This document shows, in pieces, positions 1-64,000 of a stretch of 64,000 nucleotides of DNA. A model generated the notes under the pieces. That model was not told where the DNA came from and did no database searches. It saw only the letters and a program-made list of their open reading frames with translations. The stretch comes from Aurantimonas aggregata. GTDB taxonomy: Bacteria > Pseudomonadota > Alphaproteobacteria > Rhizobiales > Rhizobiaceae. A program made the translations under genes and the position numbers. The stretch lies in contig NZ_JAAAMJ010000011.1 in NCBI RefSeq assembly GCF_010500835.1, positions 62,001-126,000 of the forward strand. Reading direction: 5' to 3'. Position 1 is the first letter of the stretch, and each line of letters starts with the position of its first letter.

Positions 1-862
1 GGTCGATCTCGGCCTGGTTGCGGCCGCGCGCCTGGTGGTTGGCGAAGCGCTCGTCGTCGGCGAGCTCGGGCTGGCCCATCAGCGCCGCCAGTCGCCGGAA
101 CAGGCTGTCCTGATTGGCGCCGATGATGATCATGTCGCCGTCGGCGGTCGGATAGGCATTGGACGGCGCGATCCCCGGCAGGAAGCTGCCGGAGCGCTCG
201 CGCACATGGCCGCCGCGGTCATATTCGGTGACAACGCTTTCCATGACCGACAGCACCGCCTCGTAGATCGAGGCGTCGACCATCTGCCCTTCGCCGGTAC
301 TGTGGCGGTGCTGGAGCGCCAGCAGCGCTCCCTGGAAACCGCTCTGGCCGGCCAGCGTGTCGCCAATCGACAGGCCGACGCGGACCGGCGGCCGGTCGGG
401 ATAACCGCCGAGATAGCGCAGCCCGCCCATCGCCTCGCAGACGGCGGCAAAGCCTGCCCGTTCCGCATAGGGTCCGGTCTGGCCGAAGCCGGTGACCCGG
501 ACCATGATCAGGCGGGGATTGATCGCCCGCAGGTCCTCGTAGCCAAGGCCCCATTCCTCCATCCGACCGACGCGAAAATTCTCGACGATGATGTCGGTGC
601 TAGAGGCAAGTTCCCGGACGATCGACTGGGCGGCGGGCTTGCGCAGGTCGAGGGTGAGCGATTTCTTGTTACGGGCGATGACCGGCCACCAGAGCGGGTT
701 GCCGTCAGCGTCGGTGCGGCCCCACTGGCGCATCGAATCGCCGCCCTGCGGCGGCTCGATCTTGACGACTTCGGCCCCGAAATCGGCAAGCAGCTGGCCG
801 CAGAACGGACCGGCGATCAGCTGGCCCATTTCAAGCACGCGTATGCCCTCGAGTGGCCTCAT
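1..862 (-). CDS. CoA-transferase family III (CaiB/BaiF), 3' end outside window
   Basis: The reading frame opens at an ATG at 862 on the minus strand and runs without a stop to the window edge, giving about 287 residues. The N-terminus (MRPLEGIRVLEMGQLIAGPF) is the usual opening of family III CoA-transferases. It continues with GAEVVKIEPP, GGDSMRQWG, the NKKSLTLDLR stretch and an ENFRVGRMEEWGLGYEDL segment, all in family order; the catalytic Asp region (GQMVDASIYEAVLS) follows. Such enzymes move CoA between organic acids in the cytoplasm; the acid cannot be told from sequence. It is divergent from a GntR regulator across a 208-bp gap that holds two matching palindromes, so that regulator probably controls it. 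Family members are about 390-410 residues, so roughly a quarter is missing. The family is sure, the substrate unknown. Confidence 0.93.
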   Translation of the reverse strand, partial: MRPLEGIRVLEMGQLIAGPFCGQLLADFGAEVVKIEPPQGGDSMRQWGRTDADGNPLWWPVIARNKKSLTLDLRKPAAQSIVRELASSTDIIVENFRVGRMEEWGLGYEDLRAINPRLIMVRVTGFGQTGPYAERAGFAAVCEAMGGLRYLGGYPDRPPVRVGLSIGDTLAGQSGFQGALLALQHRHSTGEGQMVDASIYEAVLSVMESVVTEYDRGGHVRERSGSFLPGIAPSNAYPTADGDMIIIGANQDSLFRRLAALMGQPELADDERFANHQARGRNQAEID

Positions 863-967
863 GCCGGCTCATCCTCCCCCGACGGCGCCGACGCGCCCTC
901 GCCTTGCAGTCGCGCCCTCCCGGCGCGGACGACACCGAACTGGCATCGTCACATCGAGGCTAGACGC

Positions 968-979
968 ATTGTATCCAAT
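968..979. promoter_or_regulatory. Candidate GntR operator, copy 1
   Basis: ATTGTATCCAAT is an imperfect palindrome (ATTG-nATn-CAAT) of the size bound by FadR/FCD-type GntR dimers. On the minus strand it sits just downstream of a perfect TTGACA (985 to 980), inside the presumed promoter of the CoA-transferase gene, so binding would block that promoter. A near-identical copy lies 63 bp away. Function is inferred from position and symmetry. Confidence 0.55.
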
Positions 980-1030
980 TTGTCAAACTGACGTCGGATA
1001 TCGGCATTTGAGGGGGACATATTGCAGTGC

Positions 1031-1042
1031 AATGTATCCAAT
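1031..1042. promoter_or_regulatory. Candidate GntR operator, copy 2
   Basis: AATGTATCCAAT differs from the first copy by one base and lies 63 bp from it, about six helical turns. It ends 28 bp before the ATG of the GntR gene, which suggests autoregulation and perhaps joint binding of both sites. Confidence 0.55.
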
Positions 1043-1070
1043 AACTAATGTCGGGCCTATGGGGACGTGC

Positions 1071-1754
1071 ATGACGGAACGGCGTCGGAACGCGAAGGAA
1101 CGGACGGTCGACCGCGTCTACGACAGCGTTCGGGAAGCCATTCTCGCCGGCGGTCACTCGGGCGAGGCACGGCTGACCGAGGAGATGCTGGCGGAGCGCT
1201 ACGGCGTCAGCCGGACACCGGTCCGCGCGGCGCTGCAGAAGCTGGAGAGCGACGGCTTCGTCGACATGATCCCGCGGGTCGGCGCCGTGGTGAAACGCCG
1301 GACGCTGGCGGAAGTGGCCGAGATCTACGAGGTGCGCTCGCTGCTGGAGAGCCACGCGGCCGGGCTGGCCGCGACACGCCGGCGCGACGAGGATGTCGAC
1401 ACGCTGAAGCGGCTGCAGGACGAGATGGACCGGATCGCCGGCAATGGCGACGTCGAGGGGCTGTCGACATTAAACCGCGATTTCCACACCGTCATCCTGG
1501 AAGCCAGCGGCAATCGCACGCTGACGGGGTCGACGACACGGCTGATGGAGATCGGCTTTTTGGTCCACACCTACGGCAATCTGGGCCGGCAGGACGTGGC
1601 GCGCAGCTTCACCGAACACCGCAACCTGATCGAGGCGATCGGCTCACGCGACGTCGAGTGGGCGGCGACGATCATGCGTGGCCACCTTCTCGGCACCCGC
1701 AACGCGCTCACGCAGATCATGAGCGAGAAGCGGGCCGCGGCAGCGGGTCCGTAA
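1071..1754 (+). CDS. GntR-family regulator, FCD subfamily
   Basis: A 227-residue cytoplasmic DNA-binding protein. The winged helix-turn-helix covers about residues 10-75, with the diagnostic LTEEMLAERYGVSRTPVRAA recognition segment. The rest is an all-helical FCD ligand-binding domain with the metal-coordinating pattern of the family (NRDFHTVIL, then EHRNLIEAI, then a final RGHLLGTRN helix). The start was placed at ATG 1071 (MTERRRN); in-frame ATGs at 1032 and 1059 are possible, but an ATG at 1032 would lie within the second candidate operator. The gene is divergent from the CoA-transferase and probably represses it until an organic acid or its CoA ester binds. The family is secure; the ligand is unknown. 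Confidence 0.9.
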   Translation: MTERRRNAKERTVDRVYDSVREAILAGGHSGEARLTEEMLAERYGVSRTPVRAALQKLESDGFVDMIPRVGAVVKRRTLAEVAEIYEVRSLLESHAAGLAATRRRDEDVDTLKRLQDEMDRIAGNGDVEGLSTLNRDFHTVILEASGNRTLTGSTTRLMEIGFLVHTYGNLGRQDVARSFTEHRNLIEAIGSRDVEWAATIMRGHLLGTRNALTQIMSEKRAAAAGP

Positions 1755-1802
1755 CGAAGCCTCTATCTGCGCCGACCGGTAGCCGGACGGCGCAGGGACG
1801 CG

Positions 1803-2231
1803 TCAGTTCTGCCGCTTGAAGGTCGTGGCAGCGACGACGGTCGAATCGCCGGTATGGGAATAGATCAGTTCCATCGTGTCGTCGTCGGCCAGAGCGCCGT
1901 CGATATGGCCGTCCGTATCCCGTGCGACGATCGATTTGCCGTCGAACCCGATGACGCCCATGAAGGTCTCGCTGCTCTTCGCCGAGGAGAAGGTGCCCCA
2001 GAAACGGCGTCCGTCCTGGCCTTCGACCGCCATCGTGAACTCCATTTCGCTGAGACGCGGCGCCGCCTCGCCGTCTTCATGATGCGCCGCGCTGCCGAGA
2101 AGGATCGTCTCGCTGGTGCCGACCCAGTTGCCCTTGAGATCCGGCAACGCAGTCGCGTCCTGCGCGGTGGCCGTGCCGAAGGGGGCTGCGACGGCGAACG
2201 TCACGAGCATGGCGGCTAGCAGATTTTTCAT
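1803..2231 (-). CDS. Small exported protein of unknown function
   Basis: A 142-residue protein with a clear Sec signal peptide (MKNLLAAMLVTFAVAAPFG, cleavage probably after the ATAQ stretch near residue 24). The mature part, about 118 residues, is rich in short alternating hydrophobic stretches (GNWVGTSETILLG, MEFTMAVEGQDGRRFWGTF, FMGVIGFDGKSIVARD, MELIYSHTGDSTVVAATTF), which suggests a small beta-barrel or lipocalin-like fold in the periplasm. No family was recognised. The stop is close to that of the convergent GntR gene. It lies downstream of the epimerase gene on the same strand, 227 bp away, so it probably has its own promoter. Confidence 0.75.
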   Translation of the reverse strand: MKNLLAAMLVTFAVAAPFGTATAQDATALPDLKGNWVGTSETILLGSAAHHEDGEAAPRLSEMEFTMAVEGQDGRRFWGTFSSAKSSETFMGVIGFDGKSIVARDTDGHIDGALADDDTMELIYSHTGDSTVVAATTFKRQN

Positions 2232-2458
2232 GTGGGTCTCCTCTGGCGAATGACTGGCAGTCGCCCGTTCGCCGTCGCCCGGCGGAGAAGTGCGGCACCA
2301 GCCTAATCACCTGCCGCGAGGGGAGTCCAGCGACCGACCCGTCAAGGCCCGTCATCCCCGGGAGTCTTCGCGACAAAGCATCGGAGCGCGATCGCTTGCA
2401 CAAGCGCGAACCAGGCGTCCCCCAGCGGCGAAAGGTCGTTGCCGGACAGGCCGCTTCC

Positions 2459-3343
2459 CTACCAGCCGATCTGCACGCTCCACGCGAAATCGCGGTTTTC
2501 GCCTGGCGCCAGGATCAGGATGCCCGGCTTGTCCCGGAACTCGCCGTCCCAGCCGACCGGGCTGGCCATGGAAAACCATGGCTCGATGCACAGGAACGGC
2601 GCGCCGCCCGGCTTCGACCAGATGCCGAGATCAGTGTAGCCGTCCCAGGCAATCGTCAGCGCCCGGACGACGCTGCCGTCTTCGGCCTGCGCCACGAAGC
2701 GGACGCTGCGGCTGGCGACGCCGGGCATCACCAGCGCGTCCCGCTCGAACAGCGCTTCCGTCAGGGGTAGCGTCCGACCATCGAAGGGGAGCGGCTTCGC
2801 CTCCCCCAGAAGGCCGCCCTCGACGGCAAGCGCGCCCCCTGTTTCCGGGGCCTCGAACACGATCACATGGTCGGTCCTGGCGACGCCGTCGGCCAGCGGC
2901 CAGCGAAACCCCGGATGGGCACCGACGCCGCACGGGAGCGCGTCTTCGCCGGGATTGTTGACGGTGCTGGTGACCGTCAGCGTGTCGGCAGTGATGGCGA
3001 ACGTAACATCCAGCACGAACGGAAAGGGAAACATCTGCCGCGTCTCGGCATCGGCCTCGAGCCGGAGTACCGCGCGCGCCGCCGAGCGTTCGATCCAGGC
3101 GAAGCGGCGATCGCGGGCAAAGCCGTGCTGGCCGATCGGGTACGCGCGTCCGTCATGGCGTAGCGTGTCGCCGGCGAGCCTGCCGACGATCGGAAACAGC
3201 ACCGGCGCATGGCGCGGCCATTCGGGACCTGCCTGCCACAGCAATTCTTCGCCGGCAGCGTCCCGGAGGCTGACGAGTTCGGCGCCATGGTCGCTGATCA
3301 CGGCGCTGATGCCGCCCGCCGTCATCTCGTGCGTCTCGCTCAC
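2459..3343 (-). CDS. Aldose 1-epimerase family protein (LacX-like)
   Basis: A 294-residue protein of the galactose-mutarotase fold. Family marks are the early PIVGRLAGDTLRHDGRAYPI segment, the QHGFARDRRF motif with the conserved His near residue 90, and GAHPGFRWPL with the second conserved His. It would interconvert anomers of a free or phosphorylated sugar in the cytoplasm. A GTG start at 3343 was chosen because GAGGGAG lies 6-7 bases upstream; the upstream in-frame ATG at 3400 has no comparable site. The gene is 87 bp downstream of the cyclase gene on the same strand and could be cotranscribed. The family is secure, the sugar unknown. Confidence 0.88.
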   Translation of the reverse strand: MSETHEMTAGGISAVISDHGAELVSLRDAAGEELLWQAGPEWPRHAPVLFPIVGRLAGDTLRHDGRAYPIGQHGFARDRRFAWIERSAARAVLRLEADAETRQMFPFPFVLDVTFAITADTLTVTSTVNNPGEDALPCGVGAHPGFRWPLADGVARTDHVIVFEAPETGGALAVEGGLLGEAKPLPFDGRTLPLTEALFERDALVMPGVASRSVRFVAQAEDGSVVRALTIAWDGYTDLGIWSKPGGAPFLCIEPWFSMASPVGWDGEFRDKPGILILAPGENRDFAWSVQIGW

Positions 3344-3430
3344 TGTCTGCTCCCTCTTGCGTTCCGTTGCCGGTCGAGATCGGAGCGAGCGTCCAGGCAA
3401 AGCCCGACCGACCGGTCCGCGCGGCCTTCT

Positions 3431-4693
3431 CTACTCGGCGGCGCCGACCAATGGCAGCTCTTCCGTCGACGCGACGGCGGGGTCGCCGACAAGGCCGAAG
3501 ACCTCCATCTCCTCGCCGAAGCCGCGCAGCGGATACGCGCCGATGCTTTCGAAGGCCGTGGGGTTGTTGGCGATCTCGGCGAAAGCCTTCGACAGGAGGA
3601 CGGGTCGCTTGACCGTCTTGGTCAGGTTCTCGAGGCGCGCCGCGGCGTTGACGGCCGGTCCGATGACGGTGAAGTCCAGCCGCCCGCGCGAGCCGATATT
3701 GCCGTACATCACTTCTCCCGCATGGATGCCGACGCCGTAACGCAGCACCGCGCGACCGTGGCGGTGGTGCTCGGCGTTGAGGATCCGCATCGATTCCCGC
3801 GCCTCGCCGACGGCCTGGATCAGGTCGTCGCAGGCGGTCGGCCGGTCCAGCGGAAAGATCGCCAGCAGGCCATCACCGACGAATTTCAGGATCTCGCCAC
3901 CGCGGCGTTCGACCGGCTCGCAGATCGCGTCGAAATACTCGTTGAGGAGGTCGATGACGTCGTCGCGCGGCCAGAGTTCGGAAATGCCGGTGAAGTCGCG
4001 CAGGTCGCAGACCATGATCGCCGCCGATACGCTGCGGCCGGCGCCCCGGGTGATCGCGCCGGCGAGGATCTCGTCGCTCGCGTGCGGTCCGACATAGGTT
4101 TCCAGCAGCGTGCGCGCGAGGCGGTTCTTCAGCCGGATTTCGCTGACCAAAGAAAAGGCCGGCAGCAGATCCTGAAGGAAGGCAACGTCCTCGGCCGTCA
4201 GCCCTCCCGGCACGTCGGTGGCGAAGGTGATGACGTGGCGGCGGCCGAGCGTGTGCTCCAGCGGCCAGGCGACGTAGTCGGTCAGGCCCTCCGCCCGCAA
4301 CTGCGCGAACAGCGAATACTCGCCGGCCTCGGGCGGCAGGGTCAACTGGCGGCGAACCTCCGGCGCCCCGCGATGGACCTCGGCGACGGGGCTGTCGAGA
4401 TATTCCGGGCTTTCCATTGCGCCGTGCTCATAGGTCAGGATCTCGGCTTCCGCCATGCCGTTGCGCCAGAGGATCCGTGCGCCCAGCCATTGCGGATGCT
4501 GGATGCGGAACTGCAGGGTGGCGCGCACGATCGGGATCCCGGCGGCCCGCAACCGGTCGCACAACTGCAGGAAAATCCTGTCCGCGAAACGCTCGTCGCG
4601 GGTGCCGAGCATCAGCCAGTCGAGAATTCGCGTCCGGTGCAGCGGCCACTGGCCGGGTTCGCGCAATGAAGGTGCCATGCGTTCCGTGTCCAT
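3431..4693 (-). CDS. Class III adenylate/guanylate cyclase
   Basis: A 420-residue protein. The C-terminal half is a class III nucleotide cyclase domain: the first metal Asp in AIMVCDLRDFTGIS (about residue 230), the dimer-arm GGEILKFVGDGLLAIF with the second metal Asp, and DFTVIGPAVNAAARLE, which carries the transition-state Asn and Arg region. The N-terminal 210 residues lack membrane segments and resemble the cytoplasmic sensor module often attached to rhizobial cyclases. It makes cAMP or cGMP from the triphosphate; base specificity is not assigned. The DFTVIG segment has Asp at a substrate-selecting position, as in many adenylate cyclases. An ATG at 4693 is used; MAPSLRE, five codons on, is an alternative. 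Confidence 0.92.
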   Translation of the reverse strand: MDTERMAPSLREPGQWPLHRTRILDWLMLGTRDERFADRIFLQLCDRLRAAGIPIVRATLQFRIQHPQWLGARILWRNGMAEAEILTYEHGAMESPEYLDSPVAEVHRGAPEVRRQLTLPPEAGEYSLFAQLRAEGLTDYVAWPLEHTLGRRHVITFATDVPGGLTAEDVAFLQDLLPAFSLVSEIRLKNRLARTLLETYVGPHASDEILAGAITRGAGRSVSAAIMVCDLRDFTGISELWPRDDVIDLLNEYFDAICEPVERRGGEILKFVGDGLLAIFPLDRPTACDDLIQAVGEARESMRILNAEHHRHGRAVLRYGVGIHAGEVMYGNIGSRGRLDFTVIGPAVNAAARLENLTKTVKRPVLLSKAFAEIANNPTAFESIGAYPLRGFGEEMEVFGLVGDPAVASTEELPLVGAAE

Positions 4694-4963
4694 TACGGCT
4701 TCCCATCGTCATCCGGCATGATTGCGCCTGCCCCGACACGCCCTCGCCGCCGCGACAGCTCTTTTGGCTGGCGGGTGCGAGAACGGCTTGCGAGCAATAT
4801 GGTGCAGTAGCGAGTCGAGCGATAACATGAACGTTTGATGACGGGAATCCGCCCGCCCGAGCCTGGGCCCGTCATCCAGTAGCGATGACGTGAGCCACCG
4901 GCGTTCTTGCCCTGGAGGCCGATCGGCGTATCTCCGGCCCACCCGCAAGCCAGGAGTCTTTCG

Positions 4964-5981
4964 ATGCGTGCCATCGGCTACCAGCAATCCCTTCCGATCA
5001 CCGACGAGCGCGCGCTGCTCGATCTCGACCTGCCGCGTCCCGATCCCGGCCCGCACGACCTGCTCGTCGCGGTGCGGGCGGTCTCGGTCAATCCGGTCGA
5101 CACCAAGGTGCGCATGCGGGCGCAGCCGGAAACGGGCCAGTCGAAGGTGCTCGGATGGGACGCCGCAGGTATCGTCGAGGCCGTCGGGTCGGCGGTGACG
5201 CTGTTCCAGCCGGGCGATGCGGTCTACTACGCCGGCGCCCTGCAGCGGCCCGGCACCAACGCCGAGTATCACCTCGTCGACGAGCGGATCGTCGGCATGA
5301 AGCCCGCTTCGCTCAACGACGCGGAAGTCGCGGCGCTGCCACTGACGGCGCTGACTGCCTGGGAGGCGCTGTTCGACCGGGCTGGACGTCGCCCGCCCGG
5401 TGAACGGTGCGGTCCCGGCGATCCTGATCGTCGGCGGCGCCGGCGGTGTCGGCTCGATCGCCATCCAGCTGGCACGGACGCAGACCGACCTCACCGTCAT
5501 CGCCACCGCCTCCCGTCCGGAGACACGCGAATGGTGCCTCGCGCTCGGCGCACATCACGTCATCGACCACAGCAAGCCACTGGCGGCCGAGATCGAAGCG
5601 CTCGGCATCGGCAGTCCGGCCTTCGTCTTCTCGACCACCCAGACCGACCGGCATCTCGCCGAGATCGCCCGGCTGATCGCACCGCAGGGCCGGTTCGCCT
5701 TGATCGACGATCCGGCGACGCTCGACGTGTCGCTGCTCAAGCAGAAGAGCGTGTCCCTGCACTGGGAGTTCATGTTCACCCGCTCGATGTACGAGACGGC
5801 GGACATGGCGCGCCAGGGCACCATCCTCAACGAGACCGCCCGTCTGATCGACGCCAAGGTGCTGCGCACGACACTCGCCGAGCGGCTCTCTCCCATCGAC
5901 GCCGCCAATCTGCGCGCGGCGCACCGGCTGATCGAGAGCGGCCGCGCCAAGGGCAAGATCGTCCTGGAAGGCGGGGAATAG
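4964..5981 (+). pseudogene. Zinc-type alcohol dehydrogenase/quinone oxidoreductase with a frameshift
   Basis: The gene opens at ATG 4964 after AGGAG and encodes MRAIGYQQSLPITDERALLD, the SVNPVDTKVR motif and PLTALTAWEALFDR in one frame. At 5379-5381 a run of three G breaks the frame. Removing one G restores LDVARPVNGAVPAILIVGG, then GAGGVGSIAIQLAR and the rest of an MDR-superfamily NADPH domain to the stop at 5981. The repaired protein would be 338 residues, the full family length, ending in AHRLIESGRAKGKIVLEGGE. These enzymes reduce quinones or enones with NADPH. Both halves keep intact family motifs, so the shift is either very recent or a sequencing error in a G run. As written, the product would be cut off after the catalytic domain. 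Confidence 0.9.
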
Positions 5982-6075
5982 CCAGCCCGGGCACAAGGCT
6001 CGAAACCATCTCCCTGCGGTCCCGGTCCGAGCCCGCGGGGAGAGCAAAGGACCCGCCGGGCGGACGTCGCTTCAA

Positions 6076-8217
6076 TCAGGCCGTGTTGGCGGCCGGTTCG
6101 GTGGCGGCGTTACGCCGGCGAACCAAGTCGCTTGCTGCCGCCGCGTTCTCGTCGTCATTGCCGCCCGATACCTGCACGGTGGAAACGGCGATCTTGATGC
6201 CGTTCTCGGCGAAGGCCTTCTTGATCATCAGGAGCGCCTTGCGCTTGATGACGAACTGCTCGCCCGGCTTGGTCATCATCTTCATCCGCAGCACCACCGC
6301 GTAGTCGCCGAAACTGTCGACCCCCTGCATCTTCAGCGGCTCGATGATGCTCGGCGCAAACTCCGGATCGTCGGCGAGTTCCAGCCCGATCTTCTTGATG
6401 ATCCTGCGGGCGAGGTCGATGTCTGAATCGTAGGTGACGTTAATCACCATCTTGTCGATCACCCAGTCGCGGCTCATGTTCTGGATCGCGCCGAGGTCGC
6501 CGAAGGGCACGGTGTAGACCGGGCCGCGATGGTGCCGGAGCCGCACCGAGCGCAGGCTGAACGACTCCACCTTGCCCTTGTAGCCGCCGCTCTGGATGTA
6601 CTCGCCGACGCGGAACGCATCGTCGAGCATGTAGAAGATGCCGGCGAGGAAATCCTTGACGACGGTCTGCGAACCAAGGCCGATCGCCACGCCGAAGATA
6701 CCGGCGCCAGCGATCAGCGGTCCGATTGCGATGCCCATTCCCGACAGGATCGTCAGGATGGCGACGACCAGGATGAAGGTCGCCAGCGTGTTGCGGAAGA
6801 TCGGCAGCAGGGTGCGCACCCGCGCCCGGTGCACGGCTGCTTCGGGATCGTCGTCGTCCTCGCTGGCAGCGGCATCGAGCTTGCGGGCGATGAACACCTT
6901 GGCGAGGTTCCAGAGAAGGTCGGCGACGAGCAGGATGATGATGCCGTGTAGAATGCCGATCGCCAGGCGCTGCAGCACGTCGTTCGGAGCCGACATGATC
7001 GGGCTGAAGCGCCAGACCGAGGCAAGCCAGCCGACCGCCAGGGCAATGACCAGCGCCCTGATGCCGCGCACGATCAGGACGTTGGTCAGCGCCTGGGTCA
7101 GCGTCGCCTCGCCCCTGCGCGCGGCCACCGTCTGGGCGGCATGGCCGGCATTGGCGATGAGCCGCGGCAGGACCAGCGCGTAGAGGCCGATCCACAAGGC
7201 GCCGAACATGCCGACGGCCCACAGCAGCCAGAGGCCGACCAGGTAGAGGGTCAGCAGCCAGTTCCGGCTGGTGCCATGAAGGGGATCGGCATCCGGCCGA
7301 CGCCAGACGGTCTCGACGGCGATGCCCAGCAGGCCGAGGCCCCACGCAAGGGCCGCCAGTCTGACAACATCGGTGGTGAAGCCCAGCGCCGGCATGACGC
7401 TGAGGGTCCCCCAGACCAGCAGCCCGTAACCGGCACCAAGCGTCAGACGGCGTTTCCAGAAGCCCGCCGAAGCAGCACTGACCGGCAGGATGCGCGGCAC
7501 GCGACGGACCTCCGTGCTCAAGCCGGGCCCGGCTACTGGATCGGGCGCCAGCAGGACTCGCAGGGAAACGATCACGAGGCGAATCAGGATGACCGCGACG
7601 AGATAGGTCAGCACCATCTTCCGCAACAGCGGTGGCCAGTCCAACGCGAGGAAAAGACCGGTGCTGGCCACGCCGAAGACGACGAGCGGGACAAATTGCG
7701 ACACGAACCCGACGGTCAGTCGGGTTTGATCGAGGACCGCTCCGCCGGTCGGCGTTGCACGGCGACGAACAAGGCGCCCGACGAGCCGTTCCGCCGCGTA
7801 TCCGAAGCCGATCAGGAGCGCGAGAATGGCAAGGCCCCTGCCGGGGTTGCCGGCATTGACGTCGCGCGCAACGACGGCGGCGGCGCGCTCGAATTCAGCC
7901 GGGATCCGCGGGATCGCGGCGATCAGATCGGCAAGGCGGGCGCGATACAGCGCCTCCCACTCGCCGATGACGGTGGCGATCGAGTCATCCTCCGGCTCAG
8001 CTGCCGGCAGATTCCTCGCCTCCAGCCAGCCGCGTACGTCCGGATCGTCGAGAAGCTGCAGCAGCTGCTCGACCTTCTGCGGCGCGACGCTCGTGGTCTG
8101 CGCGGCGGGTGCCGGGGCCTGCTGTGAGGAGGGGGAGGACGTTCCGACAAGGACCCAAAGCAAGACCAGAAAGGCCCGGCAGAACCCGCCTTGCATGATC
8201 GGCGTCAGGACCGTCAC
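6076..8217 (-). CDS. Large MscS-family mechanosensitive channel
   Basis: A 713-residue inner-membrane protein. An N-terminal signal or anchor segment (RAFLVLLWVLVGTSS) is followed by a periplasmic region of about 110 residues and then a series of hydrophobic helices between residues 125 and 490. The MscS pore and beta domain follow: pore-helix segment GIAIGPLIAGAGIFGVAIGL, then GSQTVVKDFLAGIFYMLDDAFRVGEYIQ, the beta domain (VESFSLRSVRLRHHRGPVYTVPFGDLG) and the lower alpha/beta cage to about residue 690. It would open under membrane tension after osmotic downshock. It stands alone, divergent from the TRAP operon. The start could be the ATG at 8217 or the Met at codon 8. Members with added helices of this length are common in Alphaproteobacteria. 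Confidence 0.93.
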   Translation of the reverse strand: MTVLTPIMQGGFCRAFLVLLWVLVGTSSPSSQQAPAPAAQTTSVAPQKVEQLLQLLDDPDVRGWLEARNLPAAEPEDDSIATVIGEWEALYRARLADLIAAIPRIPAEFERAAAVVARDVNAGNPGRGLAILALLIGFGYAAERLVGRLVRRRATPTGGAVLDQTRLTVGFVSQFVPLVVFGVASTGLFLALDWPPLLRKMVLTYLVAVILIRLVIVSLRVLLAPDPVAGPGLSTEVRRVPRILPVSAASAGFWKRRLTLGAGYGLLVWGTLSVMPALGFTTDVVRLAALAWGLGLLGIAVETVWRRPDADPLHGTSRNWLLTLYLVGLWLLWAVGMFGALWIGLYALVLPRLIANAGHAAQTVAARRGEATLTQALTNVLIVRGIRALVIALAVGWLASVWRFSPIMSAPNDVLQRLAIGILHGIIILLVADLLWNLAKVFIARKLDAAASEDDDDPEAAVHRARVRTLLPIFRNTLATFILVVAILTILSGMGIAIGPLIAGAGIFGVAIGLGSQTVVKDFLAGIFYMLDDAFRVGEYIQSGGYKGKVESFSLRSVRLRHHRGPVYTVPFGDLGAIQNMSRDWVIDKMVINVTYDSDIDLARRIIKKIGLELADDPEFAPSIIEPLKMQGVDSFGDYAVVLRMKMMTKPGEQFVIKRKALLMIKKAFAENGIKIAVSTVQVSGGNDDENAAAASDLVRRRNAATEPAANTA

Positions 8218-8597
8218 TGCCGTGGCCTCCGCGACGAGGGAAGTGATCCAGATTACGGCTGGCTTCGGCGCTCGGCAAGGGATGCCTTCGGTCAGGTCTG
8301 ATCAAGCACGACGCGGACCCTGCGCGCCGAGGGCAGAGCAAGCGATCCCCCGGCAGGGTCTATGACGATAAAAAGTGCATGACGATCATTTAGGCAATTG
8401 ACAGCTCCCGAACGCTCCGCTTCACTTACTTCCATGTTAGTAAGTGCCTGCCAGACGCCTCCGAAGCGGCCGGAACCATGGGTTGGACCTCGGTCACCAA
8501 TCCACCGCGCACGCCCGGATGCCTTGCCAGCGTCACCTGCTTGCAGCGCCGGACGCGCGCTCGTCGTCAGCCTCTTCACCGCGACAAGGAAGTTTCC
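8218..8597. other. Divergent intergenic region, 380 bp
   Basis: No gene was recognised between the MscS-type channel and the TRAP binding protein. The right half holds the promoter-like TTGACA and the palindrome listed separately at 8398-8446. The final 150 bases before the ATG at 8598 form a leader with no other clear signal apart from AAGGAAG, the ribosome site. Confidence 0.6.
8398..8446 (+). promoter_or_regulatory. Promoter -35 box and palindromic operator of the TRAP operon
   Basis: A perfect TTGACA lies at 8398-8403. Seventeen bases on begins a 24-bp palindrome, CACTTACT (8423-8430) and AGTAAGTG (8439-8446), with an 8-base centre whose inner CATG is also symmetric. It overlaps the expected -10 position, where the match to TATAAT is poor (TTCACT). 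Size and symmetry fit a TetR-family operator, and a TetR gene closes the same operon at about 14 kb. Binding is inferred. Confidence 0.55.
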
Positions 8598-9659
8598 ATG
8601 CAGTCTTTGAGAACCACCACCGGCGCAGCGCTCGTCTCTCTTGCGATCGGCCTTTCGCCGCTCGCCGCGGCCGCCCAGGAGACCGTCGAGCTCAACATGG
8701 CAACCCCGTGGGCCGGTGGGCACTGGCTGGAAATCGGGGCGAAGAAATACGCCGAGATCGTCGATCAGATGACCGACGGACGCGTCAAGATCAACGTCTT
8801 CCCGGCCGGCGCGCTCGGACCCGCACTCAAGGTCACCGAGTCGGTGCAGATGGGCATCGCCGACATGGGCCACGCCTGGGGCGGCTACGACTGGTCGGTC
8901 GATCGTACCAGCGCGATGTTCGCGGGCTGGCCCGGCGGCCCGAACCCGGAAGAGTACATGATGTGGCTCTATAACGGGAACGGCCTGACGCTCTGGAAGG
9001 AATGGCGCGACGACGTCTTCGACGTGGTGGCGATCCCTTGCGGCGTGACGGAGACCGAGATCTTCATGCATGCGCACAAGGCCGTCCGCACGGTCGAGGA
9101 CCTGCAGGGTCTGAAACTGCGCACCTCGTCGGCATGGGCCGAAATCGCGCCGAAGCTCGGCGTTTCGACCGTCATCCTGCCGGGCTCGGAAGTCTTCTCC
9201 GCGCTCGAGCGGCAGGTCGTCGACGCCATCGAATGGGGTGGCCCGGGCGGCAACATGCAGGAAGGCTTCGACAAGATCGCGCCGTACATGATGATGCCGG
9301 GGGTCCATTCCCGCGCCGCAGTCCACGACTGCATCTACAACAAGGCCGCCTGGGAGCGCATTCCGGAGAAGGACCAGGGGCTCCTGGAAATGGCCGGAAA
9401 GCTCGCCATGCTCGAATCCTATCTGGGCTACGCCAAGATGGACATCGCCGCCTACGAGGCGATGAAGAAGGACTCGCCCGCCGAAATGGTGCAGGTCGAC
9501 GACAGCCTGGTGAAGGCGGTCGGCGAAGCCTCCCGCGAATGGGCCGTGGAGCAGTCCGGCGACAATGAGTGGTTCAAGCGGGTCTACGAAGACCAGGCCG
9601 CATTCCTCGACTCGATTTCCGGTCTGGCGGAGTTCCGCTTCGCACCGGGCGCCCGGTAG
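8598..9659 (+). CDS. TRAP transporter substrate-binding protein, DctP family
   Basis: A 353-residue periplasmic protein. A Sec signal peptide (TTGAALVSLAIGLSPLAAAA) ends near residue 28. The mature part has the DctP features: NMATPWAGGHWLEIGAKKYAE at the start, RVKINVFPAGALGPALKVTESVQMGIADMG, then LQGLKLRTSSAWAEIAPKLGVSTVILPGSEVFSALERQVVDAIEWG, which carries the carboxylate-binding Arg. It captures an organic acid or similar solute for the DctQM permease. The start at 8598 follows AAGGAAG. The two permease genes follow after a hairpin-containing gap. The substrate is not assignable; many WGGP-containing relatives bind aromatic or keto acids. Confidence 0.93.
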   Translation: MQSLRTTTGAALVSLAIGLSPLAAAAQETVELNMATPWAGGHWLEIGAKKYAEIVDQMTDGRVKINVFPAGALGPALKVTESVQMGIADMGHAWGGYDWSVDRTSAMFAGWPGGPNPEEYMMWLYNGNGLTLWKEWRDDVFDVVAIPCGVTETEIFMHAHKAVRTVEDLQGLKLRTSSAWAEIAPKLGVSTVILPGSEVFSALERQVVDAIEWGGPGGNMQEGFDKIAPYMMMPGVHSRAAVHDCIYNKAAWERIPEKDQGLLEMAGKLAMLESYLGYAKMDIAAYEAMKKDSPAEMVQVDDSLVKAVGEASREWAVEQSGDNEWFKRVYEDQAAFLDSISGLAEFRFAPGAR

Positions 9660-9674
9660 TCTCGCAGCGATGGT

Positions 9675-9704
9675 CCGGACGGGTGTCTTGCGGCACCCGT
9701 CCGG
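9675..9704 (+). terminator. Intercistronic stem-loop behind the TRAP binding-protein gene
   Basis: CCGGACGGGTG and CACCCGTCCGG form a perfect 11-bp stem around an 8-base loop, 15 bases after the stop of the binding-protein gene. No T run follows, so it is more likely a partial terminator or RNA-stabilising hairpin that lets the binding protein be made in excess over the permease subunits. Confidence 0.6.
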
Positions 9705-9891
9705 CATTCGCGTCACTCCCGCACGACAGACGAGTGTTCGGTCCCCGTTTTCTCAAGCGCCTCGCGCTTGACCGCGTGCCCGTCGCGTCAGGCTCCTTTG
9801 ATCCCCATCGTCGAGTAACCCCCTTGCACGCAGCCACGACCAGCGGCCGGCTCCGCTCAGCCCGCCTGCCTCTTGCCCCAAAGAGGCACCC

Positions 9892-10440
9892 ATGACCGCC
9901 CTCATCCGCGGCATCCAGGCCGTCTCGCTCTGGTCCGGCAGGATCGCCGCCCTGCTCCTCCTGCCGCTCGTCTTCGCCATGGTCTACGAGGTCGTCAGCC
10001 GCTACGTCTTCGACGCCCCGACCCAGTGGGCGTTCGAAGTCAGCTACATGATGATGGGCACGATCTTCCTGTTCGGCCTGTCCTATGCGCTGCGCAACAA
10101 CGCTCACGTCAATGTCGACTTCATCCACGCCCATCTGCCGCGACGGCTCGTCGGGATGATCGACTGCATCGCCTTCGTGGCGATGACGGGACTCCTCGTG
10201 TGGCTGACCATGACGCTCGCCGATGGCGTCATCCGCACATACCGGACCGGCGAAGGCTCGGGCCTTTCGGCCTGGAACCCGCTCGTCTGGCCCTTCCGGC
10301 TCATCTATGCGCTGGGCTTCGGGCTGTTCGCCCTGCAGATGGGTGGCAAGGTCCTCGAGGCGCTGCTGGTCATCCTCGGCCGGCCCCTTCCCCCTCTTTC
10401 CGGCGACATAACGGTCGACGAGAAGGCGGGCGCGGCATGA
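9892..10440 (+). CDS. TRAP transporter small permease, DctQ family
   Basis: A 182-residue inner-membrane protein with four hydrophobic helices (around residues 15-35, 50-68, 90-110 and 130-150). The family motif region VYEVVSRYVFDAPTQWAFEV sits after the first helix and is followed by LRNNAHVNVDFIHAHLPRRL, both typical of DctQ. It pairs with the large permease to form the sodium-driven uptake channel. Its stop overlaps the start of the large subunit (ATGA at 10437), showing translational coupling. Confidence 0.93.
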   Translation: MTALIRGIQAVSLWSGRIAALLLLPLVFAMVYEVVSRYVFDAPTQWAFEVSYMMMGTIFLFGLSYALRNNAHVNVDFIHAHLPRRLVGMIDCIAFVAMTGLLVWLTMTLADGVIRTYRTGEGSGLSAWNPLVWPFRLIYALGFGLFALQMGGKVLEALLVILGRPLPPLSGDITVDEKAGAA

Positions 10441-11750
10441 CCAGCGAAACCGTCCTGTGGATGTTTCCGGCGCTGCTGGCGCTGATCATCCTCGGCATCC
10501 CGATCGCCTTTTCGATGATGCTGGTCGCCCTCGGATTCGGCTTCATGCGCTTCGGCGACATCGTGATCCTGCAATTTGCCCAGCGGGTGGACGAGGTCGC
10601 GACGAACTACGTGCTCGGCGCCATCCCGCTCTTCATCTTCATGGGGGCAATCCTGGAGCGCGCTGGCATTGCCGAACGGCTTTTCGACGCGCTCTACATG
10701 TGGACACGCCGACTGCCGGGCGGTCTGGCGATCGCGGCCTTGCTGATGTGCACGATCTTCGCCGCGGCATCGGGAGTGGTCGGCGCCACCGAGACGCTGG
10801 TCGGCATGCTCGCCATCCCGGCGATGCTCAAGCGCAAGTACAATCATTCGCTGATCTCGGGGACCGTCTGCGGCGGCGGATCGCTCGGCACGGTGATTCC
10901 GCCGTCGATCCCGGTCATCGTGCTGGCGCCGATCGCTGCCTTGCCGGTCGGTGATCTGCTCGCGGGCATCCTCGTCCCCGGGATGCTGATGTCGACGATG
11001 TTCATGCTCTACATCCTCATCGCCTGCGCGCTGAAACCGTCGCTTGCGCCGGGCGAGACGGAACCCGACCCTCGCAGTTTCGCCGAGAAGATGTCGTTCA
11101 CCCTGTCGGCGCTGGTTCCGCCCATGGTCCTGATCGCAACGGTGCTCGGAACTCTGTTCACAGGCCTTGCGACACCGACGGAAGCGGCAGCGTGCGGCTC
11201 GTTCGGGGTGCTTATCCTGGCGTTGTTCTATCGCCGGTTGACGTTTCGGATGCTTCTCGCCGCCTCGCTGCAGACGGTGTCGCTGACCGCGATGATCCTT
11301 GCCATCGTCCTCGCCGGCTCGCTGTTCTCCGGCGTTTTCTTCGCCTCCGGCGGCATGATGGCCGTGCGGGGCATCCTTGATTCGTTTGGGCTGGAAGCCT
11401 GGTCGGTGGTGGCGCTGCTGCTGGGGATCACCTTCGTCCTCGGCTTCGCGCTCGACCTGATCTCGATCGTGCTGATCATGATGTCGATCGCGGTGCCGAT
11501 CCTCGCCCTTTACGGCGTCGACCCGCTGTGGTTCGCGATCATCTTCCTGGTGACGCTGCAGACGAGCTATCTCACTCCGCCGATGGCACCGTCGATCTTC
11601 TATCTTCGTGCCATCGCGCCGTCCGAGATCACGCTGACCCAGATGTATTGGGGCGTGATCCCCTTCATCTGCTGCCAGGTCATCGTCCTGGCGCTCGTCA
11701 TCCTGTTCCCCGCCCTGGCCACCTGGATGCCGCGCTTCATCTACGGCTAA
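10437..11750 (+). CDS. TRAP transporter large permease, DctM family
   Basis: A 437-residue inner-membrane protein with 11-12 hydrophobic helices covering nearly its full length. DctM marks include FFMGAILERAG-type and ASGVVGATETLVGMLAIPAMLKRKYN segments, GTVCGGGSLGTVIPPSIPVIV (the substrate and sodium site hairpin) and QTSYLTPPMAPSIFYLRAI near the C-terminus. It carries out sodium-coupled import of the solute delivered by the binding protein. The ATG at 10437 overlaps the stop of the small permease. Family members are 425-440 residues, so it is complete. Confidence 0.94.
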   Translation: MTSETVLWMFPALLALIILGIPIAFSMMLVALGFGFMRFGDIVILQFAQRVDEVATNYVLGAIPLFIFMGAILERAGIAERLFDALYMWTRRLPGGLAIAALLMCTIFAAASGVVGATETLVGMLAIPAMLKRKYNHSLISGTVCGGGSLGTVIPPSIPVIVLAPIAALPVGDLLAGILVPGMLMSTMFMLYILIACALKPSLAPGETEPDPRSFAEKMSFTLSALVPPMVLIATVLGTLFTGLATPTEAAACGSFGVLILALFYRRLTFRMLLAASLQTVSLTAMILAIVLAGSLFSGVFFASGGMMAVRGILDSFGLEAWSVVALLLGITFVLGFALDLISIVLIMMSIAVPILALYGVDPLWFAIIFLVTLQTSYLTPPMAPSIFYLRAIAPSEITLTQMYWGVIPFICCQVIVLALVILFPALATWMPRFIYG

Positions 11751-11778
11751 CCGGCCGACCCAACAGCATGGACATGCA

Positions 11779-12093
11779 ATGATCTACGAAGAACGCGACT
11801 ACCACATCAGACCCGGCAAGCTTGCCGCCTTCGTCGCCTGCTACCGCGACCACGGCGTCGCGCTGCAGAAGAAGTATCTCGGCACCTTCGTGAGCTACTT
11901 CACGACCGAGATCGGCGAACTCAACCATGTCGTCGCCCTTTGGGGCTTCAACAGCCTCGACGAGCGGGCCGCGATGCGCAAGGCGATGCTCGCCGACCCG
12001 GCGTGGCAGGACTATCTCGCGCGCGTCGACGGCATGATCGAGCGGCAGACGACCCGCATCCTGACGCCCACCGACTTCTCGCCGCTGCAATGA
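11779..12093 (+). CDS. NIPSNAP family protein
   Basis: A 104-residue protein matching the NIPSNAP ferredoxin-like fold: MIYEERDYHIRPGKLAAFVA at the start, LGTFVSYFTTEIGELNHVVA with the conserved NHVV motif, and a central WGFNSLDERAAMRKAMLADPAW. In bacteria such proteins commonly sit in catabolic operons next to transporters and dehydrogenases; their reaction is mostly undetermined. It follows the TRAP permease by 28 bp, and its stop overlaps the hydrolase start (ATGA at 12090), so it belongs to the same transcript. Confidence 0.88.
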   Translation: MIYEERDYHIRPGKLAAFVACYRDHGVALQKKYLGTFVSYFTTEIGELNHVVALWGFNSLDERAAMRKAMLADPAWQDYLARVDGMIERQTTRILTPTDFSPLQ

Positions 12094-12890
12094 CCGCCTT
12101 CGACGTCTCGACCGCCGACGGCGCGACACTTGCTGCCTCGCGCGACGGCGCTGGTCCGGCGGTCGTGCTGGTCAGCGGTCTCGGCGGCACCGGCGGTTTC
12201 TGGAAACCCGTCGTGACCGGCCTCGCCGGGGCCCATGAGGTGTTCAGCTTCGACCAGCGCGGCATCGGCGGCTCGGCGCGCGGCACGGCCGAGACCACAA
12301 TCGACCGGCTTGCCGATGACGTGCTCTCCCTGCTCGATGCGGCAGGCATCGACAGCGCCGTGATCGTCGGGCATTCCACCGGCGGCTGCATTGCCCAGAC
12401 CCTCGCTGCGAAGGCGCCGGACCGGGTTCGAAAGCTGTGCCTGAGCGCCACCTGGCTGCGTCCGAGCCGATACATGACGGCGCTGTTCGAGACGCGACTG
12501 CGGCTGCTCGAAGGAGACCCCGTTGCCTATGCGGCAACCGCCACGCTGATCTCCTTCGCGCCGGCCTGGCTGGAGGAGAACTGGTCGGCCTACGAGCGGG
12601 CGGTCGCAAATGCGCCGCAGGGCGAGACCCAGCGCAAGGTGGTCGCCGAGCGGATTGCGGCCCTGCTCGCCTTCGATGGCAGCGCCAGCCTCCCGGCAAT
12701 CACCATGCCCGTCTCCATCATCGGCGCCGAGGACGACATGATCGTCCCGGCTTTCCTGCAGCGGGCGCTCGCCGAAGCACTGCCCGCCGCGACGACCACC
12801 ATGCTGCCGGACGGCGGACACTTCTTCCCCGTCTCGCGCACGCGCGCCTTCGTGGCGCATCTCGCCGACTGGGCAGGGCAGCAGCCATAA
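12090..12890 (+). CDS. Alpha/beta hydrolase
   Basis: A 266-residue cytoplasmic enzyme of the alpha/beta-hydrolase fold. The oxyanion strand VVLVSGLGGTGGFW is near residue 20, the nucleophile elbow is GHSTGG (Ser near residue 92), the acid is probably in GAEDDMIVP, and the catalytic His is in DGGHFFPVS. It is closest in shape to enol-lactonases such as PcaD and to RutD-type amide or aminoacrylate hydrolases. The start overlaps the NIPSNAP stop. Given the neighbours, it probably cleaves an ester or lactone made from the imported solute; the substrate is inferred only. Confidence 0.9.
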   Translation: MTAFDVSTADGATLAASRDGAGPAVVLVSGLGGTGGFWKPVVTGLAGAHEVFSFDQRGIGGSARGTAETTIDRLADDVLSLLDAAGIDSAVIVGHSTGGCIAQTLAAKAPDRVRKLCLSATWLRPSRYMTALFETRLRLLEGDPVAYAATATLISFAPAWLEENWSAYERAVANAPQGETQRKVVAERIAALLAFDGSASLPAITMPVSIIGAEDDMIVPAFLQRALAEALPAATTTMLPDGGHFFPVSRTRAFVAHLADWAGQQP

Positions 12891-12941
12891 CGCCGGCCAT
12901 GGGCGATGACGCGCTGCGCCGAAACTGAAAGGGAAGCCAGA

Positions 12942-13703
12942 ATGAAGCTCGCCGGCAAGGTCGCCATCATCACCGGAAGCGGTTCGGGCATCGGCCAGGA
13001 GACCGCCAGGCTCTTCATGGCAGAAGGAGCCGTCGTGGTCGTCGCCGATCGTGACGAGGCGGCAGCCGAGCGTGTCGCCGCCGAGCTGACCGCCGCTGGC
13101 GGAACCGCAAGCGCGATCCCCGTGGACGTGTCGGTCGAGGCCGAGGTCGCGGCGATGGTCGCGACCTGCGTCGAGCGTTACGGCCGCCTCGACATCCTGG
13201 TCAACAATGCCGGCTACGGAATCGCCGGGACGGTGGTCGATACCGCGGTCGCGGACTGGGACGCGCTGTTTTCAGTCAACGTCCGGGGCGTGTTCCTCGG
13301 CTGCAAGCACGCGATCCCGGTGATGGAGCGGCAGGGCGGCGGCGCGATCGTCAACACCGCCTCCGGCGGCGCGATCGTCGGCATCTACGACCGGGCGGCC
13401 TACACTGCGTCGAAAGGGGCGGTCGCGGCGCTGACCCGTGCCATGGCGATGGATCACGCGGAATCGAAGATCCGCGTCAATTGCGTCGCGCCCGGCACGA
13501 TCGAGACCCCCTATTTCACCAAGATCTTCGCGAACTCGCCCGATGCCGCCGGCCTGCGCAAGTTGCTGGAGGACCGGCAGGTGATGCAGCGGCTGGGCCA
13601 GCCGGTGGAGATCGCCCGGGCCATCCTGTTCCTGGCCTGCGACGATTCCTCTTTCAGTACCGGCTCGACGCTGGTCGCCGACGGTGGCTGGACCATCCGG
13701 TAA
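12942..13703 (+). CDS. Short-chain dehydrogenase/reductase (SDR)
   Basis: A 253-residue classical SDR. The cofactor motif is TGSGSGIGQETARLF near residue 12, with an acidic VVADRDE at the end of beta-2 that favours NAD(H) over NADP(H). NNAGYGI follows, then the catalytic Ser in NTASGGAIVG and the active-site YTASKGAVAAL (Tyr and Lys). The C-terminus is the usual GSTLVADGGWTIR. It oxidises or reduces an alcohol/ketone of the operon's substrate. The start at 12942 follows GGGAAG. It sits 51 bp after the hydrolase gene. Confidence 0.93.
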   Translation: MKLAGKVAIITGSGSGIGQETARLFMAEGAVVVVADRDEAAAERVAAELTAAGGTASAIPVDVSVEAEVAAMVATCVERYGRLDILVNNAGYGIAGTVVDTAVADWDALFSVNVRGVFLGCKHAIPVMERQGGGAIVNTASGGAIVGIYDRAAYTASKGAVAALTRAMAMDHAESKIRVNCVAPGTIETPYFTKIFANSPDAAGLRKLLEDRQVMQRLGQPVEIARAILFLACDDSSFSTGSTLVADGGWTIR

Positions 13704-14499
13704 TCGACCCGACGCCCTATATGCAGCCGTGGAGGCGGCTGCCTCAGACGGTTCGAGACCGGCCGGAGCGCGACGAGTCCATGTCGGCGGACACTCGTCG
13801 TCACCAAAGACGTCGGCGCGAAGCATCGGGAGGGATACGATCGGCGACCTGAAGGAACGTATCGAAGACCTATCGGTCGAATTGCTGGTACGCCATGGCT
13901 ACCAGGGCTTCCGGTTCCGCGACATCGCGGACCGGCTCGGGACGACTCGTGCCGCCGTTCACTACCATTACGGCAACAAGCAGAAACTCTGCGAGGCCGT
14001 GGTGGTGCAGTACATCACCACGCTGCTCGGCCGATGGGAGCATAACTGGGCCAGCGAGAAAATCTTCAGCGACAAGATCATCGGCATGATGGAGGCAAAC
14101 CGCGAGCGCTACCTCGTCTTCAATCCCACGGGGAGGACGACCAATCCCTGGAGCCTGATCTCCCGGATGCGCGTCGATCGCGACCTGATCGGACCGAAGG
14201 CGCAGGACGCCATCAACGGCTTCGGCATCACGCTGGAGCGGCTGATCATCGCGGCGATCGGCCAGGCCGTCATGCGCGGGGAGCTCGTCGCCGACATTCC
14301 CCGGCGGGACGTCGCCCTGCAGCTTGTCGCGATCGCCGACAGCGCTGGCGCGATCACGCAGGATGGTGGTGGTTTCGAGCGGCTTGACCAGCTCTATCGA
14401 TCCTTCGCCCGGATCGTCGAACATGCCTATGGGCGCGCGCGTGGCGACGCCGCCCCGCCGGGTATCGCATCGATCGCCGGTGGCCGGCCCGGCGCGTAG
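13684..14499 (+). CDS. TetR-family regulator, start uncertain
   Basis: The helix-turn-helix is clear: LSVELLVRHGYQGFRFRDIA, DRLGTTRAAVHYHYGNKQKL. A ligand domain of about 150 residues follows. There is no ATG in frame close to the domain. The coordinates use a GTG at 13684 that overlaps the SDR end and gives about 50 unneeded residues. A GGGAGGG at about 13828-13834 sits close before the likely true N-terminus (TIGDLKERIED), where only non-standard codons (CTG at 13849) are available. An ATG at 13781 opens a different frame (MSADTRRHQRRRREASGG) that stops at once, so a small indel near 13830 is possible. It closes the TRAP operon and is the best candidate to bind the palindrome at 8423-8446. 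Confidence 0.8.
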   Translation: MAGPSGNRPDALYAAVEAAASDGSRPAGARRVHVGGHSSSPKTSARSIGRDTIGDLKERIEDLSVELLVRHGYQGFRFRDIADRLGTTRAAVHYHYGNKQKLCEAVVVQYITTLLGRWEHNWASEKIFSDKIIGMMEANRERYLVFNPTGRTTNPWSLISRMRVDRDLIGPKAQDAINGFGITLERLIIAAIGQAVMRGELVADIPRRDVALQLVAIADSAGAITQDGGGFERLDQLYRSFARIVEHAYGRARGDAAPPGIASIAGGRPGA

Positions 14500-14528
14500 C
14501 CCCATGACGGTCGCGCAGGCTGCCCGCC

Positions 14529-15239
14529 TCACGCCAGCGACATTTCCCTTGTGCGGCGCTGGCCCATGAAGTGGATGAAGCGGCTGTGCACCTCCTCGGC
14601 GTGCTCGCGCGCGAGCTGCTCGGCCCATCCGGCGTCCTGCCGTTCGATCGCCTCGATGATCCGGTCGTGCGAGGCCGGCAGCTCGGTCGGCAGGTCGTCA
14701 TCATAGGACCGATAGTACAGCCGCAGCATGCGCCGGCCACCGACGAGGAGCCGCCGGTAGGCGTCGTGGAGATACGGATTGCGCGCCGCCTCGCTCACCG
14801 CCAGGTGGAAATCCATGTTGGTCTGGATCATCCCGAGCGCATCCTTGGCCGGCACCGTGGCGCGGAAGCGTTCCTGTTCGTGCCGGATCTTCTCCAGCGC
14901 GATATCGGTGCGCAGCTCCGCGGCAAGGCGGGTGACCGCCCGCTGCACCAGGTCGAGCGCATCGATGTATTGCGGGAACTCCTCGACATTCATGCCCGCG
15001 ACGACCGTGCCCTTGTTGGGCAGCGTGTCGACCAGCCCTTCGGCCTCCAGATGCACCAGCGCCTCGCGGATCGGCGAGCGCGAGGCGGAAAAGCGCTCGG
15101 CGAGGCGCATTTCGTCGAGCAACTGACCCGGCCGCAATTCCAGCGACAGGATCTCGTCGCGCAGCCGGTCGCGGATCATCAGCGCGCCGAAGCCCCGCTT
15201 GCGCGGCGGCTCCTCATCGATCCTCGGGCGCTTGGTCAC
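14529..15239 (-). CDS. GntR-family regulator, FCD subfamily
   Basis: A 236-residue regulator. After a basic N-terminal tail (TKRPRIDEEPPRKRGFG), the winged helix spans about residues 20-85 with RLAERFSASRSPIREALVHLE. The FCD ligand domain follows (DFHLAVSEAARNPYLHDAY, then SHDRIIEAIERQDAGWAEQL, then REHAEEVHSRFIHF) and keeps the Asp/His metal-site pattern. The start is a GTG at 15239 with CAGGA upstream; the frame stays open further upstream only because of high GC. It lies 47 bp behind the cupin gene on the same strand, and the pair is divergent from the racemase operon, which it most likely controls. Confidence 0.9.
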   Translation of the reverse strand: MTKRPRIDEEPPRKRGFGALMIRDRLRDEILSLELRPGQLLDEMRLAERFSASRSPIREALVHLEAEGLVDTLPNKGTVVAGMNVEEFPQYIDALDLVQRAVTRLAAELRTDIALEKIRHEQERFRATVPAKDALGMIQTNMDFHLAVSEAARNPYLHDAYRRLLVGGRRMLRLYYRSYDDDLPTELPASHDRIIEAIERQDAGWAEQLAREHAEEVHSRFIHFMGQRRTREMSLA

Positions 15240-15286
15240 GAGCGTGTCCTGCTGTCGATCCTGACGGCCGTCATCCGGCGCATCGA

Positions 15287-15673
15287 TCAGAAGTTCGGAA
15301 CCCAGCGGCGCGACTGTTCGCGGGCGTCGTCGTAACTGCCCTCGAAGATCGGCGAGGCGACCGTGGCGCGGACATGCAGGATGTCCTCGCCGACATTGCG
15401 GAAGCCATGTCTGGCGCCGGCGGGGATGAGCACCGACTGGTTGGGCTCCACCATCTGGCGATCCTCGCCGACCCAGATCTCGGCGCGGCCTGCCATGACT
15501 TCCAGCACTTCCTCCACGGCATGGTGATGGGTCGGGGCGCCGAGCCCAGGCTCGCACCATTGCTCGAAGATGCAGATCTGGTGGGCGCCGGCGACAGCCG
15601 AAATCCGCATCTGGGTCATGACGCCGTCGCGCCACTTCTCCACCGCTCCGTCTCTGTGATCGCAGATCTGCAT
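15287..15673 (-). CDS. Cupin-domain protein
   Basis: A 128-residue single-domain cupin. Motif 1 is GLGAPTHHHAVEEVLEVMAG, with two metal His and the Glu; motif 2 is PAGARHGFRNVGEDILHV, with the third His. Such small cupins bind a divalent metal and act as isomerases, dioxygenases or ligand sensors. The start at 15673 has AGAGG eight bases upstream; a Met six codons earlier is an alternative. It forms a two-gene unit with the GntR regulator and is divergent from the racemase operon, so it may process or sense that pathway's substrate. Confidence 0.88.
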   Translation of the reverse strand: MQICDHRDGAVEKWRDGVMTQMRISAVAGAHQICIFEQWCEPGLGAPTHHHAVEEVLEVMAGRAEIWVGEDRQMVEPNQSVLIPAGARHGFRNVGEDILHVRATVASPIFEGSYDDAREQSRRWVPNF

Positions 15674-15747
15674 GCTCGTCGCCTCTTCCATTCTTGTGGT
15701 CGCCGGCTCAGGCGCCCTGCCAGAGACGCTAAGGCGCCAAGCGCATC

Positions 15748-15776
15748 TTGTCGACAGAAAACATACACGGTTTACA
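15748..15776 (+). promoter_or_regulatory. Weak candidate promoter of the racemase operon
   Basis: TTGTCG and TTTACA are spaced by 17 bases in the 162-bp divergent gap. The -35 box overlaps an 8-bp perfect palindrome TGTCGACA (15749-15756) that could be part of a regulator site. The match to consensus is modest. Confidence 0.3.
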
Positions 15777-15835
15777 TGCTGCCTCTCGTCTGCGACAGGA
15801 TAGGCATCCGGAGTGCCTCGCGGCGGGATGATTGC

Positions 15836-16870
15836 ATGCGCTGGAAGAAGACTGCCTCGATGATCGAGGTCCATGCCGAGGGTGAAGTCGGGCGGGTCGT
15901 GACCGCCGGCGTGCTCGACGTTCCGGGCGAGACGATGCTCGACAAGATGCTGCACATCAACGAGGTCGACGGCAGCCTGCGGCGGTTCTTCTGCTTCGAG
16001 CCCCGCGGCTACGCGCAGATGAGCACGAACCTCCTGTTCGCGCCGACCACCCCCGACGCGGACGCCGCCTTCCTCATCCTGCAGCCCGACCGGGCGCATG
16101 CGATGTCCGGCTCCAACAGCATCTGCGTCGTCACCGCCCTGCTGGAGACCGGCATCCTGCCGATGCACGAGCCGGAGACGGTGGTGCGGCTGGAGACCCC
16201 GGCCGGCATCGTGAAGGCCGTGGCGCAATGCGCCGAGGGAAAATGCGTTTCCGTCTCGCTCGACATGTCGCCGAGCTTCGTCGACCGTCTCGACGCGGTC
16301 GTCGAGGTCGAGGGGCTGGGACCGGTGACGGTCGACATCGCCTTCGGCGGGGTGTTCTACGCGCTGATCGACCCGGCGCAGTTCGGCATGGCGATCGACC
16401 CGGCAGCGGCCCGCTCGCTGGCCGACATAGCCAGCCGGGTGCATCGGGCCGTCGATGCGCAGCTCGACGTGCAGCATCCGACGACCAAAGGCCTCGGCGG
16501 CATTTCCTACACGATGTTCGTCGACCGCGACGCGCGCGGCGACCTACGCGGTGCCACCGTGCTGCCGCCCGGCCGTTTCGACCGCTCGCCCTGCGGCACC
16601 GGCAACTCCGCCCGCCTCGCCTGCATGGTCGCGCGGGGCGAAGCGAACGTCGGCGATCGCTTCGAGGCGCGCTCGATCATCGGCAGCAAGTTCGACGTCG
16701 GCATCCTTGGCGAGACCACCGTCGGCGACCGGCCGGCGATCCTGCCGCGCATCACCGGTCGCGGCTGGATCCACGGCTTCCACCAGATCGGGCTGGATCC
16801 GTCGGATCCGTTTCCCGAAGGCTACGCCGTCGCCGATTGCTGGGGCGACGGCATGGACCTCCTGAAGTGA
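15836..16870 (+). CDS. Proline racemase family enzyme with Ser/Cys pair (probable trans-3-hydroxy-L-proline dehydratase or hydroxyproline epimerase)
   Basis: A 344-residue cytoplasmic enzyme of the proline racemase family. Family marks include DVPGETMLDKM, the AFLILQPDRAHAMSGSNSIC segment, KGLGGISYTMF, DRSPCGTGNSARLA and GRGWIHGFHQIGLDPSDPF. Racemases and 4-hydroxyproline 2-epimerases carry Cys in both half-sites. Here the second Cys is present (SPCGTG), but the first site reads AMSGSNS, with Ser at the usual Cys position. Ser/Cys pairs are reported for trans-3-hydroxy-L-proline dehydratases, which give pyrroline-2-carboxylate. The start at 15836 is an ATG with GGCGGG upstream. Its TGA overlaps the GTG of the next gene. 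The family is certain; the exact reaction is inferred from the residue pair. Confidence 0.88.
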   Translation: MRWKKTASMIEVHAEGEVGRVVTAGVLDVPGETMLDKMLHINEVDGSLRRFFCFEPRGYAQMSTNLLFAPTTPDADAAFLILQPDRAHAMSGSNSICVVTALLETGILPMHEPETVVRLETPAGIVKAVAQCAEGKCVSVSLDMSPSFVDRLDAVVEVEGLGPVTVDIAFGGVFYALIDPAQFGMAIDPAAARSLADIASRVHRAVDAQLDVQHPTTKGLGGISYTMFVDRDARGDLRGATVLPPGRFDRSPCGTGNSARLACMVARGEANVGDRFEARSIIGSKFDVGILGETTVGDRPAILPRITGRGWIHGFHQIGLDPSDPFPEGYAVADCWGDGMDLLK

Positions 16871-18111
16871 GCCCAGGCAACGGGGTCGCGATCATCGGCG
16901 CCGGCGTGGTCGGCACCGCCCTCGCCTTCCGTCTTGCCGAGCGCGGCGAGGCGGTGACGCTGTTCGATACCGGGACGCCCGGCGAGCTCGGTCCGTCGCG
17001 CGGCAATGCCGGCCATATCGCGGCATCCGACATCTTTCCCTTGAGCCATCCCGGCATCGCCGTCGAGGCGCTCGGCATGCTGGCCAAGCGCGACGGGCCA
17101 CTGAAGATCGACTCGCGATACCTGCCGACGCTGGCGCCATGGCTTGCGATTTTCGTGAGGACGGGATCGGGGAAACGCTTCGAGGCCGCCACGCGGGCGA
17201 TCAGCATCCTCTGCGACGGCACGGTCGAGGCGACCGAGAGGCTGTTCGCGGACGCGGGGATCGCCGATCGCTTCCGCCGCGTCCCGGCGCTGTATATCTA
17301 CGATACGCAACGCTCGCTGGATGCCTCGCGGGCCGGATGGCAGCGCAAGGCCGCGGCCGGGCACGCCTCGACCGTCATCGGGCGCGACGAACTCCGCGAC
17401 CGCGAGCCGGCGCTGGCGGACCGTTTTGCCGGGGCCGTGCTGTCGCACGATTGGGGACAGGTGAGCGATCCCAAAGCGGTGGTCGACGGGCTGTTCGAGG
17501 CCGCCCGCGGCCATGGCGCGGTGTTCTGCCAGACGAGAGTCGAGGCGATCGCGCCGTCGGAAGCCGGGATCGCGGTGCGCACGGAAGGCAGCGACCGGGC
17601 CTTCTCACGCGTACTCGTTGCGGCCGGCATCAGGTCCCGCGACTTCGCCGCCCAGCTCGGCGAAAACCTGCCGGTCACGGCCGAGCGCGGCTACAACCTC
17701 ACCTACCCCTCGCCCGCCATCGCGGTGAACCATCCGGTCGTCTTCGCCGATCACGGGATCGTCTCGACCACGCTCGGCCCAGGCCTGCGCATCGGCGGCT
17801 GGGCGGACTATGCCGGCCCGGACGCGCCGTTCCGGCCGGCCTATCACGACCGCATCGCGCGCATCGCCCAGCGCTTCTTTCCGCGGCTCGATCCGCGCGA
17901 TGCCATCCGCTGGGCCGGCAAGCGGCCGTCCATGCCGGATTCGACGCCGGTGCTCTCGCGCTCGACGGCCGACCCGCGGCTCTTCTACGCGACCGGCCAC
18001 GGTCATTACGGCCTGACCTGGTCGGCGCGGACGGCCGAGATCATGATGGCGCTGATGGACGGCGACGAGGCCGCGGCGGCGCCGTTCTCCATCCGACGCT
18101 TCAACCGGTAA
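16867..18111 (+). CDS. FAD-dependent D-amino-acid dehydrogenase (DadA-like)
   Basis: A 414-residue flavoprotein of the DAO family. The dinucleotide motif VAIIGAGVVGTALAFRLAER is at the N-terminus, with GPSRGNAGHIAASDIFP next (flavin contact), and the C-terminal SMPDSTPVLSRSTADPRLFYATGHGHYGLTWSA closes the FAD site as in DadA. The GTG start at 16867 overlaps the stop of the racemase-family gene, so the two are coupled. In hydroxyproline pathways a partner of this kind oxidises cis-4-hydroxy-D-proline made by the epimerase; the coupling supports action on the product of its neighbour. The acceptor is probably the quinone pool. The family is secure, the substrate inferred. Confidence 0.9.
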   Translation: MSPGNGVAIIGAGVVGTALAFRLAERGEAVTLFDTGTPGELGPSRGNAGHIAASDIFPLSHPGIAVEALGMLAKRDGPLKIDSRYLPTLAPWLAIFVRTGSGKRFEAATRAISILCDGTVEATERLFADAGIADRFRRVPALYIYDTQRSLDASRAGWQRKAAAGHASTVIGRDELRDREPALADRFAGAVLSHDWGQVSDPKAVVDGLFEAARGHGAVFCQTRVEAIAPSEAGIAVRTEGSDRAFSRVLVAAGIRSRDFAAQLGENLPVTAERGYNLTYPSPAIAVNHPVVFADHGIVSTTLGPGLRIGGWADYAGPDAPFRPAYHDRIARIAQRFFPRLDPRDAIRWAGKRPSMPDSTPVLSRSTADPRLFYATGHGHYGLTWSARTAEIMMALMDGDEAAAAPFSIRRFNR

Positions 18112-18238
18112 CGGTCATGGCCCCGTTATCCTGCCACTCCCGGGACGCTGTTCATGCCATTGTTGACGCCGCCACCGACGCCAATTCGCGCCTGCAGCGC
18201 GCCTTCCTGATCCTCTACCGAAAAGATCGCCTGGAAAC

Positions 18239-19189
18239 ATGACCATCTCCAAAACCGCCATCGCCGGTTCCGGCATCATCGGCAGCTCCTGGGCGATCGT
18301 CTACGCCCGCTCGGGGCTCGACGTCGCGATCTACGATCGCAACCCGGATAATCGGGCGAGCCTGATGGCCAGGATCGGCAAAGCGCTCGACGAGTCCAGC
18401 GCCCTCTTCGCACCTGGCGAGACCACGGCGGACGTGCTCGCCCGCATCGTCGTGCACGACAATCTGGAAGCGGCGCTCGTCGGCGCCGATTTCGTCCATG
18501 AATGCATCGAGGAAAAGCTCGAGAGCAAGAAGACGATCTTCGCCGAGTTCGACCGGCTGACTGGCCCGGAGACGATCCTCGCCACGACCACGTCGAGCTT
18601 CCCGGTGTCGCAATTCGCCAGCGATCTTGGCTGCCGGGATCGCTGCATCGTCGTCCACCCGGCGACGCCGCCGCATCTCCTGCCGGTCACCGAGATCTGC
18701 GCCGCGCCCTTCACCAGCCCCGGGGTCTTCGACGCGACCTTCCGCTTCATGGAACGCTGCGGCCAGACGCCGGTCCATATCAAGAAAGAGATTCCGAGCT
18801 TCGTCCTGAACCGCATGCAGGCGGCGCTCGTCGTCGAGATGTTCCGCTGCCTCAACGAGGACCTGATCTCGCCGGCCGACATCGACAAGATCATCAGCCA
18901 GGGCTTTGGGCTGCGCTGGGCGTTCCTCGGGCCATTCGAGGGCGTCGACCTCAACGCCACCGGCGGCATAAGGCAGTATCTCGAAAACTTCGGCTTCCTG
19001 TTCAACAACATGGCCAACGAGCTGGGCTTCGCCGACGTGGTGACGCCGCACTCGATCGACCTTCTGGAAGACTACACCCGCACCAAGATCCCGCTGGATT
19101 CGCTCGGTGAAAAGGTTTCCTGGCGCGACCAGTCGATCATTGCGCTGCGGCTCCTGAAGGACGAGCGGGGCACGGTGGACCGGGCATGA
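18239..19189 (+). CDS. 3-hydroxyacyl-CoA dehydrogenase fold enzyme (gulonate/carnitine dehydrogenase-like)
   Basis: A 316-residue NAD-dependent dehydrogenase. The Rossmann domain begins TAIAGSGIIGSSWAIVYARS and has the acidic IYDRN at the end of beta-2 (NAD preference). HECIEEKLESKKTIFAEFD and TTTSSFPVSQFAS follow, then the catalytic IVVHPATPPHLLPVTEI. The C-terminal helical domain begins PSFVLNRMQAALVVEM. The single-module size matches lambda-crystallin/L-gulonate 3-dehydrogenase and L-carnitine dehydrogenase rather than fatty-acid oxidation enzymes. The ATG overlap (19186) with the next gene shows coupling. It lies 127 bp after the FAD enzyme, in which gap nothing else was seen. Confidence 0.87.
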   Translation: MTISKTAIAGSGIIGSSWAIVYARSGLDVAIYDRNPDNRASLMARIGKALDESSALFAPGETTADVLARIVVHDNLEAALVGADFVHECIEEKLESKKTIFAEFDRLTGPETILATTTSSFPVSQFASDLGCRDRCIVVHPATPPHLLPVTEICAAPFTSPGVFDATFRFMERCGQTPVHIKKEIPSFVLNRMQAALVVEMFRCLNEDLISPADIDKIISQGFGLRWAFLGPFEGVDLNATGGIRQYLENFGFLFNNMANELGFADVVTPHSIDLLEDYTRTKIPLDSLGEKVSWRDQSIIALRLLKDERGTVDRA

Positions 19190-20016
19190 CGGCGGAAGGC
19201 GCGACGGCGGCCAGCGAGACTGCCGCTGACGGGGCCGAGCGGCATATCGGCCTGATCGGCTACGGTGCCGCCGGGCGGGCCTGCGCGGTGCTGCTGCTTG
19301 CCGACGCGCGTTATCGCCTGACGGTGCTGACAAGGTCGCCGCTGGAGGAAGACCTGCCGGAGCGGCTGACCGCCGTGACCTCGCTCGAAGCGCTGCTCGC
19401 CGCCGGGCCGCAAATCATCGTCGAGGCGGCCTCCGCCGAGGCTTTCTCGTCGATGGTGCCGGAGTGCCTGCGTGCCGGCATCGACGTGGTCGCCGCCTCG
19501 ATCGGCGCGCTGCAGTCGCCGGAGACGGGGGATGCGGTCGTCGCGGCCTGCCGGGAGGGACATTCGCATCTCGTGCTGCCGTCCGGCGCGGTGGGCGGCC
19601 TCGACTATCTGGCGGCTGCGGCGCTCTCGGGCGACATCGCCGTGACTTACACCTCGCGCAAGCCGCCGGCCGCCTGGACGGCGGAACTGGCGGAAGCGGG
19701 CCTTGCGGAGGAGGCGCGAGCGCGGGAGGTGACGCTGTTCGAGGGCAGCGCGCCGGAAGCCGCAAGGCTCTATCCGCGCAACCTCAATGCCGGGCTGACC
19801 GTGGCGCTGGCCGCCGGCATCGAGCGGACAAGGGTCAGGGTCGTCGCGGACCCGTCCGTCACCACGAACACGCACGAGATCGCGGTCACCGGCGCCGCCG
19901 GTGACGCCTTCCTGCGTTTCGCCAACAAGCCTTCGCCGGACAATCCCAAGACCTCGATGATCACCGCACTCAGCCTTGCCTCGGCGGTGCAGCGGCGGTT
20001 CGACCCGATGCAATAA
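19186..20016 (+). CDS. Aspartate-dehydrogenase-like oxidoreductase (NadX family)
   Basis: A 276-residue NAD(P)-dependent enzyme. The Rossmann motif HIGLIGYGAAGRACAVLLL starts near residue 20. The aspartate-dehydrogenase pattern follows: IIVEAASAEAFSSMVPECLRAGIDVVAASIGAL, then HLVLPSGAVGGLDYLAAAAL, then VTYTSRKPPAAW, and near the C-terminus RNLNAGLTVALAAGIERTRVRVVADPSVTTNTHEI, which holds the catalytic His. Canonical members oxidise L-aspartate to iminoaspartate or run in reverse; in catabolic operons related proteins act on other amino or imino acids. The start overlaps the upstream stop (ATGA). The substrate may differ from aspartate here. Confidence 0.85.
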   Translation: MTAEGATAASETAADGAERHIGLIGYGAAGRACAVLLLADARYRLTVLTRSPLEEDLPERLTAVTSLEALLAAGPQIIVEAASAEAFSSMVPECLRAGIDVVAASIGALQSPETGDAVVAACREGHSHLVLPSGAVGGLDYLAAAALSGDIAVTYTSRKPPAAWTAELAEAGLAEEARAREVTLFEGSAPEAARLYPRNLNAGLTVALAAGIERTRVRVVADPSVTTNTHEIAVTGAAGDAFLRFANKPSPDNPKTSMITALSLASAVQRRFDPMQ

Positions 20017-20385
20017 GCTTCACACAGCTGCTTTGCAGGGCAAGCGGCTTCGGCCCCTGTTTATGTGGAGAATGCTATTCAAGCGCTGCTCACCCCCTCT
20101 GGACTGCCGCCCATCTCCCCCACAAGGGGGGGATCGAAGCGACGAGGCGGTGCAATCTCCAAGAAACGCAGTGCTCAAGCCAGTCGATCTCCCCCCTTGT
20201 GGGGGAGATGCCGGGAGGCAGAGGGGGGTATGTCCTGCCCACGGCGTATCCGCGTTATCGTGTCGACGGGCGCAGGCGTCTGCTCCGCCCGCCGGACCTC
20301 GTGCTTCCCGCCCCGTCTCCCGGCACCATATGGCGAGTCTCGATCCAACCGCCATCACGCCAGCCGAAGCAACCGTGGAGTCCGC
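20017..20385. other. Intergenic region with a palindromic repeat element
   Basis: These 369 bases lie between the aspartate-dehydrogenase-like gene and the App1 gene. They hold the inverted repeat listed at 20091-20230. No coding gene was recognised; the last 150 bases look like ordinary leader with GTGGAG as the ribosome site. Confidence 0.6.
20091..20230. repeat. Rhizobial-type intergenic inverted repeat
   Basis: Two arms of about 43-45 bases face each other. The left arm contains CCCCCTCTG, then ATCTCCCCCACAAGGGGGG. The right arm, on the opposite strand, reads CCCCTCTG, GGCATCTCCCCCACAAGGGG. About 50 bases separate them. The core CTCCCCCACAAGGGGGG is itself a hairpin. Elements of this wording are common between genes in rhizobia and would fold as RNA. 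Confidence 0.8.
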
Positions 20386-21588
20386 ATGCCGATCCGCCGA
20401 TACCTCCTGCCCGTGGTCGGGCGCAGCGCGGTCGGGTGGGATCGCTTTCGCCGGCGCACGCGACTGCGGCTGGGGCTGACGACGACGCCGATCCTGCTCC
20501 CCTATCGCGGCCTCGCGACCAATGGCCGGGTCGGGTTCGAAGGGCGGGTCATCGAGGACGAGGGGGTGGTCGGCGCACCGCCGACGACGTCGCGATGGAG
20601 GACCCTCTGGCGCACCTATCGGCGCTACCAGACCGAGAAGGTGCACGAGGCCCACGTGCAATGGACGCTGGGGCCTCAGGCCGGGACCGAGCGCACCGAT
20701 CGCGAGGGCTTCTTCCGCGTCGACACCTTGATCGACGAGAGCCATCTCGCCAGCCCCTGGACGACCGCCACGCTGCGTCTGGAGCACGCGCCGGGCTATC
20801 GCTTCGAGCAGCGCGAGGCGCAGGTGAAGATCCGGGTCGTGTCGGCCAGGGCGAATTTCGGCATCATCTCCGACATCGACGACACGATCGTCGAGACCGG
20901 GGCGCGCCGGCTCATCCAGCACTGGCGGACGGTGGCGCTGAACTCGGCGGAAGGCCGCATCGCCTTTCCCGGCATCGCCTGCCTCTACCAGGCCTTCGCC
21001 CACGGCGAGGACGGGCCGGAGACCAACCCGGTCTTCTACATTTCCTCCAGCCCGTGGAACCTCCACGACCTGTTCGAGGATTTCATGCGGCTCTGCGACA
21101 TCCCGCACGGGCCGATGTTCCTGAAGGATTTCGGCCTGAACAAGACGCAGTGGCTGACCGGCAGCCACGCGACCCACAAGCTTGGCGCCGCGGACCGCAT
21201 CCTCGCGGCGTATCCGCATCTCACCTTCGTCCTGTTCGGCGACACCGGCCAGAGCGACGCGACGATCTATGCCGAGCTGGTCGAACGCTATCCGGGGCGG
21301 ATCCATTCGGTGCATCTGCGGGACGTCACGCCCAAGGGTTTCAAGCCGCGCGTCAAGCGCGCGATCGCGGCGATGGAAGAAGCCGGCATCCCGGTGACAT
21401 CCAGCCCGACGCTAAGGGAGGCGGCGGAGATCGCCGAGCGCGATGGACTTGTTGCCAGCGGCACCGTCGACAGGCTGAAGCAGGCGGTCGATGACGACTG
21501 CCGCAATCTCGAATCATGGTCCGGCCCGATGCCGTTCCGCGATACCGCCACGCACGGCGTGCGCAAGGACGGAAACAGCGCCGGGTAA
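20386..21588 (+). CDS. App1-type phosphatase domain protein (DUF2183)
   Basis: A 400-residue protein with the catalytic signature of yeast App1 phosphatidate phosphatase. The central motif SDIDDTIVETG (near residue 163) is a HAD-type DxDxT. It is followed by FYISSSPWNLHDLFEDFM, then GPMFLKDFGLNK, and LFGDTGQSDATIYAELVERYPGRI, which carries the final Asp. An N-terminal beta-rich region (residues 40-155) precedes it, as in bacterial App1 homologues. It probably removes phosphate from a lipid or other phosphomonoester in the cytoplasm. The start at 20386 follows GTGGAG. The frame is open far upstream, but only across the repeat element. It stands alone, convergent with a glycosyltransferase. Confidence 0.88.
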   Translation: MPIRRYLLPVVGRSAVGWDRFRRRTRLRLGLTTTPILLPYRGLATNGRVGFEGRVIEDEGVVGAPPTTSRWRTLWRTYRRYQTEKVHEAHVQWTLGPQAGTERTDREGFFRVDTLIDESHLASPWTTATLRLEHAPGYRFEQREAQVKIRVVSARANFGIISDIDDTIVETGARRLIQHWRTVALNSAEGRIAFPGIACLYQAFAHGEDGPETNPVFYISSSPWNLHDLFEDFMRLCDIPHGPMFLKDFGLNKTQWLTGSHATHKLGAADRILAAYPHLTFVLFGDTGQSDATIYAELVERYPGRIHSVHLRDVTPKGFKPRVKRAIAAMEEAGIPVTSSPTLREAAEIAERDGLVASGTVDRLKQAVDDDCRNLESWSGPMPFRDTATHGVRKDGNSAG

Positions 21589-21639
21589 GGCCGCGCAAAC
21601 GCTCGTGCTGACAGTCCGCCGCCGCGGTGCCCCGCGGTA

Positions 21640-22749
21640 TCAGCGCTCACGCTCGGCCAGGAGCCGCATGTAGAGCGCGTGATAGCGCTGGCCCATCGTC
21701 GCCGCCGTGAACAGATGGAGGTAGCGCTGCCGGCCGGCTTCCCCCCATCGCCGCGCGCGGTCCGGGTCCGTGAGCATCTCGTTCATCGCCGCTGCCAGCG
21801 CGGGCGCGTCGTTCGGCGGCACGACAAGCCCCGTCTCGCCGTGCGCGTTGACGTAGCTCGTGCCGGTATCGAGTTCGGTCGCGATCATCGGCCGGCCGAA
21901 CATGGCCGCCTCGACCAGCGCCAGTCCGAACGCCTCGGACCGCTCGGTGGATGGAAACACGAAGGCCCGGCAGCGGCGCATCAGCGCCACCTTCTCCCGG
22001 TCCGGCAGGGCGCCGACGAACCGCACATTGGCCAGGCCCTCGGCACTGGCACGTCGCCGGAGGTGATCTTCCGTCGGTCCGGCGCCGAGGATGACAATGT
22101 CGCAGGGCACCAGCCGCGCGGCATCGAGAAGCACGTCGAGGCCCTTGTAGTAGCGCAGCACCCCCGCGAACAGGAAGAACGGCCGCCCCGTCTCCATGCC
22201 CTCCGGCAGCGTCTCGTCGGCGTCGGCGGCATCCTCCAGCCCGATCGGGATGATCTCCAGCCTGTCGCGATGGCGCGCCAGGACCGGGCTCGACGCCGCG
22301 TAGTTGGGCGACGTGGCGACCAGCGCGTCGACGCTCCCCAGGAAGCGCTGCATCAGCGGCGCGTAGACATGCTTCAGGGCCCGCTGCTTGATGATGTCCG
22401 AATGATAGGTGACGACGCTCGGCTTGCCGTGCCGCACGAGAAAATGCGCCGCGTCCATGTACGGCCAAGGAAAATGGTAGTGGACGATGTCGGCTTTGGC
22501 AGCCTCCCGCGCGAACTGGCCCAGCGCCCCCAGGGACAGGCCGGTCGAGGCGACATCGAGGTCGAGCCGCGCCTTCACGGCGCGATGGCCGTGAAACTCC
22601 ACGCTGCGCTCCCGCGGCTTGCGGCTGAGCGACAGCACTGTGGTCTCCACGCCCAAGGGCGACGTCGACCGGGCGATCGCGTCGATCGTGCGCTCGATCC
22701 CGCCAAACGTGTCGGGCCAGTAGGTCTTGAAGAAATGCAGGACGCGCAT
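21640..22749 (-). CDS. Glycosyltransferase family 4
   Basis: A 369-residue GT-B glycosyltransferase. The N-terminus MRVLHFFKTYWPDTFGGIER is the acceptor-domain start of many mannosyl- and rhamnosyltransferases. Mid-protein features are YHFPWPYMDAAHFL and TYHSDIIKQRALKHVY. The donor-nucleotide domain has FAGVLRYYKGLDVLLDAA and the EX7E segment ERSEAFGLALVEAAMFGRPMI. It acts on the cytoplasmic side on a lipid-linked acceptor. It lies at the left end of the polysaccharide locus, on the same strand as the main operon but separated from it by the Gtr-like genes. The donor is probably GDP-mannose or GDP-rhamnose, judging from the neighbouring sugar genes. Confidence 0.9.
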   Translation of the reverse strand: MRVLHFFKTYWPDTFGGIERTIDAIARSTSPLGVETTVLSLSRKPRERSVEFHGHRAVKARLDLDVASTGLSLGALGQFAREAAKADIVHYHFPWPYMDAAHFLVRHGKPSVVTYHSDIIKQRALKHVYAPLMQRFLGSVDALVATSPNYAASSPVLARHRDRLEIIPIGLEDAADADETLPEGMETGRPFFLFAGVLRYYKGLDVLLDAARLVPCDIVILGAGPTEDHLRRRASAEGLANVRFVGALPDREKVALMRRCRAFVFPSTERSEAFGLALVEAAMFGRPMIATELDTGTSYVNAHGETGLVVPPNDAPALAAAMNEMLTDPDRARRWGEAGRQRYLHLFTAATMGQRYHALYMRLLAERER

Positions 22750-22909
22750 CAGGCGTTATCGGGACAGTTCAAGAGCCGTTCTCTGTTGGTGCGGCGGCGT
22801 CAGCGGCAGTTTGGTCGAACCCTTATCGTAGCCGGCGGGCAATGGGAACGTGCCGGAGCCATGGCCTCCCGTGGCGGTTTCCCGTCACCGTGGCTTTTCA
22901 GCAGTTGCG

Positions 22910-23520
22910 GCATTGCGGCGATAGGTCTAGCCCTGCGGCTGGGGCTGCTGGCTGAACAACATGGGGGCGGCGGCCCGGTCACGCGGTCTCGCCCTCGATC
23001 TCATTGGCATCGAAGGCGACGAAGGCCATGTGGCGTCCGCCCGCCGCATTCTCGCGGCCAACGGCTTTGCGTAGTCGGATTACCGCGTCGTCCACGGGAT
23101 CGCAGCCCCAAGCGGGGCAAGGCGCTGTTCCCGGTCGTTGCCAACCCTGGCGCGACCTGGGGCTCGGCGCCACGCTTCGATGCCAGCGAGGCGGAGATCG
23201 CCGAGGCCACGGCGTCCGGCGACTACGCCCTGCTGCTCGATGACCTGGCCCGCGGCCAGCCGGTCGACCTCCTGCATGTAGACATACAGGGCGGCGAAAC
23301 CTCCTTCCTTGCCGACAATTTCGAGGACATCGAGCGGCTGGTGAAGCGGGTCCTCATCGGCACGCACTCGCGTTCGATCGAGGGCGACATCATGCGGATG
23401 ATGCTCGATGCCGGCTGGCTGCTCGAAATGGAGCGACCGGCTATCCTCGGCATCGCGGGCGGCGTGCCCCACGTCGTGGTGGACGGGGTTCAGGCATATT
23501 TCAATCCGCGGCTGGGCTGA
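22910..23520 (+). pseudogene. FkbM-type methyltransferase remnant
   Basis: A broken SAM methyltransferase. From about 22949 one frame reads WLNNMGAAARSRGLALDLIG, then IEGDEGHVASARRILAANGF, and hits a TAG at 23072-23074, then continues SDYRVVHGIAAP. A second frame takes over near 23105-23110 with KRGKALFPVVANPGATWGSA and runs through LLHVDIQGGETSFLADNFED to a stop at 23520. The motifs and order are those of FkbM methyltransferases (IEGD, then HVDIQGGE). The 5' boundary is unclear, and no intact N-terminus was found in 22750-22949. So at least one nonsense codon and one frameshift are present, along with a probable 5' loss. Confidence 0.82.
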
Positions 23521-23535
23521 TCCGCTTGTGGCGCG

Positions 23536-23958
23536 TTATAGGAAAACCAGCCGCCTGGAGGCGACGAAGTTGAAGCCCATCCCCGCCGCAGCGCCCACGG
23601 CCAGCGCGAACAGCGGTCGATCGTAGAAATAGCTCATGCTAAGGATCAGGATCAGGTAAGCGAGATTTGTCGCGAGCCAGCCCAGGATGTTGGCACCGAC
23701 ATACTGCGCCCACTCCGCGAGCCATCCCTTGTGGCTCCGGTCGAACGTATAGCGCCGGTTCAGAAACCAGGTCGCCGTGACGGCGACGGGGAAGGCGATG
23801 GCTTGGGCCCAGATGGGGCCGATCGTGGGGACGACCAGATGAACGATAAGGGCGTTGATCGCGAAGCCGGCGACGCCGACCAGGGCAAAGCGCCCAATCT
23901 GCACCAGCAGCGCGCGCCTCGTCTCTGCTTGATCGACAGATGAACGACTGGAATTCAT
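23536..23958 (-). CDS. GtrA-like flippase protein
   Basis: A 140-residue membrane protein with four hydrophobic helices (about residues 20-40, 45-65, 82-105 and 112-132). It matches the GtrA family: RFALVGVAGFAINALIVHLV, then AIAFPVAVTATWFLNRRYTF, the last being the best-conserved family motif. GtrA proteins are thought to move undecaprenyl-phosphate-linked sugars across the inner membrane for O-antigen decoration. The ATG at 23958 was chosen; the frame remains open upstream with no domain content. It is divergent from a GtrB-like glycosyltransferase, its usual partner. Confidence 0.9.
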   Translation of the reverse strand: MNSSRSSVDQAETRRALLVQIGRFALVGVAGFAINALIVHLVVPTIGPIWAQAIAFPVAVTATWFLNRRYTFDRSHKGWLAEWAQYVGANILGWLATNLAYLILILSMSYFYDRPLFALAVGAAAGMGFNFVASRRLVFL

Positions 23959-24146
23959 GCGAAGGACTTCCCTGTCGTCAACGCGAAGGCGCGAGACGTA
24001 GCAATCAAGCGACACAAGCGCAACGTCCTGCGGTGAGCCGCGAAATAACCGCGCGTGACGGATGCGGATAATTGACCTGGGCGCTTCCGGCACGGTACGG
24101 CAACGCGCAGGCCGACGTGCCTCCGCCCCCGATCGAGGTCCTGCTT

Positions 24147-25112
24147 TTGCCCATCAGAACGTGCATCGTCATTCCTGCCTACAATGAGGAGCATGCGATC
24201 GAGCACACGATCGATGACTACAGGAACGAATTTCCCGACGCCACGATCGTCGTCATCGACAATAATTCGTCCGATCGGACCGGCGCGCTCGCCGCAGCCA
24301 AGCTCGAGAGCGGGGGCGGCTGCCTTCTGGTCGAGACGCGACAGGGAAAGGGCGCCGCCATCAAGGCCGGTCTCAGCCGAATCGACGCCGAGATCTACGT
24401 GATGGCTGACGGCGACGGCACCTACCCGGCGTCCGATGCCAGGCGCCTGGTCGACAAGATGCTGCGGGAACGGTGCGACATGGTGGTCGGCGACCGGATC
24501 TCCGGCGGCACCTACATGGCGCAGAACACCCGTGCAGGACACAGCGCGGGCAACAAGTTCCTGACACGCTACATCTCCTCCCTTGCCGGGCAGCGCTACG
24601 CGGATGTCCTTTCCGGCCTGCGCGTCATGTCGCGCCCGTTCGTCAGCGCGCTCGACATCCGCAGTTCCGGCTTCCAGCTGGAGACGGAGCTGAATATCGT
24701 CGCCGCCTACATGCGGGCAAAGGTCGTCGAGATGCCGATCGCCTATCTGCCTCGTCCGGAAGGGTCGCAATCCAAGCTGAACACGTTCAGGGACGGATTT
24801 CGGATCATCTGGTTCGCCGCCCTCAACTGGATCGCCTTCTATCCCCTCTCCGCCTTCGGCCTCCTGGCCGGCGCGGCGCTTTTTGTGTCGGCGCTGCTCG
24901 GCAGCTGGGTGATCTACGTGTTCGTCTCGACTGGATTGCTGCCGTACCCCTCCACCGCGCTGGCCGCGGCCGTTGCCGGTCTTGTCGGATTGCAGTCGCT
25001 ATTTACGGGGATGAGCCTCCGCGTGACGGGCCGAACCGCCAGGCGGCGCGACGTCGCCCGCATGGTCGAGATGCGCCGAAAATGGAACGCCAGCCTTGAT
25101 GGGCTCGAGTAG
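24147..25112 (+). CDS. GT2 polyprenyl-phosphate glycosyltransferase (GtrB-like)
   Basis: About 321 residues. The N-terminal GT2 domain has CIVIPAYNEEHAI, VIDNNSSDRTGAL, GKGAAIKAGL and the DGDGTYP motif that binds the metal and donor. YADVLSGLRVMSR and SSGFQLETELNIVA are typical of dolichol- and undecaprenyl-phosphate sugar synthases. Two C-terminal membrane helices (about residues 230-255 and 265-290) anchor it. It would put a sugar on undecaprenyl phosphate for GtrA to flip. The start is uncertain: a TTG at 24147 has GAGG nine bases before it and gives MPIRTCIVIPAYN; a GTG at 24117 is possible. Confidence 0.88.
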   Translation: MPIRTCIVIPAYNEEHAIEHTIDDYRNEFPDATIVVIDNNSSDRTGALAAAKLESGGGCLLVETRQGKGAAIKAGLSRIDAEIYVMADGDGTYPASDARRLVDKMLRERCDMVVGDRISGGTYMAQNTRAGHSAGNKFLTRYISSLAGQRYADVLSGLRVMSRPFVSALDIRSSGFQLETELNIVAAYMRAKVVEMPIAYLPRPEGSQSKLNTFRDGFRIIWFAALNWIAFYPLSAFGLLAGAALFVSALLGSWVIYVFVSTGLLPYPSTALAAAVAGLVGLQSLFTGMSLRVTGRTARRRDVARMVEMRRKWNASLDGLE

Positions 25113-25121
25113 GTGACGAAA

Positions 25122-25796
25122 ATGGCCGAGCCGATCGACAAGGAATACTACGAGGTCATCGCAAACCGCAGCATTGCGGAGAAGCTCCTCGTCCGCGCCC
25201 GCAACAAGATGCACGCCGACTTCCTTCGCCTCGTGAGGCCGTCCGCGGAAACGACCATACTCGACGTCGGGGTATCGGACGTCCAGGTGAAAGGCGCCAA
25301 CTGGCTCGAGAGTGTCTACGCCTATCCGGCTAAGATCAGCGCCTGCGGCCTCGGCAAAGGCGGCGCGTTCAAGGCTGCCTTCCCCGAGATCAACTATACG
25401 ACCATCGTTCCGAACGAGCGTCTTCCTTATCCCGACAGCGCTTTCGACGTGGTGACGGCGAACGCGGTGCTGGAGCATGTCGGCAGCGTCGCCAACCAGC
25501 GGGCCTTCGTCGCCGAGCTATCCAGAGTGGGACGCCTCGTGTTCCTGACGGTGCCGCACCGCTATTTTCCGATCGAGCACCACACGAGCATTCCCTTCCT
25601 GCATTTCTTCGACCGCAGCTTTGCGCTCGCTTGCACCATCGCGGGCAAGGAGCGCTGGTTGAAGCCGGAGAACCTCATCATGATGTCGCGCGCCCATTTG
25701 CGTTCGCTGGCGCCGGCCAACAGCACGATTGGCTATACCGGGATCGGCCTCGGGCCGTTTTCATCGAACCTGTTTCTTTATTCACAGAATGCGTAA
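25122..25796 (+). CDS. SAM-dependent methyltransferase, class I
   Basis: A 224-residue protein. Motif I is TTILDVGVSDVQVKG (an atypical, shortened glycine loop), followed by LPYPDSAFDVVTANAVLEHV, the post-I and acceptor-helix pattern of methyltransferase type 11. Then comes a C-terminal half with HRYFPIEHHTSIPFLHFFDR. ATG 25122 was chosen because AGGTGA lies six bases upstream; a GTG nine bases earlier is possible. It sits between the GtrB-like gene and a large membrane protein whose start it overlaps by a few bases (25789), so all three are likely one operon. The substrate is unknown; a sugar or a lipid-linked intermediate is plausible. Confidence 0.85.
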   Translation: MAEPIDKEYYEVIANRSIAEKLLVRARNKMHADFLRLVRPSAETTILDVGVSDVQVKGANWLESVYAYPAKISACGLGKGGAFKAAFPEINYTTIVPNERLPYPDSAFDVVTANAVLEHVGSVANQRAFVAELSRVGRLVFLTVPHRYFPIEHHTSIPFLHFFDRSFALACTIAGKERWLKPENLIMMSRAHLRSLAPANSTIGYTGIGLGPFSSNLFLYSQNA

Positions 25797-27816
25797 CATT
25801 CCGGGAGCAATTCGGTCCCTGTCGGAGCGTGGCTGGCTTTCACGCGTTCATCTTGGCGCATGGCGCGGCAGGTGTTGGGCTATTGGCTTCGGCTGCGCCA
25901 GCAGCTTCCTAGTCTACAACATTGTCTATTTATTCTATTCGTCAGTTCCAGGTAATAACAGCGAATATCCGCTAGGTTGGTGGGGCTGGTTCGATCAAGG
26001 CCAGTATCTGACAGCCGCCACCGCTTTCCTGAACGGGGATTTCTCCCCTTCGCAACATTTCTACCCACCGCTCTACCCCTTTCTCGGCTCGTTATTCCTG
26101 CGCCTGAGCGAAAGTCACGCTTTTTATCTGCCGAACCTGGCACTAGCGGTGGGCTATTTTGCCGTGCTGGTCATGCTGTTTGGGCGCTATATCGGCTGGT
26201 GGGGCGCTGCGGCCTGTGGCTTGTCGGGAATGTTTCTCTACGAGCCTTTCCGGCTCCAATGGGTCATCCCTTGGACGACGACGCTGGGCGCGTTCCTCAT
26301 TATCTGTGCGCTCTTCCTGCTCGACCGCTATGTGAGGCGGCACAACCAGGACTCCTGGACAGCAGGCGTAGCAATGACGAACGCTGTGCTTTTCGGCCTC
26401 GTCGTCGGCCTGCAGGCACCACTTCGCCCCGCCGATCTCGCTCTCGTCGCCCCCATCGCAGCGATCTACGCCGTCCTTTTGGTGTACGCCTTGCTGTCGG
26501 CTGACAGAAATGGGCGTCGAGGCGCGCTGGCCGCCATTGTCGGCGGCGCCGCAGGGTTCTTGGTTCCCGTCGGTTTGATGCTGCTGTTCAACTCAGTGAC
26601 CTATGGGTCTATCGCAGGTGGTTATTTCAGCACGGTCACCTCGATCGGGTTCGACCCGCACATACTGCCCGACAGGCTGTTCTCCCATTTGCTCGCATCT
26701 CAGATCTTCTTCGGTGAACAGGATGCCGACTGGCTCAGCGTGGTTCCGCTGGTGTTTGCTGCAACCGTCTTCCTGCCGATTGCTCTGTTCACCGGGCCGA
26801 TCGTCATGCGCGCGGCGGCGGCGGCGGCCTGTGTGCAGTTCGTCATCTATTTCAGTTACTCGGACCTCCTGCCCACGGGGACGTTCCGATACTTCAATAT
26901 TCACTATTTCAAGTGGCTCGCGCCGGTCGCGCTCTGTATTGCGTTGTATTTCGTGCGACAGTCGTTCTCTCGGGATGCCTCGGAAAAGGGACGAGGACGG
27001 ACAGCTGTGGCGGCAGGCCTCTTGCTCGTTCTCGTGGTCAGTAGCGTCGATGCCGGGCAACAGTTGAGGCCCGCCTCGCTCATTGAGCGAGAGGGGCAGC
27101 AGATCACCCTCGATCTTGGTGACGAGAAAATAGATTTCGTTGATTTCGTGGGAGTGGAAGGCGGTTGGACCGATGTCTATTTTCCAGGGTCATCACGTGT
27201 ATTTGGGGATGGCAACCAAGAACTCACGGTTGTCGCCGATTACCGATTCTTGCCCATTAAGAGCGGGACGCGCCTACTATTTTTCAAGCCACTTAACGGA
27301 GGAGGCCTGAAAATTGAGTTTAGCGAAACGATTCCGGTCCCTGACAGGTTCACTTCGGCGAATGTTCGCCCGGTTGATGTTGTATATCGAATGGGCTTCC
27401 CTCTTGGCCAACAGGCGTCACCCGCTCAGATATCTGACGGGTCGCCTGGACAAGACTTGATACTGAGCGGAGAGACGGTTGTCTTCGAGGACTGGTCCGT
27501 CTTCGAAGGGTCGCATCGCTGGAGCGAGGGCGCCGCCAGCCGGGTGATTCTTTACCTGCTATCATCCGAGCCCAATCAATGCCTAAGCATGGACGGCTTT
27601 ACTCTAGGGGCGCAGACGATTTCGGCTTCAGTGGGTGGCGAAGCGGTGTCCGAGACACGCCTTGATGGGCAAGGGACGGTGACCGTTCCCCTCGGGCGGG
27701 CTGCGGGAAAGACGGAGATAGATCTCGCCTTCTCGAATCCGCATGCGCCAAACGAGGCAGATACCCGCAGTCTGGCATTTGCTGTCGAGGCAATGTCGGT
27801 GGCGCCCTGTCCATGA
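25789..27816 (+). CDS. Large multi-pass membrane protein with C-terminal beta domain (GtrC-like glycosyltransferase candidate)
   Basis: A 675-residue protein. Residues 25-430 hold about ten to eleven hydrophobic helices. The first periplasmic loop has GWWGWFDQGQYLTAATAFLN followed by QHFYPPLYPFLGSLFLR, an acidic-residue loop as in GT-C glycosyltransferases. The remaining 240 residues are soluble and beta-rich. The end (WSVFEGSHRWSEG ... LAFAVEAMSV) resembles the end of the methyltransferase encoded at 27919. Position beside GtrA and GtrB-like genes suggests the serotype-specific transferase GtrC, which moves the flipped sugar onto the O-chain in the periplasm. Its DNA contains AT-rich stretches, especially at 25900-26000 and 27100-27420. 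Function is inferred from topology and neighbours. Confidence 0.75.
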   Translation: MRNIPGAIRSLSERGWLSRVHLGAWRGRCWAIGFGCASSFLVYNIVYLFYSSVPGNNSEYPLGWWGWFDQGQYLTAATAFLNGDFSPSQHFYPPLYPFLGSLFLRLSESHAFYLPNLALAVGYFAVLVMLFGRYIGWWGAAACGLSGMFLYEPFRLQWVIPWTTTLGAFLIICALFLLDRYVRRHNQDSWTAGVAMTNAVLFGLVVGLQAPLRPADLALVAPIAAIYAVLLVYALLSADRNGRRGALAAIVGGAAGFLVPVGLMLLFNSVTYGSIAGGYFSTVTSIGFDPHILPDRLFSHLLASQIFFGEQDADWLSVVPLVFAATVFLPIALFTGPIVMRAAAAAACVQFVIYFSYSDLLPTGTFRYFNIHYFKWLAPVALCIALYFVRQSFSRDASEKGRGRTAVAAGLLLVLVVSSVDAGQQLRPASLIEREGQQITLDLGDEKIDFVDFVGVEGGWTDVYFPGSSRVFGDGNQELTVVADYRFLPIKSGTRLLFFKPLNGGGLKIEFSETIPVPDRFTSANVRPVDVVYRMGFPLGQQASPAQISDGSPGQDLILSGETVVFEDWSVFEGSHRWSEGAASRVILYLLSSEPNQCLSMDGFTLGAQTISASVGGEAVSETRLDGQGTVTVPLGRAAGKTEIDLAFSNPHAPNEADTRSLAFAVEAMSVAPCP

Positions 27817-27918
27817 CAGTCATTGACCCTGGATGCGTACTCCCAAGCGTAAACATCCCCTAATTACCGGGCTTCTCGATAATTGGCAGAAGATCAAGCG
27901 CCAGATGAGGAGGTTTTC

Positions 27919-29235
27919 ATGGACGATACCGCTCCACCAGCCGAACAGCTCATTTCGGTCGACGCGTTCTTTGCCGGCATCGACATGGAAATACCCGACA
28001 CGGCGGAGTATCGGCGGCTCTCGGGGGTGATCCTCGACCATCCGCTCGTGAGCCAGATGCAGGCGCTCGATCCGTTTTCCGACGCTTATCGCGACCTGGC
28101 GATGCGGATCTATTTTGACATTCGCGGCGGCGAGCATGCCGACTTCCGGCCGGAGCGAGACGAGAAAAGCGGCGGTGGAGATATCGCCAACGTCTTCTCC
28201 GAGGTCTCGCCCTGGTCGTTCCGGGACACCGGTTTCATCGCCGAGATGCTGTTCAGCTGGGGCCATATCCTCCGGCTCCTGGACATGAACGGCGCGACCG
28301 GGAACCGGGTCCTCGAATATGGGCCCGGCAGCGGGCAGATCCTGCTCACCCTCGCGCGTTCCGGCTGCGAGGCCTATGCGGTCGACATCGACGCGGCGTC
28401 ACTGGAAAGCGTCGCGACGCAAGCCCGGCTGATGGACCTGACTGTCCATACCGAGCGGGCGGTTTTCGGCGAAGGCTTCGAGGGCCAGCGCTTCGACGCC
28501 ATCATCTTCTTCGAGGCCTTCCATCACGCGGCCGACTTCCAGGCGCTCTCCCAGCGGCTGCAGGAGCGGCTGGAGCCGGGCGGCAGGGTGATCTTCTGCG
28601 GCGAGCCGATCGTGCCGCAGGCGGCTGGCTCCGTCCCCTATCCGTGGGGACCCCGGCTCGACGGCCTCTCGTCCTTCTGCATCCGCCGCTTCGGCTGGAT
28701 GGAGCTTGGTTTCACGCGCGCATTCTTCATGGAGATGCTGCGGGCGAACGGCTGGCGGGCGGAACATCACCCATTCCCCGCCTGCCCCCGTGCCGAAGCC
28801 TTCGTCGCGCGGATCATGACCAGCGAAGAGCAGCGGGGGCAATTCGAGATCGACCTGCGCCGCGAGGCACCCGGCGTCTATCTTGCGCCGGAGGAATGGA
28901 ACCACTCGGAGGGCACCCACCGCTGGACCATCGCCCACGGTGCGACGGTTCCGCTCCTGAAACCGCGCGATGCCGTGGTGGACCTCACCTTGACGGTCGC
29001 GAACTACCTGCCGGTCGACAAGCAGGTGCGGATCGCCTGCGGGGATGTGTCTGCCGACACCGTCCTGCATCCCGGCGAGACCCGCGACATCGAGCTTGCC
29101 GGCTGCACCGCCGATCGTCTGGTCGTCGAGGCGGACCTGCACCTCGTGAGCGAAGTGATCCCCGGCTCGGGCGACATGCGACGCCTGGGGATCTCCGTCC
29201 AGCAGCTGGTCTCGGTGCCATCTGACGCCAAGTAG
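27919..29235 (+). CDS. SAM-dependent methyltransferase with C-terminal beta domain
   Basis: A 438-residue protein. After about 110 residues of helical N-terminus comes the methyltransferase core: NRVLEYGPGSGQILLTLARS (motif I), EAYAVDIDAAS, then FDAIIFFEAFHHAADFQAL and LEPGGRVIFCGEPIV. From about residue 310 a separate beta-rich domain follows, with EEWNHSEGTHRWTIAHG and the terminal LGISVQQLVSV. Its start is marked by a strong AGGAGG seven bases before ATG 27919. It lies 102 bp behind the membrane-protein gene and ends convergent with the double glycosyltransferase gene. It probably methylates a sugar residue of the surface polysaccharide. The accessory domain is shared in pattern with its upstream neighbour. 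Confidence 0.85.
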   Translation: MDDTAPPAEQLISVDAFFAGIDMEIPDTAEYRRLSGVILDHPLVSQMQALDPFSDAYRDLAMRIYFDIRGGEHADFRPERDEKSGGGDIANVFSEVSPWSFRDTGFIAEMLFSWGHILRLLDMNGATGNRVLEYGPGSGQILLTLARSGCEAYAVDIDAASLESVATQARLMDLTVHTERAVFGEGFEGQRFDAIIFFEAFHHAADFQALSQRLQERLEPGGRVIFCGEPIVPQAAGSVPYPWGPRLDGLSSFCIRRFGWMELGFTRAFFMEMLRANGWRAEHHPFPACPRAEAFVARIMTSEEQRGQFEIDLRREAPGVYLAPEEWNHSEGTHRWTIAHGATVPLLKPRDAVVDLTLTVANYLPVDKQVRIACGDVSADTVLHPGETRDIELAGCTADRLVVEADLHLVSEVIPGSGDMRRLGISVQQLVSVPSDAK

Positions 29236-29283
29236 AATGATCGCGGACATCCGTCCCAGCAGCCGCAACTAAAGGGATGGCGC

Positions 29284-32184
29284 TCAGAGCGTAACGCGCA
29301 ACCCGCCATCCCACCAGCCGCAGCCCTCCTGCACCACGGTGATGTCGAGGCTCATTCCCTGCCCGAAGCGCGCCTCGGGGGGGATCTGGACGGCGAGGAC
29401 GGCCGTATCCCCGGAGATCAGCACGTACGGGATCAGCGAACGCGAGACGCTGTCGGCGAGGGCCGCACCGTCGCTGGTGCGCAGGCGTGCGGCCACCCTG
29501 ATGCCGAACCGGCCGGTATCATCGCCGGCGCTCGACCATACATGACCGGAGAGGTTCGTCACCGCGACGACGATCCGCAGGCCGTCGCCACCCGGGCCGG
29601 GCGCCGCTTCCTCGACGATCTCGAGAGCGAACCGGCGGTCGTCCTCGCCGATCTCCCGCGACATCGCGGTCACGCCGAGATCGGTGAAGGGCCGATAGGC
29701 GGCGCCCTCCGGCGGCTCGTAGGTCAGATACCAGTTGCCATCGAGGACGACCGCCTCCAGCTCGGCAGCGCTCTCGGCCCAGCCGGGCCATTTCGCCCGG
29801 GATGCGCCCGCCGAGACGTCCCCCACAGCACGGCGCTCGAGAAACCGCCGGAGCGCCTGGTGCAGCGCCGTGGGCGATCCGACCTCGAAGAAGTCCGCTT
29901 GACCGAAACCGCCGGCGACCTCGCGGAAGACTGGGATGTCGCTGGCGATCACCGGCTTGCCGAAATGCGCCGCCTCGACGATCGGCAGGCCGAAGCCTTC
30001 GGCGTGGGATGCCGCAACCAAGGCATCGGCCTCGCCATAAAGCCGAACTAGCGCGGCATCGTCGACGCCCTTGTGCCAGACCAGGCGCCGACCGAGTTCC
30101 GGGCTTTCGCGGATGCGGCGCAGCAGCGGCTCGACGCCCCAGCCGGCCTTGCCGACGATGACCAGGCGGGCATCGGAGCCCTCGGCCCAAAGTTGCTCGA
30201 AGGCGTCGAGGGCCACCCGGTATCCCTTGCGCGGCTCGAGCGTGCCGACCATCAGGAACACGGGCGGTCCGTAGGCCCTCGCGCCTGCCGGGGCCGGGGT
30301 GGCCGCGGCATCGGCGGCGAAGTCGGCGCCCAGCCGCCAGTAGCCGATCTTCATCGGATGCGGGTAGTCGATGGCGCGCAGCAGCGCGTGGAACTCGTCC
30401 GCGACGGCGCGGGAGATGCAGACGAAGCCGGTGGAAAAGCGGAGGGCCAACCGAATCCAGCTGGCGAAAGCCGGCGGCATGCCGCTGTCGCAGAAGGCCG
30501 GAGTCCTCAGCGGCACCAGATCGTAGAGGCAGGTGATGATTTCGGCGCCGCGAAGTCTGGCGGAGAGGAAGAAGGGGGCCTGCCCCTTCTCGAATGTCCA
30601 GGAGCTGTCGAGCATCAGGATCGTGTCCCCCGGACGAGGACGCAGACGCTCGGCTACGGCCTTGTCGGGCGGAAAATCGATGATGCCACGGGCGTCGTAC
30701 CAGCCGTCCGGCCCGTCACAATAGGACAGGACGCGTTGAGGCTCGGTCGCGGTCGACTCAGCGAACATCCGGTGGCAGATCTTGTTGACCACCCGCTGGA
30801 TGCCGGTCTTCCGGTCGGACTGCATGGTCGAAGTGGCATCGACGATCAGGCGGCCCGGCTCGGCGACCGGCTCGGCGAGGGCGAAAATCATCGCCGCGAG
30901 ATCGATGTCCGCTGCAGTCTCTCCCAAGCGTTCCGCACGAGGCTCCCGTGTTTGCTCCACCGCCTTGGCGGACAAGGCCTCGAGACGCTCGCGCAGGGCA
31001 GCGATGGCAATGTCGGCCGAACGCGCCCAGGTGAAACGCTGCGCGCGACGGGATGCCGTCCCGATGATTTCCGCCCGGAACGGAGCGTCGGTCAGGATCC
31101 GCGTCATCACGGCCGCGAGCTCATCGGCCGACGAGGGGTCGAACAGGAGACGCTCGTCGCCGATGACTTCGAGCAACGCCCCGGCCCGGGACGCGGCGAC
31201 CGGCGTGCCGCAGACCATGGCTTCCAGCGCCGTCAGGCCAAAGCCTTCCATGAAGGACGGCTGCACCAGCAGGCTGGCGCCGCGATAGAGCCGGACGAGC
31301 TCGGCCTCAGAGACATGCCGATGGCAGATGATCTGGGACAGGCTGAGCCCCCTCGCCTGCCAGCGCTGCTTGATCTCATCCAGCGCGGCATCGGGATAGT
31401 CGCCGGCGAGAACCATGCGGAAACCGTCGCGCAGCGAAGCGTCGAGCCGGGCAAATGCCTCCGGCAGCAGGCCGACATTCTTCCGCCAGTCCAAGCCGCC
31501 AACATAGAGTATGTACGCTACACGCGGGGCGTCGCCAGCGACCAATTCGTCTTCCGCAAGGGCCTGGCTGAAGACGTCAGAGATACCCGCCGAGATGTTC
31601 ACTGCCGGAACGTTGCCAAGTAGCTCCAGGAGTTCCGAGCGCGAGAACTCGGATATGCACAAATTCAGATCATAGGGCCGATGCGCTTCGAGACGCCGGG
31701 CGTAGGCCGCGGCGTGTGCAGGGGCAGACAAATAGCGGTCGGGAAAGCGACGGGGGATCGCGTCGTAAAAGATCGACGCGACAGCCATCGCGCTACCCGG
31801 CTGTTTCAGCAGCGGGACTGCGGGATCGAACATCCCCTCGAACGGACTGGTCGAGATGGCGAAATCCGGGGCCAGCGCCTCGACATGGCGGGCAAGCGCT
31901 GCCTCGCTGAGGCGCCGCCGCCCGGTGTAGCCATCGAGGACCTCGCCATTGTCGCGAGCGCTGTGCCAGACGTGGATGTTCTCCGGCCGGAACCAGGCCC
32001 GCACCGCCTCGCGCGCCGAGATCGCCGCGACCGGCATCCCGGCGTTGAAGGAGATCCGCATCTCGACGTCGCGATGATTCTCGGCGATCGCCTTGATCAG
32101 CTCGATGGCGTAGCGGCCGATGCCACGGCGATTGCTGGCAGTCTGTAGGCACTGCCCGTCGAACCAGAGACGCATGTCAGCCAT
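29284..32184 (-). CDS. Two-domain family 4 glycosyltransferase with C-terminal beta domain
   Basis: A 966-residue enzyme. The first GT-B domain is at about residues 1-410 (LWFDGQCLQTASNRRGIGRY, ILYVGGLDWRKNVGLLPEAF, MEGFGLTALEAMVCGTPVAA). The second is at about 445-800 (DATSTMQSDRKTGIQRVV, FLMVGTLEPRKGYRVALDAF, AEGFGLPIVEAAHFGKPVIA). Each has its own EX7E pair. The last 150 residues are beta-rich (VAVTNLSGHVWSSAGDDTG). Tandem transferases of this kind, such as WbdA, polymerise homopolysaccharide repeats with two alternating linkages. The ATG at 32184 overlaps the stop of the upstream methyltransferase by eight bases, so it is coupled with the export genes. It probably extends a D-rhamnan or mannan chain. 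Confidence 0.9.
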   Translation of the reverse strand: MADMRLWFDGQCLQTASNRRGIGRYAIELIKAIAENHRDVEMRISFNAGMPVAAISAREAVRAWFRPENIHVWHSARDNGEVLDGYTGRRRLSEAALARHVEALAPDFAISTSPFEGMFDPAVPLLKQPGSAMAVASIFYDAIPRRFPDRYLSAPAHAAAYARRLEAHRPYDLNLCISEFSRSELLELLGNVPAVNISAGISDVFSQALAEDELVAGDAPRVAYILYVGGLDWRKNVGLLPEAFARLDASLRDGFRMVLAGDYPDAALDEIKQRWQARGLSLSQIICHRHVSEAELVRLYRGASLLVQPSFMEGFGLTALEAMVCGTPVAASRAGALLEVIGDERLLFDPSSADELAAVMTRILTDAPFRAEIIGTASRRAQRFTWARSADIAIAALRERLEALSAKAVEQTREPRAERLGETAADIDLAAMIFALAEPVAEPGRLIVDATSTMQSDRKTGIQRVVNKICHRMFAESTATEPQRVLSYCDGPDGWYDARGIIDFPPDKAVAERLRPRPGDTILMLDSSWTFEKGQAPFFLSARLRGAEIITCLYDLVPLRTPAFCDSGMPPAFASWIRLALRFSTGFVCISRAVADEFHALLRAIDYPHPMKIGYWRLGADFAADAAATPAPAGARAYGPPVFLMVGTLEPRKGYRVALDAFEQLWAEGSDARLVIVGKAGWGVEPLLRRIRESPELGRRLVWHKGVDDAALVRLYGEADALVAASHAEGFGLPIVEAAHFGKPVIASDIPVFREVAGGFGQADFFEVGSPTALHQALRRFLERRAVGDVSAGASRAKWPGWAESAAELEAVVLDGNWYLTYEPPEGAAYRPFTDLGVTAMSREIGEDDRRFALEIVEEAAPGPGGDGLRIVVAVTNLSGHVWSSAGDDTGRFGIRVAARLRTSDGAALADSVSRSLIPYVLISGDTAVLAVQIPPEARFGQGMSLDITVVQEGCGWWDGGLRVTL

Positions 32185-33583
32185 CCGCCTTGTTCGTGGC
32201 GGGCCTGTCGCCCAGCAGTGCCGCCCATTTCGCCTGCACAGCAGGCTCAGGGTCGAGGTACCACTCCCGGCCCGTCAGAACGTCGAGTTCCGGCATGGCG
32301 GCCCGCTGTTCGGCAGCAAGGCGGAAAAGCCGCGCCTGGAGCGAAGGCACCAGAGCCGTCAGCCGTATCGCGGCGCTCTTGGCACGGGGCTTGTCGCGGA
32401 GATACCCGGCTCCGGCTCGCGCCAACCGCCCCGCGACGCGCCTCGGTCGCGAGCCCGGCTTGAGCAGTAGCCAAGCCGAGGAGCCTTGTCGCAATTTACG
32501 CAGCAACCGCCCCATAGCGTCCGACCGGCCGGATTGCCTCCCTAACAGCTCGCGCAGCCCGGCAACCTCAGATTCAAGATGGTTGATCCTTGCGGACATC
32601 TCATTACTGACTTGCCACAATAGCTGCCTTTCATAGAGCTTGAATGCCGTACCAATTTCCTCGCGCGCCCGCTTGAGTTGACTGGAAACACATTGATCTA
32701 CTTGAGCAGAAATTTCTGACTGAAAAACGTCGATTTTTTCCGATAATCCTCTACTGATCTCCAAATCAATGTCCCTTCTTACTTTATCGACTCTGGAGAT
32801 GATGTTTTCATCAAATTTCGATACAGCACGGCCGTAACTGATGCCGACCTCACGGGAGAAGCTCTCCTTGAAAAAATTTTCTACCGATTCGTCAGCCGGC
32901 TTTTGAGCGACGAGCGCATAATCTGGACTGATCCCTTCCAGTACGATGGACAGTCCAACATCTTCCCGAGCCTTGAAACTATCCAAATCCATCTCAGCTT
33001 GAAGTCTTAAAATAATATGTCGACTATACCCATTGTATACTGCAAGAAACTCCATTAGATCTGGAGGTATCGGACGATTATGGGTGGGATCTAGATGAAA
33101 CGTTAGCGTCGATACTCGTAAGTTTTCTGGATTCGGCGTCTCCAAGATCAGCAGTCCGCCAGGCGTAAGGACACGGAATGTCTCTTCCACGACTTTCCTA
33201 AGGTCGTCGAAACTGAGGTGCTCTGCGATGTGGAACCCTGATACGACGCTTTGGCTGACATCAGGCAGAGTGCTCAGGAATTCCAGTGCGTTACCGTACA
33301 CAGCTGGAAGGTCACGCTCATAGCATGCCGCGAGCATGCCCTCGTCTAAATCAACGCCCTGGGCCTGGAAGCCCGCATCCTGCAATACTTCAAGCCATTC
33401 GCCGCGACCACATCCGAGATCGACTGCCTTGCCAGCTAGTCCAGCCTCATGAAGGGCGCCGAGGAAAGGTCTGTATACCTGAAGTCGGCCCTTAATTAGC
33501 TGGCGCGAACCTCGGAACCTTTCTTCAAAGGACCTATAAAATATATCATCGTTTTTCGGATCGGAAGTTGTAATATCACTCAT
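32177..33583 (-). CDS. Coiled-coil methyltransferase, probable chain terminator (WbdD-like without kinase)
   Basis: A 468-residue protein. The methyltransferase domain is at about residues 30-220: VDLGCGRGEWLEVLQDAGF (motif I), GVDLDEGML, SGFHIAEHLSFDDLR, VLTPGGLLILETPNPEN. A long coiled-coil follows at about 250-355 (SRVDKVRRDIDLEISRG to HLESEVAGLRELLG), then a basic C-terminal part. WbdD of E. coli O8/O9a has this order but includes a kinase between methyltransferase and coiled-coil, and uses the coiled-coil as a length ruler. No kinase motif is seen here. The gene overlaps wzt by eight bases. Residues 1 to about 330 are encoded by DNA far poorer in GC than its surroundings; the C-terminal 140 are not. 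Function is inferred from architecture and location. Confidence 0.86.
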   Translation of the reverse strand: MSDITTSDPKNDDIFYRSFEERFRGSRQLIKGRLQVYRPFLGALHEAGLAGKAVDLGCGRGEWLEVLQDAGFQAQGVDLDEGMLAACYERDLPAVYGNALEFLSTLPDVSQSVVSGFHIAEHLSFDDLRKVVEETFRVLTPGGLLILETPNPENLRVSTLTFHLDPTHNRPIPPDLMEFLAVYNGYSRHIILRLQAEMDLDSFKAREDVGLSIVLEGISPDYALVAQKPADESVENFFKESFSREVGISYGRAVSKFDENIISRVDKVRRDIDLEISRGLSEKIDVFQSEISAQVDQCVSSQLKRAREEIGTAFKLYERQLLWQVSNEMSARINHLESEVAGLRELLGRQSGRSDAMGRLLRKLRQGSSAWLLLKPGSRPRRVAGRLARAGAGYLRDKPRAKSAAIRLTALVPSLQARLFRLAAEQRAAMPELDVLTGREWYLDPEPAVQAKWAALLGDRPATNKADG

Positions 33584-34814
33584 GATATTCGATATTTATC
33601 CCAGCCTTAATGGCAGTTGTACCTATAAAATAATGTTCGCTTACATTAACCACGTCAAACACTACAAGGTTATCTTGCCATTCGTAATTCTGATCAAGGT
33701 GGCTGCTATTTTTCGTCAAAGCCGGGGTAATTGAGTAGGAGCCAGGTCCAAGACTACAAACAAACCGTGTCTCAATATTTGCCGTGGCTCCGGGCTTCAA
33801 AGCTGCGATTGTTTGTCCTGTGTGCCAAGTATTTGTTCCCCAGATCACATGTCCCGTACGATCTCGGATCATGCAGCCGAAGATAAGCTGTGGCACCTCC
33901 TGATGAACCCTTGCCTTCAGCTTCAAAACAAGCGCTTGCCCCACGATCGCGGTTGATACCGGCTCATCGGTTTCAGCATCGAAAAGACCCACATTCTCTG
34001 CCGTGACCTCACCCGTTCCGCTTTTGGTGTACAGCCAGCCAGCCTGATCGCGGCGCTGCTCGATTGTCAGCTTGCTGTTTTCCTTGGCTGCAACCAGTGC
34101 GTTGTAGAAATCCACCACTTCGTCGGGCGCGCCGTCCTTCAGTACCTTGCCCTTATCGAGGAGGATGACGCGGTCGGCCAGCGCCCGCACGTCGCCCATC
34201 GCGTGCGACACGATGACGATCGAGGTGCCCTGGTCCCGGAACTTGCGGATGCGGTCGAAGCTCTTGTGCTGGAAGTAGCTGTCGCCCACCGACAGCACCT
34301 CGTCGACGATCAGGAGATCGGGCCGCCGGGCCGTGGCGAGGGCGAAGGCGAGGCGCGCCTGCATGCCGCTCGAATACACCCGGAACGGCTGGTCGAAGAA
34401 TTCCCCGATCTCGGTGAAGCTCTCGATCTGCGGCATCAGAGCCGCCAGCTCGGCCTGGGAAATGCCCATCAGGCCGCCGGCATGAAAGGCATTCCCGCGG
34501 CCGGTGAACTCCGGATTGAAGCCGAGGCCGAGCTCGAGGATCGCGCTGATCGATCCGGCGACGGCCACGGAACCGGTACTGGGCCGCACCGTGCCGGTGA
34601 TCAGCTTCAGCAGCGACGACTTGCCGGCGCCGTTCTGGCCGATCAGTGCGACAGACTCGCCCCGCCGCACCTGGAAGCTGATGTCGCTGACGGCCCAGAA
34701 CTCCGCAGACGGCTTGATCCCAGCGCCGAACCAGTTGGCGAAACGCTGCAGATTGGAGGCGTAGGTCGTGTAGCGCTTGCCGACATGCACGACGTCCAGA
34801 AGAATGTCGCTCAT
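33576..34814 (-). CDS. wzt: Polysaccharide ABC exporter, ATP-binding subunit with C-terminal carbohydrate-recognition domain
   Basis: A 412-residue cytoplasmic ATPase. Walker A is GQNGAGKSSLLKL (near residue 60). The family-specific ILELGLGFNPEFTGRGN follows, then the signature YSSGMQARLAFALA, Walker B DLLIVDEVLSVGD and the switch His in VIVSHAMGDVRA. From about residue 260 a Wzt C-terminal domain begins (VGLFDAETDEPVSTAI, FGCMIRDRTGHVIWGTNTW, PGSYSITPAL), which in O8/O9a systems binds the capped O-chain end. The ATG at 34814 overlaps the wzm stop (ATGA). The C-terminal domain is encoded by AT-rich DNA that continues into the next gene. The start is well supported by the start of the conserved domain. 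Confidence 0.94.
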   Translation of the reverse strand: MSDILLDVVHVGKRYTTYASNLQRFANWFGAGIKPSAEFWAVSDISFQVRRGESVALIGQNGAGKSSLLKLITGTVRPSTGSVAVAGSISAILELGLGFNPEFTGRGNAFHAGGLMGISQAELAALMPQIESFTEIGEFFDQPFRVYSSGMQARLAFALATARRPDLLIVDEVLSVGDSYFQHKSFDRIRKFRDQGTSIVIVSHAMGDVRALADRVILLDKGKVLKDGAPDEVVDFYNALVAAKENSKLTIEQRRDQAGWLYTKSGTGEVTAENVGLFDAETDEPVSTAIVGQALVLKLKARVHQEVPQLIFGCMIRDRTGHVIWGTNTWHTGQTIAALKPGATANIETRFVCSLGPGSYSITPALTKNSSHLDQNYEWQDNLVVFDVVNVSEHYFIGTTAIKAGINIEYHE

Positions 34815-35596
34815 AGCGCGTCCACCAGTTCGGGGCTGGCGCGGCGAAACACCACGAAGGACAGGAGCACCGCAACGGCGGCGGCCACCGCCGGATAGAC
34901 CAGGCTGGCCGGATCCGGCCAGAGATCGTGCAGCAAGGCGTTCTGATAGATCTGCACCAACGGCACCATCGGATTGAGTTCGGCCACCCAGCGCAGATTC
35001 TCGGGGATGACGTTGGCAGGGTAGACGACCGGGGTCATCCAGAACCACAGCTGGAGAACGACGGACATCACCTGCGCGACGTCACGCGAAAAGACGTTGA
35101 GCGTGCCGCACAGGACGCCGATGCCGAAGGCGAAGGCCGAGATCAGCATGATCCCAAGCGGCAGGACCAGCACCGCCGGACCCGGGAAATGCCCGAGAAA
35201 GGCGAAAACCACCAGGATGGCGGCGATCAGCAGCACGTGATTGACCAGGGCGCTGCCCCACACGATGACCGGCAGGCAGAGACGCGGGAAGGCGATCTTC
35301 TTCATCGCGCCAGCCTGTTCCAGGAAGATCGTGATCGAGCGGTTGAGGATCTCGGCGAACAGGCTCCAGGCCGCCATGCCCGAGAGCAGATAGATCGCGT
35401 AGGCCGACTCGTTGTCGGTGTTCGGGAGACGCGCGCCGAGGACTTCGGACAGGACGACGGCGAAGATCAGGGCCTGCGCCAACGGATGCAGCACGAACCA
35501 CAGCGCGCCGAGCTTGGAGCGCGCGAACCGACCCTTCAGGTCGCTGCGGATCGATGACGCCACGAAGTAGCGGTAACGCCAGAGACTGGTGAGCAT
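34811..35596 (-). CDS. wzm: Polysaccharide ABC exporter, permease subunit
   Basis: A 261-residue inner-membrane protein with six hydrophobic helices, of the ABC-2 type used for O-antigen export. Typical segments are RYRYFVASSIRSDLKGRFAR at the cytoplasmic N-terminus, SKLGALWFVLHPLAQALIF, MKKIAFPRLCLPVIVWGSAL (coupling region) and MTPVVYPANVIPENLRWVAE, LNPMVPLVQIYQNAL near the C-terminus. With Wzt it flips the finished, lipid-linked polysaccharide to the periplasm. Its stop overlaps the wzt start. Confidence 0.94.
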   Translation of the reverse strand: MLTSLWRYRYFVASSIRSDLKGRFARSKLGALWFVLHPLAQALIFAVVLSEVLGARLPNTDNESAYAIYLLSGMAAWSLFAEILNRSITIFLEQAGAMKKIAFPRLCLPVIVWGSALVNHVLLIAAILVVFAFLGHFPGPAVLVLPLGIMLISAFAFGIGVLCGTLNVFSRDVAQVMSVVLQLWFWMTPVVYPANVIPENLRWVAELNPMVPLVQIYQNALLHDLWPDPASLVYPAVAAAVAVLLSFVVFRRASPELVDAL

Positions 35597-35705
35597 GCGG
35601 CGTCCTTAGATGAATCGCGAGGGGAGCCGAACGCGATTGGCATGAGCGATCCGGCACCCCGGCGCCGGTGTCTTGCGATGGGAACATGGTCTGCGCATGG
35701 CAGGA

Positions 35706-36665
35706 TCAGCCGTGCTCGCGCCAGAAATCGAGGACGTCGCGCAGCGTGTCCTCGAAGGCGATCTCCGGCCGCCAGCCCAGGTCGACGGCGACCTTCTGCG
35801 CGTTGCCGACCGCCCGGGGGACCAGATTGGGTCGCAGGCGTTCCGGGTCGACGCGGATTTCGACCTCCATCCCCGACAGTGCGATCAGCGTCGCGAGGAT
35901 GTCGCCGATCCGCCACGCCTTGCCGGAGGCGAGATTGTAGACGCTGGACGGGCCCGTCGGGGCGGCCGGGTCGAGGGCCGCGGCGGCGTAGGCCCGCACC
36001 ACGTCCCGGGCGTCGAGAAAGTCCCGATCAACGTCGAGATTGCCCACCGAGATGACCGGTGCCTGGTCGCCTGCCGTGATCGCGGCGATCTGGCGCGCGA
36101 AGGCCGACACGACATAGGTATCAGCCTGCCCCGGCGCGGTGTGGTTGAACGGCCGGAACCGGATGGCCTTGAGGCCGTCATGCGCCATCTGCCCGACCAT
36201 CATGTCGGCTGCCGCCTTGGTCGCGCCGTAGACGCTCGTCGGCTGCAACGGTGCGCCCTCGCTGATCGGCCCCTCCACCGACAGAAACGCGTCGCCGTAG
36301 GCTTCCGAGCTGCCGACATTGATGAAGCGTGCCTCTGGCGCGTGCTGCATCACCGCCTCGGCGAGGTTCATCGCGCCATAGAGGTTGACCTCCCAGGCCC
36401 GGCGCGGCGAACGATGCGCTTCCGCCGGTGCGGCGATCGCCGCCAGATGCACGACCGCGGTCGGCCGGGCCGCCTGCACCGCCCGATCGGCAGCCTCGCG
36501 GTCGCTGATATCGAAACCTTCGCCCTCGGCGGCGCCAAGGATCGCCACCGACGATGCGCCGCCGCCGTGGATTGCCTCGAGATGGCGCACGAGCAGCGTT
36601 CCGACGAACCCGCCGGCGCCGGTGACCAGGACTCGATGCTGGGGATCCATCACGTTTTTGCTCAT
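35706..36665 (-). CDS. rmd: GDP-6-deoxy-D-mannose (GDP-D-rhamnose) reductase
   Basis: A 319-residue extended SDR. The cofactor motif is VLVTGAGGFVGTLLVRHL, then VVHLAAIAAPAEAH, NLYGAMNLAEAV, catalytic Ser in NVGSSEAYG and active site YGATKAAADMM (Tyr, Lys). FRPFNHTAPGQ is the substrate-loop signature of Rmd/RfbD-type enzymes. It reduces GDP-4-keto-6-deoxymannose to GDP-D-rhamnose with NAD(P)H. It directly follows gmd, whose product it uses. The ATG at 36665 was preferred over a TTG nine bases earlier. GDP-L-fucose synthase is the main alternative, but that enzyme has a different size and C-terminal domain. Confidence 0.88.
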   Translation of the reverse strand: MSKNVMDPQHRVLVTGAGGFVGTLLVRHLEAIHGGGASSVAILGAAEGEGFDISDREAADRAVQAARPTAVVHLAAIAAPAEAHRSPRRAWEVNLYGAMNLAEAVMQHAPEARFINVGSSEAYGDAFLSVEGPISEGAPLQPTSVYGATKAAADMMVGQMAHDGLKAIRFRPFNHTAPGQADTYVVSAFARQIAAITAGDQAPVISVGNLDVDRDFLDARDVVRAYAAAALDPAAPTGPSSVYNLASGKAWRIGDILATLIALSGMEVEIRVDPERLRPNLVPRAVGNAQKVAVDLGWRPEIAFEDTLRDVLDFWREHG

Positions 36666-36705
36666 TTTCGGCAATTGCTGGTAGCGGCGACGCCCGGCGC
36701 TGCTC

Positions 36706-37722
<1,017 letters not shown>

Positions 37723-37781
37723 TCAATGGCGACAGCACCCTTTAACCATCCCGCTGCCTCAAGGCAAGAAATCGAAAAGCT

Positions 37782-39077
37782 GGAGACCTCGAAAAACCTC
37801 CCCCTTCGGCTCGTTTTGTGATTCCATCCTTATGAGCGAGAGCGGGAGGATGGCGTGCGGGGACAGCCAGGGTTCTGGGACGTAGACGAGCGGTATGTCC
37901 GGCTGAGCGAGGCCGGCGATCCGCTGGAGAAGCTGAACGCGATCGTGCCCTGGGAGATCTTCCGCAAGCCGCTATCGAAGGCTCTGAAGCGGTCGGATGG
38001 GGCCAAGGGCGGCAGACCGCCCTACGACGCGGTGCTGATGTTCAAGATCCTTGTCCTGCAAGCGCTCTACAACCTCTCCGACGACCAGGCCGAGTTCCAG
38101 ATCCAGGACCGGCTTTCCTTCACGCGCTTTCTCGGTCTCGGCATTGCCGAGAAGGTGCCGGACGCCAAGACGATCTGGCTGTTCCGCGAGCATCTGGCCG
38201 ACGCCGGCGCGATCGGGAACCTCTTCGCCCGTTTCGACAGGCATCTGAACAAGGCCGGTTACCTGGCCATGGGTGGGCAGATCGTGGATGCCACGATCGT
38301 CGCCGCGCCAAAGCAGCGCAACACCGAAGAGGAAAAGACCGCCATCAAGGCCGGCGAGGTGCCCGAGGCCTGGAAGGACAAGCCGGCCAAGCTTCGCCAG
38401 AAGGATTGCGATGCCCGCTGGACGGTAAAGTTCTCCAAGGCCAAGCCGGCGGCCGAGGGAAAGCCGCAGCACATCGACATTGCGGTGCCAGCCTTCGGCT
38501 ACAAGAACCATGCAGCGATCGACCGCCCTCATGGCTTCATCCGCGGATGGTCGGCGACGAGCGCGTCAGCCTATGACGGCGCACAACTCTCCACCGTCGT
38601 CGACCGCTTCAACACCGGATCGAAGGTGTGGGCCGACACCGCCTACCGGTCCGCGAAGAACGAGGAGTGGCTGGAGAAGAACGGCTACGTCTCGGACATC
38701 CACCGCAGGAAGCCGAAGGGGCGGCCGATGAGCGAACGGACATCCCGCGCCAATGGCCGTCGGTCGGCAATCCGCTCGATGGTCGAGCACGTCTTCGCCC
38801 GCCAGAAGGGGCCGATGAGGCTGTTCATCCGCACCATCGGCATCGTGCGCGCCGAGGTGAAGATCGGCATGGCGAATCTTGCCTACAATCTCACGCGCTT
38901 CGTCTGGCACGAGGGGAGAGGTGTGCCCGCATGACAGCGAAAGCGCTATCAGGGCAGCGTGCCGGCCTTCGGTAGAAACCCAGACGCACAGACTTCCGAG
39001 CGTCGGTGCCGTGCGGGCCGCGGCACATGATCAAAGCCGATCTCACGCGCCTGAAACGGCCGTTCTTCGAGGTGTCC
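37782..39077 (+). mobile_element. IS5-family insertion sequence, about 1.3 kb
   Basis: Terminal inverted repeats are GGAGACCTCGAAAAAC (37782-37797) and, on the opposite strand, GGACACCTCGAAGAAC (39062-39077), with two mismatches in 16. AGCT flanks both ends (37778-37781 and 39078-39081) and may be the 4-bp target duplication, though AGCT is itself a palindrome, so it could be counted as repeat. One transposase gene fills the element. It is inserted between gmd and the glycosyltransferase/manC genes, in the opposite orientation to them. Confidence 0.82.
37855..38934 (+). CDS. IS5-family transposase
   Basis: A 359-residue DDE transposase. The N-terminal domain (DUF772 type) has GGRPPYDAVLMFKILVLQAL, YNLSDDQAEFQIQDRLSFTR and FLGL. 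The catalytic residues are in GGQIVDATIVAAPKQRN (first Asp), KVWADTAYRSAKNEEWL (second Asp) and SMVEHVFARQKGPM (Glu). Length and motifs are intact, so it could be active. The start is a GTG at 37855 preceded by GGGAGGATG. It would cut and join the inverted repeats described for the element. Confidence 0.93.
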   Translation: MRGQPGFWDVDERYVRLSEAGDPLEKLNAIVPWEIFRKPLSKALKRSDGAKGGRPPYDAVLMFKILVLQALYNLSDDQAEFQIQDRLSFTRFLGLGIAEKVPDAKTIWLFREHLADAGAIGNLFARFDRHLNKAGYLAMGGQIVDATIVAAPKQRNTEEEKTAIKAGEVPEAWKDKPAKLRQKDCDARWTVKFSKAKPAAEGKPQHIDIAVPAFGYKNHAAIDRPHGFIRGWSATSASAYDGAQLSTVVDRFNTGSKVWADTAYRSAKNEEWLEKNGYVSDIHRRKPKGRPMSERTSRANGRRSAIRSMVEHVFARQKGPMRLFIRTIGIVRAEVKIGMANLAYNLTRFVWHEGRGVPA

Positions 39078-39208
39078 AGCTGCCGTACCCCGCCGCTAGC
39101 GAGACGGTGATGGACGCTAGGTTTCCCGCTGATAGAAAAGAATAATTGCAACCATAGATTACATGATAGGCCCTGCACAACCGGGTCGGCCTGCAATGTA
39201 TGTCACCT

Positions 39209-39231
39209 CCTGCCGTTCCTTGTTCGGCAGG
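39209..39231. terminator. Hairpin between the IS element and the glycosyltransferase
   Basis: CCTGCCG and CGGCAGG pair around a 9-base loop, 135 bases past the end of the minus-strand glycosyltransferase gene. No T run follows on the minus strand, so a terminator role is only possible. The rest of the 39082-39365 stretch is AT-richer and holds no gene that could be recognised. Confidence 0.35.
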
Positions 39232-39365
39232 TCGTTTCACCGGTTTCCGTGCCGATCCGGCAATAAATAAAGCGTCCTCCATCGGTTTTGGCGTCCGAAT
39301 CGGTCCCGCCCTCTGCACGCCCATGCATTCCCGCCAACGGGATCGCACCTCGAATTCGCAACATT

Positions 39366-40517
39366 TCAGGCGTCGGCGCCCAGGACGACGGCGCGCATTC
39401 CGGCGACGAAGCGCTCTTCGGAGAACAGTTCCGCCCGTGCCTCGCAGGCCGCGCGCATCGCGGCTGCCCGGGACGCCGGCAGCCGGCCGACAGCGTCGGC
39501 GATATCGGCTGGCTGGAAATCCGGCGGCAGCAGGATGCCGGTCTCGCCGTCGACGATCGTCTCGCGCAGCCCGCCTTCCGCGACACCGATCACCGGCTTG
39601 CCGGCGGCCATCGACTCCACCGGCGACATGCCGAAATCCTCCTCGACCGGCACGTAGATCGTGGCGATGGCTTCGCCGATCAGCCGGCGCAGCCGGTCCT
39701 CCTCGACCCAGCCGAGAAAGGTGATGTTCGGCGCATCCTCGGCGCGGCGGCGCAGCGCCGCCAGTTCGTCGCCGCCGGAGGCCACCACGAGTTGCCGGTC
39801 CGGCATCATGCGGAAGGCATCGACGATCCGGTCGACGCGCTTCAGTCCGGCCAGCCGTGCGGTGGACAGGTAATAGTCCTGCTGGCCGCCCCAGACGAAG
39901 CTCTTCGTGTCGCAGGGCGGGTAGACGACGGTGCTGTCGCGGCCGAGGAACGAGCGGATGCGCGCCTGGACGGTTTCGGAATTGGCGACAATCGCCTCCA
40001 TCCGGCCGACCGCCGCTTCGTAGCCCCGGCGGAACTGGGCCAGGCCGGCCTTCTTCAGGGCGCCGGCCGGACCGCCCAGCATCGACGCGAAGTGCGCCCG
40101 CTGGTCGTACAGGAACCGTGGCGGGGTGTGGCAATAGAAGATGTTGCGGCCGGGACCGCCGGCATCGGGCGCCGCGAAGGGCGCCGCAACGCCCGAGAAG
40201 ACCCGCAAATCGTGGCGCGCCACGCGCCGGCGCTCCATCGCGAAGCGGGCGGCCAGCGCCGCCGCCCGCAGGCCCGGGCGCCGCAACGCCATCGGCAGGT
40301 TCAGATCGCGCGTCCCCGCCGGGAACATCGCGTCGTCGTAGCTGTCGGGGCTGCGATAGCCGAACAGGAGATCCGCGCCGACGGCGTCCGCCAGCGTCAG
40401 GACCAGTCGCTCCCCGCCTCCCCTGATGGCAAAGTAATCATGGACGACCAAGGGCCGACCGGCATTCCCGGAAAGTTCCAAAACGCGACCGATCCTGTTC
40501 GCGACCTGCGGAGGCAC
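39366..40517 (-). CDS. Glycosyltransferase family 4
   Basis: A 383-residue GT-B glycosyltransferase. The N-terminus has VVHDYFAIRGGGERLVLTLA. FYCHTPPRFLYDQRAHF is a motif of WbdB/WbpY/WbpZ-type mannosyl- and rhamnosyltransferases. The nucleotide domain has VYPPCDTKSF, DYYLSTARLAGLKRVDRIVD and the EX7E segment EEDFGMSPVESMAAGKPVI. The given start is a GTG with no clear ribosome site; the true start may be a little downstream, near GRPLVVHDY. It lies next to manC on the same strand, and fits an enzyme adding an early sugar on the lipid-linked primer from GDP-mannose or GDP-rhamnose. Confidence 0.88.
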   Translation of the reverse strand: MPPQVANRIGRVLELSGNAGRPLVVHDYFAIRGGGERLVLTLADAVGADLLFGYRSPDSYDDAMFPAGTRDLNLPMALRRPGLRAAALAARFAMERRRVARHDLRVFSGVAAPFAAPDAGGPGRNIFYCHTPPRFLYDQRAHFASMLGGPAGALKKAGLAQFRRGYEAAVGRMEAIVANSETVQARIRSFLGRDSTVVYPPCDTKSFVWGGQQDYYLSTARLAGLKRVDRIVDAFRMMPDRQLVVASGGDELAALRRRAEDAPNITFLGWVEEDRLRRLIGEAIATIYVPVEEDFGMSPVESMAAGKPVIGVAEGGLRETIVDGETGILLPPDFQPADIADAVGRLPASRAAAMRAACEARAELFSEERFVAGMRAVVLGADA

Positions 40518-40643
40518 ATTGTGCAGGCCGGGCGTCCGCCTTTCGTGGGATGATCAAGCAAGGCCGCAAGGCCTCGGCCCGACCGGACGAGATCCGTGCC
40601 CCGCCCGCCGATCCGCTCGACCGATTGTCAGGCTGCTTGCACC

Positions 40644-42074
40644 TCAGCTCCGGGCGTAAATGTCCTCGATGCGGACGATGTCGTCCTCGCCCGTATAGGA
40701 GCCGACCTGCACCTCGATGATCTTGAGGTCGATCTTGCCGGGGTTGTGCATGCGATGCGTGCAGCCGATCGGCAGATAGGCCGCCTCGTTCTCGTGATAA
40801 TGCTTCACGACGCCGTCGATCGTGACCTGGGCCGTGCCGTGCACGACGACCCAATGCTCGGCGCGATGATGATGCCGCTGGAGCGAGAGCGTGCCACCCG
40901 GATGGACGCAGATGTGCTTCACCTGAAAGCGATCGCCGATATCGATGCGCTGGTACCACCCCCAGGGGCGATGGATGCGCAGATGGTCGGTCGCTTCACC
41001 ATAGCCCTGGGCCTGGAGCTGCGCGACGAGTTCCTTCACCCGCGGCGCTTCCGACTTGGCCGCAACGAGCACGGCATCGGTCAGCGCGACGACGACCACG
41101 TCCTTCAGCCCGATCACGGTCGTCAGCGGACCCTCGGAGCGAACGAGGCTGCCGTTGGTCCCCAAGACCGAGACAGGCCCCTCCAGGACATTGCCGTCGG
41201 CGTCGGCGGTCTTGATGTCGTAGATCGAATCCCACGAGCCGATGTCCGACCAGCCGAAGGTCGCGCGCATCACGCCGGCGCGGCGCGTCTTCTCCATCAC
41301 CGCATAGTCGATGGAGATCTTCGGCGCGAGCGCGAAGGCGGCGGCGTCGAGGCGCAGGAAGTCGAGGTCCCGCGTACCCCCGGCCAGCGCCGCGCGGGAC
41401 GCGGCCAGAACCTCGGGCGCGTAGGCCTCGAGTTCCTCGAGCATCGTGTCGGCACGAAACAGGAAGTTGCCGCCGTTCCAGAGGAAGCCCTGCGCGACAT
41501 ATTCCTGCGCATGCGCCGCATCCGGCTTCTCCACGAAGCGGTCGATATCGAACGCGCCCTCGACGCCGAGCGGCGTCCCGCACTCGATGTAACCGTAGGC
41601 GGTGGAAGGCTGTGTCGGCACGATGCCGAGCGTCATGATCCGGCCCTCGCGCGCGACCTTCGCCGCCGCGGTGCAATTGGCCACGAACTGCTCGGTGCCC
41701 GTCACGACATGATCGGCGGCGAGAACGAGGCAGACCGATTCCGGATCACGCTCGAAGCCCATCAGCGCGCCGATCGCAACGGCGGCCGCCGAGTCGCGGC
41801 GCTGGGGCTCGAGCACGATCTCGCCTTCCACGCCCGCCGCCTTCATCTGCTCGGCCACGACGAAGCGGAAATCATTCCCGGTCACCACGATCGGGCGGGT
41901 GAAGCCCGGACCGGTCACGCGGCGGAGCGTCTCCTGGAACGTCGAGCGCCCATCTTCCATCAGGGTGATGAACTGCTTCGGCATCGTCTCGCGGGAAACC
42001 GGCCAGAGCCGCGTACCCGATCCACCCGCCATGATGATGGGCGTGATGCTGGCGTGTCGGTCGAAATCACTCAT
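40644..42074 (-). CDS. manC: Mannose-1-phosphate guanylyltransferase/mannose-6-phosphate isomerase
   Basis: A 476-residue bifunctional enzyme. The guanylyltransferase domain begins ITPIIMAGGSGTRLWPVSRE, MPKQF, and has FVEKPDAAHAQEYVAQGFL and WNGGNFLFRADTMLEE. The C-terminal type II isomerase domain is a cupin: RPWGWYQRIDIGDRFQVKHI, PGGTLSLQRHHHRAEHWVVV, NEAAYLPIGCTHRMHNPGKI. It makes GDP-mannose, the precursor for Gmd. ATG 42074 (MSDFDRH) is used; an ATG at 42092 adds six residues. It reads towards the glycosyltransferase and IS element and is the first gene of the minus-strand run. Confidence 0.95.
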   Translation of the reverse strand: MSDFDRHASITPIIMAGGSGTRLWPVSRETMPKQFITLMEDGRSTFQETLRRVTGPGFTRPIVVTGNDFRFVVAEQMKAAGVEGEIVLEPQRRDSAAAVAIGALMGFERDPESVCLVLAADHVVTGTEQFVANCTAAAKVAREGRIMTLGIVPTQPSTAYGYIECGTPLGVEGAFDIDRFVEKPDAAHAQEYVAQGFLWNGGNFLFRADTMLEELEAYAPEVLAASRAALAGGTRDLDFLRLDAAAFALAPKISIDYAVMEKTRRAGVMRATFGWSDIGSWDSIYDIKTADADGNVLEGPVSVLGTNGSLVRSEGPLTTVIGLKDVVVVALTDAVLVAAKSEAPRVKELVAQLQAQGYGEATDHLRIHRPWGWYQRIDIGDRFQVKHICVHPGGTLSLQRHHHRAEHWVVVHGTAQVTIDGVVKHYHENEAAYLPIGCTHRMHNPGKIDLKIIEVQVGSYTGEDDIVRIEDIYARS

Positions 42075-42535
42075 GAAATGAGGAAACTCCATAGTCTGGC
42101 ACGTGCCGACTTGCTCCGGTGACCTGCCGTAAATTCACGCCCAATATACGTCAAGCCTTACAGGGCATACTCCGGACGCTCCAGCGAAGCCAGTCGCCCG
42201 CGCCATGCGCCTGTCCCGGCCGCGCCGGTTGATTCATGACTCGCACGGAGATTTTCGCGGACCTGCCGCCCGTTGGTTCGACGCGACGCGCTGGGGCTCG
42301 GCCTGGAATTAGACCCTTGGCAGCACCGACTTGCGCGATACCAATTGCGCAGCAATGTGGCATCCGGCCGAGTCAGCGGGATACTCTCCCGCCCCGCGCG
42401 AGTGGCAAAATTGACGCGTGTCCTAAGCCTGCCCACAAACTGCACAAAACCGGATGAAAACTGCTAACATTATGATCTTGATAAGTAATTTTCATTCAGC
42501 AAGACTGTGGTGCATCGCCAATCTGGGGTAACGCC
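42075..42535. other. Divergent intergenic region between manC and urtA, 461 bp
   Basis: No gene was recognised here. It must hold both promoters. A 10-bp perfect palindrome GGCACGTGCC lies at 42098-42107, close before manC. Nearer urtA the DNA turns AT-rich (about 42450-42505), with TATGAT at 42471-42476 as a candidate -10 box but no convincing -35. No NtrC or sigma-54 site could be shown with proper spacing. Confidence 0.5.
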
Positions 42536-43789
42536 ATGAAGAAACTGTCGAGACGGTCATTTCTCAGGACCAGCGGTCTGGTCGCTGCCGGTGTCACCGG
42601 TTCGCTTGCAATGCCCGGACTGATCCGGCCGTCTCTAGCCCAGAACGGCTCGGTCAAGCTCGGTTGCCTGTTCTCTTCCTCCGGCACCATGGCGAATATC
42701 GAGGGGCGGCTGAACGACGTGGTGAGGATGGCCGCTGCCGAGCTCAACGCGGCCGGCGGCGTCCTTGGCCAGCAGATCGAGGTTCTGGTTTCCGACCCGG
42801 CCTCGGACTGGCCGCTCTACGCCCAGACCGCGCGCCAGATGCTGCAGCAGGAGAACGTCGCGGCGCTATACGGCTGCTGGACGTCGGTGTCGCGCAAGTC
42901 GGTGCTGCCGGTCGTCGAGCAGGAAGACGGGCTGCTGTACTACCCGCTGCATTTCGAGGGCGACGAGAACTCCAAGAACGTCGTCTACGTCAATTCCCCG
43001 CCAGCGAGTTCGGTCCTGCCAGCGGTCGACTATCTGATGGGCGAGGACGGCGTCGAGGCCAAGCGCTTCTTCCTGCTTGGATCCGACTATGTCTGGCCGC
43101 GCACCATCAACAAGCAGCTCAAGGGCTATTTCGAGAGCAAGGGGATCGAGGCCTCGGCGATCCGCGAGGAATACGTGCCCTTCGGCTTCTCGAACTTCCA
43201 GACGCTGGTCAACCAGATCCGCTCCTTCGCCGACGAGCCGGGCGGCCAGCCCGTGGTGATCCTCACCGTCGTCGGCAGCTCGATCCCGGACTTCTTCCGC
43301 GAATTCGCCAACCAGGGCATTCTCGCGACCGACGTCCCGGTCCTCGGCCTCGACGCGCTGGAAGCCGATTTCGAGGGTCTCGATACCGCGGCGCTGGTGG
43401 GTCACCTCAATTGCTGGGCCTATCTGCAGGCCGCCGAAGCGCCCGAGAACGACAAGTTCAAGGCCGACTGGGCGTCCTATGTCGCCGCCAACAACGTGCC
43501 CTACAGCCCCGACGTGGTCATCGACCCGATGGTCTCGGCCTACGACTCGGTGAGGCTCTGGGCGCTCGCCGCGGAGAAGGCCGGCTCCTTCGACGTGCCG
43601 GAAGTGCGCAGCGCCTTCGCCGGCATCGGCTTCACCGATCCCTCCGGCTACGACATCGCGATGAACGGCGAGAACAACTACGTCAGCCGCGGCGTCTTCA
43701 TTGGCTCGCTGAATGCCGAACAGAGCTTCGACATTCTCTGGCAGTCCGACGGCACGCCGAAGCCCGAGCCTTTCAGCTCCTACGGCTGA
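42536..43789 (+). CDS. urtA: Urea/amide ABC transporter substrate-binding protein
   Basis: A 417-residue periplasmic protein. It carries a twin-arginine signal (RRSFLRTSGLVAAGVTGSLA), so it is probably exported folded by Tat. The mature protein is of the UrtA/FmdD amide-binding type: LGCLFSSSGTMANIEGRLND, ASDWPLYAQTARQMLQQENV, AALYGCWTSVSRKSVLPVVE, LLYYPLHFEGDENSKNVVY. It delivers urea or short amides to UrtBC. It is the first gene of a five-gene transporter operon ended by an acetamidase/formamidase, which hints at amides rather than, or besides, urea. Confidence 0.93.
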   Translation: MKKLSRRSFLRTSGLVAAGVTGSLAMPGLIRPSLAQNGSVKLGCLFSSSGTMANIEGRLNDVVRMAAAELNAAGGVLGQQIEVLVSDPASDWPLYAQTARQMLQQENVAALYGCWTSVSRKSVLPVVEQEDGLLYYPLHFEGDENSKNVVYVNSPPASSVLPAVDYLMGEDGVEAKRFFLLGSDYVWPRTINKQLKGYFESKGIEASAIREEYVPFGFSNFQTLVNQIRSFADEPGGQPVVILTVVGSSIPDFFREFANQGILATDVPVLGLDALEADFEGLDTAALVGHLNCWAYLQAAEAPENDKFKADWASYVAANNVPYSPDVVIDPMVSAYDSVRLWALAAEKAGSFDVPEVRSAFAGIGFTDPSGYDIAMNGENNYVSRGVFIGSLNAEQSFDILWQSDGTPKPEPFSSYG

Positions 43790-43920
43790 GCGCGCCGTGC
43801 CTGAGGGCGCAAGCAGTCGGCGGGGACAGGCAGCCGACGCAGGCTGACCCCGCCGAGGATCCCCCCAAGACGGATCGTCGACAGCCTTCCTTGGCCGGCC
43901 GCCGATCCGAAGAGGCTTCA

Positions 43921-45558
43921 TTGGTCAATTCATCCCGCGGTCGGCTGGGCATGTTCCACCTGATCGTCCTGTGGTTCCTCCTGGGTCTGGGCGCGCCGGT
44001 GGCCGCGCAGGTCGTTGCGAACGATCGCGCCGGGATCGTCGCCGGTCTCTGCGGAGGCGGCAGCGCGATGGTCGGTGCGGTCGACGCCGTCATCGAGGGT
44101 CTTGCCGAGACACCGGCGACCGAGCTCGAGTGGCTTGCGGGCGTCGTCACGGCCCTGCATACGCGTAGCCTTCGCTGCAGCGACGCCGGCGCGACCCTTA
44201 CCTCCGACGCCGGCACGGTCGATGCCGTCACCGGAGAGCCGGTCGCCGCGGCAACCGGCCGGCCCTTGATCCTCAATCTGCGCAGCCGCGGGTCGGTCGA
44301 GAACCTTTCGGCCGCCCTCACGCTGCTCACCGATCCCGCGGCATCCGCCCGCGCCGAGGCGATCTCGCTCCTGTCGCGGCGCCCCAGCGTCATCCCGCCG
44401 ACGGTCTATGCAAGGGCGGCGGAGCGCGTCGACACCGACGAACAGCGCGCGGCCATCATGGAACTCGCGCAGGTCTCGGCGCTGACCGCCGAGGACATGG
44501 ACGAGCGGCTGGCGGCGATCGCCGGCATCGTCGAGCATCCCAACCGGCGCAGCCTGTTGCTGCTGGAGGGACTGCGCGAAGATCCCGCCTATGCGAGCGA
44601 CGAGCGCTTCCGCGTCGCCGTCGATGCCGCCGTCGCCGACACGGCGCGCTGGGTGAAAATCGGGAACACGCTGTCGACGCTCTATAATGGCCTCAGCTAC
44701 GCCAGTATCCTGTTCATCGCCGCCGTCGGTCTCGCCATCATCTTCGGGCTGATGGGGGTGATCAACCTGGCGCAGGGTGAGTTCATCATGCTCGGCGCCT
44801 ACAGCGCCTTCGTCGTGCAGGAGACGTTGCGGAGCCTCGCACCCGGGCTGGTCGACTGGTACCTCCTGATCGCCATCCCCTTCGTCTTTCTCATCACCGC
44901 AGCGCTCGGCGTTCTGGTCGAGATCGCCATCGTCCGGCACCTCTATCGCCGGCCGCTGATGACCCTCCTGGCGACCTGGGCGGTAAGCCTCTTCCTGATC
45001 AACCTGGTGCGGGTGACCTTCGGCACCCAGAACCTGCAGATCCTGACGCCGTCCTACGTCTCAGGCGGCTTCACGCTGGTCGGCGATTTCATCGTCACCT
45101 ACAACCGGCTGTTCGCCATCGTCTTCGCCGGCGCGGTGCTGGCCATCACGGCCCTCGTCCTGAAAGGCACGGCGCTCGGACTGAACATCCGCACCGTCAG
45201 CCAGAACCGCGACATGGCCGGCTGCATCGGGATACCGACGCGGCGGGTCGACATGCTGGCCTTCGGCTTCGGCTCGGGACTGGCGGGCCTTGCCGGCCTC
45301 GCGCTGGCGCCGATCTACAACGTCAATCCGCTGATGGGCACGAACTTCATCATCGAGAGCTTCATGGTCGTGGTGCTCGGCGGCGTCGGCACACTGATGG
45401 GCACGGTCATCGCGGCGCTCGGCATCGGGCAGATCAACGTCCTCATCGAGCCGATCTACGGTGCAGTGGCGGCGAAGGTCATCGTCCTGCTGCTCATCAT
45501 CGCCTTCATCCAGTGGCGGCCCGAGGGGCTGTTCCCGGCGCCGGGGCGCCGCAAATGA
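43921..45558 (+). CDS. urtB: Urea/amide ABC transporter permease with periplasmic N-terminal region
   Basis: About 545 residues. An N-terminal signal segment (LIVLWFLLGLGAPVAA) is followed by a helical, non-membrane region of about 230 residues typical of UrtB. The permease half then begins LYNGLSYASILFIAAVGLAI, IFGLMGVINLAQGEFIMLGA and has VSQNRDMAGCIGIPTRRVDM (ATPase coupling region) and LGGVGTLMGTVIAALGIGQI. The start is taken as TTG 43921 with GAGG upstream, which supplies the basic residues of a signal; ATG 43951 is the alternative. The stop overlaps the urtC start. Confidence 0.92.
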   Translation: MVNSSRGRLGMFHLIVLWFLLGLGAPVAAQVVANDRAGIVAGLCGGGSAMVGAVDAVIEGLAETPATELEWLAGVVTALHTRSLRCSDAGATLTSDAGTVDAVTGEPVAAATGRPLILNLRSRGSVENLSAALTLLTDPAASARAEAISLLSRRPSVIPPTVYARAAERVDTDEQRAAIMELAQVSALTAEDMDERLAAIAGIVEHPNRRSLLLLEGLREDPAYASDERFRVAVDAAVADTARWVKIGNTLSTLYNGLSYASILFIAAVGLAIIFGLMGVINLAQGEFIMLGAYSAFVVQETLRSLAPGLVDWYLLIAIPFVFLITAALGVLVEIAIVRHLYRRPLMTLLATWAVSLFLINLVRVTFGTQNLQILTPSYVSGGFTLVGDFIVTYNRLFAIVFAGAVLAITALVLKGTALGLNIRTVSQNRDMAGCIGIPTRRVDMLAFGFGSGLAGLAGLALAPIYNVNPLMGTNFIIESFMVVVLGGVGTLMGTVIAALGIGQINVLIEPIYGAVAAKVIVLLLIIAFIQWRPEGLFPAPGRRK

Positions 45559-46694
45559 GCGCCGTGCTTCCCGCAGCGCGCCGCCCGATCGCCGCACGTC
45601 TTGGCGGCAGCGGCTTCCTCGCCGTCCTGTCGGCCGTCGCCGCAGCCCTCGTCGGCGTCCTGGTGTTCGGCGGCATGCTCGGCGGGCTGTCGCCCTTCCT
45701 GGTCAACGTCGTCGGCCAGTTGGCGGCCTTTGCGCTGCTGGCGCTGTCGCTCGACCTGATCTGGGGCTATGCCGGCATTCTCAGCCTCGGCCACGGGCTC
45801 TATTTCGCCGTCGGCGGCTATATCGCCGCGATGCATCTCCTGAAGAGCAGCTACGCCGCCACCGGAATCCTGCCGGACTTCCTGCAGTTCATGGGCTGGA
45901 GCGAGTTCCCGTCCTTCTGGTGGGGCCTCGAGAGCTTCCCCTACGCGCTGATCATGCTGTGCCTCGTCTCGGGCGTGGTCGCCTTCGTGTTCGGCTACGT
46001 CTCGTTCCGCTCGCGCGTCGGCGGCGTCTATTTCGCCATCATCACCCAGGCGCTGGTCTATGTGGCGATGCTCCTGATGTTCCGGAACGACACCGGCTTC
46101 GGCGGCAACAACGGCATGACCGGCTTTGCCGTCATCCTCGGTTTTCCGGCCGGCTCGCGAGCGGTGACGGTGGGGCTCGCCGCCGCGTCGCTCGCGGTAC
46201 TGCTCGCCGTGCTGGTCGGTCTTCGGCTGCTGCTCGCGGGCCGCTTCGGCCGCCTCGTGCTGGCCTGCCGCGACGACGAAGTGCGGCTGAGAACGCTCGG
46301 CTACCGCACCCTGTCGATCAAGCTGGGCGTCTGGTGCCTGTCGGCGGTGATCGCAGCGCTCGCCGGCATGCTCTACGTGCCGCAGGTCGGGATCATCAAC
46401 CCGCGCCTGTTGTCGCCGGAACTGTCGATCGAGATCGCCGTCTGGGTGGCGATCGGCGGCCGCGGCTACCTGACCGGCGCCGTCGTCGGCGCGGTCTGCG
46501 TCAACGCGCTGAAGTTCTGGCTGACGACCAGAGCGCCGGAACTGTGGCCGTTCATCCTCTCCGGCTTCGTGGTGATCGTCGTCCTGCTGCTGCCGAACGG
46601 TTTTGCCGATATCGGCGAGCGGCTCCGGACGGTGCGCTCAGGCGCCTTGCGGCTTCCCCGCCGGCTTCGCCCGGTTCGGGACAGCCGGCCATGA
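45555..46694 (+). CDS. urtC: Urea/amide ABC transporter permease
   Basis: A 379-residue inner-membrane protein of the LivM type with about ten hydrophobic helices. Segments include ALLALSLDLIWGYAGILSLG, GHGLYFAVGGYIAAMHLLK, GGNNGMTGFAVILGFP and ACRDDEVRLRTLGYRTLSIK (coupling helix region). The large loop after the fourth helix and GYLTGAVVGAVCVNALKFWL fit UrtC. It forms the channel with UrtB. Both its start and stop overlap the neighbours through ATGA. Confidence 0.93.
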   Translation: MSAVLPAARRPIAARLGGSGFLAVLSAVAAALVGVLVFGGMLGGLSPFLVNVVGQLAAFALLALSLDLIWGYAGILSLGHGLYFAVGGYIAAMHLLKSSYAATGILPDFLQFMGWSEFPSFWWGLESFPYALIMLCLVSGVVAFVFGYVSFRSRVGGVYFAIITQALVYVAMLLMFRNDTGFGGNNGMTGFAVILGFPAGSRAVTVGLAAASLAVLLAVLVGLRLLLAGRFGRLVLACRDDEVRLRTLGYRTLSIKLGVWCLSAVIAALAGMLYVPQVGIINPRLLSPELSIEIAVWVAIGGRGYLTGAVVGAVCVNALKFWLTTRAPELWPFILSGFVVIVVLLLPNGFADIGERLRTVRSGALRLPRRLRPVRDSRP

Positions 46695-47419
46695 CCCCCG
46701 CCATCGTCGTCGACTCCCTCGTCGTGCAGTTCGGCAGCTTCCGCGCCATCGACGGTTTCTCCGTGGTCATCAACTACGGCGAGGTCCAGTCGGTGATCGG
46801 ACCGAACGGTGCCGGCAAGTCGACATTGCTTGACGTCATCTCCGGCGTCACCCGGGCCCGCACCGGCAGCGTCGTCCTCGACGGTCAGGTCGACCTCTCG
46901 CGCAGCTCGCAGGAGGCCATCGCCGCTGGCGGCGTGCGACGGAAATTTCAGAAGCCCAGCGTCTTCGAGGCCCTGACGGTGGAGGAGAATGTCTGGCTCG
47001 GCCGCGGCGGCGGGCTTTGGCGCCGGCAGGACGACCGCCTGGCTGACAGGGAGCACGTCGCGGCAAGCCTGCGGACCGTGGGTCTCGCCGAGCGCGCGCA
47101 GGAGCCGGCCGGCCGGCTTTCCCATGGGGAGAAGCAATGGCTGGAGATCGCCATGGTACTCAGCTCCGACCCCAAGGTGCTGCTGCTCGACGAGCCGGTC
47201 GCCGGCCTCAGCGACGAGGAGCGCGAGCGCACCGCGGCGCTGGTCAAATCGCTGCGCTCGCCCGATCGGGCGATCGTGGTGGTGGAGCATGACATGGGCT
47301 TCGTCGAGAAGATCGCCGACCGCATCACCGTGATGCACGAGGGCCGCTCGCTGTTCGAGGGGCCGATGGCAGCGGTGCGCAACGATGCGCGCGTCGTCGA
47401 AGTCTATCTGGGGCGCTGA
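46691..47419 (+). CDS. urtD: Urea/amide ABC transporter ATP-binding protein
   Basis: A 242-residue ATPase: Walker A GPNGAGKSTLLDVISGVTR, RRKFQKPSVFEALTVEENV (Q-loop region, typical of UrtD), signature LSHGEKQWLEIAMVL (variant with HGEKQ, as in UrtD), Walker B KVLLLDEPVAGLSDEE, and switch VVVEHDMGFVEKIA. Its start overlaps the urtC stop (46691). It works as a pair with UrtE. Confidence 0.94.
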   Translation: MTPAIVVDSLVVQFGSFRAIDGFSVVINYGEVQSVIGPNGAGKSTLLDVISGVTRARTGSVVLDGQVDLSRSSQEAIAAGGVRRKFQKPSVFEALTVEENVWLGRGGGLWRRQDDRLADREHVAASLRTVGLAERAQEPAGRLSHGEKQWLEIAMVLSSDPKVLLLDEPVAGLSDEERERTAALVKSLRSPDRAIVVVEHDMGFVEKIADRITVMHEGRSLFEGPMAAVRNDARVVEVYLGR

Positions 47420-47421
47420 GC

Positions 47422-48114
47422 ATGAAGCTCGAGATCATCGGCCTCGACCAGCATTACGGCAGCGCCCAGACGCTGCGCGGTGTCGACCTCGTCGCCGAAA
47501 GCGGCGAATGCGTCGCGCTGCTGGGGCGCAATGGCGCCGGCAAGACGACCATCCTCAAGTGCCTCGTCGGCCTCCTGCCGCCGAGCGCGGGGGAGATCCG
47601 TATCGACGGCGAAACCATCACCGATTGGCCGAATTATCGCCGCTCGCGTGCCGGCATCGGCTACGTTCCGCAGGGCCGCGAGATCTTCCGCGAGCTCAGC
47701 GTGCGCGACAACGTCCTCGCCGCGGCGCGGGCGCACGGCCACGACCGGGACGGCTCGATCGAGGAGATGGTGTCGCTGTTCCCGGTCCTCGGCGAGATGT
47801 GGAAGCGCACCGGCGGCCAGCTCTCGGGCGGCCAGCAGCAGCAGCTGGCGCTCGCCCGGGCGCTCGTCACGAGGCCGCGACTGCTCGTGCTCGACGAGCC
47901 GACGGAGGGAATCCAGCCCTCGATCGTCAAGGTGATCGAGCAGGTCATCCTCTCGCTGAAGCGGCAGATCACCGTTCTCCTGGTCGAGCAGTATGTCGAC
48001 TTCGCGCTCGGCGTCGCCGATGCCGCCATCACCGTCGAACGCGGTCGCACCGGCATCAAGACCGCCCGCGCCGATTTCGACAAGAGCCAGCTGTCGCGCG
48101 CCGTCAGCATCTGA
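47422..48114 (+). CDS. urtE: Urea/amide ABC transporter ATP-binding protein
   Basis: A 230-residue ATPase: Walker A GRNGAGKTTILKCLVGLLPP, GIGYVPQGREIFRELSVRDN, signature QLSGGQQQQLALARALV, Walker B RLLVLDEPTEGIQPSIV and the switch region TVLLVEQYVDFALGVAD. PTEGIQPSIV is a specific UrtE/LivF pattern. It follows urtD by two bases. Confidence 0.95.
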   Translation: MKLEIIGLDQHYGSAQTLRGVDLVAESGECVALLGRNGAGKTTILKCLVGLLPPSAGEIRIDGETITDWPNYRRSRAGIGYVPQGREIFRELSVRDNVLAAARAHGHDRDGSIEEMVSLFPVLGEMWKRTGGQLSGGQQQQLALARALVTRPRLLVLDEPTEGIQPSIVKVIEQVILSLKRQITVLLVEQYVDFALGVADAAITVERGRTGIKTARADFDKSQLSRAVSI

Positions 48115-48139
48115 AATCACCCCTGAAGAGAGCAGAGCC

Positions 48140-49078
48140 ATGTCCACCAGTTACGAAATCCCCGCGACGCACGAGAACATGGTCTGGGGCTATATCGATG
48201 GGACCACGAAGCCGGTGCTGGAGGTCGAGTCCGGCGACGTCGTGACGCTGCACTCCTTTCCCGCCGGCGGCGCCGACATCCTGCCGGACAATCGCGAGAT
48301 GGTGCCGCAGGCCTATCTCGATGCGCTGGAAAAGATGACGCAGGGGCCCGGCCCGCATTTCATCACCGGCCCGGTCTACGTGAAGGGTGCCGCACCCGGC
48401 GACGTCCTGCAGGTCGACATCCTCGAGACCAGCGTCTTCATGGACTGGGGCTTCGTCGCCATCCTGCCGCTCCTGGGCACGCTGCCCGACGAGTTCACCG
48501 AGTACGAGACGATCCACCCGCGCGTCGACCGCGACCGGCAGGTCTGCATCATGCCCTGGGGCACGGAGATCCCGCTCGATCCCTTCTTCGGAATCATGTC
48601 GGTCGCCCCGCCGCCGGCATGGGGCCGTTGCGGCTCGCCGGTTCCGCGGGCCTTCGGCGGCAACATGGACAACAAGGAGCTGAAGCCCGGCGCAACGCTC
48701 TATCTGCCCGTGTTCAACGAGGGCGCGCTGTTCTACGCCGGCGACGGACACGGCGTGCAGGGCGACGGCGAGGTCTGCATCACCGCGCTGGAGACCGGCT
48801 GCACCGGCACGTTCCGGCTGACGGTTCGCAAGGATCTGTCCTACGACCGGCCCTTCGCCGAGACCAAGACCCATTTGATCTCGATCGGCCTCGACGAGGA
48901 TCTCGACGACGCGGCCAAGCAGGCGGTGGCCGAAATGGTCAAGCATGTCTGCGCCAGGACCGACCTCACCCGCAATCAGGCCTACATGCTGATCTCGCTC
49001 GCCGGCGACCTCAGGGTCACCCAGCTCGTCGACGGCAACAAGGGCATCCACATGATGCTCGCCAAGAGCTTCCTCTAG
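48140..49078 (+). CDS. Acetamidase/formamidase family hydrolase
   Basis: A 312-residue enzyme of the FmdA/AmdA family. Segments typical of the family are VLEVESGDVVTLHSFPAGGA, GPHFITGPVYVKGAAPGDVL (the central TGPVYVKGA motif), HPRVDRDRQVCIMPWGTEIP, PFFGIMSVAPPPAWGRCGSP and GGNMDNKELKPGATLYLPVF, which gives the metal-binding NMD site. It hydrolyses a short amide to acid and ammonia. It is 25 bp behind urtE, so the transporter most likely feeds it. No urease gene is present nearby. Confidence 0.92.
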   Translation: MSTSYEIPATHENMVWGYIDGTTKPVLEVESGDVVTLHSFPAGGADILPDNREMVPQAYLDALEKMTQGPGPHFITGPVYVKGAAPGDVLQVDILETSVFMDWGFVAILPLLGTLPDEFTEYETIHPRVDRDRQVCIMPWGTEIPLDPFFGIMSVAPPPAWGRCGSPVPRAFGGNMDNKELKPGATLYLPVFNEGALFYAGDGHGVQGDGEVCITALETGCTGTFRLTVRKDLSYDRPFAETKTHLISIGLDEDLDDAAKQAVAEMVKHVCARTDLTRNQAYMLISLAGDLRVTQLVDGNKGIHMMLAKSFL

Positions 49079-49188
49079 GCCGGGGCACAAGCCGGCTGCC
49101 AAGGCAGATCCGGCACGGCGATTGCATGGCGTTTCGGGAGGACCGGCCTTGCGCCGGGCCTCCCGTATCGTTGCCTTGGAGGTTTCGC

Positions 49189-49593
49189 ATGAGACGTTCC
49201 AATCATACCGACGCCGAGATCATGTCGCTGCTGAGAGAGGCGGAACAGGGCGTGCCCATCAAGCACATCTGCGCCACCGCCTATGTCTCGGTCCGCACCT
49301 TCTACCGCTGGCGCAAGCAACTGGGCGGCCTGCAGCCCGATGCGATCCGCCGGCTGCGGACGCTTGAAATGGAGAACCAACATCTTCGCGTACTGGTCGG
49401 CCAGTTGAAGGGGAGCAATCCCGACGGCGTCTGGTCCGGCTGGAAACAGGGCGACGGCAGCGTCGCGCGAAGCGAATGCGGCCTGCCGGGCGCGGTGGCA
49501 TGCGACGCGGCAATGGCACCCGCGGCCGGCTGCCATCGTGGCTCGGGCGCCTCGTCAGGACGGTTCGCCAGCCTGCGCGCAGGACGTTGCTGA
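49189..49593 (+). CDS. IS3-type OrfA/HTH transposase-like protein, orphan
   Basis: A 134-residue frame with a strong start (GGAGG before ATG 49189). The first 75 residues match the OrfA helix-turn-helix of IS3-family elements: HTDAEIMSLLREAEQGVPIK, HICATAYVSVRTFYRWRKQL, GGLQPDAIRRLRTLEMENQH, LRVLVGQL. The leucine-spaced end is the zipper that joins OrfA to OrfB. The remaining 55 residues are Ala-, Gly- and Arg-rich and look like run-through of a truncated frame. No OrfB integrase domain and no inverted repeats were found. It is either a decayed IS remnant or a domesticated DNA-binding protein. Confidence 0.72.
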   Translation: MRRSNHTDAEIMSLLREAEQGVPIKHICATAYVSVRTFYRWRKQLGGLQPDAIRRLRTLEMENQHLRVLVGQLKGSNPDGVWSGWKQGDGSVARSECGLPGAVACDAAMAPAAGCHRGSGASSGRFASLRAGRC

Positions 49594-49624
49594 GCGCCAT
49601 CCTGCGGCCCTTGAAACGGCTCAA

Positions 49625-49646
49625 CGGGGCAGTATCTGCTGCCCCG
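49625..49646 (+). terminator. Stem-loop behind the OrfA-like gene
   Basis: CGGGGCAG and CTGCCCCG form a perfect 8-bp stem with a 6-base loop TATCTG, 31 bases after the stop. It is not followed by a T run, so it may act as a factor-dependent or weak terminator. Confidence 0.45.
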
Positions 49647-49820
49647 ATCCCTGCCGCTGCGAGCGCCCGGACTGGATAGCCGCCGAACGCCGCGCCTTCG
49701 ACAACCGCTTCCTGCTCAGGAAATGCGCTGGCGCTGCTCGCATCGAAAGCAACGCCAGCACCTCGTGGCGAACGGCGGTTCTGCCGCGTCGACAGATCAT
49801 TCGTACGAAAAGGATACCGC

Positions 49821-50234
49821 ATGACCGAGATCGTCGTCGAAATCGACGGGGAGAGCTTCCCTGCCCGCCTGGAAACGGATCGTGCGCCGAAAACGGTCCA
49901 GGCCTTTCTGAAGGTTTTGCCCTATGCGGAGCGCATCATCCACGTGCGCTGGAGCGGCGAAGCCTGCTGGATACCGCTCGGCGACACGGATTTCGGCCTT
50001 GGCTACGAGAACGCGACCAGTCACCCGGCCCCCGGCGAGGTCATTCTCTATCCGGGCGGCGTGTCGGAGACCGAAATCCTGCTCTCCTACGGACCGACGG
50101 CCTTTGCATCGAAGGCCGGGCCGCTCGCCGGCAACCACTTCCTGACGATCACCGACAAGCTCGATCGCCTGGCCGAACTGGGGCGCGACACCTTGTGGTC
50201 CGGCGCCAAGTCGATCCGGTTCCGGCTGGCCTGA
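49821..50234 (+). CDS. DUF3830 family protein
   Basis: A 137-residue cytoplasmic protein of the DUF3830 family (cyclophilin-like fold): FPARLETDRAPKTVQAFLKV at the start, ERIIHVRWSGEACWIPLGDT, YENATSHPAPGEVILYPGGV, ETEILLSYGPTAFASKAGPL, AGNHFLTITDKLDRLAELGR. The family has no firm biochemical role but recurs near amino-acid, amide and racemase genes. Here it lies between an amide transporter/amidase set and a convergent dialkylglycine-decarboxylase-like gene. A perfect 10-bp palindrome TTCGTACGAA (49800-49809) precedes it and may overlap its promoter. Confidence 0.85.
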   Translation: MTEIVVEIDGESFPARLETDRAPKTVQAFLKVLPYAERIIHVRWSGEACWIPLGDTDFGLGYENATSHPAPGEVILYPGGVSETEILLSYGPTAFASKAGPLAGNHFLTITDKLDRLAELGRDTLWSGAKSIRFRLA

Positions 50235-50316
50235 CGAGGCCGGGACGACGACCACCCGACCAGCGACGGATCGCGATTTCGCGGGCTGTCGCGGGCAGCT
50301 CGGCGCGGCAGCCGGC

Positions 50317-51633
<1,317 letters not shown>

Positions 51634-51688
51634 TCACCTCGGCGTTCGATCAGCGGCGATGATGGACCGGATTGCGCTCGCGTATCGA

Positions 51689-51705
51689 ATTGATAATACT
51701 TCAAT
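51689..51705. promoter_or_regulatory. Candidate LysR-type operator
   Basis: ATTGATAATACTTCAAT has perfect 5-bp arms around a 7-base centre and contains the T-N11-A pattern (51691 and 51703) of LysR regulators. It lies in the 98-bp gap between the aminotransferase and the LysR gene, 24 bp before the latter. A second pairing, TTGATA (51690-51695) with TATCAA (51710-51715), overlaps it. Confidence 0.6.
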
Positions 51706-51728
51706 CCGCTATCAACTGAATCGATATC

Positions 51729-52571
51729 ATGTTGGATCTCCAGCTGCTCCGCAGCTTCTCCATCGTTGCCCGCACGGGCTCGATCAGCGTTGCGGCGATG
51801 CAGATCGGCCGGACGCAGTCGGCGCTGAGCATGCAGATGCGACGGCTGGAGGAAATGATCGGCCAGCCGCTGCTGCACCGGACCGGGTCGGGCGTGCGCC
51901 TCACCGTCACCGGCGAGCGACTGCTGGTCCACGCCGAGGCGCTGCTCGGCCGCCATGACGAGGCGGTCTCCGACATGGCGGGAACCGGGCTCAGGGGCTC
52001 GATCACATTCGGCTGCCCGGAGGAATATTCGATCGCCTTCGTGCCGGGCCTGCTCAAGGGCTTCTTTCGGGACCACCCCGACGTCGAGCTGCACATGGTC
52101 TGCGCGCCGACGGTGGACCTGCGCGAACTGCTGCACCGGCGCCAGCTGGAGATGGCGCTGATCTCGACGCCGGATCCAGGCGGCGACGCGGTGATCCGGA
52201 CTGACAGCTTCGTCTGGGTCGCCAACCAGCCGGCGCCGGAGATCCTCGGCCACGACATCCTGCCGCTGGCGCTTTCCGCGCCGTCGACGCTCGATCACCG
52301 AGCCGCCACCGACGCGATGCGGTCGGCGGGACGGCGCTACCGCCTCGCCTATGCGAGCAACAGCCTAGCGGGGCTGATCGCGATCACCCGCTCCGGTCAC
52401 GCGATCAGCGTCACCACGCGGGCGGCCGTGCCCGGCGACCTGTCGATCATCACGCAGGATCTTCCGCCGCTGCCCGAGCTCGGCATGGCGCTCGCCTATG
52501 CCAGCGCACAGGAGTCGGCCGCGGCCAGGGCGCTGGGCGAGCACATTCGCGCCGTCCTGCCGACGCTCTAG
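51729..52571 (+). CDS. LysR-family regulator
   Basis: A 280-residue regulator. The N-terminal winged helix reads LLRSFSIVARTGSISVAAMQ, IGRTQSALSMQMRRLEEMIG, QPLLHRTGSGVRLTVTGERL. It is followed by the two-lobed periplasmic-binding-protein-like effector domain (GSITFGCPEEYSIAFVPGLL, then LEMALISTPDPGG, then AITRSGHAISVTTRAAVPGD). It is divergent from the dialkylglycine-decarboxylase-like gene with a T-N11-A palindrome between. It may also act on the downstream acetolactate-synthase-like gene, 84 bp away on the same strand. The effector is unknown. Confidence 0.92.
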   Translation: MLDLQLLRSFSIVARTGSISVAAMQIGRTQSALSMQMRRLEEMIGQPLLHRTGSGVRLTVTGERLLVHAEALLGRHDEAVSDMAGTGLRGSITFGCPEEYSIAFVPGLLKGFFRDHPDVELHMVCAPTVDLRELLHRRQLEMALISTPDPGGDAVIRTDSFVWVANQPAPEILGHDILPLALSAPSTLDHRAATDAMRSAGRRYRLAYASNSLAGLIAITRSGHAISVTTRAAVPGDLSIITQDLPPLPELGMALAYASAQESAAARALGEHIRAVLPTL

Positions 52572-52655
52572 ATCTGCGCGACCTTCATTGGCGCCCTTGC
52601 CTCGACGTGCTGGACGCCCGACCTTGTCGAAGACGCCAATCACGAGGATCGCAGA

Positions 52656-54311
52656 ATGAGCAAGGGTTCGGACCTGTTGGTCGCCGCTTTGGAGAACGAA
52701 GGCGTCGACTGCATCTTCGGCGTTCCCGGCGAAGAGAATCTCGACGTGCTGGAATCGCTGCGCACGTCGAAGATTCGGCTGATCCTGACGCGGCACGAGC
52801 AGGCGGCGGCGTTCATGGCGGCGACCCATGGCCGGCTGACCGGCCGGCCGGGCGTCTGCATCGCGACGCTCGGACCCGGGGCCCTCAATTTGTCGACCGG
52901 CGCTGCCTATGCGCATCTCGGCGCCATGCCGATGATCATGATCACCGGCCAGAAGGCGATCATGACCGCCAAGCAGGCCCGTTTCCAGATTGTCGACGTC
53001 GTCGCCTCGATGAGGCCGCTGACCAAGATGACCCGCCAGATCGTCAACGCCGCCAGCATCCCCTCGGTGGTCCGGGACGCCTTCCGCGTCGCGACGGAGG
53101 AGCGGCCGGGCCCGGTGCATCTGGAACTGCCCGAGGACGTCGCGGCGGAAGAGACCGACGCAATCCCGATGATCCCGGTCCATCCGCTGGAGCGGCCGAT
53201 CGCGCCCCGTGAAGCCCTGGACCGGGCGGCAGGGATGATCCTGGCGGCGAGGCGGCCGCTGGTGATGATCGGCGCGGCCGGCAACCGGCCGCATCTCGTC
53301 GAGACGCTGTCGTCCTTCGTGCGGCGCACCTTGCTGCCGTTCTTCAACACGCAGATGGGCAAGGGCGCCGTCACCGGCGGCTCGAACCTCTATGTGGGAA
53401 CAGCGGCGCTCTCCGAGGGAGACCACGTCCACCAGGCCATCAACCATGCCGATCTGATCATTGCCATCGGCCATGACACGATCGAGAAGCCGCCTTTCCT
53501 GATGAAGAGCGCCGGCGGCTGCAAGGTCATCCATATCGGCTACCAGTCCGCCGCGGTCGAACAGGTCTACCATCCCGATGCCGAGGTGATCGGCGACATC
53601 GGCGCGACCGTCACCGGCCTCGCCGACCGGCTCGAGGGCAGGCTCGTCGCCGATCCCTCGATGCTGGAACTGCGCCAGACGATCCTGTCGAGGATCAACG
53701 ACCGCGCCGAGGAGGACCGCTTCCCGATCACGCCGCAGCGTATCGTCCACGACGTGCGCAACGTCATGCCGGAGGACGGAATCGTCTGCCTCGACAACGG
53801 CATGTACAAGATCTGGTTCGCCCGAAACTACCGCACCCATGTCGCCAACACGCTGCTGCTCGACAACGCGCTGGCGACGATGGGCGCCGGGCTTCCCTCG
53901 GCGATGATGGCGGCGATGCTGTATCCCGGGCGCCGCGTCATGGCGATCTGCGGCGACGGCGGCTTCATGATGAATTCGCAGGAGATGGAGACGGCGGTCC
54001 GGCTCGGCCTGAACCTCGTCGTCGTGATCCTGAACGACAACGGCTACGGCATGATCCGCTGGAAGCAGTCGGTCGACGACTTCCCCGATTTCGGGCTGAC
54101 CTTCGGCAATCCCGACTTCGTGCGGTACGCGGAGGCCTATGGCTCCAAGGGCTCGCGGGTCGCGTCGGTCGACGACCTCGTCCCGACGCTGGAAGCCGCT
54201 TTCGCCGGCGGCGGCGTCCACCTCGTCGAGGTTCCCATCGATTATGCCGAGAACACGAGGGTGCTCGTGGAGGAATTGCGGAACCGTAGTCCGGACATCA
54301 AGCTCGCCTGA
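52656..54311 (+). CDS. Acetolactate-synthase-type TPP enzyme, probably catabolic
   Basis: A 551-residue thiamine-diphosphate enzyme. The catalytic Glu is in LTRHEQAAAFMAATHGRLTG (near residue 50). GVCIATLGPGALNLSTGAAY, MIMITGQKAIMTAKQARFQI and KMTRQIVNAASIPSVVRDAF are as in AlsS. The TPP/metal motif is CGDGGFMMNSQEMETAVRLG, ending in ILNDNGYGMIRW. AlsS condenses two pyruvates to 2-acetolactate with loss of CO2, without FAD. No small regulatory subunit is adjacent, which supports the catabolic type. Members in amino-acid catabolic clusters may use other 2-keto acids. It follows the LysR gene by 84 bp. Confidence 0.9.
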   Translation: MSKGSDLLVAALENEGVDCIFGVPGEENLDVLESLRTSKIRLILTRHEQAAAFMAATHGRLTGRPGVCIATLGPGALNLSTGAAYAHLGAMPMIMITGQKAIMTAKQARFQIVDVVASMRPLTKMTRQIVNAASIPSVVRDAFRVATEERPGPVHLELPEDVAAEETDAIPMIPVHPLERPIAPREALDRAAGMILAARRPLVMIGAAGNRPHLVETLSSFVRRTLLPFFNTQMGKGAVTGGSNLYVGTAALSEGDHVHQAINHADLIIAIGHDTIEKPPFLMKSAGGCKVIHIGYQSAAVEQVYHPDAEVIGDIGATVTGLADRLEGRLVADPSMLELRQTILSRINDRAEEDRFPITPQRIVHDVRNVMPEDGIVCLDNGMYKIWFARNYRTHVANTLLLDNALATMGAGLPSAMMAAMLYPGRRVMAICGDGGFMMNSQEMETAVRLGLNLVVVILNDNGYGMIRWKQSVDDFPDFGLTFGNPDFVRYAEAYGSKGSRVASVDDLVPTLEAAFAGGGVHLVEVPIDYAENTRVLVEELRNRSPDIKLA

Positions 54312-54789
54312 TCCGGCCGGATCGCCGTTCTTCCAGTCGTAGCCCACGTCCGATGCAAACGGGTCTGATCGGCAGCGGTCGCCCCGACAATCCAGCCTTC
54401 TCGAAGCCGGGCCCGTTTCCGGCAAACCGTCCATTCCGATGGAATGCTAACGCCGCCAGCCCGACCGCGCCTGGGTAGTGGCTCCATTGCCGAGGCCGGC
54501 GCAGGGCGATGACCCGTTGCCGGTCACCGATACGGCCGTGCGGCATGAGGATGCGTGCCAGCGCGCCGAACCCTCCGCGGCGAGGCGTCCTCCCTCTGCT
54601 CGGCCAGGCGATACGTCTGGGGCTCCCGCCTGGAAGCCGTCCGAGGCGACGGCAGAAAAATTTCTATACCAATCGTTATAGTGACCCTTGAACCGCACGA
54701 AGCCGGCATCCATCTGCTGCCTACCGATCGGTACAGATTTCACCGGTCAGGCCGCGAGAAGCGCGGCACGAACGTTAAAGGACAGGACA
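54312..54789. other. Intergenic region with two palindromes, 478 bp
   Basis: No gene was recognised. CATTCC-GAT-GGAATG lies at 54432-54446. CTATA-N8-TATAG lies at 54664-54681 with inner matches (TATACCAATCGTTATA), the size of a TetR-type operator, in an AT-rich spot about 110 bp before the small exported protein. It is the best site for a promoter that starts the efflux region. Confidence 0.5.
54664..54681. promoter_or_regulatory. Candidate TetR-type operator upstream of the efflux genes
   Basis: CTATACCAATCGTTATAG is an 18-bp imperfect palindrome, 14 of 18 bases matching across the axis. It is placed upstream of the small exported protein and the RND genes, and a TetR gene ends that cluster. 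Binding is inferred. Confidence 0.45.
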
Positions 54790-55083
54790 ATGATCAGCAT
54801 TATCACAACCAGCGCCGTCGCACTCGTGCTGTTCGGCTCGACCCTCGCTTCGGCGCAGTACGTGCCGGGCTCAGACGCGACGAGCCGCGCCAATGGTTAC
54901 ACGGAGCGGCTGAAAGTTGCGGCCGGCTATCCGGACGCAGCTGCCCCGTCGACAGTTCGGAACACGACCTTCGGCTATCCAGCAGCTGAGCGCACCACGG
55001 TCGTCATTCCGGGCTCCGATGCCTCCCTCAGGCAGGCCGATGAGGCCGCCCGCGCAAGCGTGCAGCGTCGTATCAGTCAGTAG
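54790..55083 (+). CDS. Small exported protein of unknown function
   Basis: A 97-residue protein with a Sec signal peptide (ITTSAVALVLFGSTLASAQ, cleavage near residue 22). The mature 75 residues contain a loose internal repeat: YVPGSDATSRANGYTERLKV and VIPGSDASLRQADEAARASV share the [VI]PGSDA-R pattern. No known family was recognised. AAGGACAGG precedes the ATG. It is 234 bp upstream of the RND adaptor; a strong hairpin lies between, so it may be transcribed apart. The periplasm is the likely location. Confidence 0.68.
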   Translation: MISIITTSAVALVLFGSTLASAQYVPGSDATSRANGYTERLKVAAGYPDAAAPSTVRNTTFGYPAAERTTVVIPGSDASLRQADEAARASVQRRISQ

Positions 55084-55175
55084 ACCGCCTGTCCCGGACT
55101 GAGGCCTGGGCCGATGTCCGGACGGCGACCTGCCGCGCACGGGGTCCGCCCGTGCCGCCTCGATGAATCAGAGAT

Positions 55176-55204
55176 ACCGGGCGCATGGGACCTATGCGCC
55201 CGGT
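55176..55204. terminator. Stem-loop between the small exported protein and the RND operon
   Basis: ACCGGGCGCAT and ATGCGCCCGGT form a perfect 11-bp stem around a 7-base loop, 92 bases after the stop of the small gene. No T run follows. It is strong enough to act as a transcript end or as an RNA element in front of the efflux genes. Confidence 0.55.
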
Positions 55205-55317
55205 GGCCTGGGCAGGTGTCCGGCGGTGCGAATGCGGCGCAGACACCTCCGATATCCCTGAAAGCGACGGTCACGCCGACCGCGCCGGCTCCTTACCTTC
55301 CCTGACGAGGCATCCCG

Positions 55318-56508
55318 ATGAGACAGACGAACTTTTGGCAGCTCTTCTGGAGTTCCAGCCTGGCGGTCGCCATCGCCGTGGGCGCCACGACTGCGGCCTT
55401 GAACGAAACGGGACGTGCCGCCGCCGTTGAAGCGGCAGCCACGGCTCCCGAGGCGGTGAAGGTTCCGGTCACTGCGGTGACACCACGATCGGTGACGCTT
55501 TGGCGGGAATATTCCGGGCGGCTGGAAGCGGTCGGCCGGGTCGAGATCAGGCCGCGCGTCGGCGGCGCGATCCAGTCCTTTCATTTCCGTGAAGGCGCGC
55601 TCGTGAAGGCGGGCGATCTCATCGCCACCATCGATCAGGCACCCTACCAGGCCGCCGTCGCAAGGGCGCGCGCCGATGTCGAGGCGGCCGAGGCCGAGGT
55701 CGACCTCGCGGCGCTCGAAGTCGGCCGCGCCGAGCAGCTCGTGACCTCCCGCACCGTGTCGCAGAGTACGCTCGACCAGCGTTCCAGCGCCGCCGCCCAG
55801 GCGGTCGCCAGCGCCGATGCGGCGAAGGCCGCGCTGAGGACCGCCGAACTCGACCTCGGCTACACCGAGGTCCGGACGCCGATCGATGGCCGAATTGGCC
55901 AGATCGAGGTCACCGCAGGCAATCTCGTGGCAGCGGGGCTCTCGTCCGCCGTTCTGACGACGGTGGTGTCTGTCGATCCAATCTATGCCGGATTCGACGT
56001 GAATGCCGGCGATGTGGCCGAGATCCTATCCGCCCTGCCCGACCAGGACGGCCCGCTTCCCGCCTATGGCGACATCCCGGTGGAAGTGCAGCGGTTCGAC
56101 TCCCAGGGAACCCAGCCGGCCGTGCGCGGCCACGTGCAGCTCATCGGCAACGAGGTCGACCCGCAGAGCGGCACCTTGCGGATCCGGGCCTCGCTCGACA
56201 ATCCGAACGGTGCGCTCATCCCCGGCGAATTCGTCCGTATCCGGCTCGGACAACCGAGGCCACAGAACAGGCTGCTGATCAGCGAGCGGGCCGTCGGCAC
56301 CGACCAGGACCGCAAATACGTCCTCGTCGTCGGCAGCGACAAGAAGGTCGAGTACCGCACCATTCAACTGGGTGCCTCCGTCGACGGACTGCGCGTGGTC
56401 GAAGACGGCCTGAAGCCCGGCGAGCAGATCGTCGTCGAAGGGCTCCAGTCCCTGACCCCCGGCACGCTCGTCGATCCCGAACCCGTCGCGCTGGCTTCTG
56501 CCGAGTAG
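55318..56508 (+). CDS. RND efflux periplasmic adaptor (AcrA/MexE type)
   Basis: A 396-residue membrane-fusion protein. An N-terminal anchor or signal (SSSLAVAIAVGATTAAL) is followed by the lipoyl halves: TLWREYSGRLEAVGRVEIRP and VTAGNLVAAGLSSAVLTTVV. Between them runs an alpha-helical hairpin (ARADVEAAEAEVDLAALEVG to TAELDLGYTEVRTPIDGRIG). The beta-barrel and membrane-proximal domains follow. It links the inner-membrane pump to an outer-membrane channel that is not encoded here. It precedes the pump gene by 149 bp. Confidence 0.93.
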   Translation: MRQTNFWQLFWSSSLAVAIAVGATTAALNETGRAAAVEAAATAPEAVKVPVTAVTPRSVTLWREYSGRLEAVGRVEIRPRVGGAIQSFHFREGALVKAGDLIATIDQAPYQAAVARARADVEAAEAEVDLAALEVGRAEQLVTSRTVSQSTLDQRSSAAAQAVASADAAKAALRTAELDLGYTEVRTPIDGRIGQIEVTAGNLVAAGLSSAVLTTVVSVDPIYAGFDVNAGDVAEILSALPDQDGPLPAYGDIPVEVQRFDSQGTQPAVRGHVQLIGNEVDPQSGTLRIRASLDNPNGALIPGEFVRIRLGQPRPQNRLLISERAVGTDQDRKYVLVVGSDKKVEYRTIQLGASVDGLRVVEDGLKPGEQIVVEGLQSLTPGTLVDPEPVALASAE

Positions 56509-56657
56509 GTTGCGACGGTCGAGGGCGGCCCGGCTCTCCCCCCGAGCCGGGCCGCCCGTCCCCTTGATGCCATCCATGATCCGCCTGCCGTCGTGACGCC
56601 CGCCCTGCCGGGCGCCTTGCCGCCGAAACGCCCCTGCCGGCGAACGGAGAGATCCCC

Positions 56658-59600
56658 GTGAACATCTCGAATTTCTTCATCGATCGCCCGGTGTTCGCGG
56701 GCGTGCTGTCGGTCTTCATCCTGATCGGCGGCCTGCTCGGCATGCAGGCGCTGCCGATCTCCGAATATCCCGAGGTCGTGCCGCCCTCGATCGTGGTGCG
56801 CGCCCAATATCCCGGCGCCAACCCGACGGTCATCGCCGAGACGGTCGCGACGCCGATCGAGGAGGAGATCAACGGCGTCGAGGGCATGCTCTACATGTCC
56901 AGCCAGGCGACCGCCGACGGAGCGCTGACGCTCACCGTCACCTTCGCCCTTGGCACCGATCCCGACCAGGCCCAGCAGCTCGTCCAGAACCGCGTCAGCC
57001 AGGCCGAACCCCGGCTGCCGGAAGAGGTCCGCTCGCTCGGCATCTCGACGACCAAGAGCTCGCCCGACCTGATGATGGTGGTGCATCTCGTCTCGCCGGA
57101 CGGCCGTTACGATATCAAGTATCTTCGGAACTACGCGGTCATCAACGTCAAGGACAGGTTGGCGCAGATCACCGGCGTCGGCGACGTCCAGGTCTTTGGC
57201 TCGGGCGACTATGCGATGCGAGTCTGGCTCGATCCGCAGAAGGTCGCCGAGGAGGGCCTGTCGGCGAGCGACGTGGTGGCCGCCATCCGCGAGCAGAACG
57301 TCCAGGCCGCGGCCGGCCAGATCGGCGCGCCGCCGACGAACGGCGGCATCGAGCTGCAGCTTTCCGTCAACGCGCAAGGCCGACTGAACACGCCCGAGGC
57401 CTTCGGCGACATCATCGTCAAGACCGCCCCGAACGGTGCCGTCGTGCGGCTGCGCGACGTCGCCCGGGTCGAACTCGGCGTCTCCAGCTATTCGCTGCGC
57501 TCGCTTCTCAGCAGCGAGCCGGCCGTCGCCTTGCCGATCTTCCAGTCGCCGGGCTCCAACGCGATCGGCGTCTCCGACGCGATCCGCGCGACGATGGACG
57601 AGCTGCAGGCCAACATGCCGGAAGGGGTCGAGTACGAGATCGTCTACGACACGACCCAGTTCGTGCGCGCCTCGATCGAGGCCGTGGTGCATACGCTGCT
57701 CGAGGCCGTGATCCTCGTCGTTCTCGTCGTCATCGTATTCCTGCAGACCTGGCGCGCCTCGATCATCCCGCTGATCGCCGTCCCGGTCTCGATCATCGGC
57801 ACGTTCGGCGCGCTCTACGTGCTCGGCTTCTCGATCAACGCGCTCAGCCTGTTCGGACTGGTGCTGGCGATCGGCATCGTCGTCGACGACGCGATCGTCG
57901 TGGTCGAGAATGTCGAGCGCAACATCGAGGAGGGCCTCGCCCCCCGCGAGGCGACCTACAAGGCGATGCGCGAGGTTTCCGGCCCGATCATCGCGATCGC
58001 GCTGGTTCTGGTCGCGGTCTTCGTCCCGCTCGCCTTCATCTCGGGGCTCACCGGGCAGTTCTATCGCCAGTTCGCCGTCACGATCGCCATCTCGACCGTG
58101 ATCTCGGCGATCAATTCGCTGACACTCTCGCCGGCGCTCGCGGCTCTCCTCCTGAAGGGGCACGACGCGCCGAAGGACCGGCTGACGCGGGGGATGGACT
58201 TCGTCTTCGGCTGGTTCTTCCGCGGCTTCAACCGCGCCTTCAACTCCGGCTCGCGGGCCTACGGCAATTCGGTCGGGCGATTGTTCTCGAGAAAGACGAT
58301 CGTCATGGGCGTCTATTTCGCCCTCGTCGGGGCGACCGTCTTCATGTTCAACCAAGTGCCCGGCGGATTCGTGCCGGCGCAGGACAAGGGCTATCTCGTC
58401 GGCTTCGCCCAGCTTCCCGACGGCGCCAGCCTCGATCGGACGGAAGACGTCATCCGGGAGATGAGCGACATCGCGCTCGACGAGCCCGGCGCCAGCAGCA
58501 CGGTCGCCTTTCCGGGCCTGTCGATCAACGGCTTCACCAACAGTCCCAGCGCCGGTGTCGTCTTCGTCACCGAATCCCCGTTCGAAGAACGCGAGGGCCT
58601 GCCCGGCGGCGCCATCGCCGGCTCGCTCAACCAGAAATTTGCCGGCATCCGGGAAGCCACGATCGCCGTCTTCCCGCCACCGCCCGTCCAGGGTCTCGGC
58701 ACGATCGGCGGCTTCAAGCTGCAGCTCCAGGACCGCGCCGGCCTCGGCTACGAGGCGCTGAACCAGGCGACGAACGATTTCCTGGCGAAGGCGCGCGCGA
58801 CGCCTGAACTCGCCGGCATGTTCTCGAGCTATCGGATCAACGTGCCGCAGCTCTTCGCCGATCTCGACCGCACCAAGGCGCATCAGCTGGGCGTTTCGGT
58901 GACGGACGTCTTCGACACGTTGCAGATCTATCTCGGCTCGCTCTACGTCAACGACTTCAACGCCTTTGGCCGCACCTACTCGGTGCGGGTGCAGGCCGAT
59001 GCCGGCAGTCGCAGCCAGCCCGACGACATCGCCCGCCTGAGGGTGCGCTCGTCGAACGGCGCGATGGTGCCGCTTTCGGCGCTGATGACGGTGAAGCCGT
59101 CGGCCGGGCCGGAACTGGCGAGCCGCTACAACGGCTTCCTCGCCGCCGACATCAATGGCGGCCCGGCGCCCGGCTATTCGTCCGGCGAGGCGCAGGCCGC
59201 CGTCGAGCGCGTCGCGGCCGAGACGCTGCCGAAGGGCGTCGGCTTCGAGTGGACGGACCTCACCTACCAGCAGATCATCGCCGGGAATTCCGGCCTGATC
59301 GTCTTCCCGCTAGCCGTGCTCCTGGTCTTCCTGGTGCTGGCGGCCCAGTACGAAAGCCTGACGCTGCCCTTCGCGATCATCATGATCGTGCCGACGGGGA
59401 TCCTCGCCGCGCTGGTCGGCGTCTGGCTCGACCAGGGCGACAACAACATCTTCACGCAGATCGGATTCATCGTGCTGGTCGGCCTGTCCGTGAAGAACGC
59501 CATCCTGATCGTCGAATTCGCCCGCGACCTGGAGATTTCCGGCATGGCGACCCGGCAGGCGGCGGTGGAGGCGAGCCGGCTGCGGCTGCGCCCCATCCTG

Positions 59601-59837
59601 ATGACCTCGATCGCCTTCATCATGGGCGTCGTGCCGCTGGTTCTGTCGACGGGCCCCGGCGCCGAGATGCGCGCGGCGATGGGCGTCGCGGTGTTTGCCG
59701 GTATGCTGGGGGTCACCGTCTTCGGGATCTTCCTGACGCCGGTGTTCTACGTGCTGGTGCGCAAGCTCTCCGGCGGGCGGCCGCTGGCGCGGGTCGACGG
59801 GGCGAAGCCGGAGGCGGCGGCCGTGGTCCATCCATGA
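56658..59837 (+). CDS. RND efflux pump, HAE1 family (AcrB/MexF type)
   Basis: A 1059-residue inner-membrane transporter with the RND plan of twelve membrane helices and two large periplasmic loops. The N-terminus reads ISNFFIDRPVFAGVLSVFIL. The proton-relay helix has GIVVDDAIVVVENVERNIEE with the paired Asp residues. RND signatures include ISEYPEVVPPSIVVRAQYPG and LYMSSQATADGALTLTVTFA. The GTG start follows GGAGAG. It is complete in length. It exports hydrophobic compounds such as drugs or solvents using the proton gradient. No OprM-type channel follows. Confidence 0.95.
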   Translation: MNISNFFIDRPVFAGVLSVFILIGGLLGMQALPISEYPEVVPPSIVVRAQYPGANPTVIAETVATPIEEEINGVEGMLYMSSQATADGALTLTVTFALGTDPDQAQQLVQNRVSQAEPRLPEEVRSLGISTTKSSPDLMMVVHLVSPDGRYDIKYLRNYAVINVKDRLAQITGVGDVQVFGSGDYAMRVWLDPQKVAEEGLSASDVVAAIREQNVQAAAGQIGAPPTNGGIELQLSVNAQGRLNTPEAFGDIIVKTAPNGAVVRLRDVARVELGVSSYSLRSLLSSEPAVALPIFQSPGSNAIGVSDAIRATMDELQANMPEGVEYEIVYDTTQFVRASIEAVVHTLLEAVILVVLVVIVFLQTWRASIIPLIAVPVSIIGTFGALYVLGFSINALSLFGLVLAIGIVVDDAIVVVENVERNIEEGLAPREATYKAMREVSGPIIAIALVLVAVFVPLAFISGLTGQFYRQFAVTIAISTVISAINSLTLSPALAALLLKGHDAPKDRLTRGMDFVFGWFFRGFNRAFNSGSRAYGNSVGRLFSRKTIVMGVYFALVGATVFMFNQVPGGFVPAQDKGYLVGFAQLPDGASLDRTEDVIREMSDIALDEPGASSTVAFPGLSINGFTNSPSAGVVFVTESPFEEREGLPGGAIAGSLNQKFAGIREATIAVFPPPPVQGLGTIGGFKLQLQDRAGLGYEALNQATNDFLAKARATPELAGMFSSYRINVPQLFADLDRTKAHQLGVSVTDVFDTLQIYLGSLYVNDFNAFGRTYSVRVQADAGSRSQPDDIARLRVRSSNGAMVPLSALMTVKPSAGPELASRYNGFLAADINGGPAPGYSSGEAQAAVERVAAETLPKGVGFEWTDLTYQQIIAGNSGLIVFPLAVLLVFLVLAAQYESLTLPFAIIMIVPTGILAALVGVWLDQGDNNIFTQIGFIVLVGLSVKNAILIVEFARDLEISGMATRQAAVEASRLRLRPILMTSIAFIMGVVPLVLSTGPGAEMRAAMGVAVFAGMLGVTVFGIFLTPVFYVLVRKLSGGRPLARVDGAKPEAAAVVHP

Positions 59838-59883
59838 GGCGCCTTCCGTCGATGCGGGCGGCGCCTCGACGCCCCGTTACGCT

Positions 59884-59913
59884 TTGAAAAAACCCGGATA
59901 ATCCCCATATGAT
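59884..59913 (+). promoter_or_regulatory. Promoter of the TetR gene
   Basis: TTGAAA (59884-59889) and TATGAT (59908-59913) are spaced by 18 bases, a good sigma-70-type match, 42 bases before the TetR start and after the RND stop. It implies the regulator can be transcribed on its own. Confidence 0.55.
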
Positions 59914-59955
59914 GGCTAAGAACGGCATAGAGTATGAGGACCGGGAAAAAGCGAC

Positions 59956-60585
59956 ATGGCCAGAGGACGTCCCAGAGAGTTCGATGTCGACGAGGCGCTC
60001 GACAAGGCAGTTCTCCTATTCTGGCGACAGGGCTACGAGGGCACCTCGCTGGCCGACCTCATCGAGGCAATGGGCATCACCAAGCCCAGCCTCTACGCCG
60101 CCTTCGGCAACAAGGAAGAGCTGTTCCGGAAGGCTGTCGATCGCTACGCCGACAAGCGCGTCGCCTATCTCGACACGATCCTGAACCAGCCTTCGTCCCG
60201 GCGCGCCATCGAAGGGTTCCTGATGCTGTTTACCGGCGCGGAATCACCCGACGGGACGCCCACCGGCTGCCTGATGGTTCAGGGCGCGCTGGTCTGCAGC
60301 CCGGAAGGCGACTCGGTCAAGGACGATCTTCAGGCGCGCCGGTTTTCCAACCTGCAGCGGCTCTGCGAACGGCTGGAGCGCTGGAAGGCGGAGGGCGACC
60401 TCCCCGGCGATACCGACACCGACAGCCTCGGCAGCTATGTCATAACCGTCGCCAACGGTCTCGTGGTGCAGGCCAATGGCGGCGCCAGGCCCGAGCAGCT
60501 TCAGAAGGTCGTCCGGCAGTTCATGGAATCATGGCCCGGCAAGCTGGACGAGACGGTCGCCGCACCGGACATCTGCGCGGCCTGA
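59956..60585 (+). CDS. TetR/AcrR-family regulator
   Basis: A 209-residue regulator. The helix-turn-helix is at residues 5-60 (RPREFDVDEALDKAVLLFWR, QGYEGTSLADLIEAMGITKP, SLYAAFGNKEELFRKAVDRY). The C-terminal ligand domain has PTGCLMVQGALVCSPEG, a pattern typical of the AcrR-like subgroup often found beside efflux and quinone-response genes. Lying 118 bp behind the RND pump on the same strand, it probably represses the adaptor and pump until a toxic ligand binds. ATG 59956 is used. Confidence 0.92.
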   Translation: MARGRPREFDVDEALDKAVLLFWRQGYEGTSLADLIEAMGITKPSLYAAFGNKEELFRKAVDRYADKRVAYLDTILNQPSSRRAIEGFLMLFTGAESPDGTPTGCLMVQGALVCSPEGDSVKDDLQARRFSNLQRLCERLERWKAEGDLPGDTDTDSLGSYVITVANGLVVQANGGARPEQLQKVVRQFMESWPGKLDETVAAPDICAA

Positions 60586-60632
60586 GGCGTAGCCAAGATC
60601 GATGCGATCGAACGGACTTCACCGACATCGGC

Positions 60633-60859
60633 CTATGACCGACGCAGCACGTCCTGCCATTCGTCTGCCATTCGCGGTGACGGTCGATCTGCGCTTCGGC
60701 GAACGGGCAGAGCGGAACGATGGCGATATCTTCACGACGGGCATCCTCAATGGCCTGCCGCACCAGTCGCTCGCCGATCTTGCGGCCACGCAAAGCTGCC
60801 GGGGCTTCCGTATGATCGATGATGATCAGCCCCTTGCCGCCCGGCTGTATCTCTCCCTC
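60633..60859 (-). pseudogene. GNAT acetyltransferase fragment with 11-bp tandem duplication
   Basis: Directly behind the LysR stop codon the minus strand reads GGKGLIIIDHTEAPAALRGR, KIGERLVRQAIEDARREDIA, IVPLCPFAEAQIDRHREWQ. This is the core and C-terminus of the short GNAT proteins of the YidJ/COG2388 type (acetyl-CoA loop RGRKIGERLV). The first 25-30 residues are missing. Near the end GAATGGCAGAC is duplicated in tandem (60663-60673 beside 60651-60662). Removing one copy restores HREWQDVLRRS and a TAG at 60635-60633. The gene is thus broken at both ends and cannot be functional. Confidence 0.78.
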
Positions 60860-61804
60860 CTACCCGATCGATTTCGACCCGAACGTATGAACCTCCTCAA
60901 CAAGGGCTTGATCGTGAAGCGCACCCGTCATCCACCCCGCCGCAAGATCCCAGACGCCTTTGCGCCTCGCTTTCAGCGGCACCATGACGTTGTAGAGCCC
61001 CGGCGGTACCACGGCCGCATGGCCGATGCGGACGAGCGTTCCGTCCTTTATGAAGGCATCGACGAGCGTGCTCCATCCGAGCGCGACACCTTGGCCTGCG
61101 CGCGCCGCGGCGATTGTCTCCGTGTAGTGACTGAACCGCAGTGAGGGCCTTCGGCTCGCCATGGGATGCCCCACGCCGGCAAACCAATCGTGCCAGCTAT
61201 ACCAGGTCTTGTCCGGCTGGTCGGTCTCGATCTGGTCGTAGGACGAGTTCCAGAAGTCCCCTTCCGGGAGCCTTCGGAAATAATCCGGCGAGCAGATCGG
61301 AAAGATGGCGTCCCCGCAGGAAGCGAGCACCGTTCCGTCGCCAAAGGGAGGCAGGCCGTAGCGAACCGCGATGTCGACCTCCCCACCGTCGAGATTGATC
61401 CTGCTGTCCTGCGAGATGACCCGGATCTGCACGTCGGGATAGGACTGGCGAAACTCGCCGAGCCGCGGCAGCAACCACAACGCCGAGAAGGCGAGGCTTG
61501 CACCAATGGTGACGACCTCGTTCTCCCTCGAAGACCTGAGCGCGTCGACGCCTTCGGCCATCCGCGCGAAGCTGTCCGTGAGGATGTTTCCCAACGCGAG
61601 GCAGGCCGCCGTCGGCTCGATCGAGCGGTGACCGCGAACGAAGAGGATGGTGCCGAAATCCTTCTCGAGCGCAGCGATCTGCCGGCTGACCGCGGCCTGG
61701 GTCACGTTGAGCTCCTGCGCGGCCGCCGTGAAGCTTCTGCGCCTGATGACCGCCTCCACCGCCACGAGCGCCGTGAGCGACGGGATATTCTTCCGGAACT
61801 GCAT
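60860..61804 (-). CDS. LysR-family regulator, GcvA-like
   Basis: A 314-residue regulator. The winged helix has IPSLTALVAVEAVIRRRSFT, AAAQELNVTQAAVSRQIAAL, EKDFGTILFVRGHRSIEPT, which is the GcvA-type pattern. The effector domain follows (VVTIGASLAFSALWLLPRLG, GGEVDIAVRYGLPPFGDGTV, GQGVALGWSTLVDAFIKDGT). ATG 61804 gives MQFRKNIPS; the frame is open upstream only by chance. It is divergent from gbcA with a perfect palindrome between, so it most likely activates the demethylase genes in response to the quaternary amine or a breakdown product. Confidence 0.92.
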   Translation of the reverse strand: MQFRKNIPSLTALVAVEAVIRRRSFTAAAQELNVTQAAVSRQIAALEKDFGTILFVRGHRSIEPTAACLALGNILTDSFARMAEGVDALRSSRENEVVTIGASLAFSALWLLPRLGEFRQSYPDVQIRVISQDSRINLDGGEVDIAVRYGLPPFGDGTVLASCGDAIFPICSPDYFRRLPEGDFWNSSYDQIETDQPDKTWYSWHDWFAGVGHPMASRRPSLRFSHYTETIAAARAGQGVALGWSTLVDAFIKDGTLVRIGHAAVVPPGLYNVMVPLKARRKGVWDLAAGWMTGALHDQALVEEVHTFGSKSIG

Positions 61805-61833
61805 TTCGCGAGCCCTCGACCGAGACCTTCTTC

Positions 61834-61850
61834 CATAACATGACGTTATG
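61834..61850. promoter_or_regulatory. Candidate LysR-type operator
   Basis: CATAACATGACGTTATG has perfect 6-bp arms around 5 bases and contains the T-N11-A pattern. It lies in the 125-bp gap between the LysR gene and gbcA, 30 bp from the LysR start, a usual place for a shared regulatory site. Confidence 0.65.
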
Positions 61851-61929
61851 CGAAGCTTGCAACTTTCTGCCGTTGAAGCAGTGATGCTTGGAGGCCCATC
61901 ATCCGGCATGCCCTCCATCAGGTAATCCC

Positions 61930-63183
61930 ATGCTGAACCGGCTCCCCTCGTCCATCTCCGCCCTCCTCGACTCGCGGACCGAAGGGCACTCGCTGCCCGC
62001 CGGGCTCTATACGCGGGACGATGTCTTCGCCGCCGATCTCGACGTCTTCTTCCATCGGCACTGGATCCAGGTCGGTCTCGAGTGCGACGTTCCAGAGCCC
62101 GGCGATGCGGTGACGCTCGAGATCGGCAGCGCCAGTCTGATCCTGCTGCGGGACGACGACGGGGAAATCCGGGTCATTCGCAATTCGTGCCGCCATCGCG
62201 GCGCCCGCCTGCTCGACGAGGGTCGGTCCATCGTCTCGAAACTTGTCTGCCCCTACCACCAGTGGACCTACGAGCTCAGCGGCGAACTGATCCACGCGCC
62301 GCACATGGGGATGGACTTCGACAAATCCTGTCGCAGCCTCAAGCCGGTCCACTTCAAGTCGATCGGCGGGCTGATCTATGTCTGCCTGTCGGACGATCCC
62401 CCTGCCGACGTCGCCATGCTGGAGGCCGTCATGGAGGCGCGTCTCGCTCCCTACGACATCCGCCAGGCGAAGGTCGCGTTTCAGTTCGATGTCGTCGAGA
62501 AGGGCAACTGGAAGCTCACGATCGAGAACAACCGCGAGTGCTATCACTGCTCGGCAAACCATCCGGAACTCTGCGTCTCCTTCATCGATCTCGACTTCGG
62601 CTTCGACCCGGCGAGTCTCAGCCCCGAGGATCGCGAAGAGGCCGAGCGGCATCAGGCGCTGTACGACGCGCGCACGCGGGAATGGGAAGCCGACGGCTAT
62701 CCCTCCGCCGCCATCGAGCAACTCGCCGGTAACACCACGAATTTCCGCACGCAGCGCCTGATCATCGCCGGCGCGGGCGAGTCGCAGACCCCCGACGCCA
62801 CCGCCGCGTCGGCCAGGCTGCTCGGCACGATGACGCGCAAGGACGCGGGCGACACCCATCTGTGGGGCCACAATTCCTGGAACCACTTCATGGGCGACCA
62901 CGCGGTCGTCATCACGATCGTTCCCCTCGCCGCCGATCGAACGCTGGTGCGGACCAAGTGGCTGGTCCACCAGGACGCCGTGGAGGGCGTCGACTACGAT
63001 CTCGACAAGCTGACCAGCGTCTGGCTGGCGACGACGGACCAGGATTCCGCGCTGGTCGAACGGTCGCATGCCGGCATCGCCGATCCCGCCTACGAGCCAG
63101 GCCCCTACTCGACCTTCACCGAGGGACAGCTGGACAATTTCGTCACCTGGTACATCGAGCGTCTGCGCGCCCATGGCTACTGA
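61930..63183 (+). CDS. gbcA: Rieske oxygenase subunit, glycine-betaine monooxygenase-like
   Basis: A 417-residue ring-hydroxylating-type oxygenase. The Rieske [2Fe-2S] ligands are in NSCRHRGARLLDEGRSIVSK and LVCPYHQWTYELSG (Cys-x-His and Cys-x-x-His). The mononuclear iron site is ENNRECYHCSANHPEL (Glu, His, His). These features and the length match GbcA, which demethylates glycine betaine to dimethylglycine and formaldehyde; stachydrine demethylase is a close relative and the main alternative. It overlaps the reductase gene by 11 bases. It is divergent from a LysR regulator. Confidence 0.88.
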   Translation: MLNRLPSSISALLDSRTEGHSLPAGLYTRDDVFAADLDVFFHRHWIQVGLECDVPEPGDAVTLEIGSASLILLRDDDGEIRVIRNSCRHRGARLLDEGRSIVSKLVCPYHQWTYELSGELIHAPHMGMDFDKSCRSLKPVHFKSIGGLIYVCLSDDPPADVAMLEAVMEARLAPYDIRQAKVAFQFDVVEKGNWKLTIENNRECYHCSANHPELCVSFIDLDFGFDPASLSPEDREEAERHQALYDARTREWEADGYPSAAIEQLAGNTTNFRTQRLIIAGAGESQTPDATAASARLLGTMTRKDAGDTHLWGHNSWNHFMGDHAVVITIVPLAADRTLVRTKWLVHQDAVEGVDYDLDKLTSVWLATTDQDSALVERSHAGIADPAYEPGPYSTFTEGQLDNFVTWYIERLRAHGY

Positions 63184-64000
63184 CGCACTCGTCGCGACGG
63201 GCGAGACGGTCGAACGCCTATCCTGGGATCGCGAGGTTGATTGCGAACTCGACTGCGTCGACGTGCGGGCGGAAACGCACGACGTGAAGACGTTCACCTT
63301 CGTCTCGCCGGCAGGCAAGCACTTCGCGTTCGGCGCCGGGCAGTTCTTCACGATCGAGGTGTCGATCGGCATGGAGCGCCACAGCCGCTGCTACAGCATC
63401 TCCTCGTCGCCCATGAGGCGTGACGCGGTTTCGATCACGGTGAAGCGCGTGGCGGGCGGCGTCGTGTCGAACTGGCTCCACGACAATCTCGCGCCGGGAA
63501 CCCGGATGAAGGCCGTCGGCCCGCTCGGCCAGTTTACCCTGCCTGCTTCGCGGGTCCCCAAGCTCCTGCTCCTGTCGGCCGGCTCGGGCATTACCCCGGT
63601 CATGTCGATGGCCAGGGAAATGGCCGATCGGGGCGAACCGGGCGATGTCGTCTTCCTGCACGCCGGCAGGACCCCGAAGGACCTGATCTTCCGGGAAGAG
63701 CTTGGTTTGATTGCAGGTCAACTCGACGGTTTCCGACTGCATTTCCTGCCCGAGGACGTCGCCAACGAGCGGGGATGGCACGGCCTGACCGGGCGGATCT
63801 CGACGGAATACTTGTCGCTGGCAGTGCCCGACATCGCCGAGCGACGGGTGATGTGCTGCGGTCCGGCTCCCTTCATGGCCGAGGCCCGACGGATCGCCGC
63901 AGCGTTGGGGGTGCCAGCTGCGAACTATCTTGAGGAAAGCTTCGACGCGGCGGTGATCGAGGAGGCCCCGGCGCCGATCGCGGAAACCGTTTCGGACAAG
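63173..64000 (+). CDS. gbcB: Flavin/iron-sulfur reductase partner (GbcB-like), 3' end outside window
   Basis: The frame starts at ATG 63173, inside the end of gbcA, and runs to the window edge without a stop (276 codons). The FAD-binding motif is SRCYSISSSP (R-x-Y-S), followed by GGVVSNWLHDNLAPGTRMKA and the NAD-binding LLLLSAGSGITPVMSMAREM, then MCCGPAPFMAEARRIAAAL. This is a ferredoxin-NADP-reductase-type module. A plant-type [2Fe-2S] domain is expected beyond the edge. It passes electrons from NAD(P)H to the Rieske subunit. Coupling by overlap supports the pair. Confidence 0.88.
   Translation, partial: MATDALVATGETVERLSWDREVDCELDCVDVRAETHDVKTFTFVSPAGKHFAFGAGQFFTIEVSIGMERHSRCYSISSSPMRRDAVSITVKRVAGGVVSNWLHDNLAPGTRMKAVGPLGQFTLPASRVPKLLLLSAGSGITPVMSMAREMADRGEPGDVVFLHAGRTPKDLIFREELGLIAGQLDGFRLHFLPEDVANERGWHGLTGRISTEYLSLAVPDIAERRVMCCGPAPFMAEARRIAAALGVPAANYLEESFDAAVIEEAPAPIAETVSDK

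What the first reader, a model, noticed from the sequence alone, without database searches (positions are those of the whole stretch)
32560..34000. GC dip that spans exactly the Wzt recognition domain and the front of the capping enzyme
Counted directly, bases 33601-33660 have 23 G/C of 60 and 33001-33060 have 19 of 60, against 42 of 60 at 34621-34680 within the same wzt gene. In O8/O9a systems the Wzt C-terminal domain must recognise the cap made by WbdD. The dip covers both partner modules but not the ATPase domain or the methyltransferase tail, as if a matched recognition cassette had been swapped in by recombination.
Basis: partly seen in the sequence, partly recalled or inferred. Interest (0 to 1): 0.68.

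Follow-up and report, generated by a model that had tools for sequence, protein, structure and literature searches.

The report
Swapped O-antigen capping and recognition cassette
In this bacterium a stretch of foreign-looking DNA has replaced both the enzyme part that caps a surface sugar chain and the exporter part that reads the cap, while the exporter's motor and the enzyme's docking tail stayed native, which suggests that cap chemistry can be exchanged like a plug-in.

Summary
The GC dip is real: 32564-34120 has 48.5% GC in a 66% window, and third codon positions fall from 0.90 to 0.47-0.50. It covers the Wzt C-terminal domain (CTD), the whole methyltransferase domain and most of the coiled coil, but neither the Wzt ATPase nor a non-catalytic C-terminal tail. 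Three same-genus species keep the flanks (gmd-rmd-wzm-Wzt ATPase; tail-glycosyltransferase) but carry different middles: E. coli O8-type methyltransferase in the window, FkbM methyltransferases in G001 and G003, O9a-type WbdD with O9a-type CTD in G005. CTD/ATPase distance ratios are 28-45 among window, G001 and G003, against at most 3.6 in the other 43 same-head pairs. Replacement between two conserved intragenic anchors is well supported. 'Matched recognition cassette' is clear in G005 but only partly shown in the window: its CTD belongs to the local FkbM-associated clade, not with sampled O8-type CTDs, and topology tests alone do not reject shared descent of window, G001 and G003 CTDs. Likely function: a D-rhamnan O antigen capped by O-methylation, read by a CTD that keeps most of the Aquifex methyl pocket. 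Related recombination is described in Pseudomonas syringae. New variant of a known kind.

The parts
36706..37713 (-). gmd, GDP-mannose 4,6-dehydratase; conserved left anchor region
   Evidence: Pfam GDP_Man_Dehyd; 97-98% identical in G001, G003, G005
35706..36674 (-). rmd-like GDP-6-deoxyhexose reductase (predicted GDP-D-rhamnose synthesis)
   Evidence: GDP_Man_Dehyd/Epimerase families; 77-90% identical in G001, G003, G005; the product is inferred from pathway knowledge
34811..35596 (-). wzm, O-antigen ABC transporter permease
   Evidence: ABC2_membrane; 98% G001, 92% G003, 95% over the first 182 residues in G005
33576..34817 (-). wzt, 413 aa: ATPase part GC-rich and native, C-terminal part replaced
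   Evidence: ABC_tran 44-174, Wzt_C 265-400; best split about residue 262 against G001 and G003, about 179 against G005
34016..34120 (-). upper crossover zone at the ATPase/CTD hinge
   Evidence: GC edge 34120; similarity to G001 and G003 fades over codons 248-268
33576..34082 (-). Wzt carbohydrate-binding CTD inside the low-GC segment
   Evidence: GC3 0.50; related to the solved ABC-transporter CTD 8dky, E 1.7e-12
32564..34120 (.). low-GC segment (replaced cassette), 1557 bp
32888..33583 (-). class I methyltransferase head of the capping enzyme, O8-WbdD type
   Evidence: Methyltransf_11 at 54-147; 53% identical to the E. coli IAI1 (O8) enzyme over residues 15-230
32492..32836 (-). predicted long coiled-coil helix, residues 250-364
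   Evidence: AlphaFold2 model, helix 250-364, block pLDDT 50-78 over most of it
32483..32566 (-). lower crossover zone at the coil/tail junction
   Evidence: GC edge 32564; codon similarity to G005 resumes at residue 367, base 32485
32177..32485 (-). conserved helical C-terminal tail of the capping enzyme (predicted docking module)
   Evidence: shared with G001, G003, G005 whose heads belong to other families; no Pfam match
29284..32184 (-). two-domain GT4 glycosyltransferase (predicted D-rhamnan polymerase); right anchor region
   Evidence: Glycos_transf_1, 2 stretches; 73-86% identical in G001, G003, G005

Best explanation
The locus makes an ABC-transporter-exported O polysaccharide, predicted to be a D-rhamnan (gmd, rmd, wzm, wzt, terminator, two-domain GT4). 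A contiguous DNA segment from a lower-GC source replaced the middle of the locus by homologous exchange. One crossover lies near the Wzt ATPase/CTD hinge and the other near the coil/tail junction of the terminator. The segment brought in a Wzt CTD, an O8-WbdD-type methyltransferase head and its coiled-coil ruler. Kept were the transporter motor and the terminator tail, which probably docks to the native polymerase and the membrane. In the working system the methyltransferase would cap the chain end with an O-methyl group, the coil would set chain length, and the Wzt CTD would read the methyl cap and license export. Shown here: foreign composition, conserved flanks, different middles in sister species, breakpoints near domain junctions. 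Inferred: the polymer, the methyl cap, docking by the tail, and import in one event (the single-event part about 60%).
For: GC3 is even across the segment (0.497, 0.478, 0.472) and differs from both sides (0.90; 0.76-0.83). The window and three same-genus loci share gmd-rmd-wzm-Wzt ATPase and tail-GT but have heads of different Pfam families: methyltransferase, FkbM, FkbM, methyltransferase-kinase. Fourfold-site identity window-G001 is 103 of 130 in the ATPase part against 16 of 45 in the CTD, Fisher p 1.9e-7; window-G003 83 of 125 against 19 of 48, p 1.8e-3. Best-split chi2 is 290, 176 and 348 against permutation maxima 27, 19 and 27 for G001, G003 and G005. CTD/ATPase distance ratios: window-G001 44, window-G003 28, G001-G003 45, against 0.8-3.6 in the other 43 of 44 same-head pairs. 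The capping enzyme is 45% identical to the E. coli IAI1 (O8) methyltransferase over residues 15-291. By alignment to 8dku, the Aquifex methyl-pocket residues Leu300, Thr346, Ala348 and Trp362 (named in PMC9445017, abstract and passages; chain index taken as paper number plus one because the named residues then fit) correspond to Met, Thr, Ala and Trp in the window. In E. coli O9a WbdD the C-terminal region recruits the polymerase WbdA (PMC3482155, passages).
Against: The AU test does not reject a window+G001+G003 CTD clade (p 0.21; p 0.36), so topology alone gives no proof. The nearest relatives differ between the two parts: the CTD is closest to Rhizobium/same-genus CTDs (49-55% identity), the head to Smithella and beta/gammaproteobacterial O8-type enzymes (up to 59%). 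This allows two separate imports. No donor above 60% identity was found for either part. The G003 CTD is also AT-rich while its FkbM head is not, so CTDs may move alone. One of the 6 pairs with differing heads (L051-L108) has a ratio of only 3.2, so a head change need not come with a CTD change.
Confidence: 0.78

Rival explanations
1. Two or more separate exchanges: the Wzt CTD was swapped from a Rhizobiaceae-type allele pool, and the terminator head was replaced on another occasion from an O8-type source.
For: The CTD clusters with FkbM-associated CTDs of the genus, Rhizobium and Peteryoungia (100/99 support). Holding it with the 11 Massilia/Pseudoduganella/Polaromonas O8-type CTDs is rejected (p 8.7e-10), as is holding it with the E. 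coli O8 CTD (p 1.3e-30). G003 shows an AT-rich CTD (GC3 0.45) beside a GC-rich FkbM head (0.80), so CTDs can move alone.
Against: CTD, head and coil have nearly equal GC3 and form one low-GC block with genes that overlap by 8 bases.
Confidence: 0.3
2. No import: the CTD and head diverged in place under fast, perhaps phage-driven, selection, and local composition drifted.
For: CTDs diverge somewhat faster than ATPase parts in most control pairs, and the CTD topology does not significantly conflict with the ATPase topology.
Against: 43 of 44 same-head pairs show CTD/ATPase ratios of 0.8-3.6; the focus pairs show 28-45. Fourfold sites are strongly diverged too. Heads are of different Pfam families (FkbM, Methyltransf_11-type, methyltransferase-kinase), which in-place divergence between such close species can hardly make.
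Confidence: 0.05
3. The dip reflects protein composition (coiled coil, beta-sandwich) and not history.
For: The coil has low GC1 and GC2 (0.49, 0.34).
Against: The drop is mainly in GC3, and the globular methyltransferase has GC1 0.65 yet GC3 0.48. In Massilia and Pseudoduganella relatives the same domain has GC3 up to 0.92.
Confidence: 0.03
4. Assembly chimera or contamination at this place.
For: The assembly has 95 contigs.
Against: Both junctions lie inside intact reading frames. G005 shows an analogous low-GC middle between the same flanks on a 4.29-Mb contig. The assembly is listed as 100% complete with 0.02 contamination.
Confidence: 0.03

Closest known systems
E. coli O8 Wzm/Wzt-WbdD (methyl-capped polymannan; here the IAI1 locus, whose wzm and wzt are annotated O8 family)
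   Same: Order wzm-wzt-methyltransferase-glycosyltransferase; methyltransferase head 45% identical over residues 15-291; Wzt 48% identical over nearly full length, CTD 41%
   Different: Polymer predicted to be D-rhamnan, not mannan; the window tail gave no blastp match to the O8 enzyme; chimeric GC structure
E. coli O9/O9a WbdD methyltransferase-kinase and its Wzt CTD
   Same: The sister-species locus G005 carries this type: cap E 3e-79 to WbdD structures, CTD E 1e-42 to 2r5o
   Different: The window itself has no kinase domain match and an O8/Aquifex-type CTD
Aquifex aeolicus Wzm/Wzt O antigen transporter (PMC9445017, abstract and passages; structure 8dku, linked to Aquifex by that paper's subject and recall)
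   Same: Wzt similar over residues 14-405; three of four methyl-pocket residues (Thr, Ala, Trp) kept, Leu300 is Met in the window
   Different: Cap chemistry of the window is not known
Pseudomonas CPA/A-band D-rhamnan locus and the P. syringae TET operon (wzm-wzt-wbdD)
   Same: gmd/rmd, wzm, wzt, terminator; localized recombination of this operon is described (PMC12608077, abstract and passages, citing Jayaraman 2020, which was not held)
   Different: The passages describe recombination of operon alleles and of ~20 kb regions; intragenic breakpoints at the ATPase/CTD hinge and coil/tail junction were not in the passages seen

Membership tests
O8-type WbdD chain terminator | class I methyltransferase head without kinase domain | tested here: met
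   Only methyltransferase-type families in Pfam; 53% identity to the E. coli IAI1 (O8) enzyme over residues 15-230
O8-type WbdD chain terminator | extended coiled coil between head and C-terminal region | tested here: met
   Met as a prediction only: helix 250-364; oligomer not tested, block pLDDT 50-78 over most of it
O8-type WbdD chain terminator | C-terminal membrane/polymerase docking region | tested here: inconclusive
   Conserved helical tail with a motif resembling SxSWR; no blastp match of the tail to the two E. coli enzymes; docking not testable here
O8-type WbdD chain terminator | methylates the non-reducing chain end | not testable with these tools
   Needs enzyme assay or LPS analysis
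O9a-type WbdD | kinase domain after the methyltransferase | tested here: not met
   No kinase family in the window protein; present in G005
Wzt with carbohydrate-binding CTD | ABC ATPase fused to Wzt_C | tested here: met
   ABC_tran and Wzt_C over cut-off
Methyl-cap-reading Wzt CTD (Aquifex type) | hydrophobic methyl pocket (Leu300, Thr346, Ala348, Trp362) with stacking Trp362 | tested here: inconclusive
   Met, Thr, Ala, Trp at these positions: the Trp and two more kept, Leu replaced by Met; by alignment only, binding not tested
D-rhamnan (CPA-like) locus | gmd and rmd with wzm/wzt and GT4 enzymes | tested here: met
   the sugar itself was not tested

The most novel reading that the evidence does not exclude
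Cap chemistry in this genus is a plug-in serotype. Reader domain plus capping head plus ruler move together between two fixed anchors (transporter motor; polymerase-docking tail), so that O8-like methyl, O9a-like methylphosphate and FkbM-type caps alternate on one unchanged D-rhamnan backbone, probably under phage or tailocin pressure.
Probability: 0.4. Interest if true: 0.7.

Novelty: new variant of a known kind. Interest (0 to 1): 0.52.

Why it matters
Chain termination and export of capped O antigens depend on a match between the capping enzyme and the Wzt CTD, as shown by others for E. coli O8 and O9a (a 2005 paper title saying so was seen in the reference list of PMC3482155; the rest is recalled). 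Here sister species provide natural domain swaps with crossover points near the hinge and near the coil/tail junction. They indicate which parts may travel together (reader, head, ruler) and which stay with the transporter and polymerase (ATPase, tail). This makes the modular model directly testable and suggests that the cap, not only the repeat unit, varies between closely related bacteria.

Tried and rejected
Donor search: the methyltransferase head was searched in 367 class genomes (4 with a match including the window, best other 51%), the full capping enzyme in 150 relatives, GTDB contigs (20 loci) and plasmids. The CTD was searched in 297 order genomes, 398 phylum genomes and plasmids. 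No close donor was found.

Co-inheritance of CTD type and head type across the phylum: changes of head type number 5 on the ATPase tree and 4 on the CTD tree (quick trees, 30 labelled of 37 rows), so no strong general pairing signal. One CTD clade for all O8-type heads is rejected (p 2e-6). My first test of the window with Massilia-type CTDs (p 1.5e-4) included L032, which does not belong to that clade in the free tree; I repeated it with the 11 rows that do (p 8.7e-10).

Flanking repeats around the cassette: only short, imperfect, chance-like repeats; no sign of a mobile element at the junctions in that scan.

Structure search of the model listed general methyltransferases in its best 50 rows, best 3dli. 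It added nothing on the tail.

Naming the organism: the 16S search in the own assembly found none. From the small-genome members of the family I guess Rhizobiaceae, perhaps Aureimonas; this is recalled, not a result.

Rows dropped: G005 CTD left out of later CTD trees (end branch 10); L099 left out of ATPase trees (truncated ATPase in our copy) and; 10 of the 35 earlier CTD rows and more were thinned for (25 rows); G005 wzm left out of the codon comparisons because it is interrupted. The first rpoB comparison used wrong frames and was redone.
Full report
OBSERVATION. The low-GC segment is 32564-34120, 1557 bp at 48.5% GC, score 106.5 against 19.0 for the next best segment in the window. The genes of interest are on the minus strand: gmd, rmd, wzm, wzt, a 468-aa capping enzyme and a 966-aa glycosyltransferase with two GT4 stretches. 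In codon terms GC3 is 0.85-0.90 for gmd, rmd, wzm and the Wzt ATPase part. It is 0.50, 0.48 and 0.47 for the Wzt CTD, the methyltransferase head and the coil. It is 0.76 for the tail and 0.83 for the glycosyltransferase. GC1 and GC2 change less, so the dip is mainly a synonymous-site signal.

ANATOMY. Wzt has ABC_tran at residues 44-174 and Wzt_C at 265-400. The capping enzyme has its best methyltransferase match at residues 54-147, a predicted helix from 250 to 364 and a helical tail at 383-456 (mean pLDDT 71.7, tail blocks 32-69, so the tail fold is uncertain). The dip contains the entire catalytic head and most of the coil (to residue ~340). What lies outside is a tail without any Pfam match, not a methyltransferase tail.

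SISTER LOCI. Eight genomes of the genus were available, the window's own included; all 8 have ATPase matches. Apart from the window, four have a Wzt over 60% identical to it: G001, G003, G007, and G005 for the ATPase part only. The other three were not looked at further. In G001, G003 and G005 gmd is 97-98%, rmd 77-90%, wzm 92-98% (G005 over its first 182 residues) and the glycosyltransferase 73-86% identical to the window. Between these anchors the heads differ. The window has a class I methyltransferase. G001 and G003 have FkbM domains. G005 has a methyltransferase plus kinase that matches E. coli WbdD structures at E 3e-79. All four end in the same kind of tail, 51-75% identical to the window. 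The tail search over 394 family genomes gave 11 with a match, the window included. Only these four scored above 100 bits; the other seven were below 30 bits. G007 has Wzt plus a short FkbM enzyme, no match to this tail, and other glycosyltransferases.

BREAKPOINTS. Window Wzt is about 95% identical to G001 and G003 up to residue ~250 and about 50% after it. Against G005 it is about 95% identical to residue ~180 and only 19% identical in the aligned CTD. The best split is about residue 262 for G001 and G003 and 179 for G005; chi2 290, 176 and 348 against permutation maxima 27, 19 and 27. Codon similarity to G005 resumes at capping-enzyme residue 367. Fourfold-site matches window-G001 are 103 of 130 in the ATPase part and 16 of 45 in the CTD (p 1.9e-7); window-G003 83 of 125 and 19 of 48 (p 1.8e-3). 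As background, a 2.5-kb stretch elsewhere in the window is 87% identical in G001, and an rpoB stretch is 96.0% (G001), 95.0% (G003) and 88.7% (G005) identical.

TREES. On ATPase residues 1-176 the window, G001, G003 and G005 form a clade (100/99), 0.04-0.07 from the window, with G007 at 0.59. On the CTD the window, G001, G003 and G007 form a clade (100/99), but each is about 1.6-1.7 from the window. With Rhizobium and Peteryoungia plasmid loci added, the window CTD is as near to Rhizobium sp. CB3090 (1.86) as to G001 (1.96), though ATPase distances are about 0.6 and 0.04. Among 50 pairs with ATPase distance below 0.35, 44 have the same head type. Of these, 43 have a CTD/ATPase ratio of 0.8-3.6 and one (G001-G003) has 45. 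The 6 pairs with differing heads have 44 (window-G001), 28 (window-G003), 10.5, 11.0, 9.2 and 3.2. These pairs are not independent, being drawn from few clades. Against my reading: holding window+G001+G003 together on the CTD is not rejected (p 0.21; p 0.36). The case rests on branch lengths, fourfold-site divergence, GC3 and heads of different families, not on topology.

MATCHED OR NOT. In G005 both parts are O9a-type: the CTD is 46% identical to that of E. coli HS (annotated O9 family) against 29% for the next best of the set compared, and the cap enzyme is a WbdD. In the window the head is O8-type (53% to the E. coli IAI1 enzyme, O8 locus, over residues 15-230; 45% over 15-291). The CTD is nearest to FkbM-partnered CTDs: 54% G003, 51% G001, 49% G007, and 55% Rhizobium sp. 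CB3090. Holding it with the 11 Massilia-group O8-type CTDs is rejected (p 8.7e-10), and with the E. coli O8 CTD as well (p 1.3e-30). FkbM heads occur in G001, G003, G007 and in the three examined Rhizobium loci and Peteryoungia, so FkbM is probably the ancestral head here (inference). The two Rhizobium wzt genes and that of Peteryoungia have GC3 0.50-0.62, similar to the window's CTD, so a Rhizobiaceae-like source for the CTD is plausible but not shown.

FUNCTION. By alignment to 8dku, pocket residues Leu300, Thr346, Ala348 and Trp362 of the Aquifex CTD (PMC9445017, abstract and passages) correspond to Met, Thr, Ala, Trp in the window and, for G001, to Leu, Ala, Ala, Trp. In G003 and G007 I read Leu and Met, Ser, Ala, Trp by eye from sequences. 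The G005 CTD alignment to the same kind of chain stops short of the Trp position; by eye its sequence has no Trp there. This fits a methyl-cap reader in the window and a different reader in G005. gmd and rmd suggest D-rhamnose. In E. coli the O8 enzyme is a simple methyltransferase and the C-terminal region of O9a WbdD recruits the polymerase (PMC3482155, passages); the coil acts as a length ruler (PMC11231755, abstract and passages). E. coli O8 and O9 show the same layout at greater depth: eight ATPase bins with 13-24 of 30 identical, later bins with 1-9 of 30, and a 34% identical C-terminal stretch of 113 columns behind heads that match only weakly (22%, E 0.026).

PRIOR ART. Searches of the open library returned no listed paper that I could see describing intragenic exchange of Wzt CTD plus terminator head; I saw only listings and, for five papers, abstracts or passages. 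Localized recombination of the wzm-wzt-wbdD operon in P. syringae D-rhamnan loci is described in PMC12608077 (passages), citing Jayaraman 2020, which was not held. Hence a new variant of a known kind.

VERDICT. The dip marks a real replaced segment spanning the cap reader, the capping head and most of its ruler. The swap idea stands; 'exactly' and 'methyltransferase tail' do not; 'matched' is clear in G005 and open in the window.

Noticed in passing
L066:10236-11477 (minus strand): The wzm of G005 is interrupted by a 413-aa transposase-like ORF (IS256-like by eye, no family search), so its O-antigen exporter is probably broken.
   Followed up: partly
L064:6607-7470: G001 carries an extra FkbM-like gene between wzt and the main FkbM terminator.
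   Followed up: no
window 37855-38934: IS5-family transposase next to gmd at the edge of this gene group.
   Followed up: no
window 25500-28000: A second, shallower GC low (0.54-0.60) beside a further methyltransferase gene at 27883-29235, which has a 77% relative in G003.
   Followed up: no
L107 and L035: G940 (FkbM head) and a Burkholderiaceae bacterium (O8-type head) have close ATPase parts (0.29) but CTDs 3.2 apart: a possible second case of the same swap.
   Followed up: no
L137: Rhizobium jaguaris plasmid: gmd, rmd, FkbM enzyme and glycosyltransferase in a row, with no wzm or wzt match in the stretch fetched.
   Followed up: no
G005 and G007: Near-identical in an rpoB stretch (98.4%) yet with different terminators, CTDs and glycosyltransferases at this locus.
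   Followed up: partly
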